64,000 nucleotides of DNA from Marchantia polymorpha subsp. ruderalis (taxonomy: Eukaryota > Streptophyta > Marchantiopsida > Marchantiales > Marchantiaceae). The stretch lies in NCBI GenBank assembly GCA_037833965.1, contig AP031353.1, forward strand, positions 16,308,501-16,372,500, read 5' to 3'. The translations under genes were made by a program, and so were the position numbers. Under the pieces are notes generated by a model, which did no database searches, had not been told where the DNA came from, and worked only from the letters and a program-made list of their open reading frames with translations. How positions within the stretch are numbered: position 1 is the stretch's first letter; every line of letters begins with the position of its first letter. This document shows positions 1 to 64,000 of this stretch, one piece after another.

Positions 1-3000
1 CTGAAATCAAATATCGGTCCTTGCACATGACCTTTTCGTAAATGTTACGACCAATAATACCTCCATACATCTTTTCTTTGAGACGCCGAGAGCAATCGAC
101 CTTCACAACTACGCGCTTCTGCCTCGTGATCACATCAATCCTTCCCGAACTTGTAGATAATAAATCTGTGAATCTTTTTTGAGCCAAGAGGTAGCACCAA
201 TTGATTACAGCGATTGTGTAAGGAAATTGTCATGTCATAAATGTTTCAGATTCTCACCTACAATCTTCACAAATCAAAAAGAATAGAAAAGTGCTCAGCT
301 TAAGATTCAAAATCTCCAAATAGGTGGATGTTGTCTCTGTGAACGATGTGCAATGAACTGCTTGCGCAATGCTATGTAAATGCTGCTAACTATGTAGGTC
401 TGCTTTGGAGCACAAGTAAGAGTAAATTACATATCGGTGGTTTTTGAAGTAAATGAAGTTGTTGCAATCCATACTGCTTTCCAAGGTTTAAAGAGGTATG
501 CAGTATAGACTCTAAATCTCATAAATCTCAATGATCAGGAGATGTTTCTCATGTAGTAAGAAGCAAAAAAAATTCCTAAGAGATCTTGAATTTACAACGA
601 TCTCACGCGATTGAGTCTTTCGAAGCTCACAAAGTTCATATGTCAAATATAAGAACATGAGTTTAGAAATGCCAAGTACACCAGCATGATTTCACGTGAC
701 AACCAAGTCATCCCGTTCTCCTGAATATTAAACTCGTCATATACGTTCCCATACTATGGACATAAGCTTCACTCATCTTACAAACGTGGAAGCACTGTTC
801 AATAGGTGGATTTTGATTCTACAGCAACCTGAAACTACACATCTCCTTTGGCTCGAAAAAGTCAAAGCCTCTCTACATTGTCACGTCATTCAATTTGATA
901 TCAACTTGAAAACCTTAGATCAACTGCTTCTTCATCATCTGACTTGGATTGAAACAATTTTTTGGATGTTGACGGTGTCGATCTTAGTAAACGAATCTTA
1001 ATTACTGAATAAATGGTAATAATTTACATCTTATCCAAAGAGCAGTGAAAGTTGAAACGCCCTTCTCAGCCATGAAATGGCAAAAGCCGTTGGTTCACTT
1101 ACTAAGTATTGAAAAAGAATCGATAGACTCTTGATGGTTCGAGCCTGTCTGCATAGATTTAGCACTATACTGCCCAAGCACTCTGTAGAGATAAGCTCAT
1201 TCAGCTATTCACCAAAGATTTTGAGTAGATTTTGCAGCAAACATATCTAAAACTTTATGTTTTATGGAGTACTCATCCAGTAAGTTCACTGTCATTTGGT
1301 GGCACCTTAATAGCACTCTGATTCGAACAAATATTGTTCATATTTTTCTGAATCTAATCAATACTTTCTTCAGAGTTGTAGAGAGCACTTCAATTACACT
1401 TCGGCTCCATATACAATTTCTTTGCAAGTACTAGACAACCATCACATACTGATTTTTATAAGATCAATCTCATGATTTGATGCGCAAAGGCAGTATAGGA
1501 TCTGTGCATGAGTAAATTCCTATAAGTGAAGCTCAATACTAAGAAGATATTTGTTGCTACATGCGCTGAACAATGTGCGCTTGGAATAAACATTTTAATT
1601 CTTCCTCCTAGGCATAACTTAGAAGTTATGAGCATTGTTGGGAATTCAAAATGATAACGGAGATTCTTTGAATTTCCATGCAGCATGATGTTCATATGAA
1701 ATGCTGCTACACAGCTGCCATTCATCAACTTATAGAAGCAGCGAGTTTCACATATTTGGAACTACTACAAGAATTTTATCAAATAATATAATTTTCATTG
1801 ATAAGACTAAGTTTGAAGTTATATTTTGTGACAATTTAAATATATCAAATTCTTAACTAAATTTAGAAACAAAGAAATTTGTATATGATCAAATGTATAT
1901 TTTAAAATAATATGACATTAGTCATATCTACCAAATTTAATCGCATTATAAATAAGTTAGGTAAGTTAGGAGAAGTTTATTAAGTCAGGAGAACAATCAA
2001 TTCAAAAAAATGTTTTAGTCACCAAGGTAAATTCCAAAGTTATTAAAGAATAGAGGATTAGATTAAAGATTCTCACGCAGGTTTGAATAAATTTTGTGTG
2101 AATATAATGTAAGATTTTTGGATAATTTTGAAAATATGTATATATATATATGTTTTTATCTTTAACTATAAAGATTTGGAGCATATAACATCGAAAACTA
2201 TTCACATTGAGTTGGAAAAAAAATTTCATTTTGGAAAATATAACTTTAGATAGATACTCGTATAATGATGATGAAAGAATATATTAACAAATTGAGAAGA
2301 CTGGCTTTATCTATCTATGAAATAGAAACTTTTTAATTGACATTATTTTTGTATAGATTAAGAACACTAAATTACTTGAATCTGTAGGTTACATGATATT
2401 GAATACTGTCACAAAAAATTAATTTTATAATTAAACTTTCATAAATGAAAATTTTGATTAGATTTAGGCCATGAATGCTACAATTTACATATAATAGTTA
2501 TAATTGTAAAATAAAAATAGAAATTCAAATGCTTTAAAAAATGAACTTGTAACTAGATTTATCACATCATGAGTAATATGTTTTCTTTAGAGTGTCAATT
2601 TGATCTATGCAACAAACTTTGTGATGATTTTTATAGGTTTTTTATTGTGTGCACAATAAAAAATTATATCATTTTGATCATTCGATCAAAATACTATAAC
2701 ACTTGAAGAAAGTTTCATTAATGATTTAATTAGTACATATTTGGATGTAAAAATTTTTTTTTCTGTCATATAATCTCAAATAATGAATCTGGAGTTATAA
2801 TAACGAATCTGGAGAAGTTAAAAGAAATTCTTAAACCAAATTTTATTATGACATTGAATTTAATTGACCAAGTTGAAGTCATATCTTGATACTATGGGTT
2901 AGAATTAACATTTTTGCTTGTGTTATTTCAATAAAATCCATGATTTCACACCCTACAAGCTCATTTTTAAGTATGGAAAAGCAATGATTACCTTTGATCT

Positions 3001-6000
3001 TATCACAAACGTGGGTGAGAGTATCTATTTTGGATAAATTAATTTAATATAAATGTTTATTTCTTTACACAAATATATCAAGTATTAATACGATGCACAT
3101 TGATTCAATTAGATTATGAAAAGCATGATTTTTAAATACTCATGCAAATACATATATAATGCAAGCACAAATATTTAGTAATGAACAGATTATGAAGCTC
3201 TAGCTCTAATATTTCAGTGAAAAACATTTTTGACACTATGTTTTTGACAAAAGATTCACTATAGTTATAAATTATAAAACCTTGAAATATTATTTCAATG
3301 AACCCAATGTTGGATCAAGTATAGCTAGATGAAACTTATGAATAGCTGAGTTTAATTATTTTATCAAATATCAATTTGGCAAGATATTCCAAACATATGA
3401 TGAAAAAAGAGATTAGTCGATGTATAATACCTAACATTTTGCTTGATATGATATGGCAATGTGTCAGTGATTTAACTAGACCTCTTTAAAGTTTTTTTGA
3501 AACGTTTTATTGGTGACGTTAATAATTCTATATCCTGAAGTTGCTACTAAATAAAAAAATAAAAATAGTCTAAACAATGAAATATCTACAAGTAATCAAT
3601 TAAATAAAAAATAACATGTTGTTAGAGTATTATTTTACTGAAATCTAAAGTTAAAAAATACAAAATAATATTGCTCATTTCTGCATCTCTAAAAGTTTCT
3701 TTGTAATTGAATTGAAATGACAATGTTTTATTGGTGACGTTATAAATTCTATATTCTCAACTTGCTACTAAGTAAAATTATACACTTAGTCTAATCAATG
3801 AAATATCTACAACTAATCAATACAATCAAAACTAACACTAGCTAAATTTAATCATGATCAATTTTTTGGTTCAATCTATAACTATGCATTCATACAATTA
3901 CAAATTTTATAGATTTTTGTACTTGTTTATATATTTGCCATATCATTAATCTACTAGAAGTGAAATGTATGGAAGTAGTAAAATTTTATCTCCTTGCATA
4001 TATTTAAACATCCTATATAAGAATAGAGAGAATGTAAGGATAAATGGATTTATGTAGAATGAAAGTATTTGTTGTAACCCAAAGTAAAAATTTGAAAGTG
4101 AGATCCAAACATAAGGAAAAATTTTAAGTAATCGTAAGAACTTTGTGACGTTTTTGCATAATCTTCAAATAGTTTACAATTTGGATTTTTTTGTATGCTA
4201 AAAGTTTGATTTAATTGGATTTATTCAGACTAAAAATGGATAGATTTGAGTTGTTAAAAAATTGAAATTGAAACATTGATTATAAAATAGTGCTATAGCA
4301 ATCATAACTTCTGATACATGACTTTTTTCTCCTCATAAAATTATATGAGCTGAAGTTAAAAAGTTTGTATGTATTTGCATGAAGTTTGGAATTTGCTAAA
4401 ATAACAGTTTGATGTATATCAAGTTAAAATATTGTTTTTTTATAATGAATGTTTGAGTAATACTTGAGATGTGAAAGATATTATTTCTAAATTACAATAA
4501 AAAAGATGAAAATTTTGATCAAATTTGACTTAGATGTGATGAATTAAATTGATATTAGTTGTTATAAATCTTGTGAAAATTTGAAAATTTGGAAAAATAA
4601 AAAGAAATATAGCGAAAGAAAGAAACAAAGTACATGAGTTATACAAAGATCTCAAGAGAATGATCTACAACAAGATGCTAAGTAATTTCAAAATAGTAAT
4701 ATGTACATGTGAAAACGATAAAAGATATTTTCCAAGTTTAATCATGTTATCAAATAGGTTATGAATAATAGTTCATTTATCTTGTCGATCTTGTTAAGTT
4801 AAAATATTTCTGAAGAAACAAAATCTTGAATTTTTTATTATAACCAGTTGACTAGATTTACAATTTATTGTAAGCTCAATGTATACAAATTATTTTCAAC
4901 AAAATAATTGCAATATTCGTCTGCACTTTTTTTGCATCTTGAAGTTGCTGCATGTTAATTTGCAATGGCTATTGATAGGGTACTTTATTAGCATAACATA
5001 ATTATAGAAAGTATTGTACAAAATCACAAAGTTTGCATCATTGATTGATGTATGTGTAATTTTGATCACACATATATTCTAATACATCATTTTTGCAGTT
5101 AACTTTGAGTAGGCAAGATCTTGACAAGACAATTCAATGATGATGCTGGTTCCATCATATGAACATGATATGTTTCTAAATTATCATTTTTCATTCTTAT
5201 TTGAAGATGTTCAATATGATAAACTTCACAACAAACATATTGAAACAATACATGTTATCAAGGACGACAACACTATATTCTCAAAAAAAGAATTACAATT
5301 AGAAATAACGAATTTAGTATATATATATTAAAAATATCTCAAAATTCAATCTCCAAATAGTTATATAAAAAAAATGTGGAAGATGGAAGAAAAATGTAAT
5401 ATTAGCTCAATTCAAAATCATTCATGCAAAGAAGTACACCACATATATATATATATATATAAATTTATTTATTTACACACAGAGTGCTGAAAATGTTCAC
5501 AAAATTATTCCTACACAGAAGTATTCATATATACATACATATATACACACACAGTACTGAAAATGTTCACACACTTGCATTCTTGACCGGACTTTGGGTT
5601 GGAGATTCGCGTGTAGACATCTCATTTTAACCATGTTGCAAATATGCTAACCTTGGATGAATTTGGCTGTAGCATGTGACTTTTAGACTTTTCGAATATA
5701 TTATAACTTTTGCCCGCAATAATTGGCTCGTAATTCTTATTTTGCAATTTTTTTTCAGGAATTCTGATGACAGAAGAAGAAAATTCCATACAGTTTGTAA
5801 GTCTTTGGTTACGGATATGGATGAAATCAATCTGAAATGCTCATGTCAATGTGACTTGAAATAAGGTAACGCCCCTTTGTCTGTGTATGAGATGCAAGGT
5901 AGCTTCGTTCAACTCTCTACGAGCAAAAGCAAATCTCGTTCACTTCAGGACGCATGCATGGATCATTTTCCTTCATTCATTCGAATTCTCTTCACGATAC

Positions 6001-6060
6001 TGAGTTATTCATGAAGTGTGTTAGGTAAGACATGAAGACGCTTGGAACTTCATGATATAG
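1..6060. other. AT-rich intergenic region, no gene recognised
   Basis: Long AT-rich stretch. The longest open frames are under 100 codons and have the biased composition of AT-rich noncoding DNA. It holds a roughly 100 bp direct repeat near 3.5-3.8 kb (listed separately) and a short AT microsatellite at about 5442-5460. I see no recognisable protein domain, tRNA or rRNA. Confidence 0.7.
3501..3822. repeat. Diverged direct repeat, two copies of about 100 bp
   Basis: Copy 1 spans about 3501-3600 and copy 2 about 3722-3822. They share TTTTATTGGTGACGTT, then AATTCTATAT, TTGCTACTAA and ATGAAATATCTACAA in the same order and spacing. The offset is about 220 bp and the intervening DNA is not repeated. 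This looks like remnants of a local duplication or a small AT-rich transposon. Confidence 0.6.
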
Positions 6061-6080
6061 ATCAAATGTGAGAAACAAAG

Positions 6081-7900
6081 TCAATTCAGAATGCCTACCA
6101 GTGTACCCACGGGCTCAGATGCCGAAGAAATCACAGCCACTAGAAGCGAAGCGAGGACAAGGACAAAGGTCCCACACTGAGCTCGTTCAAGAGCAACGAT
6201 GGATTGCAATACTCTCTTACGAAAGACCGGGTCTTCAGGCTTCCATGTCCCTCCTCCCCTCACAACTCATGCATCTGCGAGCATCATCTAATTTTTCCTC
6301 CTTGATGCCACTGCCAAACTGGAAATCTGGCAGCATCCTCCTGCATCCTGCAACTACTCTCTTTACAAGTGTCAGAGAAAAGAACCGCCAAGAGCATCCC
6401 GACGACAACCGGTAATTCCGCACATGGGCAATATTGACAGCAGTCCACGTCCGTCAACTTTGTGATTTTTTTACCACCTTTCGACAGAAAGGCCAGTGCA
6501 GAGCGAGAGGGTGACTGGGGTAAGCAGTCACCTCCTGTGGATGGCGGTAACGAAGAGCAGGAAGCTTCGCTCTCAACACTCGACCGTGTTGTCATGGATG
6601 CTGCAGGTGTGGCAGTGATGGATGCTGGAGGATTTGACCGAGTCGACTGTGGAAAGTCTGTCGGAGTCTTCCTCCTTACAAGCTTCGCCATATTCAGCCG
6701 CTTTCTTACACTCGCATGCAAATATAGATCTGCATCTTTGGAATGGATGTACCGAAAGCAGCGATGACGCAGATCAGTCACGAACTGGATCTCTAGATGT
6801 AGCTCGGTCCATTGACCACGAAAAGATATTAGAGATCACATGAAATGCAGGGGTGTGACTATCTGCCGGATGACGTCAGTGGAATTCTCCAGGTTTTGTC
6901 CCCCTTTCGTCCCGTCAGACAGGTAGATCCCAGAAATCCACCCACGACCGAGCGACAAGTTCACAACATCGCTGTCTCACGGCTAAATAAGAATAAGAAT
7001 CGAACCATGACGGATGGAACGTTGTATGGATACACAGTCAGACGAAGAAGAGCAGCTGTAAGATAGAACATGATCGTTTGTGTTTGTGTTTACATCTTCG
7101 TTCACAAGTTTGGGACGTCCCAACTGATGGATGTGGTAAAGTCCACCAGGTCGTCACGTGTCAGTAATTATTGCAGTCTATGCTTCCCTTTTCAGTCTCG
7201 CTACAGCTTCTGTCCGTTGCCTCAGCACGGCTTACAAGCTTGGCCTCTAGCATTTCATTGACTCCGTTCTGAAGCGTGACAACGCAGTCTACGGGCCTCG
7301 CATGTACACTGAGGGCCCGACCCTCAATCCTCATGGGAAGATTTCGGTTGACTGTTGAGAACCACGAACTGCTCTCAGCCTTGCGTCCCGCTTGCCTGGC
7401 GTTTGAAATGTGCATGCTGTTCATTATGCTTCCTCGTCTTAACTGCGGTGGTTGCCCAGCTGTGTCTACTTCACTGCCCAGTCTCATACTCAGACATCGG
7501 GTATTTCCAGTTGAAGATTGTGCCCTTATGATCCAGTAGATTCTCAACATTTTCTCACTGTGATTATTAATGCCACCTCTGGAGATGGTCCTGGGGATGG
7601 TAAACTGTCCCTGGGGACATGCTTGCCATCGAGCCTTCTCGTTGCCTGTCGTATCCCGGCCAGTTCCGGAGAAAACAGTAGAACCGACACATGCGGCTCT
7701 GTGTTTCACATTGGGATTGAGCTCAATTCTCGTCGAGCGCGGACACCACATTTGTCCAAGAGCTGTTCAGCAGAATCATGTAGCCAACCATCGTAGACGG
7801 CCTTCTCTTCTCTTCTTCCACCTCTGAAGAACGCAGTCTGTGTTTTTGGGAAGATTAGAACCATGCGGCTCCCTGGATTTCTTTCTCTTTCCGGTGACAC
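6081..7900 (-). other. Coding-like island, possible split gene on the minus strand
   Basis: This block is clearly less AT-rich than its flanks and carries minus-strand open frames at 7161-7751 (196 codons), 6284-6781 (165 codons) and 6081-6263. The 6284-6781 frame has a Ser/Pro/Thr-rich stretch followed by a short hydrophobic run (LPVVVGMLLAVLF). The 6081-6263 frame has another (GTFVLVLASLLVAVISS), so a membrane protein with one or two segments near its C-terminus is conceivable. I could not join the pieces with convincing splice sites, and plus-strand frames overlap everywhere. I do not recognise a family. The stretch could equally be a decayed gene or the promoter region of the downstream ARM-repeat gene. 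Confidence 0.22.
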
Positions 7901-8091
7901 GTTCAGACCTTTAGTTCAGTTCGTGTAATTGAATCTCAACTATGATTTGTATTACGTCGGATCCATGTTCTTAATCACGTATTTCAGCCATCTCTCTTCA
8001 GGGAATGTTCGATTTCGACCATAACAGAGCCATGTAGTGCTTATTGCTCGTCGAAAGTGTCCGGTGAGAGCAGGCCCAGCTCATTGTCAAA

Positions 8092-11000
8092 ATGGCGGAA
8101 GCTGTGTTTATTATGGGCCTAGGCCTCGTCGGAAAAGCAGTGAAAAATCTAGTCCTAACTTTGCTGGATGTAAAAGAAACCAAGCAGCACAGCAAGATCA
8201 TTTGCAAGGAGATCGACTTGTTTGTGAAAACGTTGAACGAGAACATCAAGCTCCTGAAAGTGAACCTGCCCGCCAGCGTGAGCAGACGAGCATTAGGTGC
8301 GTTGTCGTTGTCATTCTGTTTTCGGTTCCGTCTCTTGAGATCCAATGGCGGTCCCAGTCATCGGTCATGTTTTGGAGTCATGGCCACGCCTGCGACCCCG
8401 ACGAACATGGGACTGGTTAAGGAAATGGGAACATGAATAGGCAACATTTTCTTACAGAGTTCAGTTGCCAATCGAGAGGCGATCGAGTGCCTGGGCTTGA
8501 ACTCGTCGTGGCGCATCATACGAAGGAAGGGGCGGCGTGACGAAGCCTTGGATCAGGAATTGTCGGACAAGATGGCAGATTTGAGCTTTGAACATATCTC
8601 CTCCAATTGCATCGGCAAATTTATCGCAGAATCAAGTTTTCCCGCCCGATCAGCCACACCAAACTTCTGGCTGTCAAGCTGCAGAGACATGAAAGCATAG
8701 ATTCTAATATCAAGTTCCAGTGTTTCAGGAAAAAAATGTTTTGTTTGCACTGACCTCTGCTTTTGTGCTGCTAACAGAGTCTCTAGTGACGAAGCTGGGA
8801 GACGCGACTGCGTTTGTGCAGTCCCGCCAACGTCAGGGCTTTTTCAAAACCCTTTGGAATGCACACGAGACTAAGCAGGAGTTGGAGATGCTACGTCGGA
8901 ATCTCGACTCTTCATTTCAAATGGCTCTTTTCATCACCACTCTGGATGTGAGGTTCAGTCACACTCCTGCAACATATTACTTCAGTTTCTTCATTGTTGC
9001 TATGGATCTTACCAAATTTCGCAGTCACGCTAGCTTGATATGTGTTATATACCTCGTGAAGCAGCATGGTGATAAGTAGGATTTGTTCTTCCACGCTCAA
9101 CTTCGATCAAGTAGGCAGATAACATCCGAAAGACACTCAGCTTCATAAACCCCAGAGTTAAAAAAAACTCTAAGGTTAATCCCTGCTTTTTAGCGCTGAA
9201 GATCAAAGTCGATACTCCAGTTGCACTAATCGCCAACAAAGTTCCATTACCTGAGTCTTTTGGGATCGTAAATCTGCTGGTATTATAAAAAGAAAGTGGA
9301 TGTTATGGCTTTTATACAAGTCTCTTGGTTTGGTATTCATCGCGTTTAAATGCATTGAAGGCTGTAGATTTTGACTATCAGCATCTGAAGAAGCCGTCAG
9401 GAGAGTACTGATGGACTAGAGTAGAAAGTATGTTCCAAATTTGGCTCCTCATTCCTGAATCTGCAATTTGACATGTCATACTAGGTTGCTGTGGACGGGC
9501 ATAGTAAAATGGAAGACTTTCAGATGAAGATGCTGGAAATTCACTCAACTCATGCATCGAGTTCGGAAACTGCAAGGAGTGAGATCCGAGATATACTCGT
9601 ACCCCTTCTAGAAGAAGTACCGAGAAAAGAAAAGTTGCAGTCAGTAATCTCTGTAGTTCAAAATATGAATCAAACTGCGGACACGGAGAAGTTCTTCGCC
9701 GATGTAAGTGTCGAACTGGTCATCACCAACACATTTACATTAAAGCTCTTCAAGCTTCAAGCTCTGCAACGCGTCTAGTTCTGAGAATATGTCCATGCCC
9801 TGCAGGTTCTAGCCAACCTCGATCCAGTTGCACCTATGGAGGATGATGAGCAGTCTACTGTTACAAATGCAGATGATGACGAAGAGTTCAACGATCCCAT
9901 CACTTGTGAGCTGATGTGCGACCCAGTTAAAGGAACAGATGGCCGCACTTACGATCGCTGGACCATCATTGACAACGATTTAACTAGGAGTCCCTTTGAT
10001 CAGAGCAAGAGCAAGCCTTTCCGAATAGAGTGTGATGACATCAATGTCCGTGGACGTCTATTCAAAAAGTATCCCGAGGCAGAAGCTTTGTTTCGTGAAC
10101 TTCGTCACGATTACAGGAAAGAGGCTATGAAGCTGGCAAGAGGAGGCCACGATGCCGAGGCTCTGGTGATGTTAGAGAACGTTCTCAAGTGGGCCGATGA
10201 CGATTCTGAGTGTTTTGAACTCCGAGATTTGATCTTGGAAAGGAAATCCCAGCAGGACTTTGCAACTGGAGTTAACATCCAGGAGCGGGAGACCAGTCGC
10301 TCACTCCCTTTTACGCAAAGCAGCCCAACTCTACCTTCAAGATCGATCACCCTTCCGAGAGATCACGAGTTTCACATTGAAGAACATATTCACAGAGTAA
10401 GGTCATTTGATACTACAAGCTCGAGAGATATTCCACCTAGAAGCAAACCAAAACAAGGTATGCACAACTGCTACTCGCGACCCAAAACTTTGGCAAAATG
10501 TTTTTATCTTTTGTTGTCAATGCCAGGGTGTAGCCCAACTTGCGTGAGCTCTAGAAGCATTGTTCCTTCAACAACCAAACATGGATAGCAAGAATGATGA
10601 GAGGAGACAATGCAAAACGAAGGACTTAGTTCAGGGCACTTTCACCTTTTTCTTGTTCTGTACAGTTGTCAAGAACAAGTTCAAGTGAAATGCGTAGTAC
10701 GTAGAAATTATAAGAAAGGACTATTTGATACAATTTTGTCAGTTTCCCCTTAGCCAGCTTTGCGATAGAATATATAGACATCAAGGTACTTGCAAGATGC
10801 AGTGGATGGAATTGAACCTGCTGTGCTTAAAACAAATTGTGCTCATTCTGCAGAGGAGAAATCAAGGGCCATGATAGCTATACACGAGTTGAAGAGCATC
10901 GTATGCCTCTTGTCCAAAGAAATAGCCGATAGTCCCTTGAGAGAAGCAGCAAGGAACTTTGCAAATTTGGCCCGGGATTCCGAGAACAAGGTTAATATGG

Positions 11001-12676
11001 CTATGTATCCAGGAGCACTGGAGAGTTTGGTAGGATTGTTGACCTTGGACGTACCCGAGAGTGTTCTATACGAGGTCACCAGAGGATTCGCGAACCTCTC
11101 CTCTGCCAGGGAGAATCAGGAGAAGATGGCGAAAGTTCCGCAGTGTTTGGAGAGGCTAGTACAGTTGATGCACAAGGAAGTACCGAGGAGTATCCAAAGC
11201 GAAGCTGCCAGAGCTTTCGCCAACTTGGCCTTGGCGAAAGAGAACAGGTTGAAGATGGGAGCGGTTCCAGGGATCTTGGAAAGGTTGGTAGATCTTTTTT
11301 CTAAAGATGTAGGTGAGAGTGTTCAGAGGCAAGCTACTCGAGCCTTTGCCAATCTTGCGAGTGCGGAGGAAAATATTCTGAAATTGGCAGCAGTTCCGAA
11401 AGCTCTAGAAAAGGTCGTGGGTTTGCTGTGTAAAGAGGTGCCCGTCACGGTTCAGGTTGAAGCTGCGAAAGCTGTTGCGAACATAGCCCATGCCGAAGAA
11501 TGTGGAGCTAAGCTCGCATACTTCCCAGGAGTTCTGGAGAGACTGGTTGGCCTGATGTCTAGGAAAGTCCACGAGGCCGTCCGATTCGAGGCTACAAGAG
11601 CCTTCGCCAATCTCTCTCACTTCAGGAGGAACAAACCGAAGCTGATCACTTACCCTCAAGCAGTTGATAGGGTCGTGAGCTTGTTATCTTCGGACGTGGA
11701 GGAGAATATTCAGGCACAAGCCGCGAGAGCCTTTGCCAATCTAGCTGCGGTAAGAGAAAACCTGGTCGAAATGGCAGCACAGCCAGGAGTTCTGAAAAGG
11801 CTAGTCGATTTGCTAGCCAGAGGAACAGCCGAGCATGTGCAAATTCAGGCTGCGAGAGCTATAGCATATCTGTCTTCTGACGATGAGAATCAGATCACAA
11901 TCGCAGCGTTTCCAGGAGCACTTGAAAGATTGGTGGGCCTGTTGTCGAAAGACGTACCCTTGAGTGTGCTGAAACAAGCAGCCCTGGCTTTCGCCAACCT
12001 CGCTTGTGCACAGGCGAACAAAGGTGCCATGGCCTCGTTTCCAGGGGCTCTGAAAAAGCTCGTGGGTCTGCTCGGTAAGGGGACACCTTCCAGTATTCAA
12101 TTCCAGGCTGCAGCAGCCTTCGCCGACTTGGCATGGGCAGAGGAGAACAGAGTGCGAATGGCAACTTTCCCTGGGGCTATCGAAAGGCTCGTGGGTTTAC
12201 TCTCCGATGATGTGGACGAGAATGTCCAGGCACAAGCAGCAAGAGCGCTGGCAAATCTGTCCGTAGTGAAGCAGAATGCCGTGAGGATGGCCACATACGA
12301 AGAAATCGTCGCCAGACTGGTAGCGTTCTTGTCGACAGATGTGTGCGAAGAAGTTCAGACTCAAGTCGCGACAGCATTTGCGAACCTCGCTGCCGTGGAT
12401 GAGAACAAGTGGCATATGGCAGAGTACCCAGGGTCTATAGGAAGACTGGTAGACCTGATGTCCATTGGAGTACCTGAAAGAGTTCAAAGACCAGCTACTC
12501 GAGCTTTCGCCAGTCTGTCCAGCTTTCGGGAGAACAAGGTGATGATGGCATCATATCCCGGAGCTCTCGACAGGCTGGTGGATCTTCTTCATGAAGACGT
12601 GGGCGAAGGCGTTCAGATGTACGCCCGGAAAGCTCTTTCCAGACTCAGCGGGAACGAAGTTCGACTGAGATGGTGA
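8092..12676 (+). CDS. 4-helix-bundle (MAEPL-like) / U-box / ARM-repeat protein, spliced, exon 2 possibly frame-broken
   Basis: Proposed exons: 8092-8277, 8458 to about 8727 (uncertain), 8780-8947, 9485-9703, 9806-10457 and 10797-12676. Exons 1 and 3-6 have good GT/AG borders and compatible phases. Exon 1 begins MAEAVFIMGLGLVGKAV, an amphipathic start resembling the CNL/RPW8-type helix of non-flowering plants. Exon 3 (LGDATAFVQSRQRQGFF, then KQELEMLRRNLDSSF) resembles the end of an RPW8/MLKL-like four-helix bundle. Exon 5 carries a U-box (FNDPITCELMCDPVKGTDGR, then TYDRWTIID), the E2-binding fold of E3 ubiquitin ligases. Exon 6 encodes the whole ARM array. Within exon 2, coding-like sequence changes frame between about 8591 and 8700 and no splice pair repairs it, so this allele may be a pseudogene or hide an unusual intron. 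Role by family: membrane or immune signalling, or ubiquitin ligation; the substrate is unknown. Confidence 0.8.
10900..12665 (+). repeat. 129-bp tandem coding repeat (14 ARM units)
   Basis: The last exon of the U-box/ARM gene is a head-to-tail array of about 14 units of 43 residues. Each unit runs roughly as L-V-x-L-L-(8 residues)-x-V-Q-x-Q-A-A-R-A-F-A-N-L-A, then E-N-K, M-A and PGALER. The units I counted are 43 residues long with no insertion, which is unusually regular for plant ARM proteins. All units lie in one intron-free exon, so expansion by unequal exchange is possible. Confidence 0.85.
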
Positions 12677-12694
12677 TTTGGAACCACAATTTGT

Positions 12695-13114
12695 TTAAAT
12701 CCTCCTCCTCAGATTCTGCTCGGCAGGCTGTTCTAGAGTGGAAGTTTGTAAATATGCGGCGGACAGGACGACGTTGTACACAGAGCTGAAATTTCTTGCA
12801 AGCATGGCTTGAACATAGGCAGAGCCTCTCCCGTCTTCGATCTTCGGTTCTATCCTGAGAAAGAACTTCGGGATCCTGAATTCATTCATTGTGTACGTGT
12901 GCGTAGACATATGACTCTCCAGCTAATTGGCTTGGCTGGAATGGGCAATGTACAGGATTTTTGACATCTTCTGATACTTCACATACAAGCTCCCGTTGTG
13001 GATTTTACTTGCCACACGTGGAAGATACTCCGAAAGACTAACTGCGCTTCGATTTGGTTTCAGTGCTTCGGACTTCGAGTAAGCCTGCAGGTGCAACCAT
13101 TTTGCACCGGTCAC
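12695..13114 (-). pseudogene. Gene remnant with one in-frame TAG, convergent to the ARM gene
   Basis: On the minus strand a single frame of about 140 codons reads through this interval, broken only by a TAG at 12923-12925. Both halves have protein-like composition: LSEYLPRVASKIHNGSLYVK before the stop, MSTHTYTMNEFRIPKFFLRI after it. I do not recognise the family. It ends about 20 bp beyond the ARM gene's stop codon, tail to tail, so transcripts of the ARM gene would carry it as antisense 3' UTR. It may be a decayed exon of an older gene. Confidence 0.4.
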
Positions 13115-14315
13115 TAGTCAGTGGTCTTTCCCCAAATCTTATGAAAAACAACACTTCAACACATGTATGTCCTAGAATTTTGTACCCCTGTCGAGGGAAA
13201 TCTCAGACCTTAGAGGTTAGTTAGTTGGCAGAAACAAGGCAATTTGGGTGATGCCTTTGCAAATAGTGGATGTCATCTTGCCAATCGGGGGAAATCTGAA
13301 ACGAATTTCCCGACTGTTGAATTATACAACTGTTTGACAAATTCGACTCAACAGTCATTATATTTCTAAGTTACACCTGAATATTGGCTTGAGTATTACG
13401 TGAAGTAGTGTTCTTCCTGATCCAACAAATGTCTAGATGAGGTGCTTCCTGGGGGTCGAGTCGTACTAATTGCCGCTCCTGTGCCGAAACAGGAGTCGTT
13501 TGTGGTCGAAACCCTTGAATGTTAGTTTGACATTCTAATCGTAAAGGAAAGTTACTTGTTATCTAATTGTGAAGATATAATTTCCTTCGACAGAGCGACC
13601 GGTTATCAAAAGCGCGAAGTGTTTCTGATCAGTAAAGGCACATAAACGCGTTTGTCATGATTCAACCGTGAGCATGCCACAATCCCGCCGTGAAGTTGTG
13701 GGTTCTCTCTGCGATAAGGAAGAATAGCTTGAAATGTACAGCAGGTGGTTGAGGTCCACACGACGACGCTTGCTTGCGTCTCGTCAGCTCTGGTGTGAAA
13801 CTTGAAAAGGCTGGACTTGGTGCGTCACTGTAATCAATCACAGAGTAAAGTTAGAAGCTTATATTTGAGCTCGAACGACCAATACGAGTTTGAAACTAGC
13901 AAAAATAAAAGCACAAAAAGCTGTAATTTGCGATCACAAGGTTGACAAAGCAGCAGTAACAAGAATGAAGTATGTGATCCCGAGGCCTACAGAAACCCAT
14001 TTGAATAGATTCAGCTTAGAAGTAGACAGCAGGGCGACAAACCCAGATACTCACTAAATTTCGAACTCTACCGGAGTACTATCTCGGAAACCAGTCATTA
14101 CAAAGCACAATGCAAGATGTACCTAGATGCTCGTCTTGAGGTCGAGGCAGGAGAAAGGGAAATTGTTACGCCAAGTTTATGATGACTAATTTCCGATCAT
14201 CATAAAACTTGGCCTTTTTAGAGCTCCCATATTCAGATAACTCCCAAGTAATAAAGAATTCCATTGTAAATAAAGAAATGGTCAAACCTTGAACATCTGC
14301 CGTCCGACAACGACA
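13115..14315. other. Intergenic, no gene recognised
   Basis: No convincing open frame on either strand. It contains an inverted repeat at 14170-14213 close to the copia element. Confidence 0.6.
14170..14213. repeat. Inverted repeat, 16-bp arms with one bulged base
   Basis: The left arm GCCAAGTTTATGATGA is followed, after 11 bases, by its reverse complement with one extra A. It lies about 100 bp outside the copia 3' LTR and could fold into a hairpin. Confidence 0.7.
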
Positions 14316-14474
14316 TGCGTTGAAACAATGTTTATGTCTCGTTTATTGTCACAGACTTTGTTAAGTAAACTCCGCGGCCTACCACATATTTATAACTACC
14401 TAATTTGTTTTCTATCTATTGTCACACAGCTGTGTGACTCTCACTTCATGCTTTCAGGGAGTGTTTTTTCTACA
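14316..14474 (-). repeat. copia 3' LTR (shortened)
   Basis: It matches the 18852-19057 LTR through AAACAATGTT, ATTTATnACTAnCTAATTTG, GTGTGACTC and ATGCTTT, and the terminal block GGAGTGTTTnTTTnACA. Overall it is shorter and diverged, so indels have accumulated since insertion. Confidence 0.75.
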
Positions 14475-14484
14475 CCCACCTACT
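14475..14484 (-). other. Polypurine tract candidate
   Basis: On the element strand, a purine-rich run ending AGTAGGTGGG sits directly before the 3' LTR, where plus-strand DNA priming is expected. Confidence 0.45.
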
Positions 14485-14536
14485 ATTCCCAAAGCCTCTC
14501 GATTCAATGTAATTTTTACTATGTTTAGTGGTTTTG

Positions 14537-15629
14537 TTATGCAATCTGCTTCTTTTTTATTTTCGGTATATAATTGACTTGTAAGTCGCTTGCTTGAGCT
14601 CTTTCCCTTATAAAGTGATGTTGAAATTCTATATGCTTTGTTCTAACATGCAAAACAGGATTTGCTACTACTCTAATATATGACTGGTTGTTGCATAAAA
14701 ATAAGGTTGCTACTTTTTCACATAACCCTAACTCTGCCAATAATTGGCGTAAGAAAACAATGTCTTTTGCATACTCAAAAAGTGTACAATATTCAGCCTC
14801 AGTAGTTGACATCGTCACTAAAGACTGCAATTTGCTACTCCAATCAATTGTAGTACTTCGAAGCTTGTGAACTATTCCGGTTGTTGATCTTCAAGTATCA
14901 ACATCCTTCCTATAATCAGAGTAAGTAAAGATATGATACATCAAACCTCCATGTTGCTTGAAGTGAAGATCCCAATTTATCTTTTAGCTTCAAATACTGC
15001 AACATTGACTGTGCAAGAGCCCAATGAATCTCTTGAAAATGATGCATATATCGACATACACTATTTACTGCAAAGCTAATATCAAGTTTTGAGATAGTTG
15101 TGACAAAGAGAAATGATCCAATTATTGACCTATATAATGTAGCATCAACGGTTGGTGTTGTAGTGTGATGCTGTAAGTAGAATCCAGGAGCCATTAGATT
15201 ACAAACTGAGTTACAAGTCTCTAAATTTAATTTTTCTAGAAAATTTTGTATAATTTTTTGTTGATGCAAAGAGATTTTAGTCTTTGTTTTCTCTAATTTT
15301 GCCCCTAAGTAGAGCTTTGCATTATCCAGAATTGTCATATCAAATTCGCTTATAAGAATACTTTTGATCTTGTTGAGTTCATTATGATTATCTCCAACAA
15401 GCAACAAATCATCAACATAGAGTAGCACAATTCTATACTTGCTATCAATTATTGAGTAGTACATATTACTATCAGCTGTGCTCTTCTTGATTCCATGTTG
15501 TGTTAAAAAGGTATAGATTCTCTCATATGAAGCCTTTGGTGCTTGACGAAGGCCAGAGATAACTTTCAAAATTTTACTCATTTTTTTTTCTTTAAATACT
15601 TCAAAGCCATCTGGCACATACATGTACAC
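14537..15629 (-). pseudogene. copia reverse transcriptase and RNase H remnant
   Basis: The frame at 14916-15629 encodes a Ty1/copia reverse transcriptase (RVT_2 type). It has VISGLRQAPKASYERIYTFL and the catalytic LLYVDDLLLVGD, followed by the YLGAKLE and YRSIIGSFLF segments. The separate frame at 14537-14830 carries the copia RNase H signature MSTTEAEYCTLFEYAKDIVF and the RTKHIEFQHHFIRE tail. The two parts are out of frame and separated by stops, so no active polyprotein can be made. Copia RT copies the element RNA into DNA within virus-like particles. Confidence 0.93.
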
Positions 15630-16338
15630 ATTTTCATCGAACTTGTCATTTATGAAGGTTGTTTTAAAATCAAGCTTGGAAATCTTTCACTTTTATTTGC
15701 AGCTAAGAAAAGTATGGTTAGAACTGTGATTCACTTTACTACCAGAAAAAAGTTATTGTAAAAATAGACATACTTTAACTGTTTGTTTTCTCTAGCAACT
15801 ACCCTAGCTGTAAGCCTCAAAACTTCTCATGATGCTTCAACTTTGTATTTATAAACCCACTTTGCAGTAATTGGAGTGACTCCAAGAGACACTATGTCCT
15901 TATCTCCCATGTCAGGTTCTTATAAATTGATTCAACCTCTTATTCCATTGCTGATTTTCAACCTGCATGTGCCACTTCCTGTTGAAATGTGATTGGATCT
16001 TCATGTGATGACAACATTCATAAGTAGTCTTTAAATCTAGAGTTTGGAGCCATTTCTCTCATCGGGTTACTCTTGGTACGTACATGACTTCTCTATTGTC
16101 GTTCATAAACATGTGAAGTTGGACTAGATTCAACTTCATGGTTTGTTGCTTCGGACGGTGTATTCTCTTCATCAACAAACTTCTGATCATTGCTGTTTGA
16201 ATTCTGAACCTCTTGCACGTTTATATGTGAAAGTGATGTTAAACTTGAGCTTGGTATGATTTCCTCAATATTAATTTGTTCATCAGATAAACTAAACCTT
16301 GCTATCACTTCATCAACTTTCAACACAACTCATTATCA

Positions 16339-16472
16339 TTTCTAGAAAATGCTCGAAACGTGTCTTCTTCACGAGCGCAGCTTGTATCAAATAGAACTCT
16401 AGGGTCCGAAGGCGGACTCAAGGCGAAGTTCATGCGCTAATAAGGTAGGGATCGCGGGAACGTTTCTAGAAA
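16339..16472. repeat. Short GC-richer insertion inside the copia element, flanked by TTTCTAGAAA
   Basis: Between the integrase end and the linker to reverse transcriptase, a segment of about 124 bp has composition unlike the surrounding copia sequence. It is flanked by two copies of TTTCTAGAAA (16339-16348 and 16463-16472). That looks like a small secondary insertion with a 10-bp direct repeat, although the repeat is itself palindromic and similar to a heat-shock element half-site pair. Confidence 0.35.
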
Positions 16473-16559
16473 GCTTGATCCTGATTTAAAAGGTTTGGCT
16501 TTAGTTTTTGATGAAAAGGTTATGTCAACTTTGTATGAGCATTTCTCAATTCAAGAAAA

Positions 16560-17400
16560 TTGACTCTATTCTCATAACAACATCTCTAGTGATAATATAT
16601 TTTCTATGTTTTGGATAGTATATTCTATATGCTTTTGACTCACTGTCATAGCCGACCAACATGCATGATACTGATTTACTCTTCATTTTCATACGTTATT
16701 CCTTTGGAATATGAACATGAGCTATGTTTTAAAATATTCTTACCGTGGAATATTTTGATGGCTGTTTTTCAATGATTTGTCTTTGTTGGATCCATGTTCA
16801 CCAAAAGAGTTGTTGTATTAACAACTTCTATCCACAGGAATTTGGATAGCTGAGCTTCGAGTGCCATTGTTCAAGACTTCTTGATTATCGTTCGTTGTGC
16901 AACTTCATTCTGCTGAGGTGTATGAAATTGTGTCAGATTTTTTGTAATGTTTTTGACCTACAGGCGTGTTTCAAACTCCTTGGACATATACTCGATTCCT
17001 TTGTTGGATCTGAAAGTCTTGATCTTCTTATTTGTCTGTTTCTCCATCATTACTTTCAAGATTCAAAATTTTGAATATGTTTCATTCTTTGTCTTCATGA
17101 AATACAAAAACATCATTCTTGAATAATCTTCAATAAATGGTACAAAGTATCTAGACTTGCTTAGTGAAACACACAACAAAGATACCACTACTATTGTGTG
17201 AACTAGTATTAATTGTTCACTAGCTCTATTGACTGATTATCTAGTACATTTTTCTCTTGACTACTTACTAGCATGACATGTTGTGCAAACTTTATGAATA
17301 TCATATACTTGAGGCATTTCTACTACATAATTCTTTCTAGAAAAGTGAGGTAATTCATAGAATTTAAGATGATCAAACCTACGATGCCATAAAATTGAGT
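16560..17400 (-). pseudogene. copia integrase remnant with altered catalytic residues
   Basis: Near 17265-17400 the minus strand gives LWHRRFDHLKFYELPHFSRK and then CTTCHAS, the GAG-pre-integrase HHCC zinc finger. Near 16880-16990 it gives RSNKGIEYMSKEFE and HTPQQNEVAQRTI, matching the integrase core where families normally have RSDNGGEY and QQNGVAER. The catalytic Asp reads Asn and the Glu reads Gln. In-frame stops are present as well. The integrase is therefore dead. Confidence 0.8.
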
Positions 17401-17899
17401 TTTTTTTATGCTATTTATTACACCAACTAATGAGTTGAACATGTAGAGTCTGCTACATTGATCTCAATTACATGTAGCTATAAATTGCTTGTTAACCAAG
17501 TACTCCATGATCCATTAATCTATGAGCACATAAGATAGCATGGTCATTATATGCAAATTTACCTACTGAAATTAAATTGTTCCGCACAGACACTACGTAG
17601 AAAATATTGTCAAGCTTTATTTCATAAGTCTATGTTGAAATGTGAGCATTCCCATGTCCCTCAATTCTATATTGTTTTCCACTAGCTACCATCACGTTAC
17701 CTCCTTTCTCAAGCTTCATTGAATATAATGCTTCCTTATTTTATTTCCTGTCACGTGGTTATGATGATGGGTCACATTTGCTAATGTCTAATCAAAATTG
17801 TTTACACCATCATTGTATTGTACTTTTTTAACGTCATGCATGATGAAGTTGATTAACTTGCATCGCTCTCCCGAAGATCCTGCTCCAAGCTTCCTCTAT

Positions 17900-18733
17900 A
17901 AGTAGGTAAAAGTAAAATGTACTTCATTGCCACACATCCAACAAGAAATATTTTTAAATTCACAAACTTGATGGTATTGCTGGGGTGTGGAGGTCCGATC
18001 CTTGCTCCCATGTATTGACAATTACCGAATCGTCCTCCATTTCATTGAGAGCTTCTATCATACTCATGTCTCATTGGTGCACGTTGCCATTGCAAAGCTA
18101 GAGCTGCATCTTCATTTCCAAATCGTTGATTTCTCATCTCCTATCTATGTTCCTCAATGAAAAGTTTGTAGATAGTCTTTTCAACAGAAGAAAGTTCCTT
18201 CAAAGCACCAATGCTTTGAATAACTCCTTCGTGGTATCATGACATTTCATTTAGAACGATTAAAGCCATTGTATGGTTAGGTACAACCTCTCCCATTGAC
18301 GATAGCTTGTTCTTTAACTCCCTTGCTTTCTGGATGTATTGTGTAATTGATAATCCCTCCATCATCTTGAGTGAATGTAGTTGCTGGGATGAGAAAAGTA
18401 TTTGTCCTTTATCACCCGACTAGGAATTTCTCTCCAGCACTTCACCATCCGAATCATCATTCTTGGACACTGAATCCACCAGATCATCACTTACAGACAT
18501 TGCAATTGCCGCATGTGCTGTGTTCTTCAGTTTCATCAGCTGGATCTAGTTCACAAGTATACCATTTACTATGACAGTTGAGCTCCCACCATCTCGATTT
18601 TGTTTCGAGTTGTTTTCCAGAGATTGAATCGTTTGAGCATGAAACGTATCTTTAGTCGCAAAACTTGATAGTTGGATTCTTCCACCAACTTGTTGCTGTC
18701 TCTTGCAAGTATCATCTTGCTATCTCCATCCAT
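17900..18733 (-). pseudogene. copia gag remnant
   Basis: An ATG at 18733 begins a gag-like frame. After it, KLVEESNYQVLRLKIRFMLK and RFNLWKT match the N-terminal gag region of copia elements. A zinc-knuckle relic, CWMCGNEVHF, lies near 17915-17945. Several stops and frame changes occur in between. Gag would coat and package the element RNA. The start lies about 107 bp inside the primer-binding site. Confidence 0.7.
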
Positions 18734-18839
18734 GATGAAGCAATACACAGAATAGTAATAAATAAGTAGAATAAGAAATCTTACCTCGGAGAATAGTAGC
18801 AGAGCTCATTATTTTCTCTACAATAGTGTACTCGTTTTT

Positions 18840-18851
18840 GGTCTAATACCA
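18840..18851 (-). other. Primer-binding site (initiator tRNA-Met type)
   Basis: On the element strand TGGTATTAGACC follows the LTR terminus CA directly. It is close to the usual plant copia site TGGTATCAGAGC, complementary to the 3' end of initiator tRNA-Met, with differences expected of an old copy. Confidence 0.65.
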
Positions 18852-19057
18852 TGTCCGAGAAACAATGTTCATTGTGAACGTGTTGTTGTTTCTTGTCATA
18901 ATACTTCCTTATATACAGTTTGAGATTCACACTGAGACTTCCTTAGTTCACTTCAGCAGCCTACTACCTATTTATCACTAACTAATTTGTTTACTATCTA
19001 CTACCATGCAGCGGTGTGACTCCCACGCCATGCTTTGAAGGAGTGTTTCTTTTAACA
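18852..19057 (-). repeat. copia 5' LTR
   Basis: About 206 bp, beginning TGTTAAAAG and ending CTCGGACA on the element strand (TG...CA termini). It is bounded inside by the primer-binding site and pairs with the 14316-14474 LTR. Confidence 0.8.
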
Positions 19058-22000
19058 GTATGTGGGGCTGGAAGTGAGTATTTTTCAGCTCATCTATTAC
19101 TTTTCATCGGTGTCAAAGAGTAAGATGCAGATTCAACTGACTCAGTCAGTTATCTCACCGTTTTACATTCAAGCAACTCCTCGGAGGTACAGTTCTTCTC
19201 AGTTCACAATAATTATAAAGTATGTGCTACTCATTATCATGCTATCCGCATCGCATAAGAACAAAGCATCTATTTATTTCCACCGAACCTTGCTGATGTT
19301 GATTAAACATGCACCTTGTATTATTTCGAAATAGGACAAGATTTGATGATCATCAAGGAGAGAGACGACAGTGACATGACAGGAACATGGCGTAAACGTA
19401 GTGCAACGAGATCGTGACCAGCCTAGCTATAGGATTAGTAAATTTGAACATCTTCAATGTGAGAATGATTCGAAGATACACTAATCTGTATTGAAACATT
19501 AACCGATAGTGAAATGACTAGATTCGTAGAGATTTATGTTTCAAAGCCAGATCAAAGTTTCTCAGCACCAAAGTTTAGCTTGTCCTGAGCCTTCAGATAA
19601 AGTTTACTTCCTCAATAGAAGCTTCGAACACTAACTTTTGCTTTTAATATAAAAGAGGAAGAAACGATGGCGTATTCCTGAGCATGTAAAATATGCAAAA
19701 TATTTCTGCCATTCAGACAAGGTCTGGCATGTTCCTCCCTTCATATGCCACATTCATTGAGATTCTAATGCTTCATGCAACCTGGAAGTGGCAGACAACG
19801 TTGAGGATTCTCATTCCGAGTTTAAATGTTTCATACTAAAGATTTGATCTTATTTCGGTATATCAAAATACTTATCCATGTGTCGTTATTAACGATTGTG
19901 TCGATATTGTTGTATCTCAATGGTGTCTGCATTTCAAGTGCGACATTTGCTAGGCGTTCCAGATTCAAATATCACCTAACATATTCTAGTCGTATTTTAA
20001 AACTGAATACATTCTTTATTTTCGAATGAATGTGTATGTATCAGAAAATCTCACCGCATGATTGGACAAATTCGTTATGCATTGAACAGAATTCTATATT
20101 TTATCTTGAAACTACATAGTAGAGGCAGTAGAGGCCGTTTAGACCAGGCATAATTACTTATGTAATTAAATTTCACATATAGAATTCATTTGATACCCTG
20201 CATTATCAAAGCACGTCTCGCGCGAGATTCAGCCTTGACACCTCCAAAGTTCAAACAGTGCTTTAAATTTCTATTATCTTTTAGGCTTTGATATATAAAC
20301 TCACTGCCGCTTCTTGAAATCTGGGAGCAAAAACTGGAGAGAAAGGACTTGTATTCATTACTGGAAACTAGTTGTACCCTGACCAGCCTTTCAGACTCAG
20401 AAATGAGTCTGTTTTCTGTTCAAGACTCCTGCTTACTGAAAATTGATAGACTCATAGCAATTAGGTTGCGAACGTTGTAGCATTTTCGTGCATTACATCA
20501 ACAAATCAGATTGTCACTGTTCCTGTTGTTCGTTTAGTGGGAGAAAATCTGCAGCTCCAGTAATGAATAATTTAGATGTAATCTTGTCATTGATATCAGC
20601 TACTTTGACATATGTTTTGTTGACATTGCCTTCCTGCAGTACACTAGAAATCTGAGTAACTAAGTAACATGCAGTTTTTAACGAGGCGATCTGGAGTATA
20701 TCCTTGGTGGTTTTGTTGATAATATCTATCTTCCAGTATTGATAATTGTGACAAAAGAACATGAACGACAGTGAAGTATTTTGAGGAAGTTTTGGGGGTA
20801 AATTCAAGATTTTTCTTCATTGTCGAGTTCCATATGGGGGTTTCGCGATTGTGAAAGGTAATATTTTTAAGAAACTGATAACTGGGCTCTTTAATGCTCC
20901 ATCCGGAGTTTGCCATGATGTCTTGATACAGCATGCTGATTATGCACGCTCTTGGTTGGGACACTTTGATCTGCTCAAGTGATTGCACAATTTCGCTCAG
21001 CAGCTCTTGCGTCAGCAGCCAGCTTTTCGTTTCCACTAGGACCAGAGCCTCCATTCATTCAACCGCTAGCACCAGTAGACCCTCCCATAGCCCCGTTAGC
21101 CACCAGCTTCTCCGGTGCAAATCCAAATCCAAGACCTCTCTACAATGATCTACATTTTCTCTATGCTTCCACAAGATCTAACAGAAAAAACCATATCGTG
21201 TTTGTAAAAAACGTAAATTAACAGCTCATGAATAATGGGTGATAATCTTGACTTCTAAATCTGTGATCTTTTCTATTCAAATCCTTTCAAACTTGTTGTT
21301 TGTCATGTTTCTGCCACGTGTATGAAGCTGCTCTAAACTTTCTTGGTGCGCTTGCAAAACAGATATTTTTGCTGCATGATATTAAACTCAAATTTACCAA
21401 TTCGACTTTTGTTTGATACCATTTGATTCCGAACCACGTATCTAAGCATGTGCTTTTCATGCTCAGATTTCAGTCTAGTCGTTTACCACTGTTATTTCCA
21501 TCTTTCGAATTTGCAGTAAATATCAAATTTATTTTGAATGTTAAATTTTGAAACTCCTCCTTCCTCATGTCAATCTTCTTCCTGTCTGTGTGTAATCTAG
21601 TCATAACTCTATCATTCAAGAGCAATCGCATGAATGATACACAATGAGAGATTGAATGGTAATGTGGCTAAAAACTGAGTCAAGATTTCAGCATACTTAT
21701 GTGCAAAGATTGTGTTATTTTATCATTTTCATTTCCATGTTATTACTGATATTTCGATTTTAAACTACCACAAGTTGAGAGATTAATAATAATTCAAAAT
21801 TACTTCAAAAAATAATTCTTTGTCATCTTGGATTTGAGACTACTTTAATTATGAGAAGGATTCGATTTAGTGAAAGGATAGGAAAAGAATTATTATCTTT
21901 GTCTTTGATATTAAAATTTTTTTAATTGTGTATGCAGCAAGAATAAAAAACTATGTTAATACATATTGCAATTTTCATTGTGTTCAAACATTGGATAAAT

Positions 22001-25000
22001 CTTTCAATTCGTAATTTTTTTTGCAGAAATGTTGATTGATGTATTAATTTTGAATTCGAAACAGACCTTTCATACTTTCCAATTTTAGTAAGAGTTTTCA
22101 TAATTTCAATATAAATAATCAAAGTAGTTAATTCATCACAGTAAAAAAATGTTATCATACCGGAAATGTTCTCATAGTTAGAAGTTACAGAACGTACATT
22201 CTATTAGAAAGAAAAAATTGTGCATTTTATCAATCATCTCATATGGGAAAGAAACCAATAGTAACTTTCCTCTTCAAGACTAGAATCTTATAACACTATA
22301 AAAAGTGTTACAAAATCAATATTCTTGAACAACACTAGATACTGTTGGATTTTAGCTAACATGTATAAATTTGATTACAAAACTTATTTTTAGAGAGATG
22401 GAGTATAGAAGAAGTCATAGAGAAATATGCTTGATCAAAGTATGTCATCTTCAAGACAGATTAAGTGTGAACAGTATGAAGAATAAGTTTGAGCTTCCAC
22501 ATCCATTAAATTCAGATTACAAATGAGATTCGTATGTATAGATAAATGTAATAAATTTCTCTTAATTTCAGAATTTCTTTTTCAACTCTCACACCTTTAC
22601 CATTTGGAAGTCAAAGTTTCATGCTGTCATTAATCTCAAAAAAAAATCACAATTTTTTAATTGAATGTGATAGGGCAATTGATTGTAGTATCAGTGAAGA
22701 TTATTTGAAGTTTTGTATATCCTTTCAGGTTTCTATCTCAAAGCCATTCAAAGATAATAATTTGAAACTGGTAAAATTTCTATTTCTATTTCTGTTCTAG
22801 ATTATGTTGACTCCTTTCCTACAAAAAAAAATGATCTAGAGAGTCCATTATAATTTCAAAATTTGATTATGAAAAATGTGTCTTAGTTTGCAAGATATTT
22901 GGATGATGATTCACTTGCATCATCATTTCATTGCTGGAGCACTGACTTTTGTAATCAGACTATGGAATGCATAACTCCATCACTCACATGGAATTTTTAG
23001 AATCTCAATCCACTTCCACATATCAACCAAAGTGATAAGATGATTGTTTGGAGATGAACAAGAATATATAATTTTGTAGATAATGTTGAACCAAGTGTAA
23101 GCTCTTTAGTGGAGGAGTTCATAAAGTTTTCGTTATGAACTGTATAGTGATAGCTCAAAGTATAGTGGAGATGACCTCATTCCATACAAAATCTAAACAT
23201 TATCATTCTAATTTCAACTAAGATAACTGTTCGCGCTAAAAAATGAGAGAAAAGTTTAAACAAATAATAAGATAAATCCAACAATTCAATCAAGGTTATT
23301 ATTATGGGTTGGGAAAAACTTATCAATGATGTTTCTAGGCCAGAACTGAACTAGGTATTGATTACAGTACTTGAAATGGTTGGTTTTAGATTTTGACAAT
23401 TGGCTACAAAACTTCTTGAGGGCCTAAGCAATATTTGTCTTTCATTTGTTGACTCTCCTAGTTCTGAATTAGTCACACTCAGTCATGTAGTTCCCGGATC
23501 TGCCAGTGTAAATTCACAGTCACTGGGGCGCTCTATGGCCGTAGCTAATCTTAGGTCCGCAAAACGAGCAAACTTTGAAACGCTATTTATATCATTCGTC
23601 AGAAGAGTCATATGATTATCCACCATCTGATATATGATTCTTTCCTAAAGAGATACAACCTTCTCACAAGAGATATTACTCATCTTGATAAAATGCATGT
23701 TGAAACAATCGTAAGAAGTGTACAGAAGCCTACGATTTCATAACTATGTAGATAAAATTTCAAGATAATCAACCAAGAAATGTTTTTATTATTTACTGTC
23801 AGACCAATTTTGAAAATTGAATGAAAATGTTATAAATGAATCAAAATGAGAGACTACCAATTATTAACTGCAGAGACATCTAGGGAATTTTCTTTGTATA
23901 GTTAGGTCCATGTTGCAAACTACATCACCCTTCCTTGCAAATGACATGAGGCAATTCTGAAAAATCTATCACACTTGATATGAGCTAGCAGATGAAGACC
24001 GAAAACCAAGGACCAATCTTTATTTTCACTATTGTTGGAGCTTGATACTAGTATTTTTAGAATTGATAGCAATGAAAAATTCCAAATCCGATTTGAGAGT
24101 CATAATTGGTACTTGATCATCAGATAGGTGAATAATTATCTTACAGTCGATCTGAAACAAAAATATGTACATAATCCTATGCCTTTTAAAATTTTCTTTT
24201 ACTCTGAGGTTAATGTAATATCCGTGCACAAAATGCATATGTATACTTCATCCCGTGTTTTCTAAGCTTAATTATTCACTTCAATTTCTATAAACATAAG
24301 TCAAAATTGATCAAACAAGAAAAAATATCTTGTATATATGAAAATGTTTACATGGAACGCATTTAGCTGAACTAATTAACAAGGAATATCTCAAATAAAT
24401 TAAGAGATGATATATGAAACAACACTCATCGCTATGATTCTTATCATGCAATCTTGTGATACGATAAGAAAGTTTTTATCTCAATAGACCACAAGATGCC
24501 TTCGGTTACGTTTTGGATGTAGTACGTGAAAGGAACAATGCAAAAACCTCGTCACAAACATCATGTTTCCATTGCGGAGTGAAAAATGAGATTCTTAGCC
24601 CAAATCTGTATTCGACATAGGTAGTACTTCAGATTCTATAATCTACTTTTTCACAGTATATGAATATGTGAACTTAAAATGTTTTTCGTTATCATTTGCT
24701 CTATATACTTGTCATACCACATGCAAGTATGATATTGAGGATTGTTAACGACACGAAAGAATTAGGTGTGATGAAAATATACTGGTGTACTGAAAATATA
24801 TATAAAGTTGTAAAGGCATTCAAGTAAGTTTATGTTTTCTTAAGATCTTATTCAATTCAAAAATCTATATTTAGCAACATGTTATAAACTATTTGAAAAA
24901 AATGTATAAGATGTTTAATTTTGAATTTTAGATTAGATTGAATTTTTATGATTTTTTTATGTGAAAAAAATCAAAACTTGTTCCCAATACTGGATACATT

Positions 25001-26270
25001 TCAATCAGTCCTGGTATGTGAGTACAAAAAAAGGGCTCCTTCATGGTAGTTTTGAGGATTCATGTGGATCATATTCAAGATTAAAATGTACGATGAATAT
25101 ATTTGTAATAAATACTATATATAATGTAAATATTTATTCAATAATAAACTTGTCTGGATGTGGTGATCCGTTTTCAAAACACAAATCATTTTTCGTATAA
25201 TTCAAAAAAGTGATAGCAGACTACACATACATATATAATACAGGTACATGTATAACATGATTTCCTCTATCTCAGAAAAGTGTTTCACTCCAAATCTTAG
25301 AAAAGAAGTTGTTGCAAAACTATCAGCATCTCATGACCCACTTTACACTTAACACTATCAATGAGTCATCATGAATGGAGAGAAGGATTTGAAAAACTAT
25401 TTCCAAAGTAGAAATGAAACTTGCAGACTGAATTTTATTTCAACCAGATTTGATTTTAATCTCGGCTTCTATAGCATCGAAATATGTGAAAACACGTCTT
25501 ATACGCACCCGGAACCTAATCCTCATGCTTGTAAATCATGCAACTATGTTAATAACAAAACCTCTACAAGTTCAGGGGATTGATTCATAGAACTATTCAA
25601 ATCAACATGTTTCTATTGTCAAGAAATATAGTTCAGTTGTCAGGGTTGGATTCAGATACTCATACAGTCGTCACATGCACATTTTTAAAAAGCGACTCAT
25701 GAATCCGTAATCTAACCAAGATAGTTTACTGACATTTTGGTCACAACCGCTCAACCGCGTAGAATCCAATTGTTTCATTGTAACGACTCATGGGTCTACG
25801 GCTTTAACCCGGCTTAAACTTCTGTTGGACAAGTATCTGTAACTGGGTGTCTGTCACAACGATTTATTGAAACTCTACATGATAGGAATCACGTGTCCAT
25901 CACACATCTCAGCATCGTTTAGACAATTTCTTCAAAGCATCAAATAGATTGATCATGCATGTTACGACTTGGACATACCGAACCTTAATTTTGAGGTGGA
26001 CATACGATGACACAAGTAAAATCATTCTATAAATATTTGATATGCACTCAATGGAGTGCACCAGTAACAAAACCTTGGATTTCAGTTGGAGATACTATGA
26101 ACAAGGGAAAAACACCTAATTAGTCAAAGTGTCACTTACACAGTGGCATTCCAGTGATGTTCATACCAGAGCATCAATGTTAGCATCACACTATCGGGTA
26201 CATAAATACAAAGCGCTACCAATTTTTAGAAAAAAAAATAAGAGCAGTGGGTTGGACATCCATCTTGAGT
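19058..26270. other. AT-rich intergenic region with decayed coding-like patches
   Basis: Mostly AT-rich DNA. At 20514-21054 the minus strand has two overlapping open frames (97 and 136 codons) in different frames that could be one frameshifted coding relic. No family is recognised. A small plus-strand frame at 23400-23615 is also less AT-rich. Elsewhere I see only short AT-biased frames. Confidence 0.5.
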
Positions 26271-26924
26271 CTAGTCACTAGTACTCCGGGAAGTGGCCAC
26301 GAGATGCGAATCGTCATCACCGCTGTCTACGTTATGGACGCTTGAAGCATCGTCCTCACTGTCATTCAGACCCACCCAATGCTTATTACATGAGGCGGTG
26401 GATTTTAATTCGTCGTCTGGATTGGAAGATTCCTTGACCCGCGAGCTACAATCTGGAGGGCCAAGTCTACTTGCCTGCGCATTTGATTCACAACGCTCCA
26501 TCAACGAGGATTCCTCCACTGGCCTGTGGCATGAAGCCACTTGCACTTGCAACTGGGTTTGGCCGCATCTCCTCATATTCCTCTGCTTGGCGATGAATCC
26601 GAATCCGGGGGGTATATCATCTTCATGAATCAAAGCTTTGCCTTTGCTCGCCAACCGTCGGGGGCTCAGACTCACGTGAAACGAGTGCGAATACAATGGA
26701 GGAGCATCAAATACGACGCAGGTATCGTCAGTCTCCATCCACTGTCTCATCCGAGACTGAGCGTCATCCTTCTCAGCTCGTCTGCGGATGAGTATGCCCG
26801 CTTTCCTCCGCACGGGCGATGAACGGGAGTTTCGGTCCGCTCCAGAAGACATTCGGGGAAGCTGTGGTGTCAAGCACAAGCTTTCTTGAGCTTGAGTCTG
26901 AGTGGCACTGGACATCCTCCCCAA
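26271..26924 (-). CDS. Hypothetical protein, Ser/Asp/Arg-rich, possible exon
   Basis: An open frame of about 217 codons in a GC-richer island, ending in an acidic Ser/Asp-rich tail (LNDSEDDASSVHNVDSGDDD). The frame is open upstream to about 26963 without an ATG, and the only early ATG is at about 26915. It may be an internal or last exon following an AG acceptor near 26964. A second, overlapping frame (26773-27012) also looks protein-like, so a frameshift or an alternative exon border is possible. No domain, signal peptide or membrane segment is seen. The low-complexity acidic tail would suit a nuclear protein, but that is a guess. Confidence 0.33.
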   Translation of the reverse strand: MGRMSSATQTQAQESLCLTPQLPRMSSGADRNSRSSPVRRKAGILIRRRAEKDDAQSRMRQWMETDDTCVVFDAPPLYSHSFHVSLSPRRLASKGKALIHEDDIPPGFGFIAKQRNMRRCGQTQLQVQVASCHRPVEESSLMERCESNAQASRLGPPDCSSRVKESSNPDDELKSTASCNKHWVGLNDSEDDASSVHNVDSGDDDSHLVATSRSTSD

Positions 26925-26964
26925 TTGAGTGTGACGAATGATACGAGTGTACTCCTCGTCCTTC

Positions 26965-28690
26965 GATGCTTCCTAAATCCTCCTGAGAGAGTTGAATGAA
27001 GCTTGAACTCACATCAGATCCTCGTGATGGACGATCCTATATATCCATCCGCCTTAGGCCCTCAAACGCCATGAACGTTCATGCAAAGAAGGTGTAGTCA
27101 AGTAGGTCAGACGCAACGAACACGTTCGACTCCACGAGAAAAAGTTCCCTTATAACGTCGAGATGGGCACTTGGACATGGTCCTAGGGCACGGGAAGTAG
27201 GTACAGCTCACCTAATGAGCTCGAGCATTTTTCCGATGTCTCCATCAATATTGATTTTCCAGTTCATTCAATCCCAGTTGTCACATCTCTCTCTCTTTCT
27301 CTGTGTGTGCCTTTTCAGACCCAGTTGTCCACTTCATGTTTAAGCCCTCTTGGCTCATCCTCCACGCTCATCATATTGTAACGGCATGACACTTCTCTTG
27401 CCCAATAAGAATAATGCAATTCCAATTACGTTTATCTGATTGATGAATATTGAATTTAAGCAAGTTTAGGTTTCACCTTGATAATTGTACCTTAAACTTA
27501 TGCGCCAGTAACAATTTTAATTTCAAATACAGTCCCCATTTTTGTAGGAAGACCTCCAGAGTTGAGCTGAATGAGTAATCTGGAGATCTTGAAAGTAGAT
27601 GCAAGGAGAATCATCAAGCAGACATGTAATCCATTCAAGTTGAGAGGCTTGTAACAGTAGCGCATGGTAGCGTCAAAAAATACCTCATAAACAGTACTCA
27701 AATTCAGCAAATCTCCGACTTTCACTATAAACTTAACTTTTACATGGTTTAAATGTGTCAATAAAGTGGTTCAACGTGTGACCTGCACAGATGGAAGCTT
27801 TTGTGGTTCTAAATTTTGATAACCCACTGGTGTTAAGTGGAGATAGTGAAAGTTGATATGCAAAATGATTGGGCCACTGGTTCAGCCCAGCAATTTTGGA
27901 TGTGAGAGTGATGGCGTATGTTTCCTTTACTTTCTGTGATGAAACTGTATCTTTCGAAATTTCCGCATTCGCAGCATGAAAGGACAATTCCAATCGAATT
28001 GCAGCTCGAATCACAACAGAAAATTCTGTGAAAGGCTGCTGCGCTGGTGACCCGTCATCCGTCTACGAATACAGGTAACCGTTCGACATTTCAGTTCACT
28101 TCGGAGGCTACCATACGATCAACTTTAACGAAACCGGTAGCTGTCAGACAACAAAGTTACAATCTTGACGTCAATTTGACTGAACGGAACCAGGTGACAG
28201 CTCAGATGAATATAATAACATCTAGAGCATGCCTACGTTTCATGCCATCGTTCACACCTTAAGTTCTTTGCATAGTTTTATATTTGTAGTGGTGTACCGA
28301 AGAATTCCGTGGAGAGGGAGATTTTTCAAGTCATTTTCAAAAACCTTGTCATATTTTGTAATTTATTTTTATTGTTTATGAGATTATGTCTTTGTTTTTT
28401 AATAACTTTGGTACAGGATAGTAATTTTAGTCACTCTCAATACAGTTAATGTGAAAGTAATATTTTAAATCAAGGTTATCACGGAAGCAATAATGAAATT
28501 ATCAATAATGTAATGTTGGTTCAACCTTGAGAAAAAAATGTGTTGGTAAAGCTCTATGATAAATTCTGATTTCATCAACTAAAAATGAATAATCAACACC
28601 GAAAGTTGAAATGAAGTTACAGTATATCACTAGTTTACTAAACTATTTATCCAATCAAAGTATAGATGACTTGACACATCGATAGACCAC
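26965..28690. other. Intergenic with a coding-like relic at 27498-28014
   Basis: On the minus strand, frames at 27733-28014 and 27498-27761 abut with a frame change and have more protein-like composition (AITLTSKIAGLNQWPNHFAY) than the flanks. This suggests a broken gene fragment of unknown family. The rest holds no recognisable feature. Confidence 0.3.
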
Positions 28691-28694
28691 AAAA

Positions 28695-29030
28695 TTAAAC
28701 TTGTTAACAAAATAACTTATTTGATAAAAGTAAAGATGATTGAATAGATTACTACATGAAGTTCACTTGCTGAAAAATAACTAACTTGAAGAAAATAAAG
28801 TATAGAGTGCTGCATTAATAGAGAAAGACATGAAATTAATTTGTTGACTAAATATTTCATTTGATAAAAGTAAAGATGATTGGATAGATTACTATATGAA
28901 GTTCACTTGCTGAAAAGTAACTAACTTGATGAAAATAATGTATATCTCGTGTTGCATTAATTGAGAAAGACATGAAATTCATTTGTTGACTAAATATCTC
29001 ATTTGATCAAAGTAAAGATGATGTGTAACC
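28695..29030. repeat. Tandem repeat, about 141-bp unit, roughly 2.3 copies
   Basis: TTGATAAAAGTAAAGATGAT starts at 28721 and 28861, and again with one change near 29003. The sequence between (GAAGTTCACTTGCTGAAAA, AGAAAGACATGAAATT) is conserved, giving a unit of 140-142 bp. AT-rich, no coding potential. Confidence 0.85.
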
Positions 29031-29099
29031 ATCTTTAGTTGATTAGAACTAAAATTAAGTTTAGTCGTATGAAATTATTGTTATTTTAGAATGCACTAA

Positions 29100-29560
29100 T
29101 CATTGATATCACTTCAACGATCCGAGTGTTTGCTAGGTAGACAATAAGCGTATTAGTTGACAACGTCACATCAACTTTCCGTGTGCTTGGTATGTAGAGA
29201 GTAATTGTATCAGTTGACAGCGTCACATCAGCATTCCGTGCTCATGTGACGCTGTCAACTAATACAAAATAAATTAAAGGTTAGGTGTGTTAGTTAGTGT
29301 GTTAGTTGATAGCATTTCTTATACTCAGTAGGCAAGTATTGAGTGTGTTAGTTGAAAACATCACAAATACTTGATAGGTAGAGAATAAATGAATTAATTG
29401 ACAGCGTTTCATGTGTTTGGCAAGTAGAAAATAATTATGTTAGTTAACAACGTGAACATTTGTTATGTAAAGATTAAATATATTAATTAGTATGTTAGTT
29501 GAAAACGTTACGTTAGTATTAACCGTCATGTCATACATCCATTAGAAGTGTACTGGATTG
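29100..29560. repeat. Degenerate short tandem repeats around GTTGACAGCGTCACATCA
   Basis: Variants of GTTAGTTGA-(A/C)A-(A/G)CGTCACATCA followed by CCGTGT-TTGGTA-GTAGA-A-TAA recur every 50-70 bp across this interval. One copy is inverted and forms a hairpin (listed separately). Confidence 0.6.
29207..29265. repeat. Inverted repeat, 22-bp arms with one mismatch
   Basis: Arms 29212-29228 and 29244-29260 are perfect 17-bp reverse complements (AGTTGACAGCGTCACAT). After one mismatch the pairing continues for 4 bp (GTAT/ATAC). The loop is 15 bp. Confidence 0.9.
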
Positions 29561-30957
29561 TGAGTATAAGATATTACCTCCTTGTTCATAAAATCTATAT
29601 AAGGGAAGGAATATTCATTGTTGAATCTTTCATCTATAAATTTTATTTTATCTTTTTAGACTTTTATCTTCAAATGCAATTCACTCTAAAACCGTATGTT
29701 ACATACTATAACACACGGGTAAAAAAAACAACATGAATGGATTATGTTAATAGAAAAATTATTCTATCAAACAAAAGCTAACAAAAACATAGATTAAGTA
29801 TCACATTGACGTTCAATAATGTTTGTTTAACATCTATATATGAATATTAAACATTGCAGATGATTAATTCATCATATAAAAATCAAAGACGTGATGAATT
29901 GAAATAAATCATTTTCTTTGTCTTAAATTAAAAACGTAATAAACCATATAAAACTTAAATTTCATCTCTCAAAATGTGAAATTTTGAATTTTTTTTTGCA
30001 GTTCAAAATTTAGAAATCAATTCAAATTTCACGCTATGGGAAAAAATCTTATATTATTTGATAAATTTCAATATCTTTAAATTTTGATGTATATATGTTT
30101 TATTTTTAATTGAAAATGTTGAATTCATTTTTTCATCATATATACTTTTTGAGAATAAATCATTTTTAATTAAAGCTGAATTGATAACTGACCTCTATTT
30201 TTAATTTTTAATTTTCAGAAATTTTGAATATCTAAAATCATATTTTTAATTTCATGAGATTCTGTGATATATTTTTGAAAAGCAGATATGTTTGATGTTG
30301 AAATCATAATTGTAAAAAATGTGAGATAAGCCATGAAGAAGTGATAAAAAAAAGTCAATAAATTTTATCATTTCTGGTATTTTAGGCTTATAATGTATAA
30401 AGGTATTTTTCTATTTCTAATTTATTATAAAATACCAAAAAAGTATTAGAAAAAAACTTGATTTTTGTGGAAATCCCTCCTCAACTCATTCTCAACGCAG
30501 ATAATTCACATATATGTCCAAATCGTGAATTGAATAGAATAAGATGAATTTTGAGAGCAAGATTATAGCTAATATTTTAGAGAAAATTTTTGTTACATAT
30601 TTTTCAATTTCAATCTCTAAAGAAAGCTTTGTAAAATGAAAATTTTGAGTGATAAAAAAGTCTTTTCTGTAATTTGAATGCATTTGCACAATAATTTTTA
30701 AGAAGAAAATTATGCATGTTATGAAATTAATAATTTAAAAAAGGTTGAAAATAGAAAATGCTGAAATTATTTTTTTACAAATATATTTATAAAAAAAAAT
30801 CAATTCATATGTGAAATGTGCGCAAGACTTAAAATCAAATTATGAATACGAACATAAATTTATGTCAGAATTCAACTCAATACATACAATTTGATGTAAA
30901 TTGACAGTCATAATTATTTTTAAAAATCGTACTATATGAAATAATCATACTATAGGA
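29561..30957. other. Very AT-rich spacer
   Basis: Homopolymer and AT-rich tracts; no open frame with protein-like composition. Confidence 0.6.
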
Positions 30958-30999
30958 CTGGGCGAAGCTAGAAACGAACAGTTTGCTAACTTCGCCCAG
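30958..30999. repeat. Inverted repeat CTGGGCGAAG with 22-bp loop
   Basis: Arms 30958-30967 and 30990-30999 are perfect 10-bp reverse complements. It sits exactly where very AT-rich DNA gives way to more balanced sequence, so it may mark an insertion boundary. Confidence 0.8.
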
Positions 31000-33900
31000 C
31001 TCTTAAGAGCTACTCTTATTACAAAGCATAGCTATGACTGGGTCTTCAGAGAAAGTAATAAGAACAGTCTTTCCAGCATTCACAGGTTGAACCACAAGAT
31101 TGTAAGCCGCAAGTACCTCGCCACTCTATACTTCACTCTTTCATGAACGGGCTGGCATCGGATCACACCTTCTACTACCTGAAAGTTGGTAAATCTGGTG
31201 GGATTCTCGACATATCAACACAAAAAATTGACCTCGTCTGGAAACTTGTTCGTCAAGGTCGAGTACCGGTACACTCTACTTTCACAAGTGTTCATTCTGT
31301 AAATCTACGCTCGTTTCCATTCCTCCTACTATCATACCCTGGACGGGCAATTCATGATTATGTCGAGCACTGGACATCTCGAATGATCTGATTCTGTTAG
31401 GTAAATGAATAAGGACCGCCAAGAAGAAACATCTCCCTCTTGAACTCATAAATCCCTGAGGAGTCAGATGACATATGGTATCGATCCGTAGTAGCCAGTG
31501 AGACTTTTCTTAGTCCATGTTTTCAAGTTTGGCTCCTTCCAATGTGGGTTGAGCTCTTTTAATTTGATGGTCGAATGCCAGTAAAAATCCCAGTTAGTGT
31601 ACTACCTACGATGGAAAATGGAGCCATGACGATGTGTGTTGTAAGTGCTGTGTTCAGTGTAACAATATCTTCCGACAATCATGACTTCAGAGTTTGGCAA
31701 AGTTTGCAAATATCTGAGATAAGTTCAATTTTTCCACCACCTGGCATGGAAACTATGAACTTTTAAATTACACCAATCCAAGGCCGGCAGTGGAAGAAAG
31801 AGGGCCAAGTGGATAGTAAAAAGAGATGGGATCGACCCTTCAAGGCCTACAAGGAAGAAACTCAAGAGTACACTTGGGGCTAGCCCCAAATAATAGCACA
31901 ACGAAAATTTGAACAAAACCTACAATTGTACACATCAAACTCTCTATAACAACATAGCATGCATTTCTCTATCATGATATCGACAAGTAAGAAAGTCATG
32001 ATACTTTCTCACTTGTGTATTCTAATTTTCTCTCTTGTGCAAATTACCACGTACTTGCATTTATGGACAATGAAAATTTTCATTGTCCATAAATGAGGAA
32101 CAGTAAGATACTGTACAAAATATACTAGAGGAAAATATGACTCCTTCCGCCTAGCAAGGTAAGTTCTTATGCATTTCTCTATGTTTGCATTTTTATTTGT
32201 AATACTTCATGAAGATGGTTAATGATAGTTTATCAGGTTCTTAGTAACAACCATGTCTTTAACTATTACTTGATACTCTTGAATAAATTTATTTATTTAT
32301 TTATTTATTTTTATTATCCATAGTCTACTGCAATGCTCACATGAATAATGTACAATTATCCACGCTTAGTATCAAATGCAACCATCCCATCATTGATGGA
32401 TATCATAGATTGGTGTACTCTAAGTCGATTTACTGAGTTATGTAAACACTGTTTCATACATATCAAGTATGCACAAAGTGAAAATACAGGTTGAATAAAT
32501 AACTACCAGTACTTATATTATGGCTTTACCATATCCATAGAACCACTCACTACAGTTTACGGTCCGGTAATGTAGCTAGCATGGGGTTCTGATAGTATGA
32601 CCAGAATAAAGTGACGCTTTAAGTAAGATTATAAATGTCAATTTAATCATTGAAATTGAAATATGAAAATTGCAATATACGCAGTAAGTGTTTTGTGAGA
32701 CATCAACGACTTTTTGAAAGTTCGCAGTCTCCATCGGAAGCAGTTTGGCGAAACCCGTGCGTGAATCACTGGCGCTGTCAACCAATTTGTGAATAACATG
32801 CATGGCATGGGCTCTACACTTCATTAATTGAGAAAAGGTTTTCAATAATTTTTCAAGTTATGAAAGCGCCTAAAACTCAGAAACTCACTCGAAAGAATCA
32901 GCTCATGTGATTGAGATGAAGACAAACATTTCACATTAGATTTCCAAGATCATTGTATTCGGTGGTCGGTGTAGTGAACGAACATCGTGAAGATTCTCTG
33001 CGTATGTCACTCCTTCCTGATTCCGTTCGGAAGGGCAATTGTCAGATGGCTCAATGAAAGCAGTCAGGAGTGAGGTCAGTGACTCAATTCTCTTAGCAAC
33101 TCTATTACCTTCTACAACTCTTGAGTCTGGCCGATGCGGACACCTCGGTAGGGCAGCCTTTTTGAAGGAAGATCAGGTTTGGAGTGTTCCCATGAAAGCC
33201 CATGTTGGAAGCATCGATCCACAGATAATTTTGAGGACAGTGCTGCGCGGATTAGATGAATCCACTCACACCATTCTTCGCGTTCATAAATTTGAATGCA
33301 CCAATGTAGTAGTTGCAGAGACAGTTCTTTCCTCATATAAGGAGAGTACGTCGTATTCTACTGTTCACCTTGCCCGTAATTCTTGGACTATTTTGGTGTC
33401 CCATTATTTCTCCCACGATTTGGTGGATTGTTTCTAAGTCGTCTCACGTTCCTCAACCACGTTCATCATTTGGAAAACGACTCATATTTCTACATGAAAT
33501 TCAATTCGTGCCTTGTGGCCAAGCCAAGTACGTGCATGGAGCATACCGGTTCCTACGTTCACTACATGGATTAATACTTCCATGCGCATCATTCTTGCGT
33601 TTCCAGGGTTAACTGACAACAACCTATCCAAGGTATTACTATACTATCCTGTATATGACTTCGCGAAATCTGGATCTTATCCTCTCACTTATCGCTGAGT
33701 TCTAGCGTCAACCTGGTACCGAATCCCAGTTACTTCCACTGCCCGAGAACGGAATCAACTCCTTCTAATGTATCTACTGTCAATATCCTTAGATTGCATC
33801 GCGCCTTCTCAGCTGACTCTTTCAACTGAGAAGTCAAGGCTCTCTAGAGCTCAAGGAATCAGAGGAAGGACAGTAGGACCTGCTCCCAAAATGTTTCTCA

Positions 33901-36180
33901 AATAGCAAAGATAAAACGAAAAGAAAGTGCTTCCGAGACCCTTTCTCGGAATGGTGAGCAGCCTTATTACTATCGCCTCTAAGAGTTATAACTCTGACTT
34001 ACCCACGGGCTATTAGCGTGAAGATCCGCTGACAATTGCTAACAATTGCTAATCAAAATGCTAACAATTGTTTTGAAACAACCGACATGTTTGACGTTCC
34101 ACTGTCACATGGTCATTTATTTCCTACCGCACTACAGCATGACGCGTACACCTACATTTCGAAGCGAAGGGTTTTCACCACAAGATCTCACAGTGACAGA
34201 CAGACTCCCACGTCGTTGGCAGCCCGTGGACAGGAAGAAGAAGCGGAAGAAGACATTCTGAATCGGAATTCGGAAGAAGAAGCGGAAACACACGACTTGC
34301 AGAGTTCAGCCATTCTGCTTCCAATTTCGTTTTATACTTTCTCGTTGAGCCACATTTAATTTCCGAGTTGCCGCATTTAACGAGGAACCGGTTCGAGATT
34401 CTTGAGATTTGCCACTATTTTGATGTGCAGATATTTCACCACAAGTTAACGAGTGCAAATTTCGAATGTAGCAATTAGTTCGCTTTCTGGGTGCTGTAGT
34501 CACTGCCTCGTACTTCCATGATCAAAATGTTGCTCAAACGGCATCTTCTGAATGAAAGCTTCCTCGTTCAGCTATAGTGCCGCTCACAGCACAGGGGATG
34601 TCATAAGAAATCTTCTGCAATTGAATCTGAGCACACAGACCTCAATCCAGCTGTATCCTTAGTGACCGACGTTGATACTTTCCAGATTCCGGTATATGAC
34701 ACCGACAGTCAACTCTCAAGTCCGACGTCGATGCCTGAGCATGAGAACAATCAAGGCTCGTCTGATCCATCGACCTCTCATCTACCGTCCATTACGGCTC
34801 ACGAATCTGGAGGAAGTAAGAGAGACGATCCATACAACACCGTACGATGAGCCAACGGGCGAGCTCAGAAACGGCGAAGACATCTGCCGGACGAATTGAT
34901 CTCCACACTTTTGACCGGAGTTTGGACTTCTGGAACAATAACTGGGCGAGGGAGAAATGGTTCATACATATAACTTCGGCCATATGCTCCGTCAGGCTGA
35001 ACGTATGATGGCAAAGGAAATATGACCCTCGAGGTGTTCAAAAGTTTCGGACTAAACATGTTCCTCTTTTGCCAGCAATTTGGGTCCTATTACCCACGCG
35101 TGTCTGTCGGTTGCATCGGAGGATAAAGTTGCAGTACAGATGGTCGGACAGTGCCCAAAACAGCTTTCCAACTCCTGTAACCGGCCACCGGTGAAGCTTG
35201 ATTTTAAATGAAACACAAGATTAAGATTGATATTTAGCCACATCTCCGAAGTGTTGTCTGACCAGAACATGTATCATTGAGCATGAACATGGAAAACAAC
35301 TTTAGTATGTTGCTTCGGGTGTGAATGAATCAAGTAAGCCGACAGCGACAGTATCAGCAATTTCTATTTTGCAGCCCCACCGTCCGCACATGTGGGAAGT
35401 TTTAGAATGTTGATGTGAGGAAGTCAAAGAAGGAGTCCTCGGAGTAGGCAAAGGGTCAACTTCAAACCTCACGAGTTTTACTCAGCCTGTTCGTTGTGTC
35501 AGTCGGGACTTTTTCTTGTAGGATGGAATCTACGTATGGCTTTTATTCGAACTACTCACGCAGGTCACTTCTGCCTTGAGTTATTGTTATAATTACAAGA
35601 CAGTTTAGTAAAGAGTTGAGATGGTGACGTTTCAGCACCTGCTCTGCGACAATCCTCTAAAGATGCTCGACCAACTGTCATTCCGATACTGTTTCGCAAT
35701 TTTAACTCCTATACACATCATCATCCACGTTCAGGATCAGCCTTCTGGCCGTGGTCCGAGTCCATGTCTCTAGCTCCCTGAAGATCTGAACCAATGGTGG
35801 CACGGAAAGGGGAGGCACCGAGGAAGCCTTTCAAAGTTCGATCCCAGAGACACGTATCCACGTATCGAGTCCACAACGAACTCGAGAGCTGCCTGGGCAC
35901 AACTCCCTCAAGGAGCTAAACAGACGATCTCGCCGCGCAACGTCAATCCCAATCCACGTATGTATATTCATATATCGATCGACAATCAAATTCCCATTCC
36001 ACAGGCTTCGTGCTCGCCTTAGCCTTGGCCTGCGCCACAACCCCAACTTTCTTTTCTGGACGTGTCTGTCGATGGATTCTCGCTCACGTATGGCCTCCCG
36101 CATCTCTCCAACGATGAATACTACCTGATCGATTGAAAGCCCAGAACCTAGAATATACCCCATTTAAACAGCACATCTAT
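31000..36180. other. Mixed-composition region with unresolved coding-like fragments
   Basis: Several patches are less AT-rich and carry moderate frames: 33039-33437 (+, 132 codons), 34662-34850 (+, Ser/Pro-rich), 34865-35270 (-, two frames) and 35831-36163 (-, 110 codons, contains SIDQVVFIVGEMREAIRERE). The minus strand at about 31030-31760 also reads as protein-like segments broken by stops. None matches a family I know and none has convincing splice context. I regard them as gene or transposon relics. Confidence 0.35.
32058..32095. repeat. Perfect 38-bp palindrome
   Basis: The left half CATTTATGGACAATGAAAA is followed immediately, without any spacer, by its exact reverse complement. A 19-bp-arm palindrome with no spacer is rare by chance and can extrude as a cruciform. 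Confidence 0.95.
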
Positions 36181-36545
36181 CTAGCTAAAATGCTGTTACA
36201 TTACACAATGCAACTGGGAGCAATTTTAGTAAAAACTGCTGTGTACCATTTTTCAAATTTTTTTATACTTAGACTTTTTTTATGATTTCTTCTTTGATAA
36301 TACCATCTATCAATAAATAAAAATTGTGTATTTAATTCATTCATACACTCATTTACAATACAATTCTAAAGTTGTTTTATTCTTAGATGGATCGAGGAGC
36401 CCCTAAACTTAGTGCGCTTACCACTTAAGTATGCACTCGTTTAGTAACGCATCCCAATTAATTATGCACTTTATCAAAAAAAATTCAGTGATCAACATTT
36501 TTAGCTAATTCACTTTAAATTTTCAAAGATTTCATTGTGAATTTC

Positions 36546-36598
36546 AGTCGAGACTAGACTGCTGCCCCATTGAATGGGATAGTAGTCTAGTCTCGACT
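36546..36598. repeat. Inverted repeat, 15-bp arms plus internal pairing
   Basis: AGTCGAGACTAGACT (36546-36560) pairs with its perfect reverse complement at 36584-36598. Inside the loop CCCAT pairs with ATGGG, so nearly the whole 53-base segment can fold back. The loop sequence (CCCCATTGAATGG) is nearly repeated just downstream in the opposite sense. Confidence 0.9.
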
Positions 36599-36859
36599 AC
36601 TGCCCCCATTCAATGGCCTGGGGCAAGGAAAGGGAAGCGAGAGAAATCTAACCAACAAGGATGGCATTGGAAAAAAAGGTCGATATGCAAATATTTCGTT
36701 CCAATAATCTAGTCTTTTGCTTCTTCGTATCATGACACATCTAGGGCAAAAATGGGTTTATCATATGGTGCATAATATGCATATTATTATATGGGGTTGG
36801 GAGGGGGAAAGGAAGCGCTTGAAAATAGTCAAAAAAACCACAAAGTTAATGGCGTGATG

Positions 36860-36886
36860 CCAAAGATCTTTCAGATCTTTGGCACT
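36860..36886. repeat. Inverted repeat TGCCAAAGATCT with 3-base loop
   Basis: The 12-bp arms 36860-36871 and 36875-36886 are perfect reverse complements around TTC. Confidence 0.9.
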
Positions 36887-38040
36887 CGCGACCAGAGGGG
36901 GCTGAGAAAATTGTCCATTAATTGCTAGATGCATCATTAATTTCATACTCACGCACTAATGCGAGTTTGCTTGGAGTATTTTACTTTCTTGAGTTTGAAA
37001 TGATATCACATTGTTGGGACTCATTCAGACACTTGATATTTAATCTCTTGGACATTGGAACTCTAAGCAAATGATCTCGAAATGAAAATGTTAAGTAAAC
37101 ATTTCCCGGTTAAGTATGCACAGAAGGTTCAAGGTGCGTACGTAAGTGAGAGACTACTGTACATAACTAAACGTAGTTGTTTGAACATAAGTTTCTATTA
37201 TTTTTTATATTTTTTAATTTTTTCAATGAAAACAATTGGTATGTTGACTAAAGTGATAAGATCAATTTAGCGATTTCATATAATATTATTTTGGGGGCTA
37301 ATACTCCCACCTTGCTAATTTGCTTTTCCAACTTTTTGACACCTTTCTCCACTTTTCCCACACACTTTTCTACCTTGTAGAGATGAACAGCAGCATGCAC
37401 GCAGATTTTAAAGCATCAAAACTGTTGTATGTGAATTCAAGACGAGAGTTCATGGCATGGCGGTACAAGGAATAGAGGGAATTAGGAAGTCAGAGACAAA
37501 AGTGATGATAATTAAAGAAACGAAGTAAGATAAGGATGGGAAAAGCAAATCAGCAGGATTAGAATATAAGTTCCATTTAAAAAAAAAAAATAACAACGTT
37601 ACTTATTAATAAGATCTTGAACATATGTAATATGTTCAGATATTACTGTACATATATTATATTATATATATATTATATTATTACATATATTATATTATTA
37701 TTTATTTATTTATTTCAAATATATATACATGGGTCTAATTTTAAAAAAATTGTATTAGATTTTAAAAAATTTAATGACTTAAATATTTTTAAAATATCAT
37801 CTTGAAAAAATGAAAAAATTTTATGTTCTTAATTGTTATTACCTATTGATAGGGCTGCGATCAAGTTCGGACAAAATCCAAAAACCCGAGTCCGGGTCGG
37901 GTTCGGGTCAAGGGCTGTACTCGACCCAAAACCTAAAGGGTAAACCCCGCCGTCGATTGGTGGCGGCGGTGGATCCAAATCTAGAAATGATAAAGTACAT
38001 AAGGAGTGAGGTGCGCTAGAGCACACATCCTGGCTGCTGA

Positions 38041-38955
38041 GACGAGACTATCCGAGACCGGGGAGTATTCTCAGACAATCCAAGCCCTGAGAATGTTTTC
38101 AGACATGTGAGTATTCCGATACAAGACCTGAGAGTGTTTAGAGACCTGAGTGTTTTGAAACGATCCGAGACCTAGGAGTGAGAGTGTTCTAAGAGACCTG
38201 AGAGTCTTTAGAGACCTTAGTGTTCTAAAACGATCCGAGACATGAGAGTGAAAGTGTTCCAAAAAACCTGAGAGTGTTTAGAGTCTTGAGTTTTTTGAAA
38301 CGATCTGAGAGTGAGAGTGTTCTAAGAGTATTGAGAGTGTTTAGAGACCTGAGTGTTCTGAAACAATCCGAGACCTGAGAGTGAGAGCAGTCTGAGAGAC
38401 CTGAGAATGTGTTGAGAGTGTTTAGAGATCTGAGTGTTTGAAGAAGATCCGAGACTTGAGAGTGAGAGTGTTTAGAGAGACTTGAAAGTGTCTTGAAGGT
38501 GTTTAGAGACCTGATTGTTCTGAGAAGATCCGAGATCTAAAAGTGATAGTGTTTTGAGACCTAAGAGTGTTATAATCCGAGACCTGAGAGTGTTCTTATC
38601 CTAAACTTGAGAGTATTCTAAGACCTGAGAGTGTTCTGATCCTGGACCTGAGAGTGTGATGAGACCTTAGACCTTAGAGTATTCTAATCCAAGATCTAAG
38701 ACATGAGTGTGTTCTAAGACGTGAGAGTATTCTCATCCAAGACCTGAAACCTAAGAGTGTTCTGATCCGAAATTGGAGAGTGTTTTGATCTGAAACCTGG
38801 GGATGTTTTGAGACCTGAGAGTATTTTGATCCAAAACTTGAGACTTGAGAGTATTCTGAGACGATCCGAGACATGAGAGTGAGAGTGTTCCGAGACCTGA
38901 GAGTGTTCTGATACGAGAGTGTTTTGAGACAATTCGAGATCTGAGAGTGTTTCAT
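38041..38955. repeat. Degenerate minisatellite built on GACCTGAGAGTGTTCT
   Basis: About 0.9 kb made almost entirely of variants of GACCTGAGAGTGTTCT and GATCCGAGACCTGAGAGTGA, with blocks in higher-order combinations of roughly 60-80 bp in the first half and shorter units in the second. Because units vary in length the array shifts frame; minus-strand open frames here (38674-38974) are by-products of the repeat and not genes. Confidence 0.9.
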
Positions 38956-39500
38956 ATATGTGTTGGTATGACATATGCTCAGCTTTTGTTTTCTATATGG
39001 ATCAATGTTTTCATGAAATTAAGACAGTAACATCACATTTCTTTAAAGTGGGATCTATAATATAATAAAAATAATACTCTAAAAGAAAGAAAATTCTTGT
39101 TTTTCTAATATTCCTTTCAATTTTTTAAAAACTCATTTATATATTATCTTTTTTTATTTAAATCTCAAAGAACAAATTAAATTTCAAAAATGCGTTTTTA
39201 TCATTATACATTTCACTTTTGAGCTTGGTCACTATTCGCTCTTGGTCCCAAATACTTTCGCCCAAATACATGTAATGAAAAATCAAATTTTAACTTCTTT
39301 TTTTTCTTGCTTGTTCCTGTTGCAGGGAAAATACTTGATGCAAATTTCAACAAGCCACAATAAGCGAAAAGAATACTACTCAAGCAATTGAACTATTGCG
39401 AAATTGACTTCCGCCATTCATATTTCATTTGTTTGATTACAGTGTAAGACTCATTGAGGTAACAATGAAAACTCCTGCAAAGCGTAACAAAGCCAAGGAT
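38956..39500. other. Spacer between minisatellite and Ty3 element
   Basis: AT-rich sequence without open frames. The 3' part of the Ty3 element (end of integrase, 3' LTR) should lie here but is absent. Coding similarity stops near 39500. Confidence 0.6.
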
Positions 39501-39514
39501 GCTTGACAACTAAA

Positions 39515-40942
39515 TCAATATCCCATGGCCAACCATGGTAACTTAATATCCCAGTCCCCAAGATGCCCCTTCTGTAGGCCATACTTGCGCAACGCTCTCT
39601 TCACCGTCTGTACCATCCGCTCAGCCAAACCATCCGCCTCTGGATGATCTCGGGAAGTAGTCCGGTGATCAATCAGCGTCTTGTCACACAAGACCTGAAA
39701 CTCTGTCCCCTGATCGGTCAACACCTCAGCTGATGCACCAAAGTGACTAAGCACCCTGTCAAGGAAAGCATTTGCTACTCCCTCACTCGCCTTGTCAGGT
39801 AATGCCACCAACTCAATCCACTTGGAGAAATGCTCCACCATCACCAACACATACCGATGATGTCGTGTAGTCAAAGGTAGTGGTCCAGCAAAGTCCAAAC
39901 TCCAACGGTAACCCAATCCCATGATAGGTAAGGGATGTAACTCTGGTGTCGGAGCATTGAACGATGCCCTCACTCGATCACAAACCATGCAACGTGATAC
40001 CAACTGCTGCACCTACGTATGCATACCACGCCACCAATACTGACCTAGGAGTAAGCTGTACGTACGCTTCACTCCAAAATGTCCCAACTCCTCATGAGCA
40101 TGCCTCACAATGCGTGCTCTCTGAGTTGGATGCGGTACCACCCGTACACTACCGTCCTCCCACACTCGGAGAACATGTACTCCCTCCAATCGGTATCTCT
40201 TCGCCCTCTGGAGAACACGATCTCGCTCCTTGGCACCCACTGTGCCTGGCACCATACTGGTCCGTAGGAACTCCAACACCAACGCATCATCGTGAACATC
40301 ACGCTGGTCCACACCACCATCCTCAACCTCAGGATCCGAAGACTGACTATGTACTCTCTGACTAGAGTAAGATGTCAAGTGGTCCTCACTGCTAGAGGCT
40401 CCATAAAACCAACACATGAAGGCCGATGCATGCCAACCGGGCACCATCTCCTCATCAACCTCACCATGCCACCTAGCTCCAGTGTCATCCTCCTGGCTAG
40501 TGCATGGGTTCCGACTCAAACCGTCGGCATCCAGGTTCGCAACTCCAGGCCTATGCACCACCTGAAAGTCGTACTCATGTAGGATGAGAGCCCACCGTGC
40601 AAGCTTCCCTGTGAGCTTGTCAGACTCCATCAACCACTTGAGCGGTTGATGATCGGTAACAAGGGTAAACTGCGTACCAAACAAGTAACACCTGAAGTGT
40701 GCCACAGCCCACACCGCTGCCAAACACTCTCCCTCGTACGAACTATACCGCGACTCTGCTGCATTGTTCGAACGACTAGCGTACGCAATCACAAACTCCT
40801 TGCCCTCATCATCACACTGCGTCAACACCGCTCCAAGTCCCAACATACTCCAATCAGTGTGCAACTGGTATGGTCGACCTCTGATAGGTCTCCTCAAGAT
40901 GGGAGCGGCCACCAACCTGGCCTTGAGCTCAACAAAAGCTCT
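39515..40942 (-). pseudogene. Ty3 RNase H and integrase (truncated, TAG and TGA stops)
   Basis: RNase H: LHTDWSMLGLGAVLTQCDD, then SSYEGECLAAVWAVAHFR and VTDHQPLKWLM, ending ANLDADGLSRNP. A variable linker leads to the integrase zinc finger (HEELGHFGVKRTYS, then CMVCDRV). The core follows, with WSLDFAGPLP, VLTDQGTEF and EADGLAERMVQTVKRAL giving the D, D and E catalytic positions. A TAG at 40013-40015 lies between the paired His and Cys of the zinc finger. Translation ends at TGA 39515-39517 after LPWLAMGY, where related integrases continue. The last part of the integrase, any chromodomain and the 3' LTR are absent. Integrase would insert the element cDNA into host DNA. Confidence 0.93.
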
Positions 40943-41983
40943 CTACTGCTCATCTCCCCATTGCCACTCCTGATCCGACTTCAGCAACTGGTTCAAAGGC
41001 TTCGCTATAGCACTAAATCCCTTCACATATCTCCGATAATAGTTCGCCAAACCCATGAATGCACGAACTCTACTCACATCCGCTGGACGAGGAATGCGTG
41101 CAATAGCCTCCACCTTTGCCTGCTGAACTCCCAAACCACCTGGGTAGATCACATGACCCAAGTACTCCACCTTCTCCTGGAAGAACCTACACTTCTCATG
41201 ATGTAACCGCAGACCATGAGCCCTCAACCGCTCAAGCACAATCTGCAAATGTATCTGGTGTTGCTCCACAATGTCGCTAAACACCAAGATATCATCAATG
41301 TAACATCTGACGAAATCTAGCCCCGCTAGAATCCTGTCCATCACTCTTTGGAACTCGGCATGTGCATTCTTCAACCCAAAGGGTAAGAATCGCCACTGAT
41401 ACAAACAATCCTTGCCGTGAGAGTTGACACCCCAAAACGCTATCTTGGCCTTGTCCTCCTCCCGAATCGGCAACTGATGGTATCCCGCCCGAAGATCCAA
41501 AGTACTAAAAATCTTCGCATGTCCCACCACATCGAAGATCTCCTCAGGTGTAGGCATGGCATACTTATCGGCCTTCGTCTGCCGATTGATAGGACGGTAG
41601 TCCCCACACATACGCCTATCCGTGTAGTTGCCATGTACATCCTTCTTCGCTGGCATAACAGTGGCTGAAGCATACTCACCATGCGACAACTCCACTAACC
41701 CAGCCTCCAATAACTCCAACGTCCGACTCTTAATCAAGTTCCTTTCCATATCACTATATCGATAGGGACGACGGAAGATTGGCGTATCACTAGCCAACTC
41801 TATCCGTATGCCGGGTCCAATCAAAGTACCCAACTCCTTCATACTGAAGGCAAAACAACTCCTATAATCACATAGGAATTGTATCAACCGTCGCCTCTCT
41901 CCTCCGATGATCTGAAAACCAATCGATGGCTCCCACTCCTCCTCCATGTACCCACAAGAGGGAGGCGATACTGTCACTGGTTG
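40943..41983 (-). pseudogene. Ty3 reverse transcriptase (intact domain, stop-bounded)
   Basis: About 340 residues of uninterrupted Ty3/gypsy reverse transcriptase: RRMCGDYRPINRQT, IFSTLDLRAGYHQLPIREED, QWRFLPFGLKNAHAEFQRVM, the catalytic CYIDDILVFSD (YIDD codons at 41291-41302) and VRAFMGLANYYRRYVKGF. A TAG at 41984-41986 precedes it and another at 40943-40945 separates it from RNase H. FGLKNAHAEFQ has His where Pro is usual. All catalytic Asp residues are present, so the domain itself is undamaged and only the stops prevent a polyprotein. Confidence 0.96.
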
Positions 41984-41986
41984 CTA

Positions 41987-43219
41987 TGACACCTCCTCCA
42001 AAGGAAGGTTCTCTGTACCCTCCTTCGTAGCAACCTCCCCTTGACCAACATCTCCAACTGCATGGGCGTCTACTCTCGCAAGTCCTCTCGTCACGTCCCA
42101 TGAACTCCAAGGATGATGAATATCTCGCAAGTCGCCCCCAGCCATTGCCACTAACGTCCCGGTAGGCAATGAGCTAATAAGTGGTGTAACAACCATCAAA
42201 TCTGTGCGCAAACGGCGTTGCTCGGCCAAACCCAAGCTCACAATCCACGTCAAGCAGTTCAGGTCCATAGCCTAATCCAAAACCTGACGACGCGATGCCT
42301 CTGAAACTGAAGAAGCCGCGGTCACACCAGTAAGAAACCCCATCGCACGCTCTCTCTCATCAGCGTTAGGCTCCACCAACTGATGTAGGGTACTGTCCCA
42401 CAGTAGTCCAGGTACCCCATCACGATATGCATGTGATGCCGGATAACTGACCAACGTAGGCAAAGCCATCCGAGGCTGACCTACGTGGTTCACCAATGCC
42501 ATGGGTGACCTATCCGCCACTCTCATCACCTGAGAGTATCGAGAGACATCCAAGATCCTGTCAACGGTGAGGGTAGGATCACGATGCACAGAATCATACG
42601 CATGACGCAATATCTCTCATGGTACAAGGTTGGTCCACCACAAACGTGCACGATGAGCACGTGAACCAACCCTCGCAGCATCCAACAACACTGCTGATCC
42701 AATCCATGTCCTGACCTCATGGACACTCGCCATCAACTGGGCCCGAGTGTCACCCAACAATGGTACGTTCTCTAGAATGTATGCGGGAGAACGTGTCTGC
42801 TGCTCCTGGAGATGACGTAACACTCGTAGCATCTCCCAAAACATCCGAGATCTCGGGTCATGTAATCCTGCTCCATGCCCAGCGCGTGTGTGCCCCTGAC
42901 ATGGCCATCCCGCAATCACCAAATCAATATGTCCAACTCGATCGAGGTCTGGCGCCCCCAGCAATGAAATGTCTGCAGGCAACGCCTTCTGGTATCCTCG
43001 AACAGCTGATTGCGGCAACAACAAAGGAAACCGCTGCATCAACTATGTAACATGTCGTGAAGAAACCCGACGTGCAGCCTCGTCCTTCTCCACGTACAAG
43101 TATCTACGTACAAGAATACCTGACTGCAACACTGCAGCCAAACCCGTGCTGATCCCTCCAAAAAGATCCAGCAAACAAACACCCTCTGGGGAATACTCCC
43201 ATACGATAGGTGTAGTAAC
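41987..43219 (-). pseudogene. C5 cytosine-DNA methyltransferase domain inside Ty3 pol (stop-interrupted)
   Basis: Motifs in order on the minus strand: motif I GVCLLDLFGGISTGL (about 43140-43180) with the motif II acid in YVEKDEAA; motif IV IDLVIAGWPCQGHTRAG, with the catalytic Cys codon at 42899-42901; motif VI AYILENVPLLG (Glu-Asn-Val near 42761-42772); motif VIII SRAHRARLWW. A target-recognition-like stretch follows, then DERERAMGFLTG and AMDLNCLTW as IX/X-like parts. The enzyme would transfer a methyl group from S-adenosylmethionine to carbon 5 of cytosine. At about 330 residues it has the compact size of bacterial or DNMT-catalytic-domain enzymes, without BAH, chromo or UBA domains. Stops: TAG 43043-43045, TGA 42617-42619, TAG 42272-42274. 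All catalytic motifs are otherwise intact and in one frame with protease and RT, so this is polyprotein cargo and not a neighbouring host gene. Confidence 0.9.
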
Positions 43220-44422
43220 TAATGGTGATAGGGTGCTAAGACCACATACTAGCCGACCACCTGAGACTCGCTCTGCCTCTGCTGGTAAAGAGGCATCACT
43301 CCAAGCCTTCTTCACCAACCTATCAGCCTCCTGCTGTAATGCGTGGCAAGAATCCCAAAGTGGAACATCCAAAGATGATGACACTGCCGCTGCGAGACTC
43401 ACCATCTCCTCCATCTCCTCATAGACTGGAGTATCCTCGGCTGACCTGTTCCCCTCCAACAAGTCATCAGACCATGTGAGCACTCCACTGAAACCCGCAA
43501 TAGAGGCTAAAACTGCAGGAGAAGATCCAAGAGGTCGATCTCGAGAAATGAACCTCACAGGCAGCTCACTCATACGTCCATCACCGGACTCCCAACCAAG
43601 GCGATAAGCTGCCGTCTCCGTCCAATAATCCATCCGAAATCCCATCGGATATAACACCGCTCCACCAACAAGCACATCATATGACTCTGCTGATGTAACC
43701 ACCGCTCGAACTCCAAACTGCGAGCTATCCTGAGCATGACCATGCCTCAACTGCATTGATATGCGCTCTCTGGTCATCCTGGAAGACCTGTCGCTGGTGC
43801 CACCGAGTGATGTCTGAATCTGGAACGGACAAGGCTCCAACTCGGACCTCCGAACTCCCAAACTAATGCAGGCAATCTTGCCCAACATCAAAGGCTGTGC
43901 ACCAGAATCCAGCAACACTCTGGCTGGGACATACACCTGCCCTGTAGCACTCACCAAGTGAAATACCCCGCTCCGGTTGTCCACCATACACACACCAGGG
44001 ACAACCCTCTCCCGATCAATGGCTGGTCGGGCTGGCAAGGACTCCATCCGTGCCGCTGCCGCCTGCCATGTCGACTCATCGCTCGATGGAGTTGTAGAGG
44101 ATAGCTCCTCACCAATAGTCTCGCGTATGTCGGCACTCGTAGCAATGATACTCCCACGTTCACACAACGTGGTTGCTGCACGAAAAACCTGAGCCAAGTC
44201 AATCCCAGAGTCCATCAGCTCCATAGCTGAAAATAATGGAGATCTCATCTCTGAGCTAGCCATCCGCGTCACTGCACTAGATGGTGTGTCCGTGTCCACC
44301 ACACGTGACGTAGATGTCTCAGTCCTCCCACTAAGGTCACTAGGTGGTACAGGTCTCATGGATGAAGTACTGCCCACCTCTGACAACAAAAACGACTGGG
44401 GAAGTCTGGCCGACGCCCACCC
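43220..44422 (-). pseudogene. Ty3 aspartic protease region
   Basis: Pol opens after a TGA at 44423-44425 in the -1 frame relative to gag. After a Ser/Thr-rich linker comes the retropepsin-like motif ARVLLDSGAQPLMLG (Asp-Ser-Gly codons near 43902-43910), then SYDVLVGGAVLYPMGFRMDY, the second protease signature. About 100 residues later the frame runs straight into methyltransferase motif I. The protease would cut Gag-Pol into mature parts. No initiating ATG is needed if expression is by -1 frameshifting from gag, but I see no classic slippery heptamer at the junction. Confidence 0.85.
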
Positions 44423-44430
44423 TCACCCCT

Positions 44431-46134
44431 CTAAGGATCCAACTCCCCTGTCGCACCGCGTGGCTCTAGAGCTCGAGCTGCACCTCTAGTCACTGCAACC
44501 GATGCCTCCACCTGTGCTGCACTCGCTAGATAAGGGAAATCCTCTTCCTTGTAAGAGGTGGAAGTGCTCGCCCCAGAACTCACCATAGCAGCAAGCCTTT
44601 GCTCCAACTGCTCAATACGAGCAGCCATCGCGCTCTCTGTGGCCGAAGTAGCACTCGCTACAAGACGTCCAACTACACCGGCACCTCTACCAGCACGGCC
44701 ATCTCGACCTCGAGAAGCATCACCACCACGACCTCTACCACCAGATGTCAACTCTGGATGAAGGTCAAAACACCGATCTCGAGTATGACCTGCTCGACCA
44801 CAGTGGTCACACACCACCTGTGCTGACTGGGGTCTAGCCTGTGAACTCTGACCTCCGGCCTCCTGGGGACAATCTCTCCGCCAATGATCCCCTCCACATG
44901 TCCAACATGCTGGTCCTTGCTGCTGGCCAGCAAACGACGGCACTAGTGCACGTGCCCCTGTATCTCTAGCGGCTGTCTGGTGTCGTGTCTGCACTCCGCG
45001 ACCCCCACCACTACCACCACCAAAGGGTCTAGACTGTACCGTGCTCTGCGGGACACGAGAGGTAGTGGCTACGTCTCTAGCGAATGAAGAAGTCACCACT
45101 CTCTCCTCCACTATGTTAAGCTCAATCTTCTCAGAAAGAGCAAACACATAGGCCAATGTCGGTGACGCATCGCTCAAGAGGGTAGCATCCCGAATCCTCC
45201 GCCGTAGCTCTCTGTCCAGTATCCTGTACCAATACTGGACCGCCTGTGCCTCAGTTACACCGTGAGTAACTGAGATCAACCGCCGCATACGCGTGTATGC
45301 CTCCCGAAGACTCTCACCAGTCTTCCGCTCAAACTCCTGGAGACTCCTCAACTTCTCCGTCCTCACCCCCTGATAGTTCTTCCTCAACCTCTTGAAGAAC
45401 TCAAGAATGGGGCTGAACGAAGGTACCCAAGTAGTATCTCCACTCGTGCTGGCAACGCCAACAGCACCGCTGGTGATACCTGCTCCACTAGTACCATCGG
45501 TGATGCTACCACTCGCACCTCCACTGGTACCAACACCACCCTGGGTGATCGACGTATAGTTTGGAGACCAATGACGCCTCCTTGCGTCAATCTCGACAGC
45601 ATACTCTCTCCCAAACTCATGGTAGTCATCCATGGGAGGCCCCTCCAGATGCTGAAACAACCCCTTCCATGCAAAGAAGGGTGTAAACAACGTGGGGTTA
45701 CGCAAGAACTGCATATCGCACCACGTGTCAAACTCCTGGATGAAATCATCCAACTCAATGGTGCCCACTGCACCAGAGTACCGCCGTGGGCCCTTCATGG
45801 CCCCGTACATACCGTCCATGTCCCCAGTCCACGAGTGTGGGACCCTAGATGATATCACCACCAAAGATCCGCTATCTGCCACACCCCGTGCCTCTACAAC
45901 CACTGATGCGCTAGGATGAGGTAGCCGATACCTCAACCCACTCCGCGTAAATCCTCCACGGTCCTCAACGGAACCCCCAAACTCCTCCGTGATGAATGAC
46001 TCACCAATCGGCACCACTGCCACAACTCCACCTACCCTCGTCCCTGCACTAACCTGCTCTAGCCCTACTGACTATGGGTATGGGCAACCTAACATGTCAT
46101 CACCGCAAGAAGACTCTCCTGGTCCACTGGTCAT
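44431..46134 (-). pseudogene. Ty3 gag with two CCHC zinc knuckles, early in-frame TAG
   Basis: The protein-like frame can be followed up to an ATG at 46134, beginning MTSGPGESSCGDDMLG. A TAG at 46072-46074 (codon 21) interrupts it; downstream the frame is open to TAG 44431-44433. The capsid-like region has LRSLQEFERKTGESLREAYT and LRRRIRDATLL. It is followed by a Gly/Arg-rich part and two zinc knuckles, CWTCGGDHWRRDC and CDHCGRAGHTRDRC. Gag would form the virus-like particle and bind element RNA. The C-terminus ends GATGELDP just before pol begins in the -1 frame. Confidence 0.88.
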
Positions 46135-46140
46135 CACTCC

Positions 46141-47700
46141 AGTCTCACCATGAGAGAAACAAAGATAGGCGCCGGTGATCAAATCCAGCCGCACTATCGA
46201 CAACACACTGGAGTAAAACTACTCCGGAAATCAACGTCAACCCAGACATGGGCGCGCATCAAGAAGCCAGACTGGAGAGGATCCAAACACAAGAAAAACG
46301 GCTAGCAACGACTCTCTAGCCGAAATGAAACACAGCACATAACAACACAACACACGGGACATCGCCTCGCATCGCGACCCCGAGTCGAACTCCATCGCCT
46401 CCTATCATCCTCCGCCTCTCGCGCCTGCAACGCTATCTCGCTCATCCCGTCGCAAAGATGATATCGACCCTTCCGCCTTCAACGCCTACAATGTCACCTC
46501 TTCCACTAAGTCGCCAAGGGAGTCTCCACATCGAGGTGTCCAGTACTGCGCCTCACAACTCCACCTCATAACTCCACCTCCCACTGTCACTAGGGACAAA
46601 GAACATAAAGAAAGCCTATATACCTAACTGTTTCCCAGAGGAAAAGTAATAACGATAAAAACTTTTCTTTTTTTTCACAACTGAAAAATCATAATAAATG
46701 AGACCGAGTGCAAATCCTCAATCTCTCCAAAAAAATACTTTTTTTTTCTCTCTTTTCTTTTCTTTTTCCCTTTTTTTTTCTCCCTTTCACAAATCAAAAG
46801 AAATAATAAGAGTAGTTGAAAGGTAAACCACAAATGGCAGGGCAAAAGAGTTTGCGCTGAATCTGACCGTTACAACATATTCTTGGTCTCTACTTAGACT
46901 AAACGCCCCAATAATATAAGCAAAATAAGCTTCAAGTGACTGATATACTACAGATATCCCCAATCAACCAGATGTATATGATGCAAGATGGAGCAAAACA
47001 TGACCTTCTATTCTACGCTCAAATCTTCACCTTGCCAAAAGAACCTATACCCAGAGTTTATTTTGAGCCGATAATTCGGTAGGTAGAATTCTGCGCTGGC
47101 ACTTGGTCCTGTACCGCCCCGTCCAAGTCTACTGCCCCCTTCCATTATAATCTCTAGTACACGTCTTGCAAATCCTCATCCACCGCTTGACCTGTCCCTT
47201 GGATGAATAAATTTGCACCAAAGGAAGGTGCCCAATCCGCTAAGAGGTGATGACAAAAATTAAAGCAAGAAACCCTTTGGACCAATAAGTGTTCGCGAGA
47301 GAGTAGTCAACACCTATTCCAATTGACTGCCGCCTTCAGTCCACGCTCAAAAGTAGGAAGTCCATCGACAACTGCGCGGCTTTGTTTCATTCCAGATCAT
47401 CACCGGTTACAATATACTGATTCTACGCATCCGAATGGCGCAGTTGGCAGTTGAGGAGTCCATGATTCACGTGTGAGCCGACACTAGGGGGGTCAAATAT
47501 TGGGATCGCTTCTCACTGCGAGAAGCTTGGCCATCGTATGTCATTCATACACATTAAGATGTAGTGTGAAGACCGAAGGAGTTCACAAACCCCTGCCGCG
47601 GAGGCAAAGATGACGTTTTCGACGAAGACCCGGAAGAAGGCAGGCTCGAAGGCGCAAGTAACAAACTAAAACAGCACAAAGACTGCCCCGAACGAACTTC
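46141..47700. other. Presumed 5' LTR/leader of the Ty3 element and spacer
   Basis: No gene-like frame. The first few hundred bases have the base composition of the element; a pyrimidine-rich tract (runs of T with C) covers about 46660-46790. The 5' LTR should be in this interval, but with the 3' LTR missing I cannot fix its ends. Confidence 0.45.
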
Positions 47701-50020
47701 TTCGAGTTTCAAAAACCCAAGAGAGCTCGATATCGGTTGGACCTGTCACGCGAGGCCCTGCTCGGCTCGACCCCGCACCAGCTACCAAGGATATGCGAGG
47801 GCTTCGAAACACCTAAAGCTCGGATAATTTTTGAATCAAAGCTCATCCATTCCGTGCCTGCAAGGTCCTGTGCAGCGGTGCTTCGATTAGCCCCCGGCAG
47901 CGCCTCAATCAAGAGGCATACGTACGCAGCAAGAGCTCCGGAGCCGAGCTCGACCTCCTCTCCCTCCTCTCTTCTTCTTCTTCTGGATCGAAACTGTCGG
48001 TCGCACTCTCCGCTCATTCGCGGGAGAGGACTGCAGCTAGATAGGCCGAACGCCCGAAAGCCGCGTTTGAATTTAAGCTGATTCGGCCATCGTCTTCTCT
48101 TTCGGTGAACTGTCACAGCTTAAAAGGCAATCGTACTTCGGTCGAGCGAAGTGATGACGAAGGGACCGTGTACTCATGGACTACAAGGCGCACATACATT
48201 TCCTTCAGCCAGCAAGCACTTCATGCCATCGAGTTCGATTCCACTCGTCTTCGAATTTCTTCCAGCTAGCTAGTCAAGCACAAATTCACACCCCGGTCCT
48301 TGCATCTGTTGCACATGAAGCGTCGGCAGCGGTCAGACGGAATCACATGTCTGATCGAAGTGTATCGTCGTGCCGCGCTCTGTCTGCTCTCACGTCCAAA
48401 TCCTTCCACATTTTCTCAGCACCGAATTCGCCATGTACACACACCGTGGACGCTCTCCGGCACCACACTTGTCGTCAAAACAAGACAGTCAGTTCTTCGA
48501 GTAAAAATGTCGAAACACAAATACACAAAGAGTCGAGCCAAACTCACTACTCGTAGGTAGACTAAAAGTCGAAGCTAAGGGGAAAAACCCCGACGCGTAA
48601 GGCTCAACTCGAAGAACTGACAGTTCTTCGAGTTCGCCACGAATATAAACCTGTAAAGTCGACCTAGCCTACGCTCCGCGTCTCAACGTTAGCCGACTCC
48701 CAACGTCACCCGACTCACACTCGAATCCAACGTGTCTGAACTCAAATCGACACCAACGTCGATCTGCAACTGCACTAACGTGCATACACATGACACTGCA
48801 GTTGCAAAAGATGTTCTTTCTATATCAGGTTTGCAGTGGCAGTTGAATGTATTTTCAATTGCGGATGCGATGTGATTGGTATATGAAGACATTCTATTGC
48901 TCCTGCAACTTTGAGTGCTCTAATGTTTGGAACAAGTGTTTTGAAATAATTTACAATTAATAAAGCGTACAATTTGTTTTTGTCATGAACAATTTTGCAT
49001 TTTGTGATATTTTGCAATTTCTTTCAATTGATGCATTTACTTATTCTACCCATAAAAAAAATTAGATTATTCATGTTAGCTTTTGGCTAAAAGATATTCC
49101 TTGAAAATCTAAGTGACTTGAAGTAATATAGTGGCATATAATTAAGAGTATCCATATTGATGATTAGAATATTGACTAATATGATTGGAAAGAAAAGATA
49201 AGGAGAACACTGTGATGACTTTGCTAGTATTCAAAGCACATTTTGTTGATATATAGCCACTACGTCACACTTTGACTCAACATTTATCTTCAGACCAAAT
49301 TATTTTCCAGATGAAATTTTGTGTACAAAACCATGGAGATAACGGAGCATACTTGATATTGTGGACTTTGCTCTGGTTATATCGCTATGTGATATAGCCG
49401 TTGACATGATATAGCGCCCACACACAGTCGAATCTTCATTTTGGACTCACTCGCTATTGGCTTTGCCAGATATATACAATGTTTATGAAGAATGAAAAAT
49501 AAATCAACATAAATATTGAATTATAATATATCAATAAATTATAAAATTTAAATTGAATAATCTTGAAAATTTTATTGAAAAAAATTCAAATCCATTGGGA
49601 TCTCATAATAATTTAAGTATGAAATATAATTTAGAAAAATAAAACAACTCAAATAAAATAGATTCATAATTCATAACTTGATTCCACTAAATTAGAGAAG
49701 TAATAAAAAATGAATTACTCTACTTTCTTTCAGATTGATGATAATCCGGAAATTGTAATAAGTCTGTATATTTTGAAATTTTGATTTCTAGCACTTGAGA
49801 GCCTTTAGATTGCATAGAATATATAAACCTCATTTGTTTCATTTTACTCAAATCAACATCAATATAACATTTTGACCATATGGATAGTCCAAATATATTA
49901 TTGGTAGAGGTTTGAAGAAAAATGAATGAAATTTTGAAAAATATATAAGAAAATAAAAACGAATAATGTTATTTTTTAACAAAAAATAAAAAATATTATT
50001 TAGAAATCTCAAAAAAATAT
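47701..50020. other. GC-richer patch (47.7-48.7 kb) then AT-rich spacer
   Basis: At 47709-48116 open frames exist on both strands (135 and 114 codons) and at 48176-48560 on the plus strand, with no recognisable motif; overlap on opposite strands argues for composition, not coding. A perfect palindrome lies at 48606-48634. From 48.9 to 50.0 kb the DNA is AT-rich without features. Confidence 0.45.
48606..48634. repeat. Perfect palindrome, 14-bp arms, 1-base spacer
   Basis: AACTCGAAGAACTG, then A, then its exact reverse complement. CAGTTCTTCGAGT recurs as a single arm about 130 bp upstream (near 48490), so the hairpin may derive from a duplicated, inverted segment. Confidence 0.92.
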
Positions 50021-51490
50021 ACCCAAATGGTCACAGAGCAGTATTTAACGGGGCCCCTCACTCCTTCCGGCCACATCCGAAACCCTAAGACGGTGTCCTG
50101 GTCAGGCGTCATCGCTCGCTACTTGGCTATGGAGCTCGTGCTGCAAAATTTAGCGGACCCGGGGAAGGGGAGAAGCGCTTGGCAACCGTCTGTGAGTGGG
50201 AAAGGTACGCCTAGAAACATCCTGGGCTTTTGGGAGATCAATCAACATAACAGGGTCCGAAGTAGACTTCTCGGACACACGAAAAAGCGTTGATTGGCCC
50301 GGGCGATAAAGCAGAGATGTATTAACAAGAGTGCACGAAATTTCGGAAGTACGTGTACAGTCGTGTAGTTTCAACTCCCCCAATGACGCGGTCGAGGGGA
50401 GAAGCGGCCGAGACTCGTCTTGGAAAGTACCGGAGTTAGGCTGGCTGTGATAGGGACGGGAGGTCGGATCGAGCCGCAGGAAGTACATCAACGGCGGAGA
50501 TGTACTTGAAGGGAATGAGAGGTTGCGTCATCGATCCCTGTGTCACATCCTAAATGGAGTGTCTGGCTCAATATACCAAGAAGTGTATTAAGTATATCAA
50601 GAAGTTCACTGTTACGTTTTTCCTTTCCTTTTCCTAAACTTCCGGATTTTACCCGAACTCGACCCGATCGGAGCCCAACCTATTGAAGTCTCGGATTAAA
50701 CTCTAGTTAAAATAACTAGAGTTAAACTTAATTTTACTTTTAATTTTAGTTACGATCAAGCCTAGGGTTTCACATACTTTGTATAAATGAAAAAGCCAGC
50801 CACAACTCGCACTTCACACTGTCAAGTTTTTCAATAAAGATCTTCGTTTTTATGCGCTAAACATTTTGTAAAGTTTCCAATAAAAAAACTCATTGTTACC
50901 ATGTATGTAATCCGAGAGTGGTACACCGAGTATGATTTTGTAGGCGAATATTTTTCTGTGCGTGATGTTTATAGATTTTTGTGTTTACTATTACAATTAG
51001 TATTATAGCTACAAAAAATTGAAATATGAGGTTCAAACACGATGGTTGAGGTCGACCAGAATGATGTTTACAATGAGCATTTGTTGAAAGAGAAGAGATC
51101 GAAAAGTTCACACTCCATACCCTAGTTTGGGGACTAAGTACCAAGCGGCCTGGGAAGTAAAGTTTTACTTGAGGTTACACTTTGGAGACCTTAAGCTGGT
51201 GTAAAGCAATAAATTTCTTAGCAAGTTCTAGTTCATACTTTTGATTGGTTGCAATCGATAACTTAAGGCTGAAAAATGATGAACTACCACACCACCAACT
51301 GTCTGTTTCATCTTGGATGAAGCAGTGAGTTGTTCAATCATTCGATGTCTCCTCAAGAAAAAACCTTGACAGAAGATCATTGACGCTTTTGAGCTGAAAA
51401 TATTAGGAGGGTTAAACGCTTCAACGAATTGAACGCAATGCTAACATAAGCTAACTGTAGCAGTAATTTTGAAACTCATCGCAATGTTCC
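50021..51490. other. Spacer with an LTR-like patch
   Basis: A small GC-rich patch (50.03-50.5 kb) has short frames of unknown meaning. At about 50540-50900 features typical of LTRs occur together: a TGTCACATCC start, TATAAATG near 50784 and AATAAAG near 50833. No matching second copy is visible in the window. AACTCTAGTTA-AAA-TAACTAGAGTT near 50.7 kb is a small inverted repeat. Confidence 0.35.
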
Positions 51491-51507
51491 AAACATGAAT
51501 CTACATG

Positions 51508-52735
51508 CAAGGATGTACAACTACTTTATCATGAAAATCAAAGAGGATCAAAGTCGCGAGTGATTTGCATGGAGCATCAATGTGGTGTCATATGTGATGA
51601 AGACAAAGTTTGGAGACTGGTTGGTACTAGGAATCTAACTCTGTGGATCGTTATTAGTAGATTCTTTTAGAACTATACATTGAGTACAATGTGAAAGTGA
51701 TTTGGTGCTTCTGCATTCCTCATTGTGAGAAAGTAATCAGGATCTATGGCAATGCTTATTGTGAGATAGAATGCATTTATGCGAAATATTTTGTTTCAAC
51801 TCCTTGTTCGAGCCACATTCTACATGTTCGTGTCTTGTGTGGCAAGTGTGAGACAAGAAGTGCAAAGATGAATCAAAAACCGTTAATTGGCTTCAAGGCC
51901 TTGTCCTAAATGTCATAAGCATGTTGAAAGGAAAGATGCTTGCAATTTGGTCGGTTGCATTTGGTGTCAAGCCTTCCGTTAGCTTTGTGGATCAGTGATA
52001 GATCAAGAGCATACTTGGGACAGTATTGAAGGACAGAGTTGTGAACGCTACGAGAAAGAGAAGGAAAAGAAAGCAGCTAGAGCGCAACGGGATTTGAAGT
52101 GGTATATCCATTACCATATGCGATATAAGGTTCATATGCATTCACTTAAAGTTTAAGATTGTGCAACCCAAAATTGTTGTGTTAAAAGCTAGTGAATATT
52201 TAGTCAAAGACTAGAACTAGCTTACAAATAGACTGCAAAGGCATTTTTGAGAAAAAAGTGCAAAATCTCTATCGTTTGCTTTTGCTTTTTTGATATTCAG
52301 GAATAATTTTCTTAAGTATGATATACCAAAACCTCTTTAAGGATTAACAAATCCAGCTAGAGGAATCAGGAGATCGTCTTTTGAAGCTCGTTGAGAGTAA
52401 TTTTAGGGTGGTTTAAGATTATAGGTTTTAGGGTTGCAGACGAATTACATAAATTCAAGGAAATGGAATGGAATTCATCACCTAACCGCATTAGCGGATA
52501 CATTGCACAAAAGAATGTAAGATGTGATTGAGAATAATCCATTTCGTTTTTAACAATTTACTACACATCATATCGTCATCTACAAGTTTCAAGTGGCCTA
52601 TAGAGTTTCACATAAAGAAGAGGCAGCATATTGTGCTAGTCAAAATTTTACAACACATCGTATCATCTCCTACAAGTTTCAAGGGAGTGAAAAAGTTTCA
52701 ATGATTAAAGAACCAAAAGATCGCGCTAGTCAGAG
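51508..52735 (+). pseudogene. ARIADNE-type RBR E3 ubiquitin ligase pseudogene
   Basis: Spread over three frames, the plus strand gives pieces in ARIADNE order. RING1 end: NYFIMKIKEDQSR, then RVICMEHQCGVICDEDKVWR. IBR: VIWCFCIPHCEKVIRIYGNA and YCEIEC. RING2: CPKCHKHVERKDACNLVGCI, then EHTWDSIEGQSCERYEKEKE. Ariadne domain: RAQRDLKWYIHYHMRYKVHM, LEESGDRLLKLVE, ADTLHKRM and DVIENN. Frameshifts and stops are frequent. The FTTH-x-I-x-x-YKFQ segment near the C-terminus occurs twice (about 52555-52605 and 52645-52690). No intron is evident, so it may be a retrocopy. Intact ARIADNE proteins pass ubiquitin through a RING2 cysteine to a substrate; this copy cannot. Confidence 0.85.
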
Positions 52736-52745
52736 GCTTTCTAAT

Positions 52746-54380
52746 GTAGAGGATTCAAAATAAGCAAAGATACTTTTCAGTAAAATGACCTTTCGGGTGG
52801 TATTCCAAGTGGTGACGGAGCATTCTGAAACGGCGCAAGAGAAAGAGTCAAAAACAACATATAATGATTTTGACCGGAAGCGGAGAAACAAAGTGAAAGT
52901 AGAAGGTTATGGGTTAGGCAAAAATTTAAGATCTTTAGAAGTTTAAACCTTCCACCTATAACTATTGGAGTAATCTTTAAACTCAGAGTGTGAGCATAGT
53001 CATATTACATCTAGAGATTTTAGTGTTGAAGCAATTAGATGGATATGATGATTGTACTCTGATGTTTGAAGCTATTGAGTGAAAATTTAATAACAAAAAA
53101 TTGTCATACATACTGTATGGTTGCTTGAGTCTCATGAATTTCAAAGTGAAAGTTTTAGCGTATCACCGATTCTAGATCTTTGAGCACTTCATATCAAAGT
53201 TATTCCATTTATCAATTAGTATTAGTCCCTTAAGTATAAATGGAAACCATTGTTTACTTCAATGTACTAAAAATCATCAACTTCGAATTCTACTCATTCT
53301 TGTTTTGAAGGAATAAATATTTGTGTACAATCTTGTTTTAGTTGTTGATTTGAATTTTGAAATGTCATATTTTTGCAGTTTGTATGTTCAGTCTAACTAT
53401 ACAAGATTTGAAGATGGTCGCAGTAATATTACTTCTTGTTCATATAATCATTGTTTTTATTGCACAATAATTTTAAAAGATGATTGTAAAAAATATTGGA
53501 ATATTTTTCCATGTGAATTTCTGAAACGAGTCAAACAAGGAAATTCCTAAAATGCAGACATAAACTTTCCCAACCTTAATATCTGGAAAATGTATTTTCA
53601 TATTAATTGAGAGGAAATAAGATATTTAGACAATTGAAAAATTCTACCTGATGTGTAAGACATAGTTTGTAGAAGATAAAGTTTTCAACGATGTTTGTAA
53701 GTAAATATTTCATTTATATTATTAAAATTTTACAAAATTTATTAATTTTGAACTTAATTATTCTTCTGGTTTTTTGCTATAAATATTTAGAATAATTAAA
53801 ATAAGATATTTCAATATATATATATATATATATATATATGTATACTTAGTTAATGTATACAGGGTAAATACCAGTTTATATTTTGAATATTATAAAAGTG
53901 TAAATCAATCTTAATAATAACCGATGTTATGAAAAAATATAATTATTTATTTTTTTTATATTTTTTGTTAATATCTTTAAAAAAAATTATATTGAAAAAG
54001 GTGATTACGCAACAAAACTGTCAGTTTATAGAAGTACAAATAATTCGAACTTTCTTTCCAATGTTCTCTTTACAAGTTCAGGATTTCTCCTCGTCTGAAC
54101 ATTGCGCACTACATTCGTGGAAGTAACGATCTACTTTACCCACTGCTCTATGTCTTCTCAAGAATAAGCTTTGTACCAATCTGCTAACATAGATGAGTAA
54201 AAATCTGCAAGAGAATGCTAAATTTCATGCGTCGAGTTCTATATTTTTAAACCACAAGTCTCTCAAACATTCCCTACTCGGTCAATTCCCAGTCGATTGA
54301 GAAATTTCTTTGAATTATCCAGAAGCAGAAATTGCATATGGATAAGCTGACGAGATTTCATCCAGACGTCGAGGCTTATT
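52746..54380. other. AT-rich spacer
   Basis: No gene recognised. A (TA)n microsatellite lies at about 53816-53838. Confidence 0.6.
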
Positions 54381-54387
54381 CGTTTGA

Positions 54388-55441
54388 TTAAGACTCGACG
54401 AAACTGCCAATTCGAATCATCACACCGTTAATGTCACGGACGTACCCAACTCTTTGTCCCCATTCCTTATCCTCGGGATGCGCAACTGGCACAGCCCCGG
54501 CCTCCACTGCATGCTGTCAACATCATTCCAGAATTCACATACACTGTCAGAACTTGCTGTTCTCGCTATCAAGGGTTCCACACAGCGCAATTCAATTAGA
54601 CTGACTACATTGTATCAGCAGGTCAACGGTGGAACATGTACTACACATCCATCCAGAGACCGTGAATTGTCACACCCTGAGGGAAGAAGTTTTCGATGAA
54701 TACGGGAAGGGGCTAACCTTAAAGGCAGCATCAACGTCGGGGTAACTGAAGGAAAGCTCTACGTTGTGGCGTTGCTCTGATAAGTCAGCGGTTTGAACAC
54801 CTCCGGTCAATTTAGTCTCTCGCTGCTTCAGAGGAGTGAAGGCGATCGTGGTTGCTCCAGACTCCATCTCTCCCCATCTGAAGGACAATTCACTCCAGAG
54901 ATCAGAAATCAACCAGGCCAACACGTTTATCCAGTAAAGACACAGTAAAATCAACCACCATTAAACCATCCTCGACAATCACCAGATTAGTGAAAAATTT
55001 GGTGCAGAGACTAGTCTCCCTACTCTCTCTTCCTAAAAACCTATGCTCGAGGAAACTTTCATGTCAAAATTTCTGCTACTGAGGATCTGCGAATTTGTAC
55101 TCTGCAGGAGAAACTACCGACCGATTGCTTTTGTCATGTGTGTGGAGAACATGTGCCGTGAGCTGACGGCAGAAGCCTGTGCGCAATACAGGGCCTAGAT
55201 TCTAGAGCTACCTCACCCTATATCCATTACTTTAATGATCGACCTTGTGAGGAAGCAACGAACTCATTCATGCAAACGTTCGGAATCGAGAAAGAAGAAG
55301 ATATTGCATGTTTTGACGGTACCTCTTACTATCGTCTACGCTGCGGCACTTCACTCCGAAGGCTTTCTGGTAGAAGTCCACTGCCTCTTGAACATCAGGC
55401 ACGTACACAACGGTGTAGGCGAACTTCGCTTGCTGGGCCAT
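54388..55441 (-). CDS. VOC (glyoxalase/bleomycin-resistance fold) family protein
   Basis: Three exons on the minus strand: 55441-55323, 54877-54718 and 54513-54388. They join in phase (119, 160 and 126 nt; 405 in total), giving 134 residues from ATG 55441 to TAA 54388-54390. Borders are GT/AG (donors AAGAG|GTACCG and TTTAAG|GTTAGC; acceptors TTCAG|A and GACAG|C). The sequence starts MAQQAKFAYTVVYVPDVQEA and VDFYQKAFGV (first beta-alpha-beta unit). It continues WGEMESGATTIAFTPL and HNVELSFSYPDVDAAF and ends WGQRVGYVRDINGVMIRIGS. Length and order fit a single-domain VOC protein. By eye against bacterial glyoxalase I, the first-strand His reads Tyr and the last-strand Glu reads Arg, so classical metal-dependent glyoxalase activity is doubtful. 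An in-frame ATG farther upstream (about 55633) would add a Ser/Arg-containing N-terminal extension, possibly a transit peptide. No lesion seen. Confidence 0.88.
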
Positions 55442-58103
55442 GTCTCCCGACTGGGCTCTGAGTGCGTGCTGTTCGTGGATCTGTCTCTGCGTTTGATTAT
55501 GGTCGACGAAAGGACGTTTGTGAAGCGAATCAACGACCAATGTCGAACCCCCGACGAGCGTACTGGACAAGTGCTGCAATCTGATCGCGGCTCGATTCAC
55601 TCTAGAAGATTGTGTTTGGAAGGGACTGCTCATGATCCAGCTCGATTCCCGTTTGGCAAACAATCCCGCTGGATGCAGGAAGCATTTAAGAATTCGGACT
55701 CCGCCGCTGGGGACCTGCATCGTTCGTGTGTGAGCCTAGGCACCAGCTGCTCGCGATTTCCATTTGTCAAATCTCGGTGCCAGTGAGAAGTCCCGGGAGC
55801 AGGAGTGGGGAAGATCGTTCGACACGTCGGCAGTCCGTTCATGTGGAGGCCTGTCCAGTCGACACATCCTGCTTTGCTGACTTGACCTCCATGCAGCTCC
55901 TGTACCTCGTCTCGAGAGTGACCGCGTCCCATTCCACGTATGCGGAACGGAACGACGGATAGGATGATGTGGCAAGCTCCTTCAGAACTTTTGAAGCCAG
56001 TCAGTTAGTTCTCAGGTAGCGTTATTTTGTATATCGTAGCCTGCATTCTACGGAAGTGATAGTCTTGTGCGATGAGGAGTTTTCCAGAGGAGAGCACCTA
56101 TGTTTATCTATGTTGCTTTGAACCTAGTTAGTTCCGATTTGTTACGCTCATATTTCACGTTGTGATGATTTTGGGACCTAATTTCATGTACTATGGGGTA
56201 CATGAAGCATGGTTTCATCAATGTAAGACTTTATAGGGTCTTCCTTCCTTTTTGCATTACTTCCCACTTCGCAACCAAAGTAGTAAAGTAAAATCCCTAG
56301 TGCCAATATCCTGCATACACTTGGCGATTACCTTGATCAGATCTGCAGTCAATGACGACTTCGTTTTCCCCACGACTTCAGAGTAAGTACTTTGTATGGA
56401 AACGATATTCGAGCTTCATTTTAGATGTTGAATTTTATGCACATTTCATTTGACGAGCAGTATACTGGAGGTGCTTTGATGTAATAACGATACCCAGATT
56501 TTTCGCGTGGTGCGACGTCCATCATTTTGTTAAATTAAAAGCATGTATCCTAAATTAGCTTATTTTGAAAATTTTAACGCCGATAATATACAGTTTGATA
56601 CAGAAAAAATATAATAGTTTATTTTCAATAATATATTCTACATGTGAAAATTGGTAATTCCTGTTAATCAAGTAACCGTTTAATTCAAAAGTGATTGAAG
56701 TTAGCTCATAGTCTTTATTTACCTTCAGATGATGATATAAGGAATCAAATAAATTTATTTTTATATTTGGCAGTTTATAGCAAGAACAAGGTATGAAGAG
56801 TAAACTTTGCTTCAAGTAATAAAATGAAATGAATAAATAAAGCGCTTTAGTGTTGTTTCTCTTATAGAATTATTTCCACAAGATAAATGTGAAGCAATTG
56901 ATCTTTGAAAGATAAGATTCAAAGATAGCATTATTTGACCCATTGACAACTTTTGAGGATTATAAAATTAAGAACATGAGTTTTATGAATCAGGGTTCCG
57001 TGCTGTCAATGAGTAATTCAACCGTGTCGATTTTATTTTATGCATACAGGATTAAAATGTATAAAAATGCGTTGTTTGTGATTTAGAAGAAGATGAATGT
57101 ATGGGCCAAGTAAATTATATAAGAAACCTAAACACTTATCAACGAGATAATAATCGTTTCAAAATTCAATAACTGTGCAAAGATTAATTAGACATGCATC
57201 ACAGGCATGTCAAGAATCAGGTAGATAAGTATTAGGATTTCCACGTATTAATGAAACTGGGGAAAATAGTCCGATCCACTCGCTTCATGAAAATAAATCG
57301 TGACCAATAAAGGTGCAAAAATATTTGCGAATTATGAAAGCGTTCGGCATGAAGAGCCGATAAGGGGAGAGGCCGATTTACAGAAAGCAAGCGCTTTTGA
57401 GGAACCTCGATCCGATTATACTTTTCTTTGATCGAGGTTAAAGGATTTGCCCTGGATCCAACAAATACAAAAGGATAGCTCGCTATCGAGTAGGAACTGT
57501 AAAGCCACGGACGAGCACGGCAGAAATTGGAGTCAACCAGGGAGCGGGGCGAGCCCATCGGGTTCACCATAAAATACAGTGCAGAAATGTGAACCGTAAA
57601 TGATCGTGGTGGAGGGGCGCTGTCAGCGTCACAGTCCAGCGTCCGATAAGGATGCGGGATAAGGGGAAAAAGGAAGGAGCGAAAGAAAGACTCTGGAAGT
57701 CCGTCTATCCAAGTTCTTGTAGCACACAGAGACAGTTGCTTTTTAGGGGATGAAGTTGCGCTGGTGTCTGTTTCGCGGATCTGCGACCCCAAAACCCTAA
57801 TCCTGGCCACGGAAGGTACGCTGAGCTGAGGACCCAGGGGCCAGGGCATGTCGAATTCTGTCACAGGTCGCGAGCTTCTGTGGGGTTTAGGTGGAATTCG
57901 CAGGGTTTTGCGCTTGCAGGGTTCGCTCGCAGGGGCCCCGACCGGAAGGAAGGGCAGATGTTCATGATTGGATCGAGGAAAATTGCGTGAGCAGGGGCGC
58001 AGTGCAGCGCAGCGAAGCGAAGGGCAGGGCTATGGTAGGCGCTTAGCATGGTGGACAGTATGCGTTGCGATCTCTGCGGTTGTTGTTTGAGGACCGGATC
58101 AGA
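55442..58103. other. Divergent intergenic region between VOC and RRM genes
   Basis: About 2.7 kb. The VOC 5' region (55.45-55.98 kb) is less AT-rich. The middle (56.5-57.2 kb) is AT-rich with nothing recognised. The segment from about 57.25 to 58.1 kb is GC-richer and probably holds the promoter and 5' UTR of the RRM gene; an antisense open frame (57232-57864) there shows no domain. Confidence 0.5.
57792..57800 (+). promoter_or_regulatory. telo-box AAACCCTAA
   Basis: AAACCCTAA lies about 375 bp upstream of the proposed start of the RRM gene in a GC-rich promoter-like stretch. Plant promoters of translation and RNA-metabolism genes often carry this motif. A single nine-base match is weak evidence. 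Confidence 0.3.
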
Positions 58104-58166
58104 ATGCTGGTGCATATCGTGAGCTTGGGTTTAGGAGTTGGAGGAGTGGTGGGATCACGGGACATC

Positions 58167-61100
58167 ATGGCCGTTTCTCGAGCTTGGGCTCACAGTTTTG
58201 CCGGGCTCCGTAAGCTGCATTCTCTCAGCTCTGTTTCCGTTTCTCGCACCGGCTCCCACATCCCGACTTTTGAGCCCTTGGGTGAGTGCAAGCCAGCTCG
58301 ATTTCAACTTGCGCAATTGATTTCTTTCGCTTGGTGTGATTCAGTTTGGCGTCTGCTTTCGTCTCCTCTCCACTTCTGCTCATTTGTTCGATGAATTCCG
58401 TTTGTTGATTTACTACTGCTTGTGTACCCCGATCTGCTTAGATAACTGGAATTGCCGTCTTCGGTCCATCAGTGTCGTAGAAATGTGTGCTCGAGCTGAG
58501 GTAGTACGCAAGAGTTTTTTGAAACGAGTGTGCTCCTTTTCCGTCATGGAGATGGGCTTGTCTCCTTAATCTGCTTTCATCTGCTAATGATGCGGCTAAA
58601 TGTGCATTCGGTTGAAGCGGGACTATGAGCTAGCTATGTCCCTTCTATGGATTTTGATTTTCTAGACTGAATGGTGAAAGGCACTGGTATGATGCCCTGC
58701 ATTGCACCCAAAATCAAAAAGGAGGAAATTTACAATTGATATCTGCGTTAAAACTGTATATTATTATCGTAAAGGGCGTCCAGTTATACAGCATAAGACT
58801 TAAGAGGAAATGTGGAACATGCCCTGGCTGGTGAGTTAGTTTTCAGTTGATGTCCGATGAACGCTCCTTCTGGCTGCGTCTCTAACGTTTTGGGGCAATT
58901 CGGGACGACATGGCAGTGCAACAGAGCTTTAGACCTGCGAGATTGTCGAGATCCATCGCCCATGCTGCAGCGTTAGAAGAATCCTCTGACTTGAACAAGA
59001 AGAAAGGAGAGAGGCTCTCGAGGGCAGAGAGATATGTCCTTGTCGAAAGTTTTGTATTGAGGTTTGTTCCTCTCATTTTTTCTCTTTGATTGAAGACATT
59101 CGAGTTGTAAATTTTACTTTAGATGATAAGATTCTCCCAGCGAAGTTCGTTGCTGAGAGTCATGGTTTGTCAACGCAGGCACAAAGCTTCTCATGAAGGA
59201 AAGTGGCCGAGCCTCACTGCTATTCTGAAGGAGACGGGTGGGAGTCGTGTCATTGTCAAAGACATTCTGGATGAGCTGACCTCCAAATCGGGCAGTGGCG
59301 TAGCAGCATCTTTAAGTACCCAGGAGATCGACGATTCTTCAGTAGAACTAGAAACAGCTCCGGAAGTCAGAGGCGTTCTCAAGTATGAAACAGTCGGTTC
59401 ATTGGGTCGTACGGAAGTGGAAGCCGTTAGTACTAGTGACTTGAGCAGCGATGAAGAGGAACTGGAATCACCTGTTGGCTACCTTCCTGACGATTCTTCT
59501 CCGAACAGTGACGCAAAATCTAACCGCAGCTCGGGTGAAGTTGCAAGTGACGCGGGCCTCTGGAGAAAGTTGCGCAACCTCGGTAGCTCTCAACAAGATG
59601 CTTCTCTGGAAGCCAAGGAGGAAAGCCCCCAACCGGCGGCCAGGTCACCAACTCCAGTGACCTTTGATAGTTATGATACCGACTTGGAAGAAGATGGGGA
59701 CATAGATGAATTGGCAGGTGATGATTTTGAAGAATCAGATGATGCTCCAGGCCCCGTCGTTGTTCCACATCACCATCATTCCAGACCTGCACCTTCTTCA
59801 ACGCCTCCTGCAGTGGAGAGTCATGGACTCTTCATCAGATTTTTACCTTTATCTGCCACTGAGACAGATCTTAGGGCTGCTTTCCAAGATTGCGGAGAGA
59901 TCGTGAGAGCGCAGGCCATGCAGCCTAAGGGTTCTGGTCTAAGATTCACTTACGGGTTTGTAGACTTCTCGGTACGTAATCCACATCCAAGCCTTCTGTT
60001 AAAGTAGGTCTGTTGGGCATGGTGTTTCGTTTTGTCGTATTCCTTGGGCTGTTTTGTATAGATGGAATCCGATCTAGCCTACAGGTGGTCCTTTTTTTTC
60101 CATGACTGAACCTAGTCTGTCCTTTCTTGAAGGCTAAGAAAAGGATCAGTTCTGTTCTTCTAAGTTACAGTGAGGTCTGAGCATTGTTACATGGATTCAA
60201 CGTTCGTTTTGTTTTTCAACAATTTTTTTTTTGGGTTGCTTTGTGGTGTCTAGCTGACTTTTAGCAAATTCTGCCAATGACACCATGCCTAGCTCTTTCT
60301 GTGCTGTTACGTGGAATATTATCAACTCATATGAATTGCGGATATGTATACGCTGGATGCCAGGACATAAGTGCATAGGTAAATTTCAATAGAAGCTTCG
60401 ATTTGTTCCATTTTAATTAACATGTCATCTTCCCGCAGACACCGGAAGGGTTGAGCAAAGCGTTGAGGAAAGAGAAGGTTTTTATCAAAGGTTCTACTGT
60501 CATTACAGAACCTTGCTCCGGTCCTAGGAGATCCGAAGGCAGGCCGACGAGTGTACGGAATCCGGTGGTAGATCCATCAAGGAGAATTTTCACTAACAGT
60601 AGACCTCTCAATGGGGCTAGGACTCCTATACTAACTCGTCTGAGGCGTACCGATTCCCCAACTGGCAGTGATGTTGCTGTGCGCACTCCATCAGTGCCAG
60701 AAAGGAATTCTCGTTTTGTCGCCGTAGAAGGTTTGCCATATCCAATGCCTATTAGTGCTATCGAGAAGATGATGTCAGCTCACGGTGAGATTGCCCGATC
60801 AGAGCTCGGACGCGAAGAAGGTGGAACGTATTCCGCTCAAGTGGAATTTAAGGTACATTAACCGCAAATAAATATTTTTTTATCTGCAAGTAAACCTCGA
60901 AACCTACCATCTCGATGGGTTAGTAGGCGAACCTTGAATACATTCTGTGGATTCCGTGTCTTAGTTCCTCTCACCACTGAGTATATCGGTCACTTCGTTC
61001 TTATAGAAGTACAGTAATGAGTGTCTGTCCAAAAATCTTGCATCGCTGATGTGGTCCAACCTGTTCGTTACGCAGACGGAGGAGGCTCGAGACAGCGCTT

Positions 61101-61836
61101 TAAATTCAAACAGGGTATACTTGGGAGGTCGCTGGTGTCGAATAACCACCGGCGAGCCGATTCTAACAACTGTAGTTAGACTTTCAAACATTGGTGCTGA
61201 TGCGTCTGAAAACTTGATTCTACAAAGGTGCCAAAAGTTCGGTCGGGTGGAGGAAATCGTCGTGCGTAGGGAAGGCGTCATGGATGTTTACTACCATCCA
61301 AGTGAGAGGAAGAACATGAGGAGAATTCTCGACAGGTGAGTGTATTCACTTCGTAGACAGCAGGTCTTTTCCTGTCTCAGTTCTTTGTGCCAGTCCAAGT
61401 CTTAGACAGTGCGGACATATTCTCATTTGTGATTCGGAGTCTTAAGAGTGCTTCCTAGTCCTGTCATATTCGTCTGAAATAGTCTGTGTCGGATTGTTCT
61501 CGTCTCCGTGGAAATGTGATCTGTTCTGCGTCGTGTCCTTATTTAATTGTTTGTTCACGATGCAGAATGGGTGAAGTAAATGCCGATTACAAAAGATGGC
61601 ACGCAACTCTGGCTCCCAAATGCTCCCCGCAAGAATATCGCGATTCTGCTGAAGTTCAAGAGTGGGCTGAAGTGCAAAAAGATAGGCTTCTGGACAACCT
61701 TACAGCCGCCATCCAGAACATCACATTAGACCTCGAAGATCTGCGAGAGCTCGTAGAGGTAGAACGCCACGGTGTTTCCTCGAATGGGGCGTCGAGAGCT
61801 ACTGAGAAGCCGATTCCGAAATGGAACAGGACATAG
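58167..61836 (+). CDS. RNA-binding protein with three RRM-like domains
   Basis: Six exons: 58167-58281, 58917-59061, 59179-59971, 60439-60852, 61076-61335 and 61566-61836. Phases agree and lengths sum to 1,998 nt (665 residues), all with GT/AG borders. The N-terminus MAVSRAWAHSFAGLRKLHSL is rich in Arg/Ser and lacks acids, like a mitochondrial presequence. Residues about 66-118 form a small module (SRAERYVLVESFVLR, then HEGKWPSLTAILKETGGSRV), followed by a long acidic Ser-rich linker. RRM1 is at about 302-377 (RNP2 LFIRFL; RNP1 RFTYGFVDF), RRM2 at about 442-515 (RFVAVEGLP...) and a weaker RRM3 at about 521-590 (VVRLSNIGA, MDVYYHP). The C-terminus has a helical stretch (LDNLTAAIQNITLDLEDLRE). 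Each RRM is split by an intron. An in-frame ATG at 58104 is an alternative start. It probably binds single-stranded RNA in an organelle or the nucleus; the target is unknown. Exon 2's acceptor has a weak pyrimidine tract. Confidence 0.87.
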
Positions 61837-64000
61837 AATGTTCAATACAGGTCCGATATATTCGGCATTTATATCGTGGGGCAGGTTCAGCCGATAGAGG
61901 TAGGGTCAATTTTATGAGATATCTGCGGCATTAGGTAGAGTGTCCATGTTTGTCATGGATTGTCTGATGGCTGCCCCTATTAGATGTTAGGAGAGTCACT
62001 CGACTTGTTGGGAGAGGTTATTTTAGAACACTGTCTTTTTAGCTCTCGTTGTCACTGAAGCTGATATCAAATCCCCTAGTACTGTCGAAGACTAATTACA
62101 AGGACATTAGTATTCAAGCTGGCATTCAAATGAAATGACCAATCAATGCAGAGCAACTAGTGATAGTGTTATCGTCATGGTCCTTAGATTTGTGTTCCTG
62201 AAGAAGAGCACGCATGAAATAAGGGCCGGTGTCTTCACGTGGAACAACAATGTTGGCAAATTGTTTTCCTGGCTATTCAGGAAACTTGTGTGAACTACGC
62301 AAACCATTTCACAACTCCACATGTGTATTCTCCGCCAAGCCTGAAATTGCCGCACAAAATCTTGTTGGTTCATTGGGACTGTCGGGAGCGATCGATCTCT
62401 CGGGTGATGTACATTTTATATCTCCTACTCTCGTCAAGAGCATTGTCGAGATACATGTCGAGATTTCCTGTTATTGATCAAAATGTCTCACCCATCATGA
62501 ATCGTACATGTGAATGAGATTTACGGACTACTTCAGTGTGAAGGCTCCCTTCTCGTCTGTTTCTGTGCCAAGTTAGCTTGACATGTGCTCAAAGGCGCGG
62601 ACGTCCGCCTCTACTGAGGAAAGTAGAGAAACTTGATGTCGTCTTTGTGGATGCAGTTCGGACTGAGATGGTCGTTTCTCTAGTAAGTCTTTTGATCAAT
62701 CACAGCCCTCAACACCACTCATCACTTTCCTACAGGAGTAAATTGATAGCCTGGACTGAACTCACTGGTGTCAAAAGTCTCTCTGCACAATAAGCGCCGA
62801 AATGAGAAGTGGCCTCTAGGACCCAATTAACAGAACTGTCGTGAACCGAGACTTCTTTACGATAATACGGATCGGTCTCAGGGACATTGAGTTGAATTTC
62901 ATCACAAGTTCACGTCTTCAGCTGTCAACGGAGGACTGAGACAGCAGCGAATGGAGTCAAAGATGCCGGGAGTGGCCGGAGACAATGCGCTGAGGTGAAA
63001 CGAGAGAAGTGGAGAGTGTTTGGGAGCAGAGTTGCATGCGCGTGCCCACGAGGCATGTGCTCACTTCGATTCATCCCATAGAAACCGGATTGGGGACAGA
63101 TAATTGGCCGCACGCGCCATCCATTTCCGATGGTATTGTTGCATTTTCCCTCGATCCGTGGTCTGTTTGTCTCTCCCTCGCTCCCTCCCTCCCTCGCGGG
63201 ATGCTGGCGACATACAGTGGGTTCCCTGCGCTGCGCTGCTTTGCCTCGTCTCGTCACACACTGACCCCATCGTCGAGACGAGTGGCATCGAATCTTGTAA
63301 GAAAATGATGAATTTCAATTATCTTCGGGACACCTCGGATTCCAAAACCCTCTTATCCCAAAACCCTGCTCGATCCGCTCATTCGCTCAATTCGGACTGG
63401 CAAATGTACCCCGGCCCTTTTGCTTTTCTTCAGCTGCCTTGGCCGCTTTATTGCTGCAAGCATGGGATTTGTCGGGATTTTCCCCACGCCATGACCGGAG
63501 GAGGGAGATGTCTGCTGTAGGCGTGAGATCGTCGAGTCACAGCTCTGTGCGAAGGAGGAGGAGGGGGAGGAGGCAAGGAGAACGAGGCGCAGGTCCAGGC
63601 GCAATGGGAAGGACACGAATGTCGGTCGCAGAGACGGGGAAATCCTAGCAGCGATTCGTGCACACGTAGAGAGTTGCCGGTGATGTGGCCGTGCGGATGG
63701 GGATTGGAGACATCGTGGCCCATGTGGTGGCATGGGCCAAGAGCATTCGCAGTCCCGACTCTCGGCCCGATGAAGCTGCGACAGAAGCATCGCCTGCGAT
63801 GAAGGAGGGGCTGGACGCTGGGATCTGCTCTTCAACTTCTGCACATGTTTGCTCGCCCTCGCCAGCATATCCGCGCAAGCTGCCAGACTCCCCTTGAGCA
63901 CAACTCTCCTCTTCCCCTCTCGCTCCGTTCCATCAGTCGATGCCCCTTCGCCTTCGCCAGCGCCTCCCACGTATTATATAAATGCCCAGTGGCCATTTTG
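61837..64000. other. Downstream region, no supported gene
   Basis: Open frames are short (up to about 205 codons on the minus strand at 63353-63970, Ser/Arg/Pro-rich, mirrored by plus-strand frames) and carry no motif. 62578-62793 (+) begins like a protein (CAQRRGRPPLLRKVEKLDVV) but leads nowhere. The GC-rich last kilobase could be a promoter or first exon of a gene outside the window. Confidence 0.45.
63972..63983 (+). promoter_or_regulatory. TATA-box-like element near right edge
   Basis: TATTATATAAAT in a GC-rich context at the end of the window. It would suit a plus-strand transcription start just beyond the right edge, but no coding sequence is available to confirm it. Confidence 0.25.

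Follow-up and report, generated by a model that had tools for sequence, protein, structure and literature searches.

Within the window, the whole 64,000-nucleotide stretch of Marchantia polymorpha DNA that was analysed, the minus strand from about 48760 to 39486 carries a decayed, 3'-truncated copy of a Ty3/gypsy element. Its reading frames and Pfam matches gave the order gag, protease (PR), C5-methyltransferase (DNMT), reverse transcriptase (RT), RNase H (RH) and partial integrase (IN). One frame unites these pieces and is interrupted by premature stops within both the gag-PR-DNMT and the RT-IN parts. All of the following features lie on the minus strand. A remnant of the 5' repeat A1 with the adjoining primer-binding site (48490..48760) matched repeat A of copy L013 at 84.5% over 291 columns, A being the 5' repeat in full copies. 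It is followed by the leader, or 5' untranslated region (46072..48489), which upstream of about 46458 has mostly diverged from other copies, and by the stop-bounded Gag part of ORF1 (44431..46071). In the translation of the latter, two zinc knuckles (CWTCGGDHWRRDC and CDHCGRAGHTRDRC) were recognized by eye, and its Retrotrans_gag match was weak (E 0.0092, below its cut-off). The aspartic protease was placed at approximately 43500..43990 from its motif (VLLDSGAQPLMLG), also by eye; this piece of the window copy gave no Pfam match at 0.01, and the motif VLLDSGAQPLMLGK was present in 20 of 20 copies fetched from the genome. The DNMT3-type cytosine methyltransferase domain (42250..43219), which contains premature stops in this copy, is continued in the same frame by the C-terminal tail of ORF1 (41987..42249). 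The tail is closed by a conserved TAG, the first codon of TAG CAA CCA (41978..41986), a predicted leaky stop of the UAG-CARYYA type that is conserved across the family and stands between ORF1 and ORF2. Past it lie the reverse transcriptase (40943..41983; PF00078, E 2.8e-31), RNase H with the zinc-binding start of the integrase (40013..40942; PF17917, E 7e-36; PF17921, E 1.4e-09) and the integrase core (39486..40012; PF00665, E 2.2e-11). The domains are those of a Ty3/gypsy element, PR-RT-RH-IN with an rve integrase and PR identified by motif only, and the DNMT is inserted between PR and RT.

The initial annotation had described a methyltransferase sharing one frame with protease and RT in a Ty3/gypsy element, and the window frames and Pfam matches bear this out. 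PF00145 matched residues 34-132 of the piece 42617-43042 (E 1.5e-10). The reported motifs were also located by eye, with motif I at about 43178, PCQ at 42904-42896, ENV at 42772-42764, a motif VIII-like RAHRAR at about 42661 and the end MGF...AMDLN at about 42250. The assignment of 41987..43219 to the enzyme holds down to about 42250, and the remainder, 42249-41987, belongs to the tail. Placing the enzyme in the Pol frame was likewise correct in that the frame is that of RT, but has to be amended, since a conserved stop interrupts the Pol frame and leaves the enzyme with Gag; the TAG at 41986-41984 is a feature of the family and not a sign of decay.

From 46458 to 39486 the window copy matched L013 at 97.3%, and the stretch from 48490 to 46458 was without match in that comparison. 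Because the match to full copies stops within the integrase, at 39486-39490, the window copy is without the last part of the integrase, the PHD finger and the B-A-B repeats of the 3' end. Just past the truncated end, at 38124-38930, lies a degenerate tandem repeat array whose periods are about 18, 70, 81 and 133 bases. Elsewhere in the window, by eye, a frame at 14916-15686 (minus strand) resembled a Ty1/copia reverse transcriptase (YVDDLLLVG), neighbouring frames at 9785-12676 (plus strand) suggested a U-box with armadillo-like repeats behind it, which may belong to a host gene, and a frame at 59123-60007 (plus strand) had an end like an RNA-recognition motif.

Subsequently, the Marchantia genome (9 contigs, 241 Mb) was searched with the 141-residue stop-bounded piece 42617-43042 of the window copy. 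The search gave 437 candidate loci, and 150 were scored, all of them matching, so that the family has at least 150 matches. The initial annotation had raised the case of a segment occurring in this one copy only; with 150 scored matches of the piece, the DNMT segment is not in the window by chance. It had also called for further copies with open frames, and 26 of the 150 scored matches had a frame of 1348-1365 aa without internal stop. Twenty of these 26 were fetched, an open ORF1 being the criterion of selection; all 20 had the long ORF1, and 15 had an ORF2 of 1042-1045 aa as well. A genome search with the PF00145 profile gave 290 candidates, of which 123 places were scored. Many of them coincided with matches of the 141-residue piece, and at least two resembled host DRM genes (exons L061 and L062 are DRM-like by eye). 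Among the best protein matches were Marchantia polymorpha gene models, including Mp_8g17980 (95% over a 481-residue query), and liverwort and Sphagnum relatives were found; the suggestion that the trait extends to a land plant is thus supported. The repeats A1 and A2 were identical in L013, L021 and L024 and some insertions are therefore recent. In L011, L014 and L023, indels or a misplaced end inflate the number of mismatches counted without gaps. The family in Marchantia is large and recently active.

The full copies are arranged as A1, leader, ORF1, ORF2, B1, A2 and B2, with an element length of 10.5-12.0 kb in the readable copies. Split direct repeats of the DIRS type (A...B-A-B) were found in 11 of the 20 copies, those in which the A pair could be read; in the stretch searched, no A pair was found at the ends of L009, L010, L015, L016, L017, L019, L022, L025 and L028, and these are uncounted. 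All 11 readable copies had the outer ends TGTC...GACA and the B1-A2 junction GACA-GC-TGTC, which is shared by L063, a locus from another genome record described below. Target duplications of 4 bp flanked 10 of the 11, the exception being L021. A tyrosine recombinase, another DIRS trait, was not found: neither ORF of L019 gave a phage-integrase match at E 0.1, and the integrase is of the rve type.

Tf1/sushi-type elements prime their own reverse transcription. They have a site behind the 5' repeat that is complementary to that repeat, and the Marchantia family shares this feature: in 9 of the 10 copies tested (the readable copies except L023), the 11-12 nt past A1 were exactly reverse-complementary to part of A. 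The sole miss was L011, in which the A1 end was misplaced by an indel and CTCGAAGAACC does stand past A1. A G-rich tract preceded B1 in 10 of 11 rows, L023 carrying a local duplication at that place, and a similar tract was seen upstream of the junction in L063. In L063 we also noticed by eye, past the B-GC-A junction at 7055-7215, an inverted repeat (GTAGATTAG...CTAATCTAC); it differs in sequence and stands where repeat A of Marchantia has its self-priming hairpin. From the sequence, the repeat ends probably contain a self-priming signal, and the element would then use its A repeat to prime its own cDNA. Ends of the B-A type may arise by reverse transcription bounded by the primer site and the G-rich tract, and the integrase probably cuts a joined form at the palindromic GACA-GC-TGTC between B and A, with loss of the GC.

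The C-terminal end of ORF2 was identified as a PHD finger (PF00628, E 9.4e-11, in L019), and no chromodomain was found in the same ORF2 at E 0.1. Fingers of CHD4, KMT2D, PHF12, DPF and KDM5 were among its best PDB matches. The finger was present in 117 of the best 120 of 358 relatives, a frequency biased upwards because the query region included it. Those 120 included Haematococcus lacustris and a model labelled Chrzof1, which we take to be Chromochloris. Chromoviruses are Ty3/gypsy elements whose integrase carries a chromodomain at its C-terminus (PMC3605345). They likewise place a chromatin-reader-type module there; the liverwort element differs in having a PHD finger for the chromodomain, together with the DNMT and split repeats.

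Related DNMTs were found in proteins of Marchantia, Riccia sorocarpa, Calypogeia fissa, Sphagnum species, Klebsormidium nitens and Cymbomonas and in many metagenome proteins. Two domain orders were observed, with the DNMT before RT or in the order RT-RH-DNMT-IN-PHD; among the best 120 of 358 relatives, 37 were IN-PHD proteins lacking a PR match, with the DNMT immediately ahead of the integrase. In trees built from 21 rows, 3 of which pair DNMT and RT solely via equal-sized contigs (c7322 being doubtful), the RT-RH-DNMT-IN-PHD order formed one clade with both the DNMT (100/100) and the RT (97/96). These trees mostly fit a DNMT and an RT that have descended together for a long time, and by their topology would be compatible with one capture or two. 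That the Pol lineage captured the DNMT several times, rather than once, is a serious possibility although not the reading we favour. The two positions of the DNMT would be explained by it, as would P0176, whose divergent enzyme takes a place in the DNMT tree unlike its place in the RT tree. Against this, both trees split alike by position; the same split would be expected from one old insertion that later moved, and few inner branches were well supported (4 of 18 for DNMT and 7 of 18 for RT). As a separate observation, the RT of P0176 groups with the clade and its methyltransferase carries GPPCVG, perhaps a replacement. The initial annotation had left inheritance from streptophyte algae and a new gain side by side; because a related element occurs in Klebsormidium (P0042), we infer that an old streptophyte origin is favoured.

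In both sequence and predicted fold, the family enzyme was more similar to DNMT3 than to the other C5-methyltransferases with solved structures. The family profile and the structural model place it nearest DNMT3A/B, although motif IV is PCQ. The DNMT3-type PCN was absent: PCQ was found in 20 of 20 copies and in 28 of 29 rows of the alignment of relatives, and the more distant P0038 and P0041 had ECQ. For dN/dS, 20 copies were used for ORF1 and 16 of the 20 for ORF2, with L009 omitted for the PHD finger; the copies were chosen for open frames and are not independent. The ratio was 0.16 for the DNMT and 0.076 for RT. Within subfamilies the DNMT gave 0.27 and 0.25, a weaker constraint, and the ORF1 tail had the highest value among the ORF1 parts (0.49 between subfamilies). 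As judged by these ratios, the methyltransferase is under purifying selection. It is rather improbable that the domain does no catalysis on DNA and instead binds nucleic acid or gives structure within Gag, or methylates RNA. PCQ in place of PCN and the constraint weaker than that of RT would agree with such a role. So would the Klebsormidium enzyme, which gave no methylation in yeast, a result called inconclusive by its authors (PMC5890265). However, all 20 copies retained the residues at the core of motifs I, IV, VI and VIII, and the PCQ itself is conserved among the relatives.

The closest published element in the literature found is KnitGypsy-Dnmt3 of Klebsormidium nitens, reported by de Mendoza in 2018 to have gypsy domains and DIRS-like repeats (PMC5890265). 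The liverwort family shares its Gypsy-type domains, a DNMT3-type enzyme in the polyprotein and the DIRS-like repeat structure. The Klebsormidium protein P0042, with the order PR-DNMT-RT-RH-IN, was 43% identical over 51% of the query and is presumed to be a KnitGypsy copy; no PHD match was found in its partial model. The same paper describes several kinds of DNMT-bearing retrotransposon in Symbiodinium. In SymbioDIRS-Dnmt3 a DNMT3 enzyme shares an ORF with RT between repeats of the form A-coding-B-A-B, but a tyrosine recombinase takes the place of the DDE integrase and the element belongs to another retrotransposon class (PMC5890265). ParB-methyltransferase proteins of algal transposons are also transposon-encoded DNA methyltransferases; they differ in belonging to DNA transposons, in a predicted N4-cytosine or N6-adenine methylation and in being a separate gene (PMC12477816). 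A 2025 paper, which cites the 2018 work, mentions that some retrotransposons of streptophytes and of dinoflagellates carry DNMT3 (PMC12344493). The available part of PMC6453930 has nothing on DNMT-bearing elements in liverworts or mosses, and the literature found reports none for these groups; supplements might mention one. An element kind described mainly from one alga thus extends to land plants.

The single Pol ORF in which the DNMT of KnitGypsy-Dnmt3 was published (PMC5890265) was not found in Marchantia: in 21 of 21 rows (the 20 fetched copies and the window copy), ORF1, encoding gag, PR, DNMT and the tail, closed with a lone TAG, and ORF2 followed in the same frame. The hexanucleotide after the TAG fitted CARYYA in 20 of the 21 rows and in both subfamilies; CAACAA stood there in L014, and also in L003, which was among the eight first loci. 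When the stop positions were left free, 209 flank-matched sites (115 + 94) were found in the genome and 199 (107 + 92) had TAG, both being complete pattern-match counts over the genome; as the patterns fix CAACYA, this is a test of the stop and not of the hexanucleotide. The reversed pattern gave zero sites in the genome. In L063 (CADCWO010000201.1), whose DNMT shared 48% identity with the query over its best segment, TAG CAA TCA joins a 5'-open frame of 1162 aa ending past the DNMT to an in-frame 1047-aa frame running from RT to PHD. This record is filed under a Synechococcales (cyanobacterial) bin and is probably eukaryotic contamination of a bacterial genome record. Several metagenome proteins also ended past the DNMT (e.g. 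P0018, P0021, P0024, P0025, P0030, P0032 and P0033), and in P0038 and P0042 the DNMT runs into RT without a stop. CARYYA is a known stimulator of readthrough, described for Tobacco mosaic virus (PMC4132726). The same hexanucleotide stands behind the stop here; unlike in the virus, it parts Gag-PR-DNMT from RT-RH-IN-PHD, and readthrough is predicted. Since the enzyme lies on the Gag side of the conserved stop, it would therefore be made with Gag in Marchantia, and RT at a lower dose.

Taken together, we consider it likely that ORF1 of this large Ty3/gypsy-type family encodes Gag, protease and a DNMT3-type enzyme and ends at a leaky UAG-CARYYA, with readthrough into RT, RNase H, integrase and PHD finger, so that the enzyme is made at Gag dose. 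ORF1 would yield a single polyprotein, to which readthrough would add RT, RNase H and the PHD-tipped integrase. The methyltransferase would be packaged in every particle and may act de novo, methylating either newly made cDNA or the target site. The PHD finger may read the histone H3 tail and steer integration. A main action in trans, on the host genome or its silencing rather than on the element's own cDNA, appears unlikely. Gag-side coding and many copies could supply a dose that alters the host methylome, and such action was discussed for Symbiodinium by de Mendoza in 2018 (PMC5890265), but an enzyme within the Gag polyprotein would tend to be confined to particles. That the UAG divides two independently translated ORFs without readthrough is very unlikely: a Met 13 residues past the stop makes internal initiation of ORF2 possible, P0038 and P0042 have no stop at that place and readthrough is a prediction from sequence, but the two ORFs share one frame with a single stop, and the CARYYA context recurs in both subfamilies and in L063.

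Four new points are the firmest: a conserved UAG-CARYYA that puts the enzyme on the Gag side, the PHD finger of the integrase, the pairing of a DDE integrase with split repeats and 4-bp target duplications, and the occurrence in bryophytes, at a high copy number in the Marchantia genome. Beyond the Gag-dose enzyme with readthrough, a wider picture can be offered only tentatively, with the chances rather against it as a whole. In it, a green-lineage gypsy clade older than land plants would combine a methylation writer at Gag dose with a PHD reader; the cDNA would be methylated in the particle and the copies would land already marked, integrating via the internal B-GC-A cut, with DIRS-like ends and a DDE integrase. 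Why a transposon carries an enzyme of the type with which plants silence transposons is a question that this family, with its many copies, now places in a model plant, Marchantia. From the leaky-stop layout, the enzyme is expected to be a component of the particles, and from the PHD finger, integration is expected to be guided by chromatin. Occurrence in liverworts, Sphagnum, Klebsormidium and metagenome proteins suggests that the partnership is old and stable rather than a lucky capture.
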